Shown: positions 1 through 44,718 of the stretch, one piece after another
How the letters are laid out: each line of letters opens with the position of its first letter
How positions within the stretch are numbered: the first letter of the stretch is position 1
From: Candidatus Kapaibacterium sp.
GTDB lineage: Bacteria; Bacteroidota; Ignavibacteria; Kapaibacteriales; WFXC01
NCBI GenBank assembly: GCA_026996895.1
Contig: JALWJX010000081.1
Location: 1-44,718 of the forward strand
Length of the DNA: 44,718 nt
Direction: 5' to 3'
The notes under the pieces: generated by a model
What the model was told of the DNA's origin: nothing
What the model saw: only the letters and a program-made list of their open reading frames with translations
Databases searched by the model: none
Program-made: the position numbers and the translations under genes

Positions 1-252
1 GCTGAGGGGATAGAGGCTGGTGAGCAGCAAGGGGTTTTTCGGTGTGATGATCCTTATCGGTTTGCTCAGGCGATACAGGATTTGTTGAGCAATCCGGAGT
101 GGGTAAAAAAGTTAGGCAAGGCGGCACGGCAACGGGTATTGGAGAAGTACACGTGGCGGACCTTAGTCCAGCAAATGGCTGATGCTTATCAGCGATATCT
201 GAAGCATACTTCTACCGCTGGGGCACCACGAGTTCACTGGACAGAGAGCTGA
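1..252 (+). CDS. Glycosyltransferase family 4 (GT-B), C-terminal fragment
   Basis: Reading frame 1 is open from the window edge to TGA at 250-252, giving the last 83 residues of a protein that starts outside the window. The fragment reads like the end of a GT-B (GT4/group 1) glycosyltransferase. It has an AEGIEAGEQQGVF segment typical of the nucleotide-sugar lobe, then a D-DP--FA-AI--LL---E---LG--AR-RV-EKYTW helical segment, which is the usual C-terminal helix swapping back to the N-terminal lobe. Its acceptor is unknown; extracellular polysaccharide or lipid glycosylation is the usual role. Only the family is supported, because the catalytic E-x7-E region lies upstream. Confidence 0.75.
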   Translation, partial: AEGIEAGEQQGVFRCDDPYRFAQAIQDLLSNPEWVKKLGKAARQRVLEKYTWRTLVQQMADAYQRYLKHTSTAGAPRVHWTES

Positions 253-489
253 CTATACTCTGTCGTTAGGCGACTCAACTACCGTTGGCTTTTATACTCA
301 TTAGCAGAACTTTGCAATGCTCATTATCGCTGGTTGTCCTCAAAAAAATCCAAGCAAGCTCCTAGAAGCGGCGTAATGGAACCTTAGTTGTGTTGTTTTC
401 CGGATTCCACTTTCCTTATAATAGATTTTTGGTAAATTAGCGCCCTTTAGAACATAAGCTTTAAACCAAAGAAAGAGGGAGAACATCTT
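253..489 (+). promoter_or_regulatory. Intergenic region with candidate -10 elements for the Mo-oxidoreductase gene
   Basis: This 237-bp gap has no convincing gene and no strong terminator. It holds two possible -10 elements: TATAAT at 417-422 and TAAATTAG at 433-440, the latter close to the Bacteroidota -7 consensus TAnnTTTG. No matching -33 TTTG is well placed. A purine-rich ribosome binding site (AGAGGGAGA, about 474-482) precedes the ATG at 490. Which element is used cannot be told from sequence. Confidence 0.3.
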
Positions 490-2661
490 ATGAGCGTTTG
501 GCAACGCCGTTTTCAGTCCTTTGGGGAAGTTTTTCGGGCAATGTGGCGCAACAAAGCGAGGCTGCCCTACGCATTCCGTATTTTGCAGGACGGCACGTGT
601 GATGGCTGTGCCCTTGGAACGTATGGGATGAAAGACTGGACGATGGATGGTATCCATCTCTGCTGGATCCGGTTACGCCTGCTGGAGTACAACACGATGT
701 CTCCTTTTCGCCCATCGGATTTGCCGGATCTGGAAACCCTGCGTACGCTCAGCGAGCCACAGCTTCGACAGCTTGGACGCATTCCTCTCCCGCTGGTATG
801 GCAACCGGGAGATAAACAGTTGCACCCAGTTTCGTGGTCTGAGGCAATTCAAACCATTGCGGAGAAAATTGGCGCTACCGATCCCCGGCGGATTGCTTTT
901 TACCTCGTTTCCCGCGGCACTCCGAACGAGACATACTACGTAGCGCAAAAGGTTGCCCGTTATCTCGGTACGAATAACATCGACAATTCTGCCCGGATCT
1001 GTCACGCCCCCAGCACTACGGCGCTCAAGCAGAGTCTGGGTTATGCGGCAACAACGTGTAGTTACAAAGACTTTTTTGATGCTGAATGGATCGTTTTTGT
1101 CGGTAGCAATGTGGCAAATAATCAGCCGGTGGTGATGAAGTATTTGCACATTGCGAAGAAAAAGGGGGTAAAGGTAGCTGTTGTTAATCCTTTCCTGGAA
1201 CCGGGAATGGAGCGATACTGGGTTCCTTCATCAGTTGATTCGGCAATATTCGGCACGCGGATTGCTGATGAATTTTTCCAGATCAAGCCCGGTGGGGACA
1301 TCGCCTTTTTCCACGGCGTGCTGAAATGGCTCATTGACATAGGTGGCGTAAAGCAGGATATCATTGAACGCTATACAGTTGGTTGGGAAGAACTACGAGC
1401 GCTTATAGAACAGCTTTCGTGGGAAGCGATTGAACGGCATTCGGGTTTATCGCGGACACGGATTCGGGACTTTGCGGAGTTCTACGCCCGGAGTGAGCGC
1501 GTCATCTTTGTCTGGTCGATGGGGATTACGATGCACGAATTCGGTGTGCAAAATGTTCGTGCCATTGCAAATGTTGCTTTAGCACGAGGAATGGTGGGAA
1601 AACCGGGTACGGGACTGATGGCGATTCGAGGACATTCGGGCGTGCAGGGAGGAGCAGAAATGGGGGCAGTTCCAACTCACTTTCCGGGTGGCGTGCCCAT
1701 TGCAACAGAGACCGCTGAACGCTTTGCCAGCCAGTGGGGATTTGCTGTGCCGGATTGGCGAGGACAGTTTATTGTGGATACCATTGACGCTGCTGCCAAC
1801 GGCGAAATCGACGTGTTGTATGCTGCCGGCAGCAATCTGTTTGCCGTCCTGCCAGATTCTCTCTATGTTCGAGATGCGCTGGCAAAAATTCCTTTGCGAA
1901 TTCATCACGATATCGTGCTCAATCCTCAGATGTTTGTCGATGCACAGGAAATGGTGCTGATTCTTCCTGCAACGACACGATACGAAATGGCAGGAGGCAA
2001 TACGGAAACCTCAACGGAACGTCGCGTTATTTTTAACCCGGAAATTCCGGGTCCACGGGTGCCCGAAGCACGGGACGAATGGCGGGTACTGATCGAAATT
2101 GCACAGCAGGTCAAACCGGACGATGCGGAAAAGATTGCCTTTGACTCCACGCAGGCTATTCGGGAGGAGATTGCCCGCGTCATCCCATTGTACGATGGAA
2201 TTCAGCATCTTCGGAAAAAGGGAGATTCCTTTCAATGGGGTGGAGAGCGCCTGTGCGAGAACTATCAATTCGGAACACCCGATGGCAAAGCCCGCTTTGC
2301 CGCTATTGAGCTTCCAGATAACACCGTTCCGCCTGGCAAGTTCCGATTGACAACCCGCCGGGGAAAACAGTTTAACAGCATCATTTTTGACAACATCGAT
2401 ACGTTGACGGGAACCGATCGACACACCATTCTGATGAATCCAGCCGACATAAAAGAACTGGGATTACGGGACGGGGATCGAATTCGATTGCGTTCCGCCA
2501 CCGGTGAGCTTACAGGAATACTGCGATCGGGCAACGTGTATCCACAGACAGTGGTCGCCTTTTGGCCCGAAGCCAACGTCCTTATCCAGCGGGGCAAGAC
2601 AGATCCACAATGCGGCATTCCAGCCTATCGGGATACCATCGTTGAAGTCCTGCGAGCATAG
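490..2661 (+). CDS. YdeP-like molybdopterin oxidoreductase (FdhF/DMSO reductase superfamily)
   Basis: This 723-residue protein matches the single-subunit 'oxidoreductase alpha (molybdopterin) subunit' family that includes E. coli YdeP. It should bind bis-MGD and act on a small substrate. Formate is plausible because FdhD follows, but the substrate is not established for the family. Near the N-terminus is the family block CDGCALG (C37, C40) followed by DW-MDG-HLC (C58), in place of a full four-cysteine 4Fe-4S motif. ARICHAPS puts C171 (TGT at 1000-1002) where formate dehydrogenases have the Sec/Cys ligand of Mo. The C-terminal half carries the MGD-binding Mopterin and molydop-binding beta-barrel (about 610-723). 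The AGAGGGAGA ribosome binding site supports the ATG at 490. There is no signal peptide, so it is cytoplasmic. No electron-transfer or membrane subunit gene is next to it. Confidence 0.88.
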   Translation: MSVWQRRFQSFGEVFRAMWRNKARLPYAFRILQDGTCDGCALGTYGMKDWTMDGIHLCWIRLRLLEYNTMSPFRPSDLPDLETLRTLSEPQLRQLGRIPLPLVWQPGDKQLHPVSWSEAIQTIAEKIGATDPRRIAFYLVSRGTPNETYYVAQKVARYLGTNNIDNSARICHAPSTTALKQSLGYAATTCSYKDFFDAEWIVFVGSNVANNQPVVMKYLHIAKKKGVKVAVVNPFLEPGMERYWVPSSVDSAIFGTRIADEFFQIKPGGDIAFFHGVLKWLIDIGGVKQDIIERYTVGWEELRALIEQLSWEAIERHSGLSRTRIRDFAEFYARSERVIFVWSMGITMHEFGVQNVRAIANVALARGMVGKPGTGLMAIRGHSGVQGGAEMGAVPTHFPGGVPIATETAERFASQWGFAVPDWRGQFIVDTIDAAANGEIDVLYAAGSNLFAVLPDSLYVRDALAKIPLRIHHDIVLNPQMFVDAQEMVLILPATTRYEMAGGNTETSTERRVIFNPEIPGPRVPEARDEWRVLIEIAQQVKPDDAEKIAFDSTQAIREEIARVIPLYDGIQHLRKKGDSFQWGGERLCENYQFGTPDGKARFAAIELPDNTVPPGKFRLTTRRGKQFNSIIFDNIDTLTGTDRHTILMNPADIKELGLRDGDRIRLRSATGELTGILRSGNVYPQTVVAFWPEANVLIQRGKTDPQCGIPAYRDTIVEVLRA

Positions 2662-2675
2662 AGTACCCAGAAGCA

Positions 2676-3521
2676 ATGCAGCGGCAACCAGTCATATCCG
2701 TTCGCAAAGTTGCGGTATCGGAGCAAGCAGTGGAGGAAGAAGACGATCGGATTGCCGTTGAGGAGCCGCTGGAGATTCAGGTCCGATCCGGACAGCACCA
2801 CCGATCGCTGGGCATTACGATGCGCACGCCCGGCAATGATGCTGAGCTCAGCTTAGGTCTGCTGTATTCAGAAGGACTGATTGCAGCGAGATCAGATGTC
2901 CGTGGCGTTACACAGATTGAACCGAATCTGGTCGTTGTGGAACTTTCGAATGCCATCCCGGAACAACCGTGGCGAGCGACACAGTACCGTTCTACTGCCT
3001 GCGGCATTTGTGGCGGCGACGTTATTGACCGGGTGTTTCGATCGGTTCGTCATCAGTTACCTTCCATCCTCCTGACGCCCGATGTTGTCCGCACTGCTGT
3101 TGCCGCCGCAGCCCATCATCAACCACTGTTTCAATCGACGGGGGGAACGCATGCAGCATCCCTGTTCACGGCGCAAGCACAGCATATTGCTACCTTTGAG
3201 GATGTTGGGCGGCACAACGCTGTTGATAAATTGATCGGCTTTATGTTCCAGCAGGGAAATATTCCCAACACAGAACCATTGCTCTTAGTATTGAGTGGTC
3301 GTGCAGGATTCGAGCTGATCCATAAAGCTGTTCGAGCAGGCATTTCCGCTGTCTGCGCTGTTGGTGCTCCTTCTTCACTGGCAGTTCATCTGGCACGTGA
3401 AGCCGGGCTACTGCTTATAGCTTTTTGTCGCCGCAACCGGTTCAGCATTTACGCTGGTGGGAAACACTGCCGTGTTCGGGAGCGGAATTCGGAAAAGAAA
3501 GATGAAGAAGGCTTTTTGTAG
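2676..3521 (+). CDS. fdhD: FdhD, formate dehydrogenase accessory sulfurtransferase
   Basis: This 281-residue protein is FdhD, which passes sulfur from a cysteine desulfurase to the molybdenum cofactor so that formate dehydrogenase-type enzymes are sulfurated and active. Seen directly are the TACGICGG block with the C-x2-C pair (C109, C112) known to be needed for sulfur transfer, the GGTHAA segment, EDVGRHNAVDK, and the LSGR-G-E-I-KA---G motif of the nucleotide-binding core. Length is normal (E. coli 277). It starts 14 nt after the Mo-oxidoreductase stop and is surely co-transcribed, which suggests the upstream enzyme is its client. The C-terminus ends in a short charged tail (NSEKKDEEG). Confidence 0.95.
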   Translation: MQRQPVISVRKVAVSEQAVEEEDDRIAVEEPLEIQVRSGQHHRSLGITMRTPGNDAELSLGLLYSEGLIAARSDVRGVTQIEPNLVVVELSNAIPEQPWRATQYRSTACGICGGDVIDRVFRSVRHQLPSILLTPDVVRTAVAAAAHHQPLFQSTGGTHAASLFTAQAQHIATFEDVGRHNAVDKLIGFMFQQGNIPNTEPLLLVLSGRAGFELIHKAVRAGISAVCAVGAPSSLAVHLAREAGLLLIAFCRRNRFSIYAGGKHCRVRERNSEKKDEEGFL

Positions 3522-3600
3522 TGTTGGGTGCTTATTTCCGCAAAGTTTTGTAAATTATTTTAAGTTTTGCAGGCAAACGGAAGCAAAAGAGGGCGTGTGA
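3522..3600 (+). promoter_or_regulatory. Candidate promoter of the Cox-like cluster
   Basis: This short AT-rich gap follows fdhD and precedes the coxG-like gene. It contains TAAATTAT at 3551-3558 and TAAGTTTT at 3561-3568, both one or two bases off the TAnnTTTG -7 element. TTGG at 3524-3527 could serve as a -33 element for the first with a 23-nt spacer. No terminator hairpin was seen, so read-through from fdhD is also possible. Confidence 0.3.
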
Positions 3601-4074
3601 ATGAGGATAACGGGGACGAAACTTCTTCCCGCCAGTCCAGCAAAAGTGTGGCAAATTCTTCACGATCCTTCCGTACTCGCCCAGGCAACTCCCGGTATTC
3701 AACGCCTTACTCCCATTGAGAGTGAGAATGGACAGAAGTATGAGGCGGAATATGCGGTCAAAATTGGTCCATTGAGTGGTAAGTTTACGGGGACGGTCGA
3801 AGTACTGGATGTCGAGCCGCCCAAAGCAATGGAACTGCGAATGAAAGTGCGGAGCAGCATCGGGAATGTGAATGCCACGGCGCGGATTGAGTTATCGGCA
3901 ACCGGCGAGAATGCAACAGAGGTCCGTTATGAAGGCAGTGCGCAGTTAGGGGGGATGTTGATGTCCGTAGGGCAGCGATTTGCTTTGCCGACTGCTAAAA
4001 AGATGATCGACGAATTCTTTGACAACCTGGCAAATGTGATAAAGGCAGAAAACACAGATCGTTCAACAAAGTAG
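3601..4074 (+). CDS. CoxG-like SRPBCC protein
   Basis: This 157-residue protein is of the CO dehydrogenase subunit G (CoxG) family, an SRPBCC/START-like hydrophobic-pocket fold. The start G-K-LP-SP--VW--L-DP-VL----PG is the classic first strand and helix of the family. KIGPLSGKFTGTVEV and the final helix with VGQRFALPTAKKMIDEFF also fit. In Oligotropha CoxG is linked to membrane anchoring of the enzyme, and actinobacterial CoxG has been proposed to deliver menaquinone. Here it is the first gene of the cluster and the small Fe-S subunit starts 9 nt after its stop. No transmembrane segment is present. Confidence 0.85.
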   Translation: MRITGTKLLPASPAKVWQILHDPSVLAQATPGIQRLTPIESENGQKYEAEYAVKIGPLSGKFTGTVEVLDVEPPKAMELRMKVRSSIGNVNATARIELSATGENATEVRYEGSAQLGGMLMSVGQRFALPTAKKMIDEFFDNLANVIKAENTDRSTK

Positions 4075-4083
4075 GAGCTGAGA

Positions 4084-4554
4084 ATGGGAGTTCCAATCAA
4101 GGTAACGGTTAATGGTAGGCAGTATGAAGCGGAGGTTGATCCGCGAATGCTGCTGGTCCATTTTCTGCGTGATGTTCTGGATCTTACCGGGACACACGTT
4201 GGGTGTGACACCAGCAGTTGTGGTGCGTGTACGGTCATCCTGAACGGAAAAGCGGTAAAATCCTGCACCCTTTTAGCGGTTCAGGCAGATGGTGCCGAGA
4301 TTCTTACGGTCGAAGGGCTGGAGCAGAATGGTAAGCTCCATCCAATTCAGGAAGGGTTTCGTGAGGAACACGGACTGCAATGCGGTTTCTGTACGCCCGG
4401 AATGATTATGACCGCTTACGACCTGCTACAGCGCAATCCCAATCCTTCGGAGGCAGAGATCCGTCACGCGCTGGAGGGAAATTTCTGCCGATGCACTGGC
4501 TATCAAAATATCGTAAAAGCCATTCAGTATGCAGCCGCGAAAATGAGCAGTTAA
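4084..4554 (+). CDS. CoxS/CutS-like [2Fe-2S] small subunit
   Basis: This 156-residue small subunit of a xanthine oxidase/CO dehydrogenase-family hydroxylase carries two [2Fe-2S] clusters. The N-terminal plant-ferredoxin domain has C41-x4-C46-x2-C49 and C61. The C-terminal helical domain has C100-x2-C103 and C135-x-C137 (the GFCTPG and CRCTGY motifs). All eight ligands are present and length is standard. It passes electrons from the Mo site in the large subunit to FAD in the medium subunit. The good AGGAGCTGAGA Shine-Dalgarno region sits just before ATG 4084. It is the second gene of the four-gene cluster. Confidence 0.95.
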
Positions 4555-4574
4555 AATAAACGAGGAGTAAAGCG

Positions 4575-6953
4575 ATGACAACCTATGTGGGAAAACCCGT
4601 TCGGCGAGTTGAGGATCATCGGTTTATTACTGGCCGCGGACGCTACGTGGATGATATCAAACTGCCGGGGATGGTGTACGCTTATATTGTTCGCAGTCCA
4701 TACGCTCACGCCAAGATTTTGTCCATTGATACCAGCCAGGCCAGCACAGCTCCCGGTGTTATTGCGGTTCTCACAGGGAAAGATCTGGAAGCAGACGGGA
4801 TTGGTGGCTTACCCTGTGGCTGGCAGGTGAATTTCCGGGACGGAACGCAGATGAAAGAGCCCAGGCATCCGGTGATTGCTGTGGACAAGGTGCGACACGT
4901 TGGCGAACCCGTGGCGGTGATTATTGCTGAGACTCGCGAGCAGGCAAAAGATGCCGCCGAACTATTGACGATTGAGTATGAAGAACTCCCTGCTGTGGTG
5001 GATCCCCAGAAGGCGGTAGAAGATGGTGCTCCCTTGGTGCACGATGATGCGCCACGGAACTTAGCCTTTGACTGGGAAATTGGGGACAAGGCGAAGACGG
5101 AAGCAGCTTTTCAGGAAGCAGATCGAATTGTGGAATTAGAGCTGGAAAATCAGCGGTTGGTTCCCAATGCGATCGAGCCGCGGGCAGCGATTGGAGATTA
5201 TAATCCGGGAACAGATCATACGACCCTCTACACAACTTCCCAGAATCCACACTTGATTCGACTGCTGCTGTGTGCTTTCGTGATGGGATTGCCGGAGCAT
5301 AAAGTTCGGGTTGTCTCTCCGGATGTTGGTGGTGGCTTTGGCAGCAAAATTTTCCACTACAATGAAGAGGTTATCGTGACCTGGGCAGCGCGCAAGCTCA
5401 AGCGACCGGTCAAATGGACTGCTGAGCGAAGTGAGAGCTTCCTTTCAGATCGGCACGGTCGGGATCATCGAACAAAAGTGCAGCTGGCGCTGAAAAACGA
5501 CGGAACGTTTCTTGGTCTTAAAGTCCGAACCTATGCAAATCTTGGGGCGTATTTGTCGACCTTTGCGCCGGCTATTCCCACCTATCTGTATGGTACACTG
5601 TTGCAGGGTGTTTACACAACACCGGCGATTTATTGCGAAGTTTACGGGGTGTTTACCCATACTGTCCCGGTTGACGCATACCGTGGCGCTGGTCGTCCCG
5701 AAGCTACTTATTTGCTGGAACGCATCGTTGATTTAGCAGCTCGGGAGCTCAATATGGATCCTGCGGACATTCGCAAGAAGAATTTTATTCCGCCCTTTGA
5801 TGGAATTGAACAGCCGGGGTATCAAACGCAGGTTGCTTTGCAGTATGACAGTGGCAATTATGAAGCGGCACTGAATCGGCTGCTGGAAATGGCAAATTAC
5901 TCGGAGTGGCGGCGTAAGCAGCAGGAGCTTCGTTCCCAGGGACGATATATTGGGCTGGGATTGGCGACATATATTGAGGCGTGTGGTATTGCTCCCTCTG
6001 CTGTTGTCGGAGCATTGGGAGCACGGGCAGGACTGTATGATAGCGCTACGGTGCGAGTGCATCCGACAGGAAAGGTCTCTGTATACGTTGGGGTCCACGC
6101 TCACGGGCAGGGGCACGAGACGACCTTTGCCCAGATCGTAGCCGATAAGTTGGGTATTGCACTGGAGGATGTCGAAATTGTACACGGGGACACAGCAGAA
6201 ATTCCCTTTGGGATGGGAACGTATGGGTCCCGAAGTCTTGCGGTCGGTGGTTCGGCTATGGTGCGAGCACTGGATAAGATTCTGGAGAAAGCGACGAAAA
6301 TTGCTGCCCACTTGCTGGAAGCACCCGAAAGTGATCTGGAGTTTCGTGAAGGAAGGTGGTACGTGAAAGGCACGGAAAAATCCATTTCCTTCCCGGAAGT
6401 TGCGCTCGCTGCCTATGTTCCGCATAATTATCCTCCAGATCTGGAACCGGGACTGGAAGCGGAAAGTTTCTACGATCCCAAAAACTTTACCTTTCCCTTT
6501 GGTGCACACTTAGCGATAGTAGAAGTGGATCCAGAAACGGGCGAGGTAAAGCTGCTGGATTATTATGCCGTCGATGATTTCGGGAACATCGTGAATCCGC
6601 TGGTTGTCGAAGGGCAGGTGCACGGTGGTATTGTCCAGGGCGTTGGACAGGCGCTGTATGAGGAAGCTCGGTATGATGAAAACGGGCAATTGCTGACAGG
6701 AACGTTTCTGGAATATGCAATGCCAAGAGCAGATGAATTCCCGATGTTTAAAGTTGATCATACGGTCACGCCGTGTCCGCACAATCCACTGGGCGCCAAA
6801 GGTGCCGGTGAAACCGGGACCATTGCAGCGACGGCTGCCGTTGCCAATGCGGTTGCAGATGCACTACAACCGTTTGGTGTGAAACACGTACCGATGCCAA
6901 TGACGCCGCAGCGGGTGTGGACCGCTATTCAAGCCAGTCAGCAAGTATCATAA
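4575..6953 (+). CDS. CoxL-like molybdenum hydroxylase large subunit, form II signature
   Basis: This 792-residue catalytic subunit of the xanthine oxidase/CO dehydrogenase family binds Mo-molybdopterin cytosine dinucleotide. The start [22 protein letters not shown] is typical of CoxL. The active-site loop reads AYRGAGR (368-374), which is the form II ('BMS'/putative) signature. True aerobic CO dehydrogenase form I enzymes have AYRCSFR with the Cu-ligating cysteine. VGGGFGSK (251-258) binds the cofactor and GAGETG contains the catalytic glutamate E746. The copper-ligand cysteine is absent, so oxidation of CO is unproven; an organic substrate such as an aldehyde, purine or N-heterocycle is as likely. 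Cytoplasmic or inner-face location is expected. Start: GAGGAG ribosome binding site before ATG 4575. Confidence 0.93.
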
Positions 6954-6970
6954 GTGGGGAGATAGAAGCA

Positions 6971-7828
6971 ATGTTTCCTGCATCCTTTGATTATCGCGTC
7001 GCTGAAAGCATCGATGAGGCTATTTCACTCTACCAGTCTGCCGATGGGGAAGCGCGATACTTAGCCGGTGGCCACAGTCTCATCCCGGCGATGAAGCTTC
7101 GTCTGGCACGTCCCAGCCGACTGATTGACATTCGGCCCATCGAGCAACTCCGGTATATCCGTGTAGGCGACGACGGCGCTGTGCACATTGGGAGCCTGAC
7201 CACGCACGCCGAGATCGCTGCCTCGAATGTGGTTGCTCAGCACGCACCGTTGTTAGCACAGGCTGCGAAAGTAATTGGCGATGTCCAGGTTCGCAATATG
7301 GGGACGATTGGCGGAAGTCTGGCACACAACGATCCGGGTGCAGATTATCCAGCCGCCGTTTTGGCTTTAGAGGCAACGATTACGGTGCAGGGTCCGAACG
7401 GAACACGGCACATTGCAGCAACGGATTTCTTGAAAGATATGTACGAAACAGCCTTAGAACCGGGTGAAATTATCGTGGATGTTGCTGTGCCTTCTTATTC
7501 GGGCTGGAAAAGCACGTACGTCAAATTCTTCCATCCGGCATCTCGCTATGCAGTTGTCGGTGTTGCCATTCTGGCAAACGCCGTTGGCAATCAGGTGCAG
7601 GATATCCGGATTGCTTACAATGGCGTTGCCAGTTGTGCCTTTCGGGATACGGCTGCGGAAAACGCGCTGAAGGGGAAGGCTGCTACAGATGCAACGATCG
7701 CTGAGGCAGCAAATGCTGCATTAAATGGGGTCGATGTTTTATCCGATCATTTTGCCTCTGCCGAATTTCGGAAGCATATCGGTCGTGTCTATTTGAAGCG
7801 AGCACTGCAAGAACTTTTTGCAGGATAA
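6971..7828 (+). CDS. CoxM-like FAD-binding medium subunit
   Basis: This 285-residue FAD-binding subunit is of the CO dehydrogenase/xanthine dehydrogenase family. The two FAD motifs are present: AGGHSLIPAMKLRLA beginning at residue 32 and TIGGSLAHNDPGADYPA beginning at 112, followed by the C-terminal CO_deh_flav_C domain with RYAVVGVAI. It takes electrons from the 2Fe-2S subunit and hands them to the acceptor, probably quinone. An in-frame ATG exists at 6917 inside the large-subunit gene. I chose 6971 because the family starts with MFPA-FDY and because GGGGAG lies 10 nt upstream. No coxDEF or xdhC-type maturation gene follows in the window, so Mo-site maturation must be encoded elsewhere or is not needed. 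Confidence 0.92.
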   Translation: MFPASFDYRVAESIDEAISLYQSADGEARYLAGGHSLIPAMKLRLARPSRLIDIRPIEQLRYIRVGDDGAVHIGSLTTHAEIAASNVVAQHAPLLAQAAKVIGDVQVRNMGTIGGSLAHNDPGADYPAAVLALEATITVQGPNGTRHIAATDFLKDMYETALEPGEIIVDVAVPSYSGWKSTYVKFFHPASRYAVVGVAILANAVGNQVQDIRIAYNGVASCAFRDTAAENALKGKAATDATIAEAANAALNGVDVLSDHFASAEFRKHIGRVYLKRALQELFAG

Positions 7829-7871
7829 GGGGCGCTTGGAATAGGGAAGGGAATTCCGGCATCGGGCAGGG

Positions 7872-8573
7872 GTGTCGGGATTCCCTCCTGTTATGATGTC
7901 GATGATGGAATTTCCCCAGCCTGCGACGATACAGGAAGCCATTGCTATTCAGCAGCAGTTGCGGCAGCAGGTTCGGATCTATAACGACTTTACGACCCTT
8001 CTGCGTATCGGGGCAGTGGATGTAAGTTGCAGCAAGAAAACAAACCGTGCGTATGCAACATACGCCATTTTTCGCCTGCCCGCTTTAACCCTTGAGGCTG
8101 TCTATCGCCATTCGGCTGAGGTAACATTTCCGTATGTGCCGGGACTTTTGTCATTCCGAGAAATTCCCGTTTTACTTCCCATTTTTCAACACGGAACTCC
8201 GCTGCCAGATTTGCTGCTGGTCGATGGGCAGGGCATTGCCCATCCTCGATTCTTCGGCATCGCTGCCCACCTGGGCATTGTACTGGATGTACCCGCCATT
8301 GGATGTGCGAAAAGCCGATTGGTTGGTGTCCATAAGCCAGTTGGTGTCGTTCGAGGAAGTTATCAGTGGCTTTTTTACAAACGACGGATTGTCGGAGCCG
8401 TGCTTCGCAGTCGTACGAAAGTGCGCCCGTTGTATATTTCGCCGGGACATCGAGTGTCCATTCCCACCGCTGTCCAGTTGGTCCAGCGATGGATCAGTCG
8501 AACCCGATTACCTGATCCAATCCGATTTGTGGATCAGCAAACCAGGAACTATCGGCAGCAGTTAGAAGCATAG
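7872..8573 (+). CDS. nfi: Endonuclease V (deoxyinosine 3'-endonuclease)
   Basis: This protein of about 233 residues is endonuclease V, which nicks DNA (or RNA) one nucleotide 3' of inosine. Active-site acids are in the expected order and spacing: D50 in the AVDVS strand, E97 in PYVPGLLSFRE and D118 in LLLVDGQGIAHPR. The 47 and 21 residue intervals match the Thermotoga enzyme almost exactly. The wedge motif PYVPG is present. The start is uncertain: GTG at 7872 or ATG at 7893, 7896, 7902 or 7905. Starting at 7893 would place the first Asp at 43 as in T. maritima. No clear ribosome binding site decides this. It stands alone between the Cox-like cluster and the SPFH pair. Confidence 0.92.
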   Translation: MSGFPPVMMSMMEFPQPATIQEAIAIQQQLRQQVRIYNDFTTLLRIGAVDVSCSKKTNRAYATYAIFRLPALTLEAVYRHSAEVTFPYVPGLLSFREIPVLLPIFQHGTPLPDLLLVDGQGIAHPRFFGIAAHLGIVLDVPAIGCAKSRLVGVHKPVGVVRGSYQWLFYKRRIVGAVLRSRTKVRPLYISPGHRVSIPTAVQLVQRWISRTRLPDPIRFVDQQTRNYRQQLEA

Positions 8574-8663
8574 CCGGTATCTGGAGATTGCTTTTTGTGG
8601 AACTTTTTTCCGGGAAATTCGTATATTGGGCGAAGGTTGGCAGAATAAAGGGACATCAATACG

Positions 8664-9524
8664 ATGGTAGAAATCCTGGGATTGGTACTTGTTCTGGCAG
8701 TGGTCGTCATCCTGAGTCGTGGCATTCGGATCGTCCCGCAGGGGAGTGAGTGGATTGTAGAGCGATTGGGAAAATTCCACAAAGTCTTGAAGCCTGGGTT
8801 TCATATCATTATCCCGATTGTAGACCGGGTGGCGTATAAAGTGCCGACCAAGGAACTGATCTTAGACATTCCATCGCAGGAGGTAATTACGAAGGACAAC
8901 GCAGTTGTGCGGACGAATGCCGTCGTATTTGTCAAAGTAACCGATCCAATCAAAGCGGTGTACAATATCGAGAATTTCCGGGCGGCGGCTGCCAATTTAA
9001 CGATGACGACACTGCGGGCGGTCATTGGCGAAATGAATCTGGATGAGGCACTGTATTCTCGCGAACGGATTAAAGGGGAAATCAAGCGACGCATTTCCGA
9101 TGAGTTTGCCACGTGGGGGATGACGCTGAACACAGTGGAAATTCAGGATATTCTGCCATCGGATGCATTGCAACGGGCAATGGATCAGCAAGCAGCGGCA
9201 GAACGGCAGCGGAAAGCACTGGTAATTAAGGCAGAAGGAGAAAAGGAGGCTCACCGGTTGAAAGCAGAAGGGGAAATGCTGGCAGCAGAGCGGCAGGCGA
9301 AAGCCCAGATTGAGCTGGCAAAAGCCAGTAAGGAAGCCATTGAGCTGGTCGCAGCAGCGATTCAGAATAGGGGTACTGAACCGGTGGTGTACTTACTGGG
9401 ACAGAAATACATCGAAACGTTGACAGAGCTGACAAAGAGTTCCAACGGGAAGTTTATCCTTCTGCCAGCAGATATTATGGCAACTGTGCAGCGATTATTT
9501 GGTAGCACTCAACAGAAGTCTTAA
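8664..9524 (+). CDS. SPFH/band 7 membrane protein (stomatin/paraslipin-like)
   Basis: This 286-residue protein has one N-terminal transmembrane helix (about residues 4-20) and a band 7 domain starting IVPQGSEWIVERLGKFHKVL-PGFH. A long charged helical region rich in Ala, Glu, Lys and Arg (about 170-235, the QAAAERQRKAL-KAEGEKEA type) forms the coiled coil for oligomerisation. The family includes QmcA/YbbK and stomatins, which assemble into large rings or cages and organise membrane microdomains or guard proteases. An NfeD partner starts 4 nt after this gene, the standard stomatin-operon pairing but with the SPFH gene first. A TATATTGG element at 8622-8629 may be its -10. Confidence 0.93.
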   Translation: MVEILGLVLVLAVVVILSRGIRIVPQGSEWIVERLGKFHKVLKPGFHIIIPIVDRVAYKVPTKELILDIPSQEVITKDNAVVRTNAVVFVKVTDPIKAVYNIENFRAAAANLTMTTLRAVIGEMNLDEALYSRERIKGEIKRRISDEFATWGMTLNTVEIQDILPSDALQRAMDQQAAAERQRKALVIKAEGEKEAHRLKAEGEMLAAERQAKAQIELAKASKEAIELVAAAIQNRGTEPVVYLLGQKYIETLTELTKSSNGKFILLPADIMATVQRLFGSTQQKS

Positions 9525-9528
9525 AACA

Positions 9529-10080
9529 ATGGTAGAACGATGGTTGGTCTGGGTGGTCGCCGGCATTTTGCTGATTTTGCTGGAGATTTTTGCCCCTTCT
9601 TTCTTCCTGCTGTTTCTGGGCATCGCTGCTATTCTAACAGGGGTTGTCAGTGGGGTGCTGGACCTGTCGGTGGCAGCAGAATTGATTATTTTCAGCATTC
9701 TGGCAGTGCTGAATACCTTCCTGTGGGCACTGTTTGTTCGACCCCGATTAAAATATGCTGCGGGGACGTCCCAGGATGAGTATGTCGGTACACCGGGAGT
9801 AGCAGTTACAGACATTGATTCTCAGGGCGGGCAGGTGATGTTAGATGCCCCGGCGATCGGGAGCCGATTGTGGGAAGCATTTGCCGATCAGCCTATTTCC
9901 CGGGGAACCAGAGTGCTTTTGGTGCGTATCACTGGCAATCGGTTGTATGTGAAACCCTATACGCCGGAGGAAGCCGAACGCTTACAGGCGCAGTCGGAAA
10001 CAGAGGAAAGTTTGCTCCCGTTACAACGAAAATTTTCAACGTTGCTGAAAGATTTTCTGGATGAAGTTTTCTCAAAGTGA
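9529..10080 (+). CDS. NfeD-like membrane protein, partner of the SPFH protein
   Basis: This 183-residue short-type NfeD protein has an N-terminal hydrophobic stretch with about three transmembrane helices (VVAGILLILLEIFAPSFF, then FLGIAAILTGVVSG, then an Ala/Leu-rich helix). A C-terminal OB-fold NfeDC domain follows (about 85-145, GTPGVAVTDI--QGGQVML). A polar, Gln/Glu-rich tail ends the protein. I chose ATG 9529 over the earlier in-frame TTG at 9499, which would run back into the SPFH gene. NfeD proteins bind the tail of their stomatin partner. A weak hairpin (TCCTG/CAGGA, 10084-10099) lies in the 54-bp convergent gap before dacB. Confidence 0.9.
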   Translation: MVERWLVWVVAGILLILLEIFAPSFFLLFLGIAAILTGVVSGVLDLSVAAELIIFSILAVLNTFLWALFVRPRLKYAAGTSQDEYVGTPGVAVTDIDSQGGQVMLDAPAIGSRLWEAFADQPISRGTRVLLVRITGNRLYVKPYTPEEAERLQAQSETEESLLPLQRKFSTLLKDFLDEVFSK

Positions 10081-10134
10081 TTTTCCTGTCTCTTCAGGAC
10101 AACTCCGCTTTTTCGTGGCACCTTCAAGCGGCAG

Positions 10135-11736
10135 CTAATTGGTAGCTTCATAGTTTCGGTGATCAGGAAACAGAGCGTGCAGTTTTGAAAAGAACGGCTG
10201 CGGCAGCGACCGCAGGGGTAATGGTCCGGTCAGTGCTGGCGGTGCTAAGGACGGCGGCAAAGGGAGGAGGACTAAGAAAGCAGTAATTTGATCTTCCAGA
10301 TCTTTGTAGTGGGAGATGTGGCGTCCACTGAAGAGAATGGTGAAAGCAAAGACCGTCCCGCTTCGGTTCAGAATATAACCCGCTAAGCCGCTCACGTTAC
10401 GCAATGTTCCAGTCTTTCCGAAAACAGCGCCAGCCGCCGGATGAAAACGCAGCCGTTTGCGAAGCGTCCCGATTCTGCCAGCAACACTGAGCGAGCGGAT
10501 AAAAAGATTGGCGTACGGTTTCTGCGGAATCGTTGCCAATAAATCTGTTACTGCTTGTGCTGCTAACTGGTTGCGTCGTGAAAGTCCGGATCCATCGCGA
10601 AACTGGCACCGAGAACACGCGATATCATTGGAACTTAAAAACTGCTGGAGGTATAACCGGGCTTTTGCCGCATTTGTACGGAAGCGGAAGCTACTGAGAT
10701 AACCGCCGATCATTTTGAACAACTGTTCGGCGTAGTAATTATCGCTTTCGTGGTTAATCGCTTCGATCAGCTTTGCCAGCGGATGGTGGATATGAGCCAG
10801 AATCACGGCAGGATTCGTAAGTGACCGGCGCTGTACCGCTCCTTCTATCCGGATACCGCGCTGGTAACACGCCGTTTTCAGCAATTCACCTGCTATCAGC
10901 TCCGGGAATTCCATATAGACCCGCTTACGCACCACCCGGCGACGCGAGATTTTTCCATATATGATCAATTGCTGTTGTCCCGATGGCAGGATTCTGGACC
11001 GTACTTTGATCCGGCGACTACTGTACCGACCGGATCGAGTCACTGCCCGATTGAGAACCTGCACTCGGTGGGTCGAAGGAAAAACGGCGACCTTCGGACG
11101 CCGCCCCGACTTGGAAGCACCCGTGATTTGCACGATGAAAGAATTTCGTTCAATAGGAAGCCCTGTGATTGGGGGAGTCGATTGCACAATTTCTCGATCG
11201 CCGCTATAGGTACGTCGCTGAACCAGTGAATCGAAGAACGAGGCGTCCACATAAAGGTTGCCAGTAACGTGGCGGATGCCTTTTGCTGCAAGTTGCTGCG
11301 CCAGAGAATCCAGATCGGCAACGGTGAGTAAAGGATCTCCACTGCCTACTAAGTAAAGATTGCCACGATAGACGGAATCTCCAGACCAGAGGGTATCACC
11401 ATACAGCAAAGTTGGCATCTGGAAATCCTTTCCTAAGAGTTCCAGTGCAGCAGCGGTAATAAACAGCTTATTGATGGATGCCGGAACCATCGGTTCCTCA
11501 ACATTGCGCTGATAGAGAGGGATATTCTCCGGCAGCAGGCGAATATCGAGAGCAAATCGAGCCGTTCGAGCGTATGGTGAATGGCGAAGAATGGAGTCGA
11601 TTCCTCGCTCAATCTGCTGCTGTAACTGCTGTAATGCATCAGTGCTCTGCTCAGGAGGTTGGGAGGGAGCAGTCCATTGGATGGCAGTAAACCAGCAAAG
11701 AAGCAAGACACCCCATTTTGTCGAGAGCGATCGCAT
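10135..11736 (-). CDS. dacB: D-alanyl-D-alanine carboxypeptidase/endopeptidase, PBP4 (class C)
   Basis: This 533-residue periplasmic penicillin-binding protein of the PBP4/DacB family removes the terminal D-Ala or cleaves D-Ala-mDAP crosslinks in peptidoglycan. The catalytic triad motifs are all present: S87-x-x-K90 in PASINK, SDN in NHESDNYYAEQ, and KTG in FGKTGTLRNVSG. An N-terminal hydrophobic segment (about 8-20) is a likely signal peptide. The large insert between SxxK and SDN is as in E. coli DacB. Its ATG overlaps the miaA stop by one base (TAATG), so it is the last gene of the phoH-cdaA-pcm-miaA-dacB operon and is probably translationally coupled. The C-terminal tail after the KTG domain is proline-rich. 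Confidence 0.95.
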   Translation of the reverse strand: MRSLSTKWGVLLLCWFTAIQWTAPSQPPEQSTDALQQLQQQIERGIDSILRHSPYARTARFALDIRLLPENIPLYQRNVEEPMVPASINKLFITAAALELLGKDFQMPTLLYGDTLWSGDSVYRGNLYLVGSGDPLLTVADLDSLAQQLAAKGIRHVTGNLYVDASFFDSLVQRRTYSGDREIVQSTPPITGLPIERNSFIVQITGASKSGRRPKVAVFPSTHRVQVLNRAVTRSGRYSSRRIKVRSRILPSGQQQLIIYGKISRRRVVRKRVYMEFPELIAGELLKTACYQRGIRIEGAVQRRSLTNPAVILAHIHHPLAKLIEAINHESDNYYAEQLFKMIGGYLSSFRFRTNAAKARLYLQQFLSSNDIACSRCQFRDGSGLSRRNQLAAQAVTDLLATIPQKPYANLFIRSLSVAGRIGTLRKRLRFHPAAGAVFGKTGTLRNVSGLAGYILNRSGTVFAFTILFSGRHISHYKDLEDQITAFLVLLPLPPSLAPPALTGPLPLRSLPQPFFSKLHALFPDHRNYEATN

Positions 11737-12704
11737 TACGCCGTCGATTTTTGTTGTGCTTCCAGAATGCGAAAATACTGGTTTGCAATGATTTCTGCAA
11801 TGGCATCTGGATCTTCACTTTCAATCCAGAAAGTAGAAGGGGCGTATTTTTTGAACCACGTCTGCTGCCGCTTTGCATACCGCCGCGTTGCCCGTTGAAT
11901 TTGCGCAATAGCGGCTTCCAGAGAGATGCGATTCTCCAGGTAGTCGATGATCTCTTTGTAGCCCATTGTTTGCAGGGCAGGCAAAGTGGGGTCATAGCCT
12001 TGATTCAAAATGTTCTGAACTTCAGCGACCAGCCCCTGATCGATCATATCGTACACCCGGTTATTGATTCGCTCATAGAGGCGTGATCGTTCAAGTTTGA
12101 TGCCAAAATACAGCGGCTGAAAAGGGGGAGGCTGGCGGCGTTGTTGTGCTCTGGACAGGGGAACGCCCGTAGCCAGATAGAATTCCAGGGCGCGAATAAT
12201 GCGGCGTGGATTGCGATCTGCATACCGGCGTGCAGCGACCGGATCGACCTGTTGGAGTTTTTCGTATAGCGGCGTAATTCCCTGCTCGCGCCACTGCTTT
12301 TCAAGTTTCGCTCTATATTCAGCAATTTTTTTCCGTGGATACCGGGAAAAATCAAAAATACCCTCACACAGAGCATAAATGTAAAGTCCTGAGCCACCCA
12401 CGATAGCCGGAATCTTGCCGCGTTCCCGGAGACGGGGAATCAGAGAGCGGGCAGCCGTTGCAAATTCTCCGGCACTATACTGGTCAGTGATGTCGATAAT
12501 GTCAATGAAATGGTGAGGACACTGCTGTTGTTGCTGAGCCGTTGGTTTTGCTGTGCCGATGTCCATCAGGCGGTAGATTTGGCGCGAATCGGCAGAGATA
12601 ACCTCGATCGGCAGTCGGCGAGCCAGCGCGACGGCTGCTGCCGTTTTCCCGGAGGCTGTCGGACCCAGAAGTACGATGACAGGTGGGCGGTCAGGTGCTG
12701 GCAT
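11736..12704 (-). CDS. miaA: tRNA dimethylallyltransferase
   Basis: This 322-residue enzyme transfers a dimethylallyl group from DMAPP to N6 of A37 in tRNAs reading UNN codons. Key motifs are the P-loop GPTASGKT near the N-terminus, ISADSRQIYRLMDIGTAKP (with the catalytic Asp and Thr region), HHFIDIIDI, GGSGLYI and D/NPRRIIRALE. An ATG 36 nt further upstream (12740) also opens the frame. I prefer 12704 because it makes a TGATG overlap with the pcm stop, matching the one-base overlaps elsewhere in this operon, and gives the usual family length. The stop overlaps the dacB start as TAATG. Confidence 0.95.
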   Translation of the reverse strand: MPAPDRPPVIVLLGPTASGKTAAAVALARRLPIEVISADSRQIYRLMDIGTAKPTAQQQQQCPHHFIDIIDITDQYSAGEFATAARSLIPRLRERGKIPAIVGGSGLYIYALCEGIFDFSRYPRKKIAEYRAKLEKQWREQGITPLYEKLQQVDPVAARRYADRNPRRIIRALEFYLATGVPLSRAQQRRQPPPFQPLYFGIKLERSRLYERINNRVYDMIDQGLVAEVQNILNQGYDPTLPALQTMGYKEIIDYLENRISLEAAIAQIQRATRRYAKRQQTWFKKYAPSTFWIESEDPDAIAEIIANQYFRILEAQQKSTA

Positions 12705-13342
12705 CAAACGGTCGAGGAACGCAGTGGGACGAAACTGCAATAGTCGAAAAGTTCCGGATCAGTAAAGTGACCATCGGGATGTCGGTAAATTCGGGCAAGG
12801 CGTTGTTCACCGTTCTGATGGAGCGGGAAAACACAGAGTCCACCCGGACGCAGTTGCTGGAGGAGGGCATCGGTGGGCATTGCAGTCGCTGCGGTGATGA
12901 GAATGCGATCGTACGGTGCCTTCTGGGACCACCCATCCGTTCCATCCCGGTGGATACATTGAATCGGTAGATGGAGCGCCCGAAAGCGCTTTCGTGCCTG
13001 CTGATACAACCGTCGATCTCGTTCGACCGTGAAGACCTGCATTCCCAGGGCTGCCAGCACTGCTGCCTGATAACCACTTCCCGTGCCAATTTCCAGTACG
13101 GTCAAACCTGCCGCTGGCTGCAAAAGCATTGTCATTCGGGCAACGGTCAGCGGCTGTGAAATTGTCTGTCCCCATCCTATGGGCAGTGCCGTGTTTTCAT
13201 ACGCTAAATGGCGCAGCGGTTCGGGGAGGAAGTATTCTCGTGGAATACGTTCCATCGCCTGCCGAATTTCGGCTGGAATGCCAGCTGCTGCCAGCAGGTG
13301 GAAAAGTCGTTCTCGGTCCTTCTGCAATTTGTACCCGTGCAT
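12704..13342 (-). CDS. pcm: Protein-L-isoaspartate O-methyltransferase
   Basis: This 212-residue SAM-dependent enzyme methylates isoaspartyl residues in damaged proteins to start their repair. It has the family's PREYF, then GWGQTISQPLTVARM, the SAM motif LEIGTGSGYQAAVLA and the VERD acid that binds the ribose. The GGLCVFPL strand closes the fold. The stop overlaps the miaA start (TGATG), and the ATG lies 2 nt after the cdaA stop. Cytoplasmic. The length and motif set are normal. Confidence 0.95.
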   Translation of the reverse strand: MHGYKLQKDRERLFHLLAAAGIPAEIRQAMERIPREYFLPEPLRHLAYENTALPIGWGQTISQPLTVARMTMLLQPAAGLTVLEIGTGSGYQAAVLAALGMQVFTVERDRRLYQQARKRFRALHLPIQCIHRDGTDGWSQKAPYDRILITAATAMPTDALLQQLRPGGLCVFPLHQNGEQRLARIYRHPDGHFTDPELFDYCSFVPLRSSTV

Positions 13343-13344
13343 AG

Positions 13345-14154
13345 TTACGGCACTGCCAGTGGTTGTGTTTCTTCAACAACCCGGGGTTCTGATAAAAGCG
13401 CCGTTAGCAGCATATTCTCCAGCTCCTTGCGACTCAGGTCCATAATAAGATTGCCCGATTCTGCCAAGGAAATTCGTCCGGTTTCCTCAGAGACCACGAT
13501 GACGAGCGCATCGGTCTGTTCCGATAATCCCAGCGCTGCCCGATGCCGGGTCCCTAAGGTTTTTCCTCGGTACTTTGCGACGGAGCTGAGGGGAAGAATA
13601 CAACCTGCAGCTTCGATGACATCATTGTAGATAACAACGGCGCCGTCGTGCAGCGGAGATCGGGGATGGAAGATCGTCAGAAGCAGTTCTTTAGTTACTT
13701 TCCCCTGAATGGGAACACCGGTTTCGATCGTCATTCGAATATCCTGATTGCGACGAATCACGATGAGCGCACCAATATGCCGCTCTGACATTTCCTGGGC
13801 TGCTTCGACAATCTCCGTAATGACCTGGCGAATATCAGTACGGGTCAGGAAAGACAAAAAGGGTGAGCGGGTAAGATTCAGCAGCAGGCGGCGCAGTTCC
13901 GGCTGAAAGAGGACGATAAAAGCAATGAACCACACACTCACGACAACGTCCAGAACCCAGTGAATGGCGCGCAGTCCCAGGACTTCGGTAACAAAATATG
14001 CTCCGATCAATCCTACAACCCATACCAGCACTTTGCCGGCGGCTGTGTTCTGGAGGAGTCGAACCAGGTATGCGATAAGGAGTGTCAACAGCGCGATATC
14101 GATAAGGTCTAAAAGCGTGACTTCCAGAAATCCGATGGAGACCAGTTCCCACAT
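13345..14154 (-). CDS. cdaA: CdaA-type membrane diadenylate cyclase
   Basis: This 269-residue enzyme makes cyclic di-AMP from two ATP. The N-terminus has three transmembrane helices (about 12-33, 41-58 and 66-84). The DisA_N (DAC) domain follows with the two hallmark motifs DGA (170-172, in PLHDGAV) and GTRHRAA (201-207, in LGTRHRAALG). C-di-AMP controls potassium and osmolyte balance and peptidoglycan stability. In Firmicutes cdaA sits with cdaR and glmM; here it sits between phoH and pcm. Its ATG overlaps the phoH stop by one base (TAATG). No CdaR-like gene is next to it. Confidence 0.95.
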   Translation of the reverse strand: MWELVSIGFLEVTLLDLIDIALLTLLIAYLVRLLQNTAAGKVLVWVVGLIGAYFVTEVLGLRAIHWVLDVVVSVWFIAFIVLFQPELRRLLLNLTRSPFLSFLTRTDIRQVITEIVEAAQEMSERHIGALIVIRRNQDIRMTIETGVPIQGKVTKELLLTIFHPRSPLHDGAVVIYNDVIEAAGCILPLSSVAKYRGKTLGTRHRAALGLSEQTDALVIVVSEETGRISLAESGNLIMDLSRKELENMLLTALLSEPRVVEETQPLAVP

Positions 14155-15134
14155 TAAAGTCCCTGTTGCTCGTATGCTTCGATGATTTTGGCGACCAGGG
14201 CGTGACGCACAACGTGGGACTTATCGAAGTACATAAAGTCGATTCCTTCAATCCCTTTCAGGATTTTCTCCACTTCCACCAATCCTGAAGGGGTATTTGA
14301 CCGGAGGTCAATCTGCGTGATATCACCGGTAATGATCGCCTTGGAATTCTCACCCAGCCGGGTTAGAAACATCTTCATTTGTCCCACGGTGGTATTTTGC
14401 GCTTCGTCCAGAATAATAAACGCATTGTTCAAAGTACGACCACGCATATATGCCAGCGGGATAATTTCGACAGTCCGGTTCTCCAGCATATTTTTGAGTC
14501 GTTCCCCGCTGAGCATATCCAGCAGCGAATCCAGCAGTGGGCGGAGATAAGGATCAATCTTTTCGTGGAGGTCACCGGGAAGAAATCCCAGCGATTCGCC
14601 GGCTTCAACGGCTGGACGGGTAAGGATAATGCGTTGCACGCGACCGCGCTGGAGCGCATCCAGGGCAAAGGCAACGGCTAAATAGGTTTTGCCAGTGCCA
14701 GCAGGGCCAATTGCAAACACAACATCATTATGGAGCACTTTGTCAGCGTAGGTAATTTGCGCAGTGTTGCGCGCTTTGATGGTCTTTTTGGGTCCCGTGT
14801 ACAGAATCGTCCCGACGCTCTGGCGCTCGCTCTTCGGGTCCGCCGAACGGGATTCGTTGAGCTGCCGATCCGATTCCAGAATGTCGATGACTGTGACCAC
14901 GTCATTGGTTGATAGCGATCCGGTTCGGCTGATGATTCGCTGGAGTTCCTGGAGGACCTGAATGGCTAATTCAACATTATCGCCCTCACCTTTGATGTGA
15001 AGATTGTTGTCCTGAAGTGAAATGGTGACATTGAAGCGATTTTCCAGAAGCAGGACATTGGTATCATTATAGCCCAGAAGGGTGAGAGGATCGACGTGTT
15101 TTTGTAGTGTTACCTGCTGTTCCGTATACTCCAT
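14154..15134 (-). CDS. PhoH-family ATPase (YbeZ-like)
   Basis: This 326-residue PhoH-like P-loop NTPase has an N-terminal KH-like segment (about 20-70), Walker A GPAGTGKT, RPAVEAGESLGFLPGD, Walker B FIILDEAQNTT and the LTRLGENSKAIITGD-TQ-DL sensor region. In E. coli the homologue YbeZ partners with the RNase YbeY in ribosome maturation; no ybeY is adjacent here. The frame stays open back to 15356, but the upstream 74 codons overlap the start of the divergent glycosyltransferase gene and do not resemble PhoH. I therefore start at ATG 15134 (MEYTEQQ). It is the first gene of the five-gene minus-strand operon. Confidence 0.92.
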   Translation of the reverse strand: MEYTEQQVTLQKHVDPLTLLGYNDTNVLLLENRFNVTISLQDNNLHIKGEGDNVELAIQVLQELQRIISRTGSLSTNDVVTVIDILESDRQLNESRSADPKSERQSVGTILYTGPKKTIKARNTAQITYADKVLHNDVVFAIGPAGTGKTYLAVAFALDALQRGRVQRIILTRPAVEAGESLGFLPGDLHEKIDPYLRPLLDSLLDMLSGERLKNMLENRTVEIIPLAYMRGRTLNNAFIILDEAQNTTVGQMKMFLTRLGENSKAIITGDITQIDLRSNTPSGLVEVEKILKGIEGIDFMYFDKSHVVRHALVAKIIEAYEQQGL

Positions 15135-15316
15135 ACTCAATCCGATTATGCTCCGATGACTGTTCAACTTATTTTTCGCTTCAATGCAATGAGACGATAC
15201 CGGTAAGCGGTTAGTGAAGAAATTTTCTCCCCCTTCAGTGAAAAAAAGGTGCAGGGGAGTGAAACGTCCTAAGGGACTTTGAAAATAGTGCAGATGGGAA
15301 TGAGCAGGGGCAGTCA
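15135..15316. promoter_or_regulatory. Divergent promoter region between the phoH operon and the GT gene
   Basis: This 182-bp divergent gap must hold the promoter of the phoH operon (minus) and that of the glycosyltransferase-mpl-dinG group (plus). The clearest minus-strand candidate is TAAGTTGA, a near match to TAnnTTTG, roughly 35 nt upstream of ATG 15134. No convincing -33 partner was seen. A small GTCC-TAAG-GGAC inverted repeat near 15269-15280 could be an operator, but that is weak. Confidence 0.3.
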
Positions 15317-16471
15317 ATGCGACATAAGCTGGTGTTAGTGGGTCCAGCCTATCCATATCGAGGAGGAAACGCTTTGTTTATGACGTCGGTTTACCAGATT
15401 TTAGCACCGAAATATGAGCTGGAATTTGTGAATTTTCGTGTCCTGTATCCCCAATTGCTGTTCCCGGGAACGACGCAGTTTGATCAATCGCAGCATCCCA
15501 TCCCCAAGGTGCCGAACCGGCGAGTTTTGCATTCCTATAATCCGATCAGTTGGGTAAAGGTAGGACGATTGATCGGTCGTCTCGATCCAGATCTCATTTT
15601 GATGGACTGGTGGCATCCGTACTTTGGACCCTGCTACTGGGGCGTAACAACGGCGCTGCCTGGACCGTATCGACAAAGGGTGGTGATCATCACGGAGAAT
15701 GTCATTTCGCACGAAGCAAATGCTGTGGATACGGTGTTAACCAGAATGGGATTGCGTAACGCACGCGCCTTTATCACGCTTTCCGAAGCTGTGCGGGATG
15801 CGCTGCAACCGTTTGCCGATCATCGTCCCATTTTCGTTGCCGGTCCTCCTATTCCGGATTTCTACTATGACATTGGCACCGTCCCATCGCAGTTGGAGGC
15901 ACGGCAGCATTTAGGGATTCCATCTGATGCAGAAGTGCTGCTCTTTTTTGGCTACGTGCGACGGTATAAAGGACTGGATGTGCTCATCGAAGCACTGGCA
16001 ATTGCACGCCAGCGCCGACCCCGGTTGCGCCTTCTTGTCGCTGGTGAGTTTTATGAAAATGAACAAAAATATCGGGAGCAAATTGCGGCGCTGGGACTGG
16101 AGCCGTACGTGACGGTAGCCAATCAATACATCCCGAATGAGGCGGTCGGAATGTACTACCGTGCCGCTGATGTTGTGGTTTTACCCTATCGGGAAGCAAC
16201 GCAAAGCGGTATCTTAGCGACAGCCTACACGTTTCAGCGGCCAGTTATCGCCACCGCTGTTGGGGGACTCCAGGAACTGGTGGTAGAAGGCAAAACGGGA
16301 CTTATCGTGCCACCGGAAGATCCCGCCGCACTGGCAGGAGCGATTGAGCAGTTTTTTGAAATCCGTGCCTCCGTGGATTTTGACCGGCACATCCAGGAGT
16401 TCAAAGAGAAGCAAAATCCCTTTTTGCGATTCCCTTCCATTGTTGCACAAATTCTTGAGGAAATAAAGTGA
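15317..16471 (+). CDS. Glycosyltransferase family 4 (GT-B)
   Basis: This 384-residue GT-B glycosyltransferase starts with the N-terminal Rossmann motif LVLVGPAYPYRGGNALF, the G-P/A-x2-GG-type donor-acceptor loop of GT4 enzymes. The C-terminal lobe has LLFFGYVRRYKGLDVLIEAL, the R-x2-K---L motif, and the phosphate/UDP-binding segment VVVLPYREATQSGILATAY, where E marks the E-x7-E motif. GL-ELV-EGKTGLIVPP-DP--LA is the usual C-terminal signature. Acceptor unknown. The stop overlaps the mpl GTG start (GTGA), so it is co-expressed with a peptidoglycan-recycling enzyme, although a role in envelope glycan synthesis is only inferred. Confidence 0.9.
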   Translation: MRHKLVLVGPAYPYRGGNALFMTSVYQILAPKYELEFVNFRVLYPQLLFPGTTQFDQSQHPIPKVPNRRVLHSYNPISWVKVGRLIGRLDPDLILMDWWHPYFGPCYWGVTTALPGPYRQRVVIITENVISHEANAVDTVLTRMGLRNARAFITLSEAVRDALQPFADHRPIFVAGPPIPDFYYDIGTVPSQLEARQHLGIPSDAEVLLFFGYVRRYKGLDVLIEALAIARQRRPRLRLLVAGEFYENEQKYREQIAALGLEPYVTVANQYIPNEAVGMYYRAADVVVLPYREATQSGILATAYTFQRPVIATAVGGLQELVVEGKTGLIVPPEDPAALAGAIEQFFEIRASVDFDRHIQEFKEKQNPFLRFPSIVAQILEEIK

Positions 16472-17952
16472 AGCAGATCCGGCAGACGACGTCTGTTTAT
16501 TTCATTGGAATCGGCGGTATTGCTATGAGCAGCGTGGCGGTTGCAATGCAGCATCGGGGATTTCGGGTTGGTGGTTCTGATCAGCAGATCTATCCACCAG
16601 CATCTGAACTGCTGGGCTCGACAAATGTCAGGCTGTATACGCCGTACTCGGAGCACAATCTCCGGGATTTTGCCCCTGATCTGGTCGTCGTGGGCAACAG
16701 TGTGTCGCGGGGGAATCCGGAAGTGGAGTATGTGCTTTCCCATCGCTTGCCTTTCGTGTCGCTGCCGGAACTGGTGAAGCGGGAAATCGTAGAGGGAACG
16801 TTTTCGATCGTTGTGACGGGTACGCACGGGAAGACGACCACAACCGCTCTGATAGCGTGGATACTGGAGCGTGCGGGCTATGCTCCCGGCTTTTTAATTG
16901 GTGGCATACCGGGCAATTTTTCCTCTGGTTTTCGATATCCGCAGCGAACTGCTCTGGCTGATACACCCGTTGTGGTGCTGGAAGGGGATGAATACGACGC
17001 TGCCTTTTTCGATAAGCGCAGCAAATTTTTGCATTATTTGCCATCCGTTCTGGTGATGAACAATCTGGAGTACGATCACGCCGATATTTTTCCCGATATG
17101 GCAGCACTCAAGCAGCAGTTTCGATGGTTACTCCGCCTGGTGCCTGCGGATGGGCTGCTGGTCGCTAATGGTGATGATGCCAACGTGATGGAGGTGCTAC
17201 GCACCGGTCCGGTGTATGCTTCAAACATTCGCCGATTCAGTTTCAATGGACAGGGAGAAGTGCACATAACGATCCTTGAAACAACAGCGCAGGGCAGTCT
17301 CTTTCAAATCCACGATCGGCAGAGCCGTACGACACAGGAATTCTGGCTTCCCATACCGGGGAGGCATATGGTATCGAATGCCGTTGCTGCCATCACTGCC
17401 GTTCGGCCACTAGCAATATCACATCAGGTACTGCAACACGCTCTGGAAACCTTCCGGCTGCCCCGCCGGCGCCTGGAGCGCAAAGTGACAGCAGGGGAGA
17501 TAACTGTTTATGAGGATTTTGCCCACCATCCGACAGCGTTGCGAGCGACATTGCAGGCATTGCGGCAGCAGCATCCTGAACAGCGACTGGTCGCTGTAGT
17601 GGAACCCCGATCGAACACGATGGTGCGGCGAGTTTTTCAGCAGCCGATGGCAGAAGCATTGCAGGCAGCCGACGTTGTGTTTTTTGCACCACCTTATCGC
17701 TATCAACGGTATGCACCGGAAGATCGGCTGGATATTGAACAATTAGCCAGGCAGTATCGACAGCAGGGGAAGCAAGCAGAGGCGGTGCCACTGCAATGGT
17801 GGGATCGCCAGTGGAGCGACTGGCTACTGGGGAGACTGCAAAGTATAGTTGTCGATGGTGATGTGGTGGTATTTTTCTCCAATGGTGCTTTCGATGGACT
17901 GGTGCAGAAATTTGTGGAACAACTGGAGCATTTAAAGCAGATCGATGAGTGA
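16468..17952 (+). CDS. mpl: UDP-N-acetylmuramate:L-Ala-gamma-D-Glu-meso-DAP ligase
   Basis: This 494-residue Mur ligase is better matched to Mpl than to MurC. It begins with the FIGIGGIAMSSVA dinucleotide-fold loop and has VVGNSVSRGNPEVEY, the ATP loop VTGTHGKTTTT, and the Mpl-specific block VVLEGDEYDAAFFDKRSKF followed by NNLEYDHADIF. The C-terminal domain has VYEDFAHHPTALRATL. Mpl re-attaches recovered murein tripeptide to UDP-MurNAc, so this organism recycles peptidoglycan and has a Gram-negative, meso-DAP wall. The start is GTG 16468, overlapping the upstream TGA by three bases. Its end overlaps the 97-residue ORF by 8 nt. Confidence 0.93.
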   Translation: MKQIRQTTSVYFIGIGGIAMSSVAVAMQHRGFRVGGSDQQIYPPASELLGSTNVRLYTPYSEHNLRDFAPDLVVVGNSVSRGNPEVEYVLSHRLPFVSLPELVKREIVEGTFSIVVTGTHGKTTTTALIAWILERAGYAPGFLIGGIPGNFSSGFRYPQRTALADTPVVVLEGDEYDAAFFDKRSKFLHYLPSVLVMNNLEYDHADIFPDMAALKQQFRWLLRLVPADGLLVANGDDANVMEVLRTGPVYASNIRRFSFNGQGEVHITILETTAQGSLFQIHDRQSRTTQEFWLPIPGRHMVSNAVAAITAVRPLAISHQVLQHALETFRLPRRRLERKVTAGEITVYEDFAHHPTALRATLQALRQQHPEQRLVAVVEPRSNTMVRRVFQQPMAEALQAADVVFFAPPYRYQRYAPEDRLDIEQLARQYRQQGKQAEAVPLQWWDRQWSDWLLGRLQSIVVDGDVVVFFSNGAFDGLVQKFVEQLEHLKQIDE

Positions 17953-18238
17953 GAATTTACTCCAACTCCTGTGTCAACGCCGGGGGTTATCCTATGCTGC
18001 TGAACAGATGCGGGCTTTGCAGCAGTTTGTTACCTATATGGATCGCCATAGCTATTGGTTGAAAGATATTCTGGAACAGGATGATCGTCGACTGTTCCGC
18101 TTCAGCGATGAAACCTCGCACATCGATTTGAGTGAGGAACAGATCTGGGCATTTATACAGCAACTCCGGCAGGGAAAGCCGCTGCCGTGGGAGCAGTTGA
18201 TTTTGGGAACAAAGCAGGAACATAAGGATGAAGAATGA
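17945..18238 (+). CDS. Hypothetical 97-residue acidic protein
   Basis: I do not recognise this protein. It is 97 residues, mostly helical by composition, with no signal peptide, membrane segment, Cys pair or known motif. The sequence has a Trp/Phe-containing C-terminal half and ends in a charged HKDEE tail. It overlaps the mpl end by 8 nt and the DnaQ-DinG start by 11 nt, which supports its being a real translated gene in the same operon rather than a shadow. It could be a small partner of the downstream exonuclease, but that is only position-based inference. Confidence 0.7.
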   Translation: MSENLLQLLCQRRGLSYAAEQMRALQQFVTYMDRHSYWLKDILEQDDRRLFRFSDETSHIDLSEEQIWAFIQQLRQGKPLPWEQLILGTKQEHKDEE

Positions 18239-20948
18239 AACGCCGCTGCAATATCTTGGATCTTTTGTAGCGCTGGATTTTGAAACGACCGGAACAGATG
18301 TTGCCAATGATGCCATTATTGAAATTGGCGCATTGAAATATGAGGACGGACACGAGGTGGATCGCTTCCATACACTGGTCAACCCGTTTATGCCGCTGCC
18401 GGCTTACATTACGGAGTTGACGGGAATCACTGAAGAAGATCTGCAAGCTGCCCCGGCTTTTGCCCATATTATCGAGCCTTTCTGGCAGTTCATTGATGGT
18501 TATCCTCTGATGGCGCATAATGCTCGGTTTGAGCTCAAGTTTCTCCAGAAGTTTTTTGGCAGAGACTTCCAACCACCGTTGCTGGACACCGTTCAATTAT
18601 TTCAACTGCTTTTTCCGGAGCAGCATTCTCACTCGCTGGAACAGGTTGCTCGACATCTTGGGCTTTCGCTGCCTGGCGGACAAAGTCATCGTGCATTGGA
18701 AGATGCAGCGTTGATGGTGGAAACGGTGCAGCGCGCCATTCATCTGTTAATGCTGCCAGAACACCATCCTCTGGTTGCTACTATCGTGGCAGTTCTCAAG
18801 CGGCTGGATGGTACCCGATGGCAGTGGCGGACGCTGTTTCGGAATCTGCATCAAGCGCTTGGATTGCCTGCTGATTCGCTTGACCAGAACCTGTTGTATC
18901 ATCCGGAGCTTCCTGAGGAAGAGAATCGACAAAGGAAAAAAGGAGCACTGGATCCACTCTTTTTTTATCTGCCCGTTGCTGTGCAGGACGTGCTGGCAGA
19001 GTGGATTGAGAGTGTTGTTGCTACCCCGGTGCATTTTGTTGAAACCAGTAAGCGAGCGCGGCGCGTGGGGGATTGGCTGGCACAGCAGAATGGGGAATCT
19101 CTTCTTATTGCCTCTGAACCTTCGTGGGAATGGCTGCTCAGCACACTGCTGGGAGCGCTTTCGTACGTGCAGGAGACCGGCAAGGCTGTATGTATCGTAG
19201 CACCCGGTGCCCAGAAGCGGGAGGATCTTGTGGAAATTGCTCACTCGTTGAAGCAGTATTTGCAGGCAGAAGAGTTGCAGATCGATCGAGTGTGGCAGCC
19301 AGTGCACTTTGTCTGTCCCCGTCGACTGCCAGCGCTGCTGGAAGGGTATTACCCGGATAGCGACGATCCGGTTGCTTCGGAGTTTTTTGTCCGCCTCTTT
19401 TTAACCCTGTGGGGAATGCGGACAACAACGGGACGGGTGCAGGAATTACCGCCGCAATTGCGCTCTCACGACAGGATTGGCCAGTGGCTGGAAAAGCTGA
19501 CTCACCACACAGAGGAGTGCCTTCAGCCAAGCAGCCAGTGCTTCTATGGTCGATATTATCAGACGGCACGGAATGCGCACCTGCTGTTTGCTGACTACGG
19601 CGCTCTGTTGAATGCGCAGCAGCCAGAACTGCAATTGCTGCCATTGCTTCGCCCGGCGATAATCGGACTGGAAGCAGAAGTGCTGGAGGATCTGCTGATC
19701 GCACAGAATACCATCCGCATTCCACTCCACCAGTTGTTGTCGCTATTGCATCATCTGGAGGATCGGCTTACGGAGCAGGAGGCATTTCGGTCAGCACGGT
19801 ATGCAGTGGAAGAATTGCTGGCAGAGCTGCGTCAGTCACAACGCCAACAAATTGTAACTTATGTTCCGCTGTCAGGACACGAACAATCATCGGAATGGCT
19901 GGAGAAATTGCACAGTGTTGGACAGCAACTGCAATTGGTTGTTGAGCAATTGAATCAGCTCCCGGCGGACTTTCAGCAGGAGAGCGAACGAATAACCACA
20001 GTGCTTCAGGAGTGGAGTCGATTGCTGGACCAGTTCAACCGGGCGAATTATGTGAGCTATGGGCAGTTGCATCGGGATGGCAACACTTTTTTGGTTTCCT
20101 CGCAATTGCAGCTTACGGATTCGGTGGAGCAATTGCTCTCTATATGGCAGAGTGCTTCAACAGTTCTATTGAGTTCTTCGTTGTTTTATCATCCCGAAGA
20201 GCGCCACCGTTTGAGCGAGCTTTTCTTTGGCACTACTGCTGTACCTTTTGTTGATCTGCCACTGGAATCTGCACGACGGGGAAAGGTCATCTTTACGAAA
20301 GGACTGCCGCGATCATCCAGCGAATATTTCGGTGAGAAAATCGCTTTGATGCTCCACAGATTGCTGCCGTTGTTGCCAGCCAATGCATGGATTGTTGCGC
20401 ACCAGCGGAACGTGCTGAGCCGGATCTACCAGTTGGTACAGGAAATTTTGGGTGATCGGCTGATATATTATGGCAAGACGCACCGCACGTTGACCGCCTT
20501 ACGGGAAGAGTTAGCACAGCGGGAAGATGTCGTTTTGCTTTCGCGCCCCCTGGACTTCCACGCTTTAGGCTATCGCTTTGGTCCATTCCGGTGGATCATT
20601 TATGATCGGCTGCCATATATCATTCCAACCCCACGAACGCAGGCACTTCGCCAGCAGTGGCTGGATGCCATAGGGGAATCGGGAGAGATGCCGGCGCTGA
20701 ATGATTGGGAAGCGATTGAACAACCGATGATGTTTCGCAATTTCCGGAAATTATTCGATTTCGTCAGTTACGGCGTGCAGGATGCGTATACGGTTGCCGT
20801 GCTGGATCCAAACTTAAGCTCGACGACGCTCGCAAGCTATCACCGCCGAATGCTGGAATATGTTCCGCATATCAAACCTGTACTGGAACACTATGAACAG
20901 ATCATCGCTGCTGCAACTGGTACGGTTGCTGGTGTAACGCCTTCATAA
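18228..20948 (+). CDS. dinG: DnaQ-DinG fusion: active-looking exonuclease with degenerate helicase domain
   Basis: This 906-residue protein is built like the DnaQ-DinG fusions of Firmicutes. Residues 10-175 are a DEDDh 3'-5' exonuclease with D17 and E19 (ALDFETTGTD), HNARFE (97-102, acid at ExoII is Glu) and H154/D159 (HRALEDA). The rest aligns by order to DinG/XPD helicases, but the ATPase motifs are lost. The Walker A position reads ASEPSWEW (295-302). The DEAH position reads IGLEAEVLEDL (479-489). Motif VI (normally QGxGRxIR) reads FRNFRKLFDF near the C-terminus. Three cysteines at the usual Fe-S positions remain (C363, C431, C438) and one is missing. It probably works as a nuclease, not as a helicase; S. 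aureus DinG is a known precedent. Confidence 0.88.
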   Translation: MKNETPLQYLGSFVALDFETTGTDVANDAIIEIGALKYEDGHEVDRFHTLVNPFMPLPAYITELTGITEEDLQAAPAFAHIIEPFWQFIDGYPLMAHNARFELKFLQKFFGRDFQPPLLDTVQLFQLLFPEQHSHSLEQVARHLGLSLPGGQSHRALEDAALMVETVQRAIHLLMLPEHHPLVATIVAVLKRLDGTRWQWRTLFRNLHQALGLPADSLDQNLLYHPELPEEENRQRKKGALDPLFFYLPVAVQDVLAEWIESVVATPVHFVETSKRARRVGDWLAQQNGESLLIASEPSWEWLLSTLLGALSYVQETGKAVCIVAPGAQKREDLVEIAHSLKQYLQAEELQIDRVWQPVHFVCPRRLPALLEGYYPDSDDPVASEFFVRLFLTLWGMRTTTGRVQELPPQLRSHDRIGQWLEKLTHHTEECLQPSSQCFYGRYYQTARNAHLLFADYGALLNAQQPELQLLPLLRPAIIGLEAEVLEDLLIAQNTIRIPLHQLLSLLHHLEDRLTEQEAFRSARYAVEELLAELRQSQRQQIVTYVPLSGHEQSSEWLEKLHSVGQQLQLVVEQLNQLPADFQQESERITTVLQEWSRLLDQFNRANYVSYGQLHRDGNTFLVSSQLQLTDSVEQLLSIWQSASTVLLSSSLFYHPEERHRLSELFFGTTAVPFVDLPLESARRGKVIFTKGLPRSSSEYFGEKIALMLHRLLPLLPANAWIVAHQRNVLSRIYQLVQEILGDRLIYYGKTHRTLTALREELAQREDVVLLSRPLDFHALGYRFGPFRWIIYDRLPYIIPTPRTQALRQQWLDAIGESGEMPALNDWEAIEQPMMFRNFRKLFDFVSYGVQDAYTVAVLDPNLSSTTLASYHRRMLEYVPHIKPVLEHYEQIIAAATGTVAGVTPS

Positions 20949-21123
20949 AACGTCGATGGTGCGAATTGTTAAAAAAATGACACTACTGGCACTGCCGGTA
21001 CAATACTTTGAAAAAGAAATTCGTTGTACGCTTTTGTAACCTTCTATGTGAAAAATTTTTGGCGTGTCGCCCTCTTGATTTTTTATAACCGAATTGTTTA
21101 ACAAATCGCGGGAGAACCAACAG
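20949..21123 (+). promoter_or_regulatory. AT-rich upstream region of the H1-like gene
   Basis: This 175-bp gap after dinG is AT-rich and contains no ORF worth naming. Candidate promoter pieces are TTTTGTAACC and TTTTTTATAACC near 21034-21093, but no pair with correct TTTG/TAnnTTTG spacing was found. A purine-rich GGGAGAA precedes ATG 21124 by about 9 nt. No terminator with a T-run follows dinG. Confidence 0.25.
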
Positions 21124-21531
21124 ATGGCAAAGCGAAAGAAAGCGGCTGAGGCAACGGAGACAACCAGCGAAGCCACGAGTCAGGCAGAAAAGAAGCGCAC
21201 TTATGCGAGCGAGTATTACCAGCGGAATCGTGAGCGGATCTTGGCATATCTCCGGAAGCGCTATCACGAAGATCCGGAGTATCGGGAAAAGGTGAAAAAG
21301 CGAGCGCTGGAACGGTACCATAATGATCCGGAATATCGCCGGCGCACGATTGAGCGTGCCAAGCAGCGATATTACCGGATGCGGGAAGCGCTGATGATCC
21401 TGGAGCGGCAGCGGGCAGAAGAAGAAGCACGGAAGCAGAAGGAGCAAGAGGCGAAGAAAGCGGCAAAAAAGAGCGCAAAGTCCGCCAGTAGTGCCAAAAA
21501 AAGCAGCAGTTCGAAAAAGAAAAAGAAGTAA
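21124..21531 (+). CDS. Lysine-rich histone H1-like protein with DPEYR repeats
   Basis: This 135-residue, very basic protein has no known enzyme domain. The N-terminus is MAKRKKAAEATE followed by a Thr/Ser/Glu linker. The centre has two tandem copies of a motif of about 21 residues containing RYH(E/N)DPEYR (KRYHEDPEYREK and ERYHNDPEYRRR), preceded by a related YYQRNRERI half-copy and followed by QRYYRMREAL. The C-terminus is a Lys/Ala/Ser tail ending in five lysines, like bacterial histone H1 homologues (AlgP, Hc1/Hc2). DNA or RNA binding is inferred from charge. ATG 21124 is chosen over the in-frame upstream start at 21094 because of the GGGAGA ribosome binding site and the typical MAKRKK start. 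A strong terminator follows, so it is likely monocistronic and well expressed. Confidence 0.82.
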   Translation: MAKRKKAAEATETTSEATSQAEKKRTYASEYYQRNRERILAYLRKRYHEDPEYREKVKKRALERYHNDPEYRRRTIERAKQRYYRMREALMILERQRAEEEARKQKEQEAKKAAKKSAKSASSAKKSSSSKKKKK

Positions 21532-21578
21532 CACCTCGGCAGGAAGAACTTAGTAAACCAGAGGTGTGACTCAAGTGA

Positions 21579-21613
21579 GCGGGAAACTGCCGATAGCAGT
21601 TTCCCGCTTTTTT
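21579..21613 (+). terminator. Rho-independent terminator of the H1-like gene
   Basis: A perfect 12-bp stem, GCGGGAAACTGC (21579-21590) paired with GCAGTTTCCCGC (21596-21607), closes a CGATA loop and is followed by six T (21608-21613). It lies 48 nt after the stop. A second inverted repeat, ACACCTC (21531-21537) with GAGGTGT (21561-21567), sits between the stop and the terminator. Confidence 0.92.
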
Positions 21614-21642
21614 GTTGCATTTTTGTAAGTACTTTACCAGAA

Positions 21643-22695
21643 ATGATGCGTCGTAGCACTCCATCGCAGCGTGAGCAGTTTTCGTTTCGTTTGTTTCAAC
21701 GATGGAGCACGGAAGCAAAAGCACTATTGAAATTTTCTGGTGGCGTATTCCTACTGTTTGCTGCTATTCTCACGGTACATTCCTGGACGGCACTCCAGCC
21801 TCTTGAAACTGTTTTCCTTGGGGAGGAAACAGCGCCGTGGCTGCTATCGGCTATCTTCGTTGTTGTTGGTGTCGTGATTTTCTGGCATTACCGACAAAAG
21901 CTGCGGACGAAAAGTCTGAGTCTGGTGATTAAGGACATTCTCACTGGAAACATCGAAGGGTTTTACGGATTAATTGCTGTGCTGGCGTTTTTAATTCTGA
22001 CGTCGTGGGTTGCCGATGATCTACACGATCACCAGTATGGTTATGCAGTACTGTCGCTGCTTGCGATCTGGATCATGGGAATGTTCTTTGTCATCTGGTA
22101 TCCGCTTGAATCCCGATCGCCGGCGAAGGTTCCACCTAAAGTACTGGTTATGGCGTTGTCAGCTTTTGCAGGAGATATGGAGCAGTTTCAACGGTCATTG
22201 GCTCAACTTCATCAGCGAAAACTTCCTGGCAACTGGGAATTGCCACTTCGAGCAGTGCTCTCTAAACCCAGCTTGGAACACGTTTTCTTTTTAACCAGTA
22301 AGAAATCTTGGGATCAGCGTCAGGAGTTTGAGAAATTGCTGGACGAAGCTCTATCGTTGAATATTCAAGATTCGTCCCGTCCACAATTGCACTTTGAGGA
22401 CCCGGTGGATTTCGACAGCTTTATCGATGTCAAGCAAAGTCTTTTGGAGATTCTGGGGAGCATTCACTCGATCCGTGACCGGCGCTACCGTGATGAGGAA
22501 ATTATTGTGAACATCAGCGGTGGAACCTCCGCAGTAACCTTAGCATTGACACTCTTTGCACTGGCAAAAGGGCGACGAATTGAGTATTTTGAGCAAGGAC
22601 AGGTGGAAAATGATCGACCCGCCGCACTACGGGATTTCGATATTACGGAGAGCGATGCGGTTGTATTTTTGCGGAGGCTTACGCTTCAGGAGTGA
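21643..22695 (+). CDS. Four-helix membrane protein with C-terminal CARF-like domain (TM-CARF)
   Basis: The N-terminus of this 350-residue protein has four hydrophobic helices (about 32-50, 65-83, 107-124 and 133-153). From about residue 165 a Rossmann-type domain follows with the CARF order. It opens with strand KVLVMALSAF, then HVFFLTSKKSWDQRQEFEKLL (213-232), then the acidic strand LHFEDPVDFDSF leading into a helix, and then the hallmark IVNISGGTSAVTLALTLFAL (288-307), equivalent to the N-x-[ST]-G-G-T-x-x-M loop that binds cyclic oligoadenylate. CARF domains sense cOA made by type III CRISPR complexes, and membrane CARF effectors such as Cam1 depolarise the cell. No cas gene or clear CRISPR array lies in this window, so here the trigger is unknown. 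The gene stands alone after a strong terminator. Confidence 0.72.
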   Translation: MMRRSTPSQREQFSFRLFQRWSTEAKALLKFSGGVFLLFAAILTVHSWTALQPLETVFLGEETAPWLLSAIFVVVGVVIFWHYRQKLRTKSLSLVIKDILTGNIEGFYGLIAVLAFLILTSWVADDLHDHQYGYAVLSLLAIWIMGMFFVIWYPLESRSPAKVPPKVLVMALSAFAGDMEQFQRSLAQLHQRKLPGNWELPLRAVLSKPSLEHVFFLTSKKSWDQRQEFEKLLDEALSLNIQDSSRPQLHFEDPVDFDSFIDVKQSLLEILGSIHSIRDRRYRDEEIIVNISGGTSAVTLALTLFALAKGRRIEYFEQGQVENDRPAALRDFDITESDAVVFLRRLTLQE

Positions 22696-22921
22696 AAAAG
22701 TCGTTGGCGGTGAATTGAAAGTAGCTGAGAAGCGATGTTATGGGTAGTATTGCCATAACGCATTATAAGAACCCTTATGTTAAGTTCAGATTTACCGTAC
22801 TCCCCTGCGCTGATTGACCGCCGCTGTTTTTACAAAATTCCTCGTAACGTTCTCTCCACAAAGGTGTTAATCTTGGGATTGAGGGTAGGTTTATATGTTT
22901 CACGGTTGAGGAGTCGAGCCT
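22696..22921 (+). promoter_or_regulatory. Promoter region of the CC-repeat lipoprotein gene
   Basis: The gap holds an inverted repeat GTTATGG (22737-22743) / CCATAAC (22753-22759) with a 9-nt loop but no T-run, perhaps a weak terminator or operator. A near-consensus Bacteroidota-type -7 element TATGTTTC lies at 22894-22901 with TTGG at 22873-22876 (17-nt spacer). The lipoprotein ATG is at 22922 after GAGGAG, which would leave a leader of under 20 nt. No RNA gene was seen. Confidence 0.35.
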
Positions 22922-24208
22922 ATGCGGCGCGGGTTCCATCTTATCAGTATTTTCCTGTTCATAGTTACAGCCCTGTTTATCGCTTCTTCCTGCCAGAAAC
23001 AACCGACAGTACCTGATGATGAAGTGAGTGGTTGTTGCGGCGAGTTTCAGTTAACGGTTCGTGATTCTGCGGAGCATCCAGTAGCGGATCTGTATGTTGC
23101 GCTGCTTCAGAGTGGTGACACGCTTCGTATTGGGCGGACAACTGCCAGCGGCACTGTATCGTTTGATTCTCTCTGTCCGGGTAACTACGCTTTTCTTGTA
23201 GCTGGGGCTCCCGGTTTCCGCCCTGTTGCTGCTTATGGGCACTTTACCATCGATTCCTGTGGGAAAGTGCAGAAACATCTTACGCTGTCGCCCCACCATG
23301 GTGATGGATACAGCAAGAGAGATTCCAGTGATTGCTGTCAGAGCATGCTCATCGTGGAAGTACAGGATACCACAGAGACAGGAACTCCCCTTCACGGTGC
23401 TGCCGTTGTTTTGAAGTCTGCGCATGGGCAACCGCTGGATACAAAGCTGACCGATGTCGAGGGTCGTGTTGTTTTCGCTCCTTTATGTTCCGGCACCTAT
23501 ATCGTTGTCGTGGAGGCAGATGGGTATCACCGTTATGAGAATTCAGTTCATATTGGCTGTGATGACCCAACCGAGCACTCGGTGGGACTTACAGCGGTCG
23601 TGGAATGTTGCGATAACCGGGTATGGGTACAGGTGCAGGATCGGGAGCATCAGGTAGTTGAGGGAGCATGGGTTGAGTTGCTGGATCTTACACATCGTCC
23701 TGTGCGGGTGATCCGCTCAGGATATACCAATGCCGATGGTGTCATTGTGTGGGAAGATCTTTGTACTGGACACTATCGGGTACGGGCTACCTATGCTATT
23801 GCTGGTGAACACGGTGACTCTTTACTAACCGTAGCCGAGGAAGATTTCGATGTTGAGTGTGAAGACAACAAAGAGATAGTCCTGACCCTCGAGCCACTTC
23901 GGGAATGCTGCAATCACCTGTTACACGTCGTTTTGCAGGACAATCGTACCTCCCCTCCCTCACCAATAGCTGATGCAGAAGTGCGATTGCGGTACCCCAA
24001 CGGCGAAACCATCGAAACAGTCCATACAAACGATGATGGCGAGGCGTGGTTCGACGGAATTTGCCGTGGAACGTATGAAGTCCGCATTGCACATCCAGAC
24101 TATCCGGTTCAGGAAGTTGTCATAGAATTTCCCTGCAAACGCCAGCAGCTTGATCTGGTTGTTGTGTTTACCGGTTCAACCGCGCAGGTGCGTATCTCAA
24201 CAGAGTAA
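22922..24208 (+). CDS. Lipoprotein with four tandem cysteine-framed carboxypeptidase-regulatory-like domains
   Basis: This 428-residue exported lipoprotein has a basic n-region, a hydrophobic stretch and an ASSC lipobox with C24 as the lipidated residue. It then has four beta-sandwich repeats of the CarboxypepD_reg/Cna-B/PEGA type, each with the G----F--LC-G-Y segment. Every repeat carries exactly four cysteines in register: C38 C39 C85 C113; C138 C139 C189 C213; C229 C230 C281 C313; C329 C330 C381 C405. The vicinal CC pair opens each domain. This pattern suggests two disulfides per domain. No enzyme motif is visible. A role in surface adhesion or as a scaffold is only inferred. A strong terminator follows at 24255-24284. 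Confidence 0.82.
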   Translation: MRRGFHLISIFLFIVTALFIASSCQKQPTVPDDEVSGCCGEFQLTVRDSAEHPVADLYVALLQSGDTLRIGRTTASGTVSFDSLCPGNYAFLVAGAPGFRPVAAYGHFTIDSCGKVQKHLTLSPHHGDGYSKRDSSDCCQSMLIVEVQDTTETGTPLHGAAVVLKSAHGQPLDTKLTDVEGRVVFAPLCSGTYIVVVEADGYHRYENSVHIGCDDPTEHSVGLTAVVECCDNRVWVQVQDREHQVVEGAWVELLDLTHRPVRVIRSGYTNADGVIVWEDLCTGHYRVRATYAIAGEHGDSLLTVAEEDFDVECEDNKEIVLTLEPLRECCNHLLHVVLQDNRTSPPSPIADAEVRLRYPNGETIETVHTNDDGEAWFDGICRGTYEVRIAHPDYPVQEVVIEFPCKRQQLDLVVVFTGSTAQVRISTE

Positions 24209-24254
24209 TTTGGTTTGGTGTAATTGGATTTTCAAGAAGCATAGCAGCGTTTAG

Positions 24255-24284
24255 AGCGGGGCATTATGCCCCGCTATTTTTTTT
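24255..24284 (+). terminator. Rho-independent terminator of the lipoprotein gene
   Basis: A 9-bp perfect stem AGCGGGGCA (24255-24263) / TGCCCCGCT (24267-24275) with a TTA loop is followed by A and eight T (24277-24284). It lies 46 nt after the lipoprotein stop. Confidence 0.93.
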
Positions 24285-24534
24285 GGACTATCAGTATCCC
24301 GGGCGCAAACTGTGGTCTGTAGAAAGATCAGAAGATCGCTGTGTTGTGACTCTCCTGGTTTGCGAAATTCGTACTTATAGCTTATGGATCGTGTCTCTTG
24401 AGCGCAATCATTTTCGCTTCCCTGTGGATTGTCTTTGACCACAGATAGTAATAGGCTATCTTGGCTTTCTTCCCTGCTTTCCGTAACTTTGCAGTTGGTT
24501 TTATGTGAGGCAAGACAACAGGGAAGCGAAAGCT
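24285..24534 (+). promoter_or_regulatory. Intergenic region with candidate promoter of the beta-oxidation operon
   Basis: The whole gene-free stretch between the lipoprotein and the enoyl-CoA hydratase is 326 bp (24209-24534). After the terminator I see no ORF or RNA. Its best element is TAACTTTG at 24484-24491, a perfect TAnnTTTG -7 box, with TTGG at 24461-24464 as a one-mismatch -33 box (19-nt spacer). Transcription would start about 24498, giving a leader of about 35 nt before ATG 24535. Confidence 0.5.
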
Positions 24535-25317
24535 ATGGAACGAACCTACCAATTTATTCGAATTGCCAGACACGGTGACCACATTGGCACGATTCAACTC
24601 AACCGTCCGGAAGTGCTCAATGCACTCAATCTTGCCACAATGGATGAGCTGGTCGATGCTTTTACAACGTATGACGCGGATCCAGCGATTCGGTGCATTG
24701 TGATTTATGGCAACGAGAAAGCTTTTGCGGCTGGCGCTGATATTACGGAAATGGCGGAAGCGGATTCTGTCGAGATGCTGCTTCGCGACCAGTTTCGCAA
24801 ATGGGATACGATCCGGCGGGTGAAAACCCCCATCGTTGCAGCCGTCAGTGGCTATGCGCTGGGCGGTGGCTGCGAACTGGCGATGCTGTGTGATATGATC
24901 GTTGCCAGCGAAACGGCGCGCTTTGGACAGCCCGAAATCAAAATTGGAGTGATGCCCGGCGCTGGAGGAACGCAGCGGCTCACCCGAGCGGTTGGCAAAG
25001 CGCTGGCGATGGAGATGGTGCTAACAGGACGAATGATCTCTGCCTATGAAGCACTCCGTGCAGGGTTAGTCAATAAAGTAGTTCCCGTCGAGGTGTATCT
25101 GGATGAAGCCCTGGCACTTGCTGACGAAGTGGCTTCGATGCCTCCAATTGCTGCCCGGCTGGCAAAGGAATCGGTGCTTCGCGCTTTTGATACGACACTG
25201 GAAATCGGGCTGGAATACGAACGCAAAAACTTCTATCTCCTCTTTTCCACCGAGGATGCCCACGAAGGGATGAAAGCCTTTCTGGAAAAGCGACAACCCA
25301 AATGGCAGGGGCAATAA
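24535..25317 (+). CDS. Enoyl-CoA hydratase (crotonase family)
   Basis: This 260-residue crotonase-fold enzyme should hydrate trans-2-enoyl-CoA to 3-hydroxyacyl-CoA. Both catalytic glutamates are present: E114 in GYALGGGCELAM and E134 in FGQPEIKIG. The oxyanion-hole glycines in AFAAGADI and the PGAGGTQRL segment are also there. This close fit to the mitochondrial and PaaF-type hydratases means it is a true hydratase rather than an isomerase. The in-frame ATG at 24505 is upstream of the AGGGAAGCG ribosome binding site, so ATG 24535 (MERTYQ) is the start. It is first of three co-directional acyl-CoA genes; the next starts 17 nt later. Confidence 0.93.
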   Translation: MERTYQFIRIARHGDHIGTIQLNRPEVLNALNLATMDELVDAFTTYDADPAIRCIVIYGNEKAFAAGADITEMAEADSVEMLLRDQFRKWDTIRRVKTPIVAAVSGYALGGGCELAMLCDMIVASETARFGQPEIKIGVMPGAGGTQRLTRAVGKALAMEMVLTGRMISAYEALRAGLVNKVVPVEVYLDEALALADEVASMPPIAARLAKESVLRAFDTTLEIGLEYERKNFYLLFSTEDAHEGMKAFLEKRQPKWQGQ

Positions 25318-25334
25318 AAAAAGGAATTTGAGGA

Positions 25335-26135
25335 ATGAGCGAGCAACAATACGAAACGATTCTTACAACCTTCGATGCAAAGGGCATATTTACCATCACC
25401 CTGAACCGGCCGGACGTTTATAACGCAGTGAACGAGCAAATGACGACGGAGCTTCAGCAGGTTTTGCAGACAGTGGCGGAGCACGAAGGAGTTCGGTGTG
25501 TCGTGATCACCGGTGCCGGGAAAGCATTCTGTGCCGGTCAAGATCTCAAGGAAGCGCCAAAACCAGGCGAAAAGCAGCGGTCACTAGCAGATTCCTTGCG
25601 CCGACGGTACAACCCTATCATTCGCCTGTTGACATCAATGCCAAAACCAGTAATAGCTGGGATCAATGGCGTGGCGGCTGGTGCCGGGCTTTCGCTGGCA
25701 TTAGCCGCAGACATTCGTATTATGAGCGAACGTGCCCGGTTTGTTGAAGCTTTTATCGGCATTGCCCTGGTCCCCGACTCCGGCGCCAGTTTCTTCTATC
25801 CCCGGCTGATGGGATACCCGAAAGCGTTCGAATTCGCAACGTTGAATAAGCCCATCAGTGCGGAAGAAGCGCTGCGACTGGGATTGGTTAATGCCGTGGT
25901 CTCTCCCAAAGTACTTTCCACAGCCGTTCAGCGATGGGCTGAGCGATATGCGCAGGGACCGACCAAAACGTATGGCTTCGTAAAGCAAATGCTCCAGCGA
26001 GGACTGGTTGCTTCCCTGGATGAAATGCTCGAAATGGAAGTAGAATATCAGCAGAAAGCGGGCGAAACGGAGGATTATGCCGAAGGCGTAGCCGCTTTTC
26101 TGGAAAAACGGGAACCACAATTTAAGGGACGATAA
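25335..26135 (+). CDS. PaaG-like enoyl-CoA isomerase/hydratase
   Basis: This 266-residue crotonase-family protein is most like PaaG, the 1,2-epoxyphenylacetyl-CoA isomerase that also acts as a delta3-delta2 enoyl-CoA isomerase. The oxyanion segment is FCAGQDLKE. GVAAGAGLSLALAADI replaces the first hydratase Glu, and the VPDSGASFF segment has D148, the PaaG catalytic Asp. The absence of the two hydratase glutamates supports isomerase rather than hydratase activity. It lies between the hydratase and a 3-hydroxyacyl-CoA dehydrogenase. The ring-oxidation genes paaABCDE, paaK and paaZ are not in this window, so the pathway could be general fatty-acid or branched-acid oxidation. Confidence 0.88.
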   Translation: MSEQQYETILTTFDAKGIFTITLNRPDVYNAVNEQMTTELQQVLQTVAEHEGVRCVVITGAGKAFCAGQDLKEAPKPGEKQRSLADSLRRRYNPIIRLLTSMPKPVIAGINGVAAGAGLSLALAADIRIMSERARFVEAFIGIALVPDSGASFFYPRLMGYPKAFEFATLNKPISAEEALRLGLVNAVVSPKVLSTAVQRWAERYAQGPTKTYGFVKQMLQRGLVASLDEMLEMEVEYQQKAGETEDYAEGVAAFLEKREPQFKGR

Positions 26136-26138
26136 GCG

Positions 26139-27026
26139 ATGAAAGATGATGCTGTTACTTTCCAGGTGCCGCAACAAATTGCGATCTGTGGTGCCGGTGT
26201 GATGGGGACAGGTATCGCGACTGCCCTCCTTCTCCACCAATTTCCCGTTACATTGTATGATCTGAGCGATACCGTCTTGGAACGAGCGCACCATCAGATA
26301 GCCAGAAATCTGGAGAAAGCGGTGCAGAAAGGCAAACTGGCTGCTGAATTGCTCCATTCTGTTTTGCAGGAAAAGATCTCCTTTACAACTCGTCTGGAAG
26401 ATTGTGCTGCGGCAGATTGCGTGATCGAAGCTATCATCGAGGACCGCACAGCAAAAATAGAGCTGTTACACCGACTGGAATCTTTGCTGCCATCACGGGC
26501 AATCATCGCGACCAATACTTCTTCCATTGCCATTTCCTCCCTTCAAAGCGAGCTTCAGCATCCTGGGCGTTTCCTGGGCTTACACTTTTTCAACCCTGCA
26601 CACATTATGAAGCTGGTGGAAGTGGTCAAAGGAGCATTCACCCTTGATGTGGTTGTCGAGGTTATCAAAGATTTTTCCGAATCTATCGGCAAAATTCCCG
26701 TTATTGTAAAGGATGTTCCAGGGTTTATTGTCAATCGAGTTGCCCGAAACTTTTACAATGAAGCGCTGCGGATCGTGGAAGAAGGAACAGCTTCGGTGGA
26801 GCAGGTGGATCGGCTGTTGCGGAGCTATGGTTTCCGAATGGGGCCTTTTGAGCTGATGGACCTTATCGGTGTTGATACCAATTTCGCTGTGACGTTGTCT
26901 GTATGGCAGCAATACTTTTATGATCCTCGCTTTGCCCCTTCCCTTTTGCAGAAGCGGTTGGTCGATGCAAAAAAGTGGGGACGGAAGACAGGCGAGGGTT
27001 TTTATCGGTACTCACAGCAAGATTAA
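26139..27026 (+). CDS. 3-hydroxyacyl-CoA dehydrogenase (PaaH/Hbd-like)
   Basis: This 295-residue NAD-dependent dehydrogenase oxidises 3-hydroxyacyl-CoA to 3-ketoacyl-CoA. The N-terminal Rossmann loop is GAGVMGTG (18-25). It has the ATNTSSIAIS strand, the catalytic His in LHFFNPAHIMKLVEVV, and the C-terminal domain with KDVPGFIVNRV and GPFELMDLIGVD. It begins 3 nt after the isomerase stop and ends in TAA immediately followed by the permease GTG, so all three enzymes and the permease are one operon. With the hydratase and isomerase it covers the hydration and oxidation steps of beta-oxidation; thiolase and acyl-CoA dehydrogenase are not seen. Confidence 0.93.
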   Translation: MKDDAVTFQVPQQIAICGAGVMGTGIATALLLHQFPVTLYDLSDTVLERAHHQIARNLEKAVQKGKLAAELLHSVLQEKISFTTRLEDCAAADCVIEAIIEDRTAKIELLHRLESLLPSRAIIATNTSSIAISSLQSELQHPGRFLGLHFFNPAHIMKLVEVVKGAFTLDVVVEVIKDFSESIGKIPVIVKDVPGFIVNRVARNFYNEALRIVEEGTASVEQVDRLLRSYGFRMGPFELMDLIGVDTNFAVTLSVWQQYFYDPRFAPSLLQKRLVDAKKWGRKTGEGFYRYSQQD

Positions 27027-28271
27027 GTGACGATGCGGTGGCTGCTGCATCCGCTGCGGCGGATCTTTATCCGGCGATGGCTGTTTCCGAAATGGAGGGA
27101 AACTCGTCACATTGTGATTTTTAACACCATCGCCGTTGGAAGTGTGGCTTTAGGCACGGCAGCGGTGCTTCTGGCACTGGCAATCCTCCAGGGATTTGAA
27201 AATGCGATTTACCGCTACGTTACCAGTTTTACGGCTCATATTGAAATTACCGGGCTTTTTAGTTTGCCCATTGAACACTATGAAGATCCTCTGGAATATA
27301 TCCAGAAAACTCCCAACGTTACAGCGGTTGTTCCCTATCGCCTGGGGAATGCACTGATCAGACCGCAGCATTCTCAACACTTTGATGGGGTGTTATGCAA
27401 AGGAATCCCGACTGATGCTACTCTCCCCTATGTCTCCCCGTTCGTGCAGCAGGGCAAAGCTCATTTTCGCTCGGATTCTGCACCAGAACTAATGATCGGA
27501 CGATTACTGGCTGAGCGACTGGATCTTCAGGTGAATGATACGGTGTTCCTGCTGGCATTTAACGCTGCTGTGCAACAGCGGTCATTGCCCAGCATCGCAG
27601 CATTACGCGTCATTGCCATCTTTGAGACTGGCGCAACGCAGTTTGATGAGAATGTGGTTTTTCTGCCTTTTGAAACCGCCGGACGCCTATTGGGATTTTC
27701 GCGATACCAGGCGACTGGATATGACATTCAGGTTGCGGATTTACGGCAGTTGGTTCCAACTGCCGAGCAACTCAATCAGGGATTGGGTTATCGATTCGTT
27801 GCCCGCACGATGTACGATCTGTATAGCGCCCTCTTTGCCTGGATTGATCTGCAAAAACGCCCCATTCCCATTGTGCTGGGGCTGATTGCCTTTGTGGCGC
27901 TGTTCAATGTTGTCTCAGCGCTGCTGACTTTAATGGTTGCTAAGTTACACGAAATAGCTGTCCTCCGGAGTCTGGGAATGCAGCAGCGTCAGTTACGACA
28001 GATTTTCCTTACTGTCGGAATGGCGCTGGTCATCGTCGGATGGATTATTGGTGCAGGGCTTACCTTGATAACCGGATGGCTGCAGAATCAATTCTACATT
28101 CTCCGGTTGCAAACGGATGTGTACTTTTTCTCCTATCTTCCCGTCACCTTTGAGCCACTTCACTTTCTAATCGTCGCCACTCTCTTGCTGATCATCAGTT
28201 TCTTTACAATCTGGATCCCCGCGACGATGGCAACACGCATTCCACCGTTGCAGGCGCTGCGGTTCCGATAG
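27027..28271 (+). CDS. LolC/LolE-family lipoprotein-releasing ABC permease
   Basis: This 414-residue inner-membrane protein has an N-terminal transmembrane helix (about 33-55), a large periplasmic MacB-PCD domain, and three C-terminal helices of the FtsX type (about 285-310, 330-352 and 375-398). The family motifs VALFNVVSALLTLMV and KLHEIAVLRSLGMQQRQL are present. This is the LolC/E arrangement; with a LolD ATPase it would extract lipoproteins from the inner membrane. No lolD is adjacent. The start is either GTG 27027, abutting the preceding TAA, or ATG 27033. Placement after a beta-oxidation cluster is probably incidental. Confidence 0.88.
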   Translation: MTMRWLLHPLRRIFIRRWLFPKWRETRHIVIFNTIAVGSVALGTAAVLLALAILQGFENAIYRYVTSFTAHIEITGLFSLPIEHYEDPLEYIQKTPNVTAVVPYRLGNALIRPQHSQHFDGVLCKGIPTDATLPYVSPFVQQGKAHFRSDSAPELMIGRLLAERLDLQVNDTVFLLAFNAAVQQRSLPSIAALRVIAIFETGATQFDENVVFLPFETAGRLLGFSRYQATGYDIQVADLRQLVPTAEQLNQGLGYRFVARTMYDLYSALFAWIDLQKRPIPIVLGLIAFVALFNVVSALLTLMVAKLHEIAVLRSLGMQQRQLRQIFLTVGMALVIVGWIIGAGLTLITGWLQNQFYILRLQTDVYFFSYLPVTFEPLHFLIVATLLLIISFFTIWIPATMATRIPPLQALRFR

Positions 28272-28332
28272 AAAACCTGATCCGCTCATCGACAGATTCC
28301 CCACCGCTTTTTCCCATCCAGGAACGAACAGC

Positions 28333-28356
28333 GAGGCACAAATCAGGATGTGCCTC
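28333..28356 (+). other. Perfect 8-bp hairpin upstream of mnmA
   Basis: GAGGCACA (28333-28340) pairs perfectly with TGTGCCTC (28349-28356) around an 8-nt loop. It sits in the 161-bp gap between the permease and mnmA. It has no T-run, so it is not a standard terminator. It may be an mRNA leader structure or an operator. Confidence 0.5.
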
Positions 28357-28432
28357 TGGTGTCGGAGATACATTTCCGGCAGAAACGGTTCGTCTACAGT
28401 GGCGGAAGTGGAGAGAAAAAAGCACGATAGCA

Positions 28433-29587
28433 ATGAAGCGATCACCGAAGAGAGTCATCGTCGGAATGTCTGGAGGGCTGGATTCCTCAGTAGCGGCTGC
28501 CCTATTGGTGGAGCAAGGCTATGAGGTGATTGGGATTACGATCAAAACGTACAACTACGAAGATGTTGGCGGCAACATTGTCAACGAATCCAACTGTTGC
28601 TCCATCGAAGGGATTAACGATGCACGCCGGGTGTGCCTACAGCTGGGTATTCCCCATTACGTCGTAGACTTCACCGTGCCATTCCGGAAGCATATCATCG
28701 ATCACTTTGTCGATAGCTATGTCTCCGGTGAAACACCCAATCCATGTGTCCGGTGTAATCGATTGATCAAGTGGGGCGAAATGCTGAAGAAGGCAGACGC
28801 ATTGGGCGCTACTTATGTGGCAATGGGGCATTATGCCCGAGTTCAGCGCTCCGGGGATCGGTACTTCATTACCCGTGGTGTTGATCGGTCAAAAGACCAG
28901 TCGTATGCGCTGTGGACATTGACACAGGACGCATTGGCCCGTACCCTTTTCCCTCTGGGTGAGTATACCAAAGCCGAAGTGCGAGCTATTGCCGAACGGC
29001 TGGGACTGAGTGTTGCGCGTAAAGGAGAATCCTTCGATCTGTGCTTCATTCCAGATAACAATTATCACCGCTTCCTCAAAGAGCAACAGCCAGAGCTGAA
29101 GGATCTGGAAGGTGGTCCCATCATCTTTAATGGTAAAGTTGTTGGGCATCATCGCGGCTATCCATTTTATACGGTCGGACAACGGCGAGGTCTGGGCGTT
29201 TCCTATCGTCAACCGCTGTATGTGCTCAATGTCATTCCTGAAGAAAATGCGGTGGTTGTGGGAACAAAAGATCAACTGCTACATCGAGGCTTAATTGCCC
29301 ACTCCGTAAACCTGATGAAGTATGCTGCTTTGCCGCAGCCACGCCGTGTGATGGCAAAAATTCGGTACAAAGATCCGGGAGCGCCGGCGTATGCGTGGAC
29401 CGATGAGGATCGACTCTATGTGGAGTTTCTGGAACCTCGACGGGCAATCACCCCCGGACAGTCGGTTGTGCTGTATGAAGGCGATGACCTGATTGGTGGA
29501 GGCGTAATTGCCCAGTGGTATGATCATTCCCGGCTGCCCGATGAAACAGCAGAAGTGGCAGCCGAAATTGAAGATGGTAACGGATAA
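28433..29587 (+). CDS. mnmA: tRNA-uridine 2-sulfurtransferase
   Basis: This 384-residue enzyme adds sulfur to C2 of U34 in tRNA-Lys, Glu and Gln. It has the PP-loop SGGLDSS (13-19), the GHYAR block, and KDQSYAL. The catalytic cysteines align as C108 (in NPCVRCNRLIKW) and C204 (in FDLCFIPD). A further cysteine, C105, makes a C-x2-C plus C set. That set resembles thiolases that hold a labile [4Fe-4S] cluster, whereas E. coli MnmA has Asp at the first position. The C-terminal beta-barrel with the GQSVVLYEGD segment is intact. Confidence 0.95.
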   Translation: MKRSPKRVIVGMSGGLDSSVAAALLVEQGYEVIGITIKTYNYEDVGGNIVNESNCCSIEGINDARRVCLQLGIPHYVVDFTVPFRKHIIDHFVDSYVSGETPNPCVRCNRLIKWGEMLKKADALGATYVAMGHYARVQRSGDRYFITRGVDRSKDQSYALWTLTQDALARTLFPLGEYTKAEVRAIAERLGLSVARKGESFDLCFIPDNNYHRFLKEQQPELKDLEGGPIIFNGKVVGHHRGYPFYTVGQRRGLGVSYRQPLYVLNVIPEENAVVVGTKDQLLHRGLIAHSVNLMKYAALPQPRRVMAKIRYKDPGAPAYAWTDEDRLYVEFLEPRRAITPGQSVVLYEGDDLIGGGVIAQWYDHSRLPDETAEVAAEIEDGNG

Positions 29588-29603
29588 CAGCGTGGAATAA
29601 TCG

Positions 29604-30545
29604 ATGAATGTGGTCTTTGCGTATCATCCCGAGATGCTGGAACACGATACCGGTCCGTATCATCCGGAGCGTCCCGATCGGCTGCGAGCTATTGTGGAGC
29701 ACCTGCATACAACCGGACTGTGGGACCAACTGGAGCACATCGATGTACCGCTGGCAGCAGAAGAGCATCTCCAGCTGATCCACCCTCCCTCCTACATTGA
29801 GCGTATTCGGAAAGCGGCAGACAGTGGCGCACAGTATCTGGATCCTGACACGTTCGTTTCCACACATTCGTATGCGGCGGCTCTCCGGGCGGTAGGAGCA
29901 ATCCTCCGTTGTTGTGACGTAGCGCTCCAAGCAAAGCATCGGACATCTGCCTTTGCAGCAGTCCGCCCTCCTGGTCATCACGCAGAACCGCAGCGCGCGA
30001 TGGGATTCTGCCTGTTCAACAATGTTGCCATTGCCGCACGATATGCGCAGCAACAGTACCAGTTGTCGAAAATAGCCATTGTCGATTGGGATGTCCATCA
30101 CGGCAACGGGACACAGGCAGCATTTTATAGCGATCCATCAGTACTCTACATCAGCCTCCACCAGTACCCGCTCTATCCGGGAACCGGATCGGAGGTTGAG
30201 CAGGGCGAAGGTCCGGGATACGGAACGACGTTGAACATTCCCCTTCCCCCGGCATCTGGTGGGAGTGTCTATCGCCAGGCGTTTGAACAAAAAGTATTGC
30301 CAAAGCTGCGGGATTTCCAGCCAGACTTTCTGCTGGTCTCCGCAGGCTACGATGCCCACCGGAATGATCCTTTAGCCTCGATGTTGCTGGAAGCTTCGGA
30401 TTTCGGATGGATGACCCGGCAGTTGGTGACATTTGCCCAAAATCACACTGAGTACGGCATTGCCCTGGTACTGGAAGGTGGTTATCACCTGGAAGCCCTT
30501 GCCCAGAGTGTTGCTCTGACGCTGGAAACTCTTCTGCAAAGCTGA
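29604..30545 (+). CDS. Histone deacetylase-like amidohydrolase (AcuC/HdaH family)
   Basis: This 313-residue zinc amidohydrolase is of the histone deacetylase superfamily. The proton-relay histidines are in RPPGHHAE, the Zn ligands are in IVDWDVHHGNGTQ, and the conserved FNNVAIAARYA and ISLHQYPLYPGTG segments are present. The C-terminal end has LEGGYHLEALA, with the GGY motif containing the active-site Tyr. Bacterial members act on acetylated lysines (AcuC on acetyl-CoA synthetase) or acetylpolyamines. The substrate cannot be decided here. It follows mnmA by 16 nt. Confidence 0.93.
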   Translation: MNVVFAYHPEMLEHDTGPYHPERPDRLRAIVEHLHTTGLWDQLEHIDVPLAAEEHLQLIHPPSYIERIRKAADSGAQYLDPDTFVSTHSYAAALRAVGAILRCCDVALQAKHRTSAFAAVRPPGHHAEPQRAMGFCLFNNVAIAARYAQQQYQLSKIAIVDWDVHHGNGTQAAFYSDPSVLYISLHQYPLYPGTGSEVEQGEGPGYGTTLNIPLPPASGGSVYRQAFEQKVLPKLRDFQPDFLLVSAGYDAHRNDPLASMLLEASDFGWMTRQLVTFAQNHTEYGIALVLEGGYHLEALAQSVALTLETLLQS

Positions 30546-30573
30546 TGGTCTGTAGCGCTCGAGGGTGAAATCA

Positions 30574-30596
30574 CTGTTCCTTCGGGGACAGCTTTG
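30574..30596 (+). terminator. UUCG-loop hairpin after the deacetylase gene
   Basis: CTGTTCC (30574-30580) pairs with GGGACAG (30585-30591) around a TTCG tetraloop, the stem including one G-T pair. It lies 28 nt after the deacetylase stop and is followed only by CTTTG. The stable tetraloop makes a terminator plausible, but the missing U-tract lowers confidence. Confidence 0.4.
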
Positions 30597-30693
30597 CCCT
30601 GATGGAAATGTTATTGCGAGTTGAGTGAGGCTTCGGAATTTTTCCCCTGCTGGATCGTCTACGAGACATTTTATTAAGCTCGTGGGGAGATTG

Positions 30694-32931
30694 ATGACGG
30701 AAGAACTGTACTCAGAAATTCCAGTCTCTGAAACCTTAGCACTGGAACTGGGGTTAACGGCTGAAGAGTATCAACGGATCTTAGAGCTTTTGGGGCGAAC
30801 GCCGACCTATACGGAGCTGGGGATGTTCAGTGTGATGTGGAGTGAGCATTGTAGCTATAAAAATTCCCTCCCGTTGTTGAAAACTCTCCCCCGCTCTGGT
30901 GGGCGCTCCTTGAAAGCAGCAGGAGAAGAAAATGCAGGGCTGATTGATCTGGGAGGTGGCTACGCTCTGGCGTTTAAGATCGAAAGTCACAACCATCCAT
31001 CTGCGGTTGAACCATATCAGGGAGCGGCTACAGGGGTCGGAGGCATCCTCCGCGATGTCTTCACCCTGGGTGCACGACCTATCGCCGCCTTGAATTCTTT
31101 ACGATTCGGGAATCCGGATCATCCGCGGACGCCGTATCTCCTGCGTGGTGTTGTCAAAGGCATTGGTGATTACGGAAACTCTTTCGGCGTTCCGACCGTT
31201 GCCGGCGAAGTTTTTTTCGAGGAATGCTACAATGATAATCCCCTGGTCAATGCAATGGCAGTCGGCATTGTGTCCATGGATCGATTGGTTTCTGCCATTG
31301 CCAAAGGTCCGGGCAATCCGGTGATGATTATGGGAAATAGCACGGGCAGAGATGGGATTCACGGGGCTTCCCTTCTTGCCTCCCGCGAGTTCGACGATGC
31401 GGCAGAAGATATGCGCCCCACCGTGCAGGTTGGCGATCCCTTTATGGAGAAGAAATTGCTGGAAGCGACGCTGGAGTTGATCGATGCTGGCATTGTCGTT
31501 GGTATGCAGGATATGGGTGCGGCGGGCATTTGTAGCTCTACGGCAGAAACGGCTGCGCGCGGTGGCGTTGGTATGCGGCTGGATCTGGACAAAGTGCCGC
31601 TGCGAGAACCAGATATGTCAGCATACGAAATTATGCTCTCTGAGTCTCAGGAGCGGATGCTGGTGATTCTCGAAGCTGGCACAGAGGATATTGCGCAGCA
31701 AATTTGTGAGAAGTGGGATATACCCATCGTCCGGTTTGGTACTGTGACGGATGACGGAATGCTGCGCGTCTATCGCCACGGGCGGTGCGTTGCTTCGCTC
31801 CCGGCAGCGGCACTGGCAGCAGGCTATGGTGCACCGGTGTATCAGCGCGAGCAGAAAGTGGCTGCCTATTTTGCTGAAACCTCCACTTTTGACCCCTCCT
31901 CGCTGCCAGAACCGGCATCGTACGAAGAGGTGTTCTGGCAACTCCTCAGTTCACCGAACATCGCCAGCAAACGATGGGTGTTTGAGCAATATGATTCGCA
32001 GGTTGGAACGAACACCGTGCAGAAAGCATTACTGGACAGCGCAGTGATCCGGTTGAAAGAGCGTCCACCAATGGCAATCGCGTTGACAACCGATTGTAAC
32101 AGCCGCTATGTGTATCTCCATCCGCGTCGGGGAGCTCAAATTGCCGTTGCGGAGGCAGCCCGAAACGTTGCCTGCGCTGGTGCTGAGCCGGTAGGTATTA
32201 CGAATTGCCTGAACTTTGGTAATCCGTACGATCCGGAAATTTACTGGCAGTTTGCGGAAGCGATTGCTGGAATGGCAGAAGCCTGCCGGACATTTGAAAT
32301 TCCAGTGACTGGGGGCAATGTGAGTTTTCACAACGAGTCACAGAACTATGCTGTTTTCCCCACCCCGACCATCGGAATGGTTGGCATTCTGCCGGATGTT
32401 GATAAAGTCGTCGGTGGAGCTTTTCTTGTAGCAGGAGACCTCATTGCCCTGGTGGGACCAGGCCGTCGGGAACTGGGTGGATCGGAGTATCTGTTCCTGC
32501 GGACAGGCAAAGTCACCGGTTTGCCTCCAACCATTGATTGCGAAGAAGAACGGCGGCTGCAAAAGTTTCTGTTTGATGCCGCACAGCGACAACTTCTCCG
32601 CTCCGCTCACGATTGTGCAGAAGGCGGATTGGCAGTTGCGCTGGCGGAAAAGTGCATTGCATCGCCAACTGATATGGGGGCAATTGTGCAGTTGCACGAT
32701 GATCCTTCTGCGGCGTTGCTGTTCGGAGAGTCTCAAACGCGAGTGCTGCTCAGCTTCGATCCGCAGTATCTGGAATCGCTGCAACAATTAGCCCGGCAGT
32801 ATGCGCTCCCCTTTCGACTCCTTGGGACAGTTGTCCCGGAAATTTTTGAGATCAAAGGGGTGTTGAAAACGTCTATAAAAAAACTGCGACGGGTGTACGA
32901 AGCCACTCTGCCGGCAATCGCAAAATCGTAG
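30694..32931 (+). CDS. purL: Phosphoribosylformylglycinamidine synthase II, short form
   Basis: This 745-residue small-type PurL is the synthetase subunit that works with PurS and PurQ, as in Bacillus and Thermotoga. It converts FGAR, glutamine and ATP to FGAM. It has the conserved [46 protein letters not shown], and [10 protein letters not shown] segments of the two AIRS-type halves. The frame is open back to 30625, but GGGGAG 4-9 nt before ATG 30694 (MTEELYSE) and homology favour the later start. purD follows beyond alaS. purS and purQ are not in the window. Confidence 0.94.
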
Positions 32932-32965
32932 AGAAGTGAGTGCGACAAATTTGATCTGAGCAAAA

Positions 32966-35539
32966 ATGATGAGTTCCGAGGAAGTTCGATCTTCGTTTCT
33001 GGAATTTTTCCGTGAAAAAGGACATACTATCGTTCCCAGTGCCCCAGTCATTCCCCACGGAGATCCAACCCTTTTGTTCACCAACGCCGGGATGAATCAG
33101 TTTAAGGATGTCTTTTTGGGAACGGGAACCCGTCCCTATACCCGGGCGGCGGATACGCAGAAGTGTATTCGTGTAAGTGGCAAGCACAACGATCTGGAAG
33201 AAGTCGGATATGACACTTACCACCACACCTTCTTTGAAATGCTGGGCAACTGGAGTTTCGGGGATTACTACAAGGAAGAAGCTATTGCTTATGCGTGGGA
33301 ATTGCTGGTAGACCGGTGGAAGCTTCCGGTCGAACGACTGCATGCCACTGTATTTCGCACTGATGATGAAGCCTATCAGATCTGGCTTCGGTATCTGCCG
33401 CCGGAACGAATTCATCGGTTCGATGAGAAAGATAACTTCTGGGAGATGGGTGACACCGGTCCCTGCGGACCATCGACGGAGATCCACTTTGACCGTACTC
33501 CTGACTTATCGGGAGCAGCATTGGTGAACGCTGGCACCCCCGATGTCATTGAAATCTGGAATCTGGTATTCATTCAGTTCAATCGCCTGCCAGACGGGAC
33601 GCTTCAGCCGCTGCAGAAAAAACACGTTGATACCGGAATGGGTTTGGAACGGATTGTCGCCATTTTGCAGGATAAGTGGTCCAATTACGACACAGACTTG
33701 TTCCAGCCTCTGATCCGGGCACTGGAGGAGCTCAGCGGACGCCCCTACCCTGCTGATCCGGAGCAACTGCTCCATCCGGATGGAGTTGCAATGCGGGTTA
33801 TCGCTGATCACGTTCGTGCTCTTTCCTTCGCTATTGCGGACGGCGCCTTGCCGGGTAACGAAGGTCGAGGATATGTGCTTCGTCGCATTCTCCGCCGCGC
33901 CGCTCGCTATGCCCGGAACCTGGGCTTCCATACTCCGGTGATCTATCAGTTAGTTCCGGTGCTGGTTGATAAAATGGGCGATGTGTTTCCTGAATTGCGG
34001 GAGCAACAGTCCACAATTGAGCGCACCATTCGGTCGGAAGAAGAGATGTTCCTGGCAACGCTGGATCGCGGCATTGCCCATTTCGAGACCGTGGTAGCGC
34101 AATTGGAAAAAGAGGGCAAAAAGGTCATTCCGGGCGAGGCAGCCTTTTTGCTGTACGATACTTTTGGCTTCCCGCTGGATTTGACCCAGTTGATGGCGCG
34201 TGAGCGTGGACTGAGCGTCGATACGGAGCGGTTCGAGCAGTTGATGGAAGAGCAACGAGAACGGTCCCGGCAAGCCCGAAAGGTCGAGCAGGTGGAAGTA
34301 ATTACGCCGCAGGATACGGCGGAGTCGGAATTCATCGGCTACGAAACCTTAGAAGGTGAAAGCCGCATTGTCTGGGTTGAAGATAATAAAGTAGCGCTGG
34401 CAGCGACGCCGTTCTATGCAGAAGCTGGTGGACAGGTTGCTGACACGGGAACACTGGAAATTGAGGGAGAACGCTATCGGGTGAAGGATGTGCAGCGCGT
34501 CGGCGATTTGATTGTCCACTTTGTAGATCGTCCAGTGACTGCCTCGGCTGGCGCGCGCGTTCTTGCAAAGGTCGATGCTCGGCGGCGGCAGGAAATTCGC
34601 ACCCATCATTCTGCAACGCATATTTTGCACGAAGCTCTCCGCCGGGTGCTGGGCAGTCACGTAAAGCAAGCAGGATCGCTGGTGGCTCCCGATCACCTCC
34701 GCTTCGACTTTTCCCATTACGAGAAGCTAACGCCGGAGCAGCTCCGGGAAATTGAAGAGATAATCAACGAGAAGATCCGGGAAAACATCGAGGTATACAC
34801 AGAGGTGATGCCGTTAGAAAAAGCGCAGAAAATTCCCAATGTAAAGATGTTTTTCGGTGATAAGTACGGCGACATCGTACGGGTAGTCTTTATCGATGAG
34901 AAATTTTCCGTTGAGTTGTGTGGCGGCACGCATGTGGAGAGAACGCCGGAGATTGGTCTGGTGAAGATCGTAGAAGAATCCTCTGTCGCCGCAGGTGTGC
35001 GACGCGTTGTCGCCGTTTCTTCCGAGGCAGCAGAGGCGTATGTGCGGCAGCTTGAGGATCAACTAAAACAGGCAGCCGAACGAGAGCGGGACCTGATGGA
35101 GAAAATTCGGAAGCTGGAAAAGCAACTGGAAAATTTCAAGGTGGAATCAATGAAACGCCAATTAGAAGAGGTAACCACGCAATCACAGCCTGTGAATGGA
35201 ATCCGGGTGGTGACGCGCATTTTTGAAGATGCAACGGTGGATCAGTTGAAGCAGTTGGCAGATTTTTTCCGTACCACGGTGAAGAAACAGGGAATTGTGT
35301 TGCTGGCAACAATCCGCAAAGACAAAGTGCAATTGGTGTGTGCTGTAACCGATGACCTGCGCGAGCGCCTCCCTGCCGGAACCTTAGTGCGTGAAGTTGC
35401 CCGACAGTTAGGCGGTGGTGGCGGTGGACAATCGCATATGGCGACCGCTGGTGGTCGAGATGTTGCCCGTTTGCCGGCAGTACTGGAGGCTTTTTCAGCG
35501 CTGGTGCAGTCAAAACTTGAAACTCCTGCCTCCTCATAA
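32966..35539 (+). CDS. alaS: Alanyl-tRNA synthetase
   Basis: This 857-residue class II synthetase charges tRNA-Ala. The catalytic domain starts with FREKGH--VPSAPVIP-GDPTLLFTNAGM and has FFEMLGNWSFGDYYK and GMGLERI. The editing domain has the HHSATHILH zinc motif and CGGTHVERT. The C-terminal C-Ala domain ends with the glycine-rich GGGGGGQSHMA. A coiled-coil stretch (about 690-735) links them. Start: ATGATG at 32966, either codon possible, with no strong Shine-Dalgarno sequence, which is common in Bacteroidota. Its order purL-alaS-purD is co-directional with short gaps. Confidence 0.96.
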   Translation: MMSSEEVRSSFLEFFREKGHTIVPSAPVIPHGDPTLLFTNAGMNQFKDVFLGTGTRPYTRAADTQKCIRVSGKHNDLEEVGYDTYHHTFFEMLGNWSFGDYYKEEAIAYAWELLVDRWKLPVERLHATVFRTDDEAYQIWLRYLPPERIHRFDEKDNFWEMGDTGPCGPSTEIHFDRTPDLSGAALVNAGTPDVIEIWNLVFIQFNRLPDGTLQPLQKKHVDTGMGLERIVAILQDKWSNYDTDLFQPLIRALEELSGRPYPADPEQLLHPDGVAMRVIADHVRALSFAIADGALPGNEGRGYVLRRILRRAARYARNLGFHTPVIYQLVPVLVDKMGDVFPELREQQSTIERTIRSEEEMFLATLDRGIAHFETVVAQLEKEGKKVIPGEAAFLLYDTFGFPLDLTQLMARERGLSVDTERFEQLMEEQRERSRQARKVEQVEVITPQDTAESEFIGYETLEGESRIVWVEDNKVALAATPFYAEAGGQVADTGTLEIEGERYRVKDVQRVGDLIVHFVDRPVTASAGARVLAKVDARRRQEIRTHHSATHILHEALRRVLGSHVKQAGSLVAPDHLRFDFSHYEKLTPEQLREIEEIINEKIRENIEVYTEVMPLEKAQKIPNVKMFFGDKYGDIVRVVFIDEKFSVELCGGTHVERTPEIGLVKIVEESSVAAGVRRVVAVSSEAAEAYVRQLEDQLKQAAERERDLMEKIRKLEKQLENFKVESMKRQLEEVTTQSQPVNGIRVVTRIFEDATVDQLKQLADFFRTTVKKQGIVLLATIRKDKVQLVCAVTDDLRERLPAGTLVREVARQLGGGGGGQSHMATAGGRDVARLPAVLEAFSALVQSKLETPASS

Positions 35540-35574
35540 AGTGGTCGTTTGTTGCGTTAAGGTGCTCAAAAAAG

Positions 35575-36858
35575 ATGAAGGTTTTGGTGCTTGGCAAAGG
35601 TGGTCGAGAACACGCTTTAGCGTATGCCCTATCTCAATCCCCGACCGTTGAGCATTTGTATGCTATCCCTGGCAATCCGGGCATAGCACGCCTTGGCGAT
35701 GTTCATCCGGAAATTTCCATCAATGATTATGACCAGATCCTCGCATTCTGCAAAACTCATGATCTGGATTTCGTGGTTGTTGGACCGGAAGATCCGCTTG
35801 CCGGTGGTGTTGCTAATGTTCTGGAAGCAGCCGGTATACCCGTGTTTGGACCGCAGAAAGCAGCGGCACAATTAGAAGCCTCCAAGGCGTTCGCGAAAAA
35901 GGTTATGCAGGAAGCAGGAATTCCCACTGCAGCGTATCAGGTATTCACCGAAGATCAGCTTGCAGCCGCACTCCAGTTTGTGGAAACGCTGAGTTTCCCG
36001 GTCGTGATCAAAGCTGATGGGTTGGCAGCCGGTAAAGGAGTGGTTATTGCGGAGACGTTGCCTGAGGCAGAATCGACGCTCCGGAGTTTCTTTGCAGGAA
36101 AGTTCGGCCACGCCAGTCAACGTGTCGTTGTTGAAGAATTTCTCCAGGGGTATGAAGCGTCTGTCTTTGCCATTGCAGACGGTTTCGATTTTCTATTGCT
36201 GGCTCCCGCTCAGGATCACAAGCGAGCGTACGACGGCGACCGGGGACCCAATACCGGTGGTATGGGAGCGTATGCTCCAACGCCGCTGGTGGATGCGGCA
36301 CTGCTAAGGAAAGTGTCCGAGCGGATTGTCCAACCGCTGCTTCAGTATATGAGGGATCGAGGGACTCCTTATAGGGGCTGCCTGTACTGCGGATTAATGA
36401 TTGTCGATGGTGATCCGTACGTGCTGGAATTCAATGTGCGGTTCGGGGATCCAGAGGCTCAGGTGGTGCTCCCGATTATTCAGGGAGATGTTGCGCAACT
36501 GCTGTACTCTGCTGCTACCGGGATACTGATCCCTGAAAGTGTCACAGAAGTTGCGGCGCAGTATGCGTGCTGTGTGGTCTTGGCTTCAGAGGGATACCCG
36601 GGTTCGGTAGAAACCGGGAAGGTAATTACCGGGATTGAAGCAGCGGAGGAACTTGGCGCTATTGTGTTCCACGCCGGTACAAAACAGAATGATCGTGGAG
36701 AACTTGTCACAGCGGGTGGCCGGGTTCTGGGTGTCACCGGACTGGGGACGACCTTAGAAGCAGCTCGCGATTTAGCCTATCGCGCTGCAGAACAAATCCA
36801 CTTCGAGGGCAAATGGTATCGATCTGACATTGCCTGGCAAGCCGTACAATCTTCCTGA
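35575..36858 (+). CDS. purD: Phosphoribosylamine-glycine ligase
   Basis: This 427-residue ATP-grasp enzyme makes glycinamide ribonucleotide in purine synthesis. It has the N-terminal KVLVLGKGGREHALA, the GPEDPLA and FGP-KAAAQLE motifs, ATP-grasp segments VIKADGLAAGKGV and DHKRAYDGDRGPNTGGMGAY, and the C-terminal NVRFGDPEAQ block with metal-binding Glu and Asn. The gap from alaS is 35 bp. Together with purL it gives two steps of the same pathway in one operon. Confidence 0.96.
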   Translation: MKVLVLGKGGREHALAYALSQSPTVEHLYAIPGNPGIARLGDVHPEISINDYDQILAFCKTHDLDFVVVGPEDPLAGGVANVLEAAGIPVFGPQKAAAQLEASKAFAKKVMQEAGIPTAAYQVFTEDQLAAALQFVETLSFPVVIKADGLAAGKGVVIAETLPEAESTLRSFFAGKFGHASQRVVVEEFLQGYEASVFAIADGFDFLLLAPAQDHKRAYDGDRGPNTGGMGAYAPTPLVDAALLRKVSERIVQPLLQYMRDRGTPYRGCLYCGLMIVDGDPYVLEFNVRFGDPEAQVVLPIIQGDVAQLLYSAATGILIPESVTEVAAQYACCVVLASEGYPGSVETGKVITGIEAAEELGAIVFHAGTKQNDRGELVTAGGRVLGVTGLGTTLEAARDLAYRAAEQIHFEGKWYRSDIAWQAVQSS

Positions 36859-36916
36859 AAAACCTTTTTACTTTGTGCAGGTAGTAGAAAAATGTTTCAC
36901 ACAGCAAGAAACACCG

Positions 36917-36946
36917 CGTGCGGAGGGATTGTGCCCCTACCGCACG
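36917..36946. terminator. Hairpin in the purD/phosphoesterase convergent gap
   Basis: CGTGCGG (36917-36923) pairs with CCGCACG (36940-36946), with an inner AGGG/CCCT extension and a one-base bulge. It covers the stop codon of the minus-strand gene. Neither side has a long T-run, so a bidirectional terminator is possible but weak. Confidence 0.4.
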
Positions 36947-37635
36947 TCACCTGTTTCCACCTTCCGGCGACGAAGATCTACTACGGCATAATCTCCTTCG
37001 GCGAGTTTGCCGGGTGATACCACCAGGGTAGTGCCGAGAAATTCGTGATAGAATTCTTTGTCGTCCACGATAGCTGCAACGGGAGCGAAGGTCTTGATTA
37101 GCTCTTCTAAGGTTGTTGATCCATCCCGATTCATTCCTTTGTGGGAAGGTGGGGTCGAGAACAGGAAAACTTTGACGTAATCTTTGAGCTCATTGAGGAT
37201 TTTGAGCTCATACTCGACCATCCAGCCAGGATATCGGAGTTCCTCGTGCTCCTCAGGTGTTACGTGTTCGTCGTCCAGTATATGCCCTCCCATTCCGACG
37301 AACGCAATATGTCCGGGACCGAAAGCGACTTTTCCGTGGACTCCTTTGAGCATTGGAAAAACCAACTCGATGTTATAAGCCTCTCGCAGATATTGGTACA
37401 GAGGAACATCCTTTGGTCCGGGAATGTAAAACACGGGAACGTGGAAATGCCCCGCAATCTTGAAAATAGCTTTGTATTGCGCTACTTTGTCCTGGGTGTT
37501 TGGGTCAGCCAGATTCCCGATCAGCGCTACCACATCGATATCGGCAGAATCTACTACTTCGGTTAAGCGGTTCAAATACTCCGTATTTCCTGCAACATTC
37601 GTTGTGGCAAGCACACGTCGCACGTGCTTCCGCAT
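36937..37635 (-). CDS. TT1561-like metallophosphoesterase-fold protein with eroded metal motifs
   Basis: This 232-residue protein is of the calcineurin-like fold, very close in pattern to Thermus TT1561 (the Metallophos_3 group). Corresponding blocks are LATTNVAGN where active enzymes have D-x-H-G-N, ALIGNLADP for the GD motif, IPGPKDVP for GNHD, and EHEELRYPGWMVEYEL and FLFSTPPSHKGMNRDGS, which are specific to this group. The usual metal-binding Asp and His residues are mostly replaced, so phosphatase activity is uncertain. The end (LAEGDYAVVDLR-RK-ETG-VR) also matches TT1561. It is convergent with purD and single. Function unknown. Confidence 0.82.
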   Translation of the reverse strand: MRKHVRRVLATTNVAGNTEYLNRLTEVVDSADIDVVALIGNLADPNTQDKVAQYKAIFKIAGHFHVPVFYIPGPKDVPLYQYLREAYNIELVFPMLKGVHGKVAFGPGHIAFVGMGGHILDDEHVTPEEHEELRYPGWMVEYELKILNELKDYVKVFLFSTPPSHKGMNRDGSTTLEELIKTFAPVAAIVDDKEFYHEFLGTTLVVSPGKLAEGDYAVVDLRRRKVETGDVR

Positions 37636-37717
37636 CCCTCTTCCCTTTCATTTGTTCGACAGTACCTTGAATTTTTAATTAAAGACGATTTTCTCAAAAA
37701 CCCATTGAAGCGGGAGG

Positions 37718-37812
37718 GTTCCTTGGGATGCTACACAAGAATCTAAGCGGCGAGATTTCTTGCTGCGCAATTACCCAGATGAGTTCCTTGGGATGCTACA
37801 CAAGAATCTAAG
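37718..37812. repeat. Exact 30-bp direct repeat, 65-bp period, two copies
   Basis: The repeat beginning GTTCCTTGGGATGCTACACA and ending AGAATCTAAG occurs at 37718-37747 and again, identical, at 37783-37812. The 35-bp interval begins CGGCGAGATTTCTTGCTGCG. The second copy covers the stop codon of the BtuG-like gene, which reads the other way. It resembles a small interspersed repeat element of the 'GAGATTTCTTGCTGCGC' type found between genes in many genomes. A two-repeat, one-spacer CRISPR remnant is a less likely reading because the interval itself looks like part of such an element. Confidence 0.7.
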
Positions 37813-39007
37813 GGGCTGGCAGCACAAAGCAGATATCGCCGGGATTGAGTCCCACCTCAAAAGAAAATGTAGGTGATGTGTGATTGGGCGCGAACACCAG
37901 AATCTCACCAGGAGAGACAAAATCTCTGGCATCAGCAATCCAGATTGATCCATCCACGGGAGAAACAGCCATAGCGTACCAGTGGTGGTATGGAGAGGGT
38001 CGTCGGCTGAGCACCATCGAAAGCGAGTCTTGAACAACATATAAGGCGGTGTCGCTGAGAACGAAACATCGCTGAGATGGAGAATCCCACCACAGTTGGA
38101 CAGGTTCTGCAATTTTCCAGTGCCTTTTGACCTGCAATGTGTGCTGATCCAGTGCCACAATCCCTCCAATGGAATCCTTAAGCGACGGAAGATGGTAGTA
38201 TCCTACAAAAATCGTGTTGTTGCCTACCGTTACCATTGTGGGATTGGGCGGGAGTGGAATTTTCTGAATTTCTGTCATTGTTACCGGATCAACCACAGAG
38301 AGCGTATTGGCACCTGGCTCAGTGGTGCGGAAATCTCCATAGCCGGAGTTTACAACATAGAGGTAACGACCATCGGTGGCAATTTCTTCGGGTGCAGGTC
38401 CGACCGTAACTTCACGACCGGTTACCTGCATTGTCGCAGGGTTGAATTCAATGACCTTGTCCTGGTTCAGGACAGTCACATACCCACGTGCGGAGTCCAG
38501 AATGCACAGGTGGCGCGGTTGTGCATCCCCCAGTTCAAGGCGGTTGATCCATTGTCCGGTCCGGGCGTTGAGCTGCTCGATCGTCCGGGATTCCGTGACG
38601 GCGATGAATAGTGTATCACCCTGTAACGCCATATCATTGCCTGTGTCTCCTAAGCGGAGCTGGCAGTTCTGCTTCTGGAAAAATTCGTTGTATACGGTTG
38701 CTGTTGTAAGATCAAACCGGCTCAACGTTGAATTGTCGTGTTTCCATAACCCCTCGCAGAGAATGTAAGCAGCAGGTAGATGGAGTTGTTCCAGAGCAAT
38801 CTGATTGCATTGCGGGATCTGCTCAGAAGTGCAGCCGAATAAACCGAATCCCAGTAGCAATAGACTTAACCACCGGGTGTAAGTTGCAGTCCGGCGGGCT
38901 TTCTTTGGGCAGTAAACCTCTAAAGCCAGTGATAATCCAGCGTTCTTCCGGCTTGCGTTTCCAGTACGCAGTGTCTGACCAGTTGATCGGTTTGTTTGTA
39001 CATCCAT
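37808..39007 (-). CDS. BtuG-like beta-propeller lipoprotein (DUF5074/YncE type)
   Basis: This protein of up to 399 residues starts with a cytoplasmic n-region, then a hydrophobic stretch and an LFGC lipobox with C59 as the lipidated residue. The mature part is a seven-blade-like beta-propeller. Blade-type segments seen are EGLWKHDNSTLSRFDL, NDMALQGDTLFIAVTESRTI, RHLCILDSARGYVTVLNQ, GPAPEEIATDGRYLYVVNSG and ANTLSVVDPVTM. This is the pattern of BtuG, the surface protein that captures cobalamin for BtuB in Bacteroides. The n-region of 46 residues is unusually long and no later ATG is in frame, so the true start may be elsewhere. It is divergent from a DUF6580-like gene; a corrinoid role is inferred. 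Its promoter at 39108-39139 is the best in the window. Confidence 0.72.
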   Translation of the reverse strand: MDVQTNRSTGQTLRTGNASRKNAGLSLALEVYCPKKARRTATYTRWLSLLLLGFGLFGCTSEQIPQCNQIALEQLHLPAAYILCEGLWKHDNSTLSRFDLTTATVYNEFFQKQNCQLRLGDTGNDMALQGDTLFIAVTESRTIEQLNARTGQWINRLELGDAQPRHLCILDSARGYVTVLNQDKVIEFNPATMQVTGREVTVGPAPEEIATDGRYLYVVNSGYGDFRTTEPGANTLSVVDPVTMTEIQKIPLPPNPTMVTVGNNTIFVGYYHLPSLKDSIGGIVALDQHTLQVKRHWKIAEPVQLWWDSPSQRCFVLSDTALYVVQDSLSMVLSRRPSPYHHWYAMAVSPVDGSIWIADARDFVSPGEILVFAPNHTSPTFSFEVGLNPGDICFVLPAP

Positions 39008-39107
39008 TGCATTCGCAGAACATTTGATGGTACGCTACGGGTATATGCACAAAAGCAAAATTTTGTTTTGGAAATTTTTCATTTCCTTGCTCGTCACGAA
39101 GAAAGTG

Positions 39108-39139
39108 CAAATTTACGGAAAATGGTGTTGCGGAACAAA
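39108..39139 (-). promoter_or_regulatory. Bacteroidota-type promoter of the BtuG-like gene
   Basis: On the minus strand, TTTG (39139-39136) is followed by 20 nt and then TAAATTTG (39115-39108). This is a full match to the Bacteroidota -33 TTTG / -7 TAnnTTTG consensus. Transcription would begin near 39100 and give a leader of about 93 nt to ATG 39007. The palindrome CAAAATTTTG (39056-39065) lies inside that leader and could be an operator. I found no B12 box (GCCACTG), so no cobalamin riboswitch is supported. Confidence 0.72.
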
Positions 39140-39153
39140 GAAGGGATTGCACA

Positions 39154-39732
39154 ATGCAAGGGATGAAGCAGGTAGTACGATCGTGGCACTATGGGTTCTT
39201 TGTGCTGGGCATTGGATTGCTGGCGGTAATTACCCGGCTGCTTCCCCATCCACCGAATTTTGCGCCAATGACCGCTTTAGCTTTGTTCTCCGGAGTAGCT
39301 TTTCGGAGTCGCTGGAAGGGTGTCGGATACGTGCTCGGTCTGATGTTCCTGAGTGATCTGCTGTTAGAACTTGCTTTTGGTTTTGGATTTCATTCTGGAA
39401 TGCCTGTTGTGTACGGATCCTTGCTGCTGATTGCCCTGCTGGGTGGAACGCTCCGGAAGCGATTCCATTTTCTGACGATTACCGGAATGACCCTCCTGAG
39501 TTCAGTGCTCTTCTTTGTCTTGACGAATCTTGGCGTATGGCTGTTTAGTGGGATGTACCCGCATACGCTGGATGGACTGGTTTTGTGCTATACCCTGGCA
39601 ATTCCGTTTTTCCATAACGCGCTGGCGGGTGATATTGTGTATGCGGCTTTGCTCTTTGGAAGCTATGCCTATGCTCTCGCCCACTTTCCGGCGCTTCAGG
39701 CGTCCCCCAATGCCGTCCGCTTCGCCCACTAA
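39154..39732 (+). CDS. DUF6580-like membrane protein, putative ECF-type substrate-binding component
   Basis: This 192-residue integral membrane protein has five to six hydrophobic helices. The start, LAVITRLLPHPPNFAPMTALALFSG, is the recognisable DUF6580 signature. Such proteins are near corrinoid or other vitamin uptake genes in Bacteroidota and look like S components of ECF transporters. The neighbour across the divergent gap is a BtuG-like propeller, which supports a vitamin B12 link, but no ECF ATPase is adjacent. AAGAAGGGATTGC precedes ATG 39154; a second ATG lies at 39163. It is followed 14 nt later by an ABC exporter gene. Confidence 0.8.
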   Translation: MQGMKQVVRSWHYGFFVLGIGLLAVITRLLPHPPNFAPMTALALFSGVAFRSRWKGVGYVLGLMFLSDLLLELAFGFGFHSGMPVVYGSLLLIALLGGTLRKRFHFLTITGMTLLSSVLFFVLTNLGVWLFSGMYPHTLDGLVLCYTLAIPFFHNALAGDIVYAALLFGSYAYALAHFPALQASPNAVRFAH

Positions 39733-39745
39733 GTCGTTGCATTGA

Positions 39746-41596
39746 TTGAAGCTGCTGCTGAGAGCAGTGAGTGGTGTCGCTGTGCATAAGGATGAAGTTG
39801 CTGCGCAAGCGGTTAACTGGCACCTCCTGCGGTGGTTACTCCGGTTTTTGAAACCGGAGTGGCAAAAGGTGGCATTTGCCCTTGCTTTGACTCTGATAAC
39901 GACCGTGCTGGGTCCGTTGCGTCCGTGGCTGGTAAAAGAAACGATCGATGGACCCATAGCGGCTGGTAATACCGTTGGCATTTTTCAAATGGTAGCGCTT
40001 GTTCTTGGAGTACTGGTGCTGCACGGCGCTTTGCAATACCTGCTGACGGTATTGATGGAAAGTATTGGGCAAAGGACGATTTACAACATTCGGATGCAGG
40101 TGTATGAGCACTTGCTCCGGCTCAATCAACGGTTTTTTGACCTCCATCCCGTAGGCCGCCTGTTAACACGGGTAACAAATGATGTTGAAGCTCTGAATCG
40201 GCTTTTCTCCTCCGGATTCGTAATGATGATTGCGGATACTCTGGTGCTGGGCTGGATTGTTGCCTTTATGTTCGCAACGCATACAATGCTGGCGCTTTTG
40301 ATGCTGGCAACGCTACCACTCTTGATGCTAATCTCCTTTGTCTTCCGCCGCCACGTTCGCAGAGCATACCAGCAAATTCGGCAGTTTTTAGCCCGAATGA
40401 ATGCGTTTTTGAATGAATTACTTACTGGTATAGCAGTTGTGAAAATCTTTACGCAGGAATGGCGGATGTTTCAAAAGTTCGATCGGATCAATCAGCAGTA
40501 TGCTCAGGCGCAGATTCGATCTATTTTTTACTATGCTCTGTTCTTTCCGCTTATCCAGATTGTGAGCTACAGCGCCATCGGGGCAATGTTGTGGTATGCT
40601 TCAGGCGAAGTTCTGGCAGGAACGATGACCATAGGCACTCTGATCGCCTTTGCACAGTATGTGGAGATGATGTTTCGCCCTATCCGGGATTTGTCTGAAA
40701 AATACAATATGCTGCAAAGTGCAATGGTATCTTCAGAACGGATTTTTGATCTTCTAGAGCAGAAAGCTTTTGTTCAGCAAAGCGGGAAAGCCGTGCCTTT
40801 CACCCGATTACGGAAGGAGATTCGGCTGGATCACGTGTGGTTTAGTTATGATGGACAGCAGTTTGTGCTCCAGGATGTCACTTTTGAAATCCCTCGAGGA
40901 ACAATGGTAGCGTTGGTTGGACATACAGGCGCTGGAAAAACCAGCATTTTTAATTTGCTCCTCCGGTATTATGAGTTTCAAAAAGGCGATATTCTGATCG
41001 ATGGGCAGAGCATTCGAGACTATGACATCGCAACGTTACGGGCGCGAATAGCGCTGGTGATGCAGGATGTATGGCTGTTCTCTCGAACAATCCGGGAGAA
41101 TATTACGCTGGGAGATCCTGCTTACGCGGACGAAGACGTCATTGCAGCAGCACAGGCTACGGGTGCACATACCTTTATCCAGCAGTTGCCACAGGGATAT
41201 GACACAGTGCTCACAGAGCGTGGATCTACCCTTTCAACGGGGCAAAAGCAACTCATCGCGTTGACGCGGGCATTGTTGCGAAATCCGGAAATTTTATTGC
41301 TGGATGAAGCAACGGCAAACGTTGACTCTCTAACAGAAAAGCTGATCGAGCAGGCACTGGATCGTTTGTTGGAAAATCGCACGGCTATTGTCATTGCTCA
41401 CCGCCTTTCAACTATTCGCCGGGCAGATCAAATTGTTGTTTTGCACAAAGGAAGGGTAGTGGAAATTGGAACACATGAAGAACTGATGGCAGCAGACCAG
41501 TTGTACGCTAAGCTCTATCGCCTTCAATACAAAGAACAACTTTTGACGAGCGTAAACAGTCCGGGAGCTGTGAAACTTCCAGAAGCGCTGCAGTAA
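39746..41596 (+). CDS. MsbA-like ABC exporter, fused permease-ATPase
   Basis: This half-transporter of about 600-616 residues has six transmembrane helices in the first 320 residues, with an ABC transporter type I motif (YEHLLRLNQRFFD--PVGRLLTRVTNDVEALN). The nucleotide-binding domain has Walker A GHTGAGKT, signature LSTGQKQLIALTRALL (LSTGQ in place of LSGGQ) and Walker B ILLLDEATANVD with the H-loop IVIAHRLSTI. It works as a homodimer exporting lipid or drug-like substrates. The start is uncertain: TTG 39746 or GTG 39782, with no clear ribosome binding site. Confidence 0.93.
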   Translation: MKLLLRAVSGVAVHKDEVAAQAVNWHLLRWLLRFLKPEWQKVAFALALTLITTVLGPLRPWLVKETIDGPIAAGNTVGIFQMVALVLGVLVLHGALQYLLTVLMESIGQRTIYNIRMQVYEHLLRLNQRFFDLHPVGRLLTRVTNDVEALNRLFSSGFVMMIADTLVLGWIVAFMFATHTMLALLMLATLPLLMLISFVFRRHVRRAYQQIRQFLARMNAFLNELLTGIAVVKIFTQEWRMFQKFDRINQQYAQAQIRSIFYYALFFPLIQIVSYSAIGAMLWYASGEVLAGTMTIGTLIAFAQYVEMMFRPIRDLSEKYNMLQSAMVSSERIFDLLEQKAFVQQSGKAVPFTRLRKEIRLDHVWFSYDGQQFVLQDVTFEIPRGTMVALVGHTGAGKTSIFNLLLRYYEFQKGDILIDGQSIRDYDIATLRARIALVMQDVWLFSRTIRENITLGDPAYADEDVIAAAQATGAHTFIQQLPQGYDTVLTERGSTLSTGQKQLIALTRALLRNPEILLLDEATANVDSLTEKLIEQALDRLLENRTAIVIAHRLSTIRRADQIVVLHKGRVVEIGTHEELMAADQLYAKLYRLQYKEQLLTSVNSPGAVKLPEALQ

Positions 41597-41730
41597 GTAT
41601 CGCTTGTCTTTCCTGAAGAATTTCCTCTGGGATGTCTCCATTCACACGGGATGCTGCGTGATAAGTGCCGGGTATTTTGTATTTTCGCTCCTTCGGTGAG
41701 ATGCACGAATGATAATAATTGTGAATCCGG

Positions 41731-43524
41731 ATGCACGCGGGCAATTTCGTTCTTCTGCTTCACGCTCACTTACCCTATGTGCTGGGTCACGGTACATGGC
41801 CCCACGGAAGCGATTGGTTATGTGAAGCAGTTGCTGAAAGCTATATCCCGTTGCTGAATCTTTGTTATGAGCTTTTAGAGGAGGACATTCTGGCGAACAT
41901 TACCATCGACCTCTCCCCCGTGCTCTGTGAGCAACTCAGTGATGAGCAGTTCTCTGATCTGTTTGCTACCTACTGCTTGCAGTTTGCAGAAGCGGCGCGG
42001 GAAGATGCTCGGTATTTTGAACAGAAGGTCGAGGAGAAACACTTCGCTCCCATAGCCCGATTCTGGGCAGAGTGGTACGAGCAGCGATTGCAGGATTTTC
42101 AGGAGCGGTATAAAGGCTCTATTCTTGGCGCGCTCCGCCAATTACAGGAACAGGGCGCTATTGAGATCCTGACCTGTGCTGCAACTCATCCCTATCTCCC
42201 GCTGCTGGCGCTGGATGAGAGTATCGAATTTCAGCTTCAAACGGCAAAAGCAAATTATGTTCGACACTTCCAGATAGAGCCGCGGGGCATCTGGCTGCCA
42301 GAATGTGGTTATCGCCCATCATATGCCTGGATGCCCTTTTTCCCTATCCCTGAGTATCCTGAGCCTCAGGTACGTCCGGGGTTAGAGCAATTCTTAGCAC
42401 AACATCATCTGGATTTCTTTTTTGTCGATCAGCATATCACGGAAAAAGCAGTACCGTTGGGGGTATTGCGCCCGGTGGATCATCGCGTGGAGTTGCTATC
42501 GGTCCACAGCCCTGAGTATATCCACTTTCCCTACAATTTTGATCGCTCTCCTTTGAATCTCTACCACGTGTGCTCTACTGGTGACATTCAGCGTGGTACC
42601 GCCGTGGCGTTTACCCGCCATCGAGATATTGCGTTGCAGGTATGGAGTGGTGAGATGGGTTATCCGGGGGATCCGGATTATTTAGATTTCCATAAGCGGT
42701 ATTATCGTTCTAACCTCCGATACTGGCGAGTAACTGATCCGAAACTGGATATGATGTACAAGCAGCCGTATGTGCCGGAAAATGCTACTCGGAAAACAGA
42801 TCTCCACGCTTATCACTTTAATCAGATGCTGGAGCATACTGCCCGGTTCTATCACACCCAGACGAAGAAATTTGCAACGCTCTGCACAATGTTTGATGCA
42901 GAACTCTTCGGTCACTGGTGGTTCGAGGGTCCGCAGTTTCTGAAAAATGTTCTTCGAGGGCTTTTCCACTCCCCTTATGTGCGGGTCACGAAGGCTTCGG
43001 AACAGGTTGACTATGTTCAGCCGCACGAGGTGATGGCAATTCCTGAAGGTTCCTGGGGTGACGGAGGTGACCATCGAGTCTGGTTTAATGAGCAAACGCA
43101 CTGGATGTGGTATGCTATTTATCAGGCAGAACATCAGTTTCATCAAATAATGCAAGTAATGAAAACTTCAGATCAGCTACCGCTTCTGGAACGGATTCTC
43201 CAGCAGGCAGGACGTGAACTGCTTCTTTTGCAGGCTTCGGATTGGGAGTTTCTGGTCACCACGCAGTCGGCTAAGGATTACGCTGAACAGCGATTTTTTA
43301 CTCACCATTCCAACTTTTTGCGATTGATGACCATGGCACAGGAGTACCGCGAGACCCGGCAGATTGCAGAATTCCATCTGGAGTTTCTCACAGCGCTGGA
43401 GCGCTTGAACCGGGTGTTTCCTGACCTGTCTCTGCAGTGGTGGTCGCTGGAGAACCATTCTATGAACGATGAGGAATCCTCCTCTGCGAAGGCTTTTGAT
43501 CAGGACAAGTCAGTCGATCGGTAA
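41731..43524 (+). CDS. GH57 1,4-alpha-glucan branching enzyme
   Basis: This 597-residue glycoside hydrolase family 57 enzyme is close in pattern to the Thermus thermophilus branching enzyme. It introduces alpha-1,6 branches into glycogen. It begins with LLLHAHLPYV, one of the GH57 conserved regions. The catalytic nucleophile is E191 in IWLPECGYRP, and the acid/base is D389 in CTMFDAELFGHWWFEGP. A GSWGDGGDHRVWFNE segment follows. ATG 41731 is taken because it directly precedes the HAHLPY strand. No glgA or glgC is in the window. It ends 8 nt from the convergent antiporter gene. Confidence 0.93.
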   Translation: MHAGNFVLLLHAHLPYVLGHGTWPHGSDWLCEAVAESYIPLLNLCYELLEEDILANITIDLSPVLCEQLSDEQFSDLFATYCLQFAEAAREDARYFEQKVEEKHFAPIARFWAEWYEQRLQDFQERYKGSILGALRQLQEQGAIEILTCAATHPYLPLLALDESIEFQLQTAKANYVRHFQIEPRGIWLPECGYRPSYAWMPFFPIPEYPEPQVRPGLEQFLAQHHLDFFFVDQHITEKAVPLGVLRPVDHRVELLSVHSPEYIHFPYNFDRSPLNLYHVCSTGDIQRGTAVAFTRHRDIALQVWSGEMGYPGDPDYLDFHKRYYRSNLRYWRVTDPKLDMMYKQPYVPENATRKTDLHAYHFNQMLEHTARFYHTQTKKFATLCTMFDAELFGHWWFEGPQFLKNVLRGLFHSPYVRVTKASEQVDYVQPHEVMAIPEGSWGDGGDHRVWFNEQTHWMWYAIYQAEHQFHQIMQVMKTSDQLPLLERILQQAGRELLLLQASDWEFLVTTQSAKDYAEQRFFTHHSNFLRLMTMAQEYRETRQIAEFHLEFLTALERLNRVFPDLSLQWWSLENHSMNDEESSSAKAFDQDKSVDR

Positions 43525-43531
43525 GGGTAAC

Positions 43532-44718
43532 TTAACGGTCGATCCGATATTCCGGTACAGGTTTTCCCAGCAGGCGAACAACTCCCAGCAGTATGACTGT
43601 CGCAATGCCAAGTGCTATCCACCAGGGAATGCCCATAGCTGTTGGTAGTAAGCCGAAGAAGATGGCGACAATTCCTGCTAATAAGGCGTACGGAAGCTGC
43701 GTTCGAACGTGCTCGATGTGATCACAGCCAGAAGCTAAGGAGGATAAGATGGTCGTGTCTGAAATCGGTGAGCAGTGATCTCCCCAGACCGATCCTGCTA
43801 AGACACTGCCAACTGTTGCATAAAAAATGCTGAGTGCGGTTGAAGTTCCGGTCAAATGATGTGTCTCAAGCACTGACCACGTCAGGGGAATAACCAGTGG
43901 CATAAGAATTGCCATCACTCCCCAACTGGATCCGGTGGCAAAGGAAGCGAAAGCAGCCAGTACAAAGACGGCTGTGGGCAGCCATATTGGTGCAATGGTA
44001 TCACTGAGCAACGAGGTCAGGTAAGTCGCAGTGTGGAGAGTATGATTAACCTCAGCCAAACCCCAGGCTAACACCAGAATCACAACGGCAACCATCATCT
44101 GCTGCACTCCCTCCATCCACGCCTTCATCGACTGAGCAATGGAAAAGTTGCGGAGCAATACTCCCATTGCAATGGCGGCAATGCAGCCTGCTATTGACGC
44201 CCAGAGCATAGCCTGATAAGAATTCGCACTGCCCAGGATCTGAGAAAGAGTATCTCCTGAGCCGGTAGTGAGTAGTCCCCAGAAAAGAACGCCAAGCAGG
44301 ACTGCCAGAGGAATCAAAGCGCTTGAGGCATAGTGTTTGTGAGTATCCACCGATGAGTGTGGTTCGGGGGTCTCTCGATCTCCCGGAGCATCATATACTG
44401 CCTTTTCCGCCTGTCGCCGGGCTTTGATCTCTGCTTTCCACATTGGTCCAATGTCCCGTCGCAACAGGATGAGGATGAAAAGGAGCACCAACGCCAGAAT
44501 AGGATAAAAGCGGTATGCTAAGGAGGCGATGAAAATCTCGTATCCCGACTGGCTAATTTCCGGAATCTTTGCAACAGCATCCTGAATGAGTCCAATCTCA
44601 AACCCGATCCAGGTTGTCATGATCATCAGGCTGGCAATCGGTGCTGAGGTAGAATCCACCAAATAGGGCAATTTCTCACGGGAGATTCGGAGGCGGTCTG
44701 TGATGGGGCGCATTACAT
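43532..44718 (-). CDS. NhaC-type Na+/H+ antiporter (N-terminally cut by the window edge)
   Basis: This open frame runs from its stop near 43532 to the window edge. The last in-frame ATG at 44713 precedes MRPITDRLRISREKLPYLVDSTSAPIASLM, which in NhaC proteins is internal. The upstream helices are therefore missing and the gene is partial. The segment has about nine transmembrane helices and the family motifs ATGSSWGVMAILMPL and GSVWGDHCSPISDTTILSS. It also has a charged cytosolic loop with KARRQAEKA. It should exchange cytoplasmic Na+ for H+, or a malate/lactate-type exchange. Confidence 0.88.
   Translation of the reverse strand, partial: VMRPITDRLRISREKLPYLVDSTSAPIASLMIMTTWIGFEIGLIQDAVAKIPEISQSGYEIFIASLAYRFYPILALVLLFILILLRRDIGPMWKAEIKARRQAEKAVYDAPGDRETPEPHSSVDTHKHYASSALIPLAVLLGVLFWGLLTTGSGDTLSQILGSANSYQAMLWASIAGCIAAIAMGVLLRNFSIAQSMKAWMEGVQQMMVAVVILVLAWGLAEVNHTLHTATYLTSLLSDTIAPIWLPTAVFVLAAFASFATGSSWGVMAILMPLVIPLTWSVLETHHLTGTSTALSIFYATVGSVLAGSVWGDHCSPISDTTILSSLASGCDHIEHVRTQLPYALLAGIVAIFFGLLPTAMGIPWWIALGIATVILLGVVRLLGKPVPEYRIDR

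Follow-up and report, generated by a model that had tools for sequence, protein, structure and literature searches.

The gene at 18228-20948 probably encodes, to judge from its sequence, an ExoDinG whose motor has been inactivated in evolution and whose exonuclease is intact, a protein that would carry out ATP-independent 3'-5' trimming with the ex-helicase holding or positioning the strand. It lies on a stretch of 44,718 nucleotides from Candidatus Kapaibacterium sp., here called the window. A first-pass annotation of this DNA had proposed that DnaQ is fused here to a DinG whose helicase is dead, and family models, alignments and motif readings bear this out. The gene is a single open frame of 906 codons, with the following parts:

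18228..20948, + strand: ExoDinG gene with inactivated helicase region, 906 aa (open frame and family models; copies of 96% identity in two congeneric genomes)
18261..18752, + strand: DEDDh 3'-5' exonuclease domain, residues 12-175 (Pfam RNase_T; 32/32 conserved positions; dN/dS 0.02-0.04)
18948..20945, + strand: DinG-like C-terminal region, residues 241-906, motor-dead (hhalign, Foldseek, dN/dS 0.08-0.12)

Both halves of the ExoDinG architecture are recognizable. Pfam RNase_T matches residues 14-164 (E 9.5e-29), and the N-terminal DEDDh domain has its catalytic acids and histidine (D17, E19, E102, H154, D159). C-terminal homology to DinG/XPD, with motor domain 1 (MD1), the Fe-S/arch region and motor domain 2 (MD2), is evident from hhalign, Foldseek, the model for ATP-dependent helicase DinG (NF005981, spanning residues 12-634) and the YoaA model NF053712 (residues 393-808, E 8e-13); Pfam helicase models find no match, the DinG part being recognized by full-length models only. 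The NCBIfam model dinG_rel, TIGR01407, matches in two stretches (E 4e-46) at 157.7 bits, under its curated cut-off of 547.7 bits, but since the intact Kapabacteria ExoDinGs sampled likewise fall under it, with none of 395 genomes exceeding it, the cut-off does not separate members here. An Rfam search of 17900-23000 yielded no match. Membership of a defence system was considered and rejected, the PADLOC models matching only the generic DEDDh and DinG parts.

The exonuclease appears fully equipped. From 27 intact ExoDinGs, 116 positions at least 90% conserved were taken for retention counts, and the exonuclease retains all 32 of those that fall within it. Its catalytic residues are:

18276..18284, + strand: Exo I acids D17 and E19, invariant in 30/30 aligned ExoDinGs
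18531..18533, + strand: Exo II acid E102, where most other ExoDinGs have Asp (ExoDinG alignment)
18687..18704, + strand: Exo III H154 and D159, invariant in aligned ExoDinGs

The claim that the catalytic acids are complete therefore stands for D17, E19, H154 and D159, though it had passed over Exo II, where there is Glu102 rather than Asp. Among the 30 aligned ExoDinGs this residue is Glu in all three focal proteins and in nine intact Kapabacteria rows, and Asp in 16 of the 18 others. Such a substitution could reduce catalysis. The Exo II Glu (AHNxxFE) is found in every Kapabacteria ExoDinG examined, those with intact helicases included (loci L031-L041 and the window).

The helicase half is another matter. 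It was compared with ten intact ExoDinGs of the same order, E. coli DinG and YoaA, and proteins of Bacillales/Lactobacillales and Marinimicrobia, and by alignment to the intact relatives motifs Q, I, Ia, II, III, V and VI are all gone. The former sites of three are:

19110..19136, + strand: former Walker A/motif I, residues 295-303, ASEPSWEWL (gapless alignment to EAGTGTGKT)
19665..19682, + strand: former motif II/DEAH box, residues 480-485, GLEAEV (alignment)
20748..20771, + strand: former motif VI, residues 841-848, KLFDFVSY, arginine fingers gone (alignment)

Loss of all three had been noted from the sequence beforehand and is confirmed by the alignments: ASEPSWEW without GKT at residues 295-302, GLEAEVLE for the DEAH box (in full IIGLEAEVLE), and KLFDFVSY where intact proteins have QMFGRLIR. 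Thus none of what an SF2 helicase of XPD-DinG type requires, Walker A (GxGKT/S), a DEAH/DEAD box and the motif VI arginines, is present where ASEPSWEW, GLEAEV and KLFDFVSY now stand. In addition, motif III reads LSSS against TSAT in intact proteins, and the ANH motif is missing. Retention of conserved positions is 0/19 in the Walker A half of MD1, 3/4 around motif II and the arch, 8/18 in the Fe-S/ANH region and 15/43 in MD2. An intact GxxGxGKT or DEAH placed elsewhere in the protein was sought and none was found; the rest of the protein and the two remaining forward frames are likewise free of P-loop, DExH and arginine-finger patterns. The sole GKT, at 749-751, was rejected as a displaced Walker A, as it aligns to the HGIT/HGKT segment of MD2.

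What remains is still recognizably DinG. Profile-profile comparison (hhalign) with intact DinG regions gives 99.1% probability across residues 359-883, a match that stops short of the Walker A half, whose placement comes from the gapless full-length alignment together with a modelled strand-loop-helix (strand 292-296, then helix 300-317, flanking the former Walker A). The fold model (pLDDT 71, pTM 0.58) has as its nearest solved structure S. aureus DinG, 8zef (Foldseek E 1.1e-30), followed by E. coli DinG and XPD. When only the three focal sequences are supplied, the prediction collapses to pLDDT 34, and so the fold model cannot count as independent evidence. That the dead region was acquired from another source was rejected: its profile, run against 395 genomes of the phylum, matches only the congeners and, weakly, the intact proteins of family f7, and viral contigs match the exonuclease part only.

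The dead region retains some features of the intact proteins:

19314..19316, + strand: Fe-S ligand position 1, C363 retained (alignment)
19518..19541, + strand: Fe-S ligand positions 2 and 4, C431 and C438 retained; position 3 lost by a 4-residue deletion (alignment)
20607..20639, + strand: retained MD2 patch, residues 794-804, RLPYIIPTPRT, counterpart of the KLPF segment by which S. aureus DinG contacts ssDNA
20706..20708, + strand: W827, equivalent of the ssDNA-stacking F823 of S. aureus DinG (alignment)

The protein has exactly four cysteines (322, 363, 431 and 438), and alignment verifies the proposal that three of the four Fe-S cysteines survive, as ligands 1, 2 and 4. Where the Fe-S subgroup of DinG/XPD has four Cys ligands for its [4Fe-4S] cluster, three are left here, the third having been deleted. 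That the protein descends from an Fe-S DinG, as had been suggested, is supported by the aligned cysteines and by the tree described below. The three cysteines might bind zinc, a cluster whose fourth ligand is not Cys, or nothing at all. As to the strand itself, the ssDNA-gripping residues of S. aureus DinG are K801, F804 and F823 (PMC12345164), to which the segment R794-T804 and W827 correspond by alignment, Trp being present at the equivalent of W827 in the intact Kapabacteria ExoDinGs too. Nevertheless, several contact positions have changed (among them R858 of S. aureus DinG to N862, and K801 to R794) and ANH is lost, so strand binding by the dead region is not assured; nor does the DinG-like region carry net positive charge.

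How might such a protein earn its keep? The window ExoDinG would be an ATP-independent trimmer of 3' ends in ssDNA and/or RNA, with the former helicase acting as a passive clamp or guide that holds, orients or selects the strand instead of unwinding it, perhaps made more rigid by a metal or Fe-S centre. For the ex-helicase, the first-pass annotation had envisaged a structural or DNA-guiding role, which is plausible. B. subtilis ExoDinG degrades ssDNA without ATP, and its Walker A mutant K290A retains exonuclease activity (PMC12525004), as does the DEAH mutant E465A of Listeria DinG (PMC12774634); with both mutants still exonucleases, a motor-free ExoDinG is biochemically plausible. There is a functional analogy in AddB and RecC, where an inactivated helicase domain is reused for reading single strands for a nuclease (PMC4824097). 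More tentatively, and with the odds somewhat against it, the window protein might be a natural motor-free ExoDinG whose DinG fold, holding a metal or an Fe-S centre, guides single strands for the 3'-5' exonuclease without ATP, the SF2 counterpart of what AddB/RecC are for SF1. The analogy has its limits: like the window protein AddB and RecC have a helicase fold without ATPase motifs that works with a nuclease, but their fold is SF1, they belong to multisubunit complexes with live motors and recognize Chi, and they are not homologous in the relevant sense.

Two other functions deserve consideration, though each is unlikely. In one, the C-terminal region is a protein-interaction scaffold that docks the exonuclease on a polymerase, another helicase or the ribosome and makes no contact with nucleic acid. 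The small number of conserved positions left in MD2 and in the Walker A half, despite strong selection, is in keeping with this, as is the action of E. coli YoaA, a DinG relative, through its partner HolC (PMC11981726); the retained residues, however, are concentrated around the Fe-S cysteines and in the very part of MD2 by which S. aureus DinG contacts ssDNA. The other, to which we give about the same low weight, is that of an ATP-independent RNA quality-control exonuclease which trims or removes unprocessed rRNA, the dead region recognizing structured RNA. Listeria DinG acts on pre-23S rRNA with its DEAH mutant still an exonuclease (PMC12774634), and S. aureus DinG degrades RNA as well (PMC11981726), but no RNA-specific feature was found in the window ExoDinG. 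This RNA role is compatible with the preferred clamp or guide, only the substrate being different.

The history of the gene bears on a further possibility, that of a relic turning into a pseudogene. ExoDinG is present in 14 of 123 genomes of the order: this genus contributes three, and families f7, f8 and f10 the other 11. Three species of the genus (the window genome and two further genomes) carry the same motif-less protein at 96% identity. All ten fully read ExoDinGs of f7, f8 and f10 have intact GTG(T/I)GKT, DEAD and GRLIR; the eleventh (G030) is split by a contig end, with Walker A and DEAD intact in one piece and a Helicase_C_2 match in the other. The survey of relatives that had been called for thus places the loss in three congeners, with the motifs intact in the ten fully read sister-family proteins. 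Frameshift or assembly error was rejected, the three genomes agreeing and no motif being hidden in other frames. In the exonuclease tree the dead trio is sister to the intact Kapabacteria ExoDinGs (support 98/95), and in this genus, as in f8 and f10, Mpl is found upstream of ExoDinG on the same strand. Sister-group relationship and common gene order together argue for loss of the motifs in place, most likely once, on the stem branch of this Kapabacteria family, with the gene in its ancestral position. In f8 and f10 a metal-type ABC transporter cassette on the opposite strand separates Mpl and ExoDinG (L033:3969-8010, L040:4779-8988); it is absent from that place in the window.

Identity of the window ExoDinG to its intact relatives is 45% in the exonuclease versus 12-23% in the helicase region, and between the intact families the motor parts MD1 and MD2 show roughly the same conservation as the exonuclease, which points to an episode of rapid change in the helicase alone. 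The description of the helicase domain as long and otherwise well kept accordingly holds within the genus (96% identity) but not against intact relatives. The dead helicase region is itself under strong purifying selection. By simple pairwise NG86 estimates, which involve few substitutions, dN/dS for residues 241-906 is 0.08-0.12 in the three pairwise species comparisons; the exonuclease gives 0.02-0.04, MD2 0.05-0.09 and the loose linker 176-240 0.38-1.17, and the dead-region values fall inside the range of seven neighbouring genes (0.02-0.20). The region is therefore not decaying, and a pseudogene is rejected. A helicase region decaying behind a working exonuclease, which the contrast in identity to intact relatives might have suggested, is largely refuted by this selection, acting over 666 residues in all three pairs, with no stop or frameshift in three genomes 96% identical; we regard it as very improbable. 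Least credible of all is a live motor with unrecognized, highly divergent ATP-binding residues, for though the overall fold is probably retained, all ATP-site motifs have been replaced together, the Walker A Lys, motif II Asp and motif VI arginines included, and there is no alternative P-loop.

Transfer of the helicase role to another gene was also rejected: Helicase_C_2 has no match elsewhere in the window genome, and Helicase_C_2 proteins occur in just 11 of 119 genomes of the order. DinG helicases, counted as DinG/XPD-type Helicase_C_2, look dispensable in the order.

Set beside known systems, the ExoDinGs of S. aureus, B. subtilis and Listeria (TIGR01407; PDB 8zef, 9ii8) share architecture, predicted fold and N-terminal DEDDh domain with the window protein, but they keep Walker A, DEAH and motif VI where it has no ATP motifs, and they lack most Fe-S cysteines where it retains three. 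S. aureus DinG had been offered as a parallel, a nuclease rather than a helicase; that does not hold, since it has 5'-3' helicase activity and unwinds DNA (PMC12345164), and the window ExoDinG is, judged by its motifs, a more extreme case. The Kapabacteria f7, f8 and f10 proteins (L031-L041) are orthologues with the Exo II Glu in common and, in f8 and f10, Mpl upstream, but unlike the window protein they have intact ATP motifs and all four Fe-S cysteines. CasDinG and pExoDinG likewise are DinG-family members minus a defining element (Fe-S cluster and exonuclease acids, respectively), yet they keep the helicase that the window protein has lost. Among DinG-like proteins, according to a 2025 review, both the Fe-S cluster and the exonuclease have been lost in some members (the latter in pExoDinG), and a limited literature search that included passages of this review turned up no helicase-dead ExoDinG; our own survey for motor-dead ExoDinGs covered this phylum. 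A Phocicoccus ExoDinG of 836 aa (L132) keeps Walker A and DEAH, has GRLKR as motif VI and no Fe-S cysteines, and is possibly a drifting helicase.

If real, a helicase-dead ExoDinG would mean that selection keeps exonuclease and helicase scaffold together, which fits the finding that ATPase-dead ExoDinG mutants remain nucleases. It would be a natural case of separated functions, in which the Fe-S domain and strand channel of DinG can be examined without the motor, and, should the motor-free guide be true, would make Fe-S domain function separable from unwinding for study.

The neighbourhood offers some further observations. Directly downstream of ExoDinG, at 21094-21531 (+ strand), is a gene for a 145-aa protein very rich in Lys, Arg and Glu, with no Pfam match, 98-100% identity in the two sister species and dN/dS of 0.035. 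Two genes downstream, at 21643-22695 (+ strand), is the gene of a CARF-domain protein with a membrane anchor (PADLOC TM+CARF, E 1.6e-17). This protein is likely an ancillary effector of type III CRISPR, and at 72-84% identity in sister species it diverges much faster than its neighbours. A Csm1/Cas10 gene is found elsewhere in the window genome (G000:C45:50647-53079) and in one congener (G002); in the other (G001) the best Csm1/Cas10 match is a short piece within a 144-aa frame.
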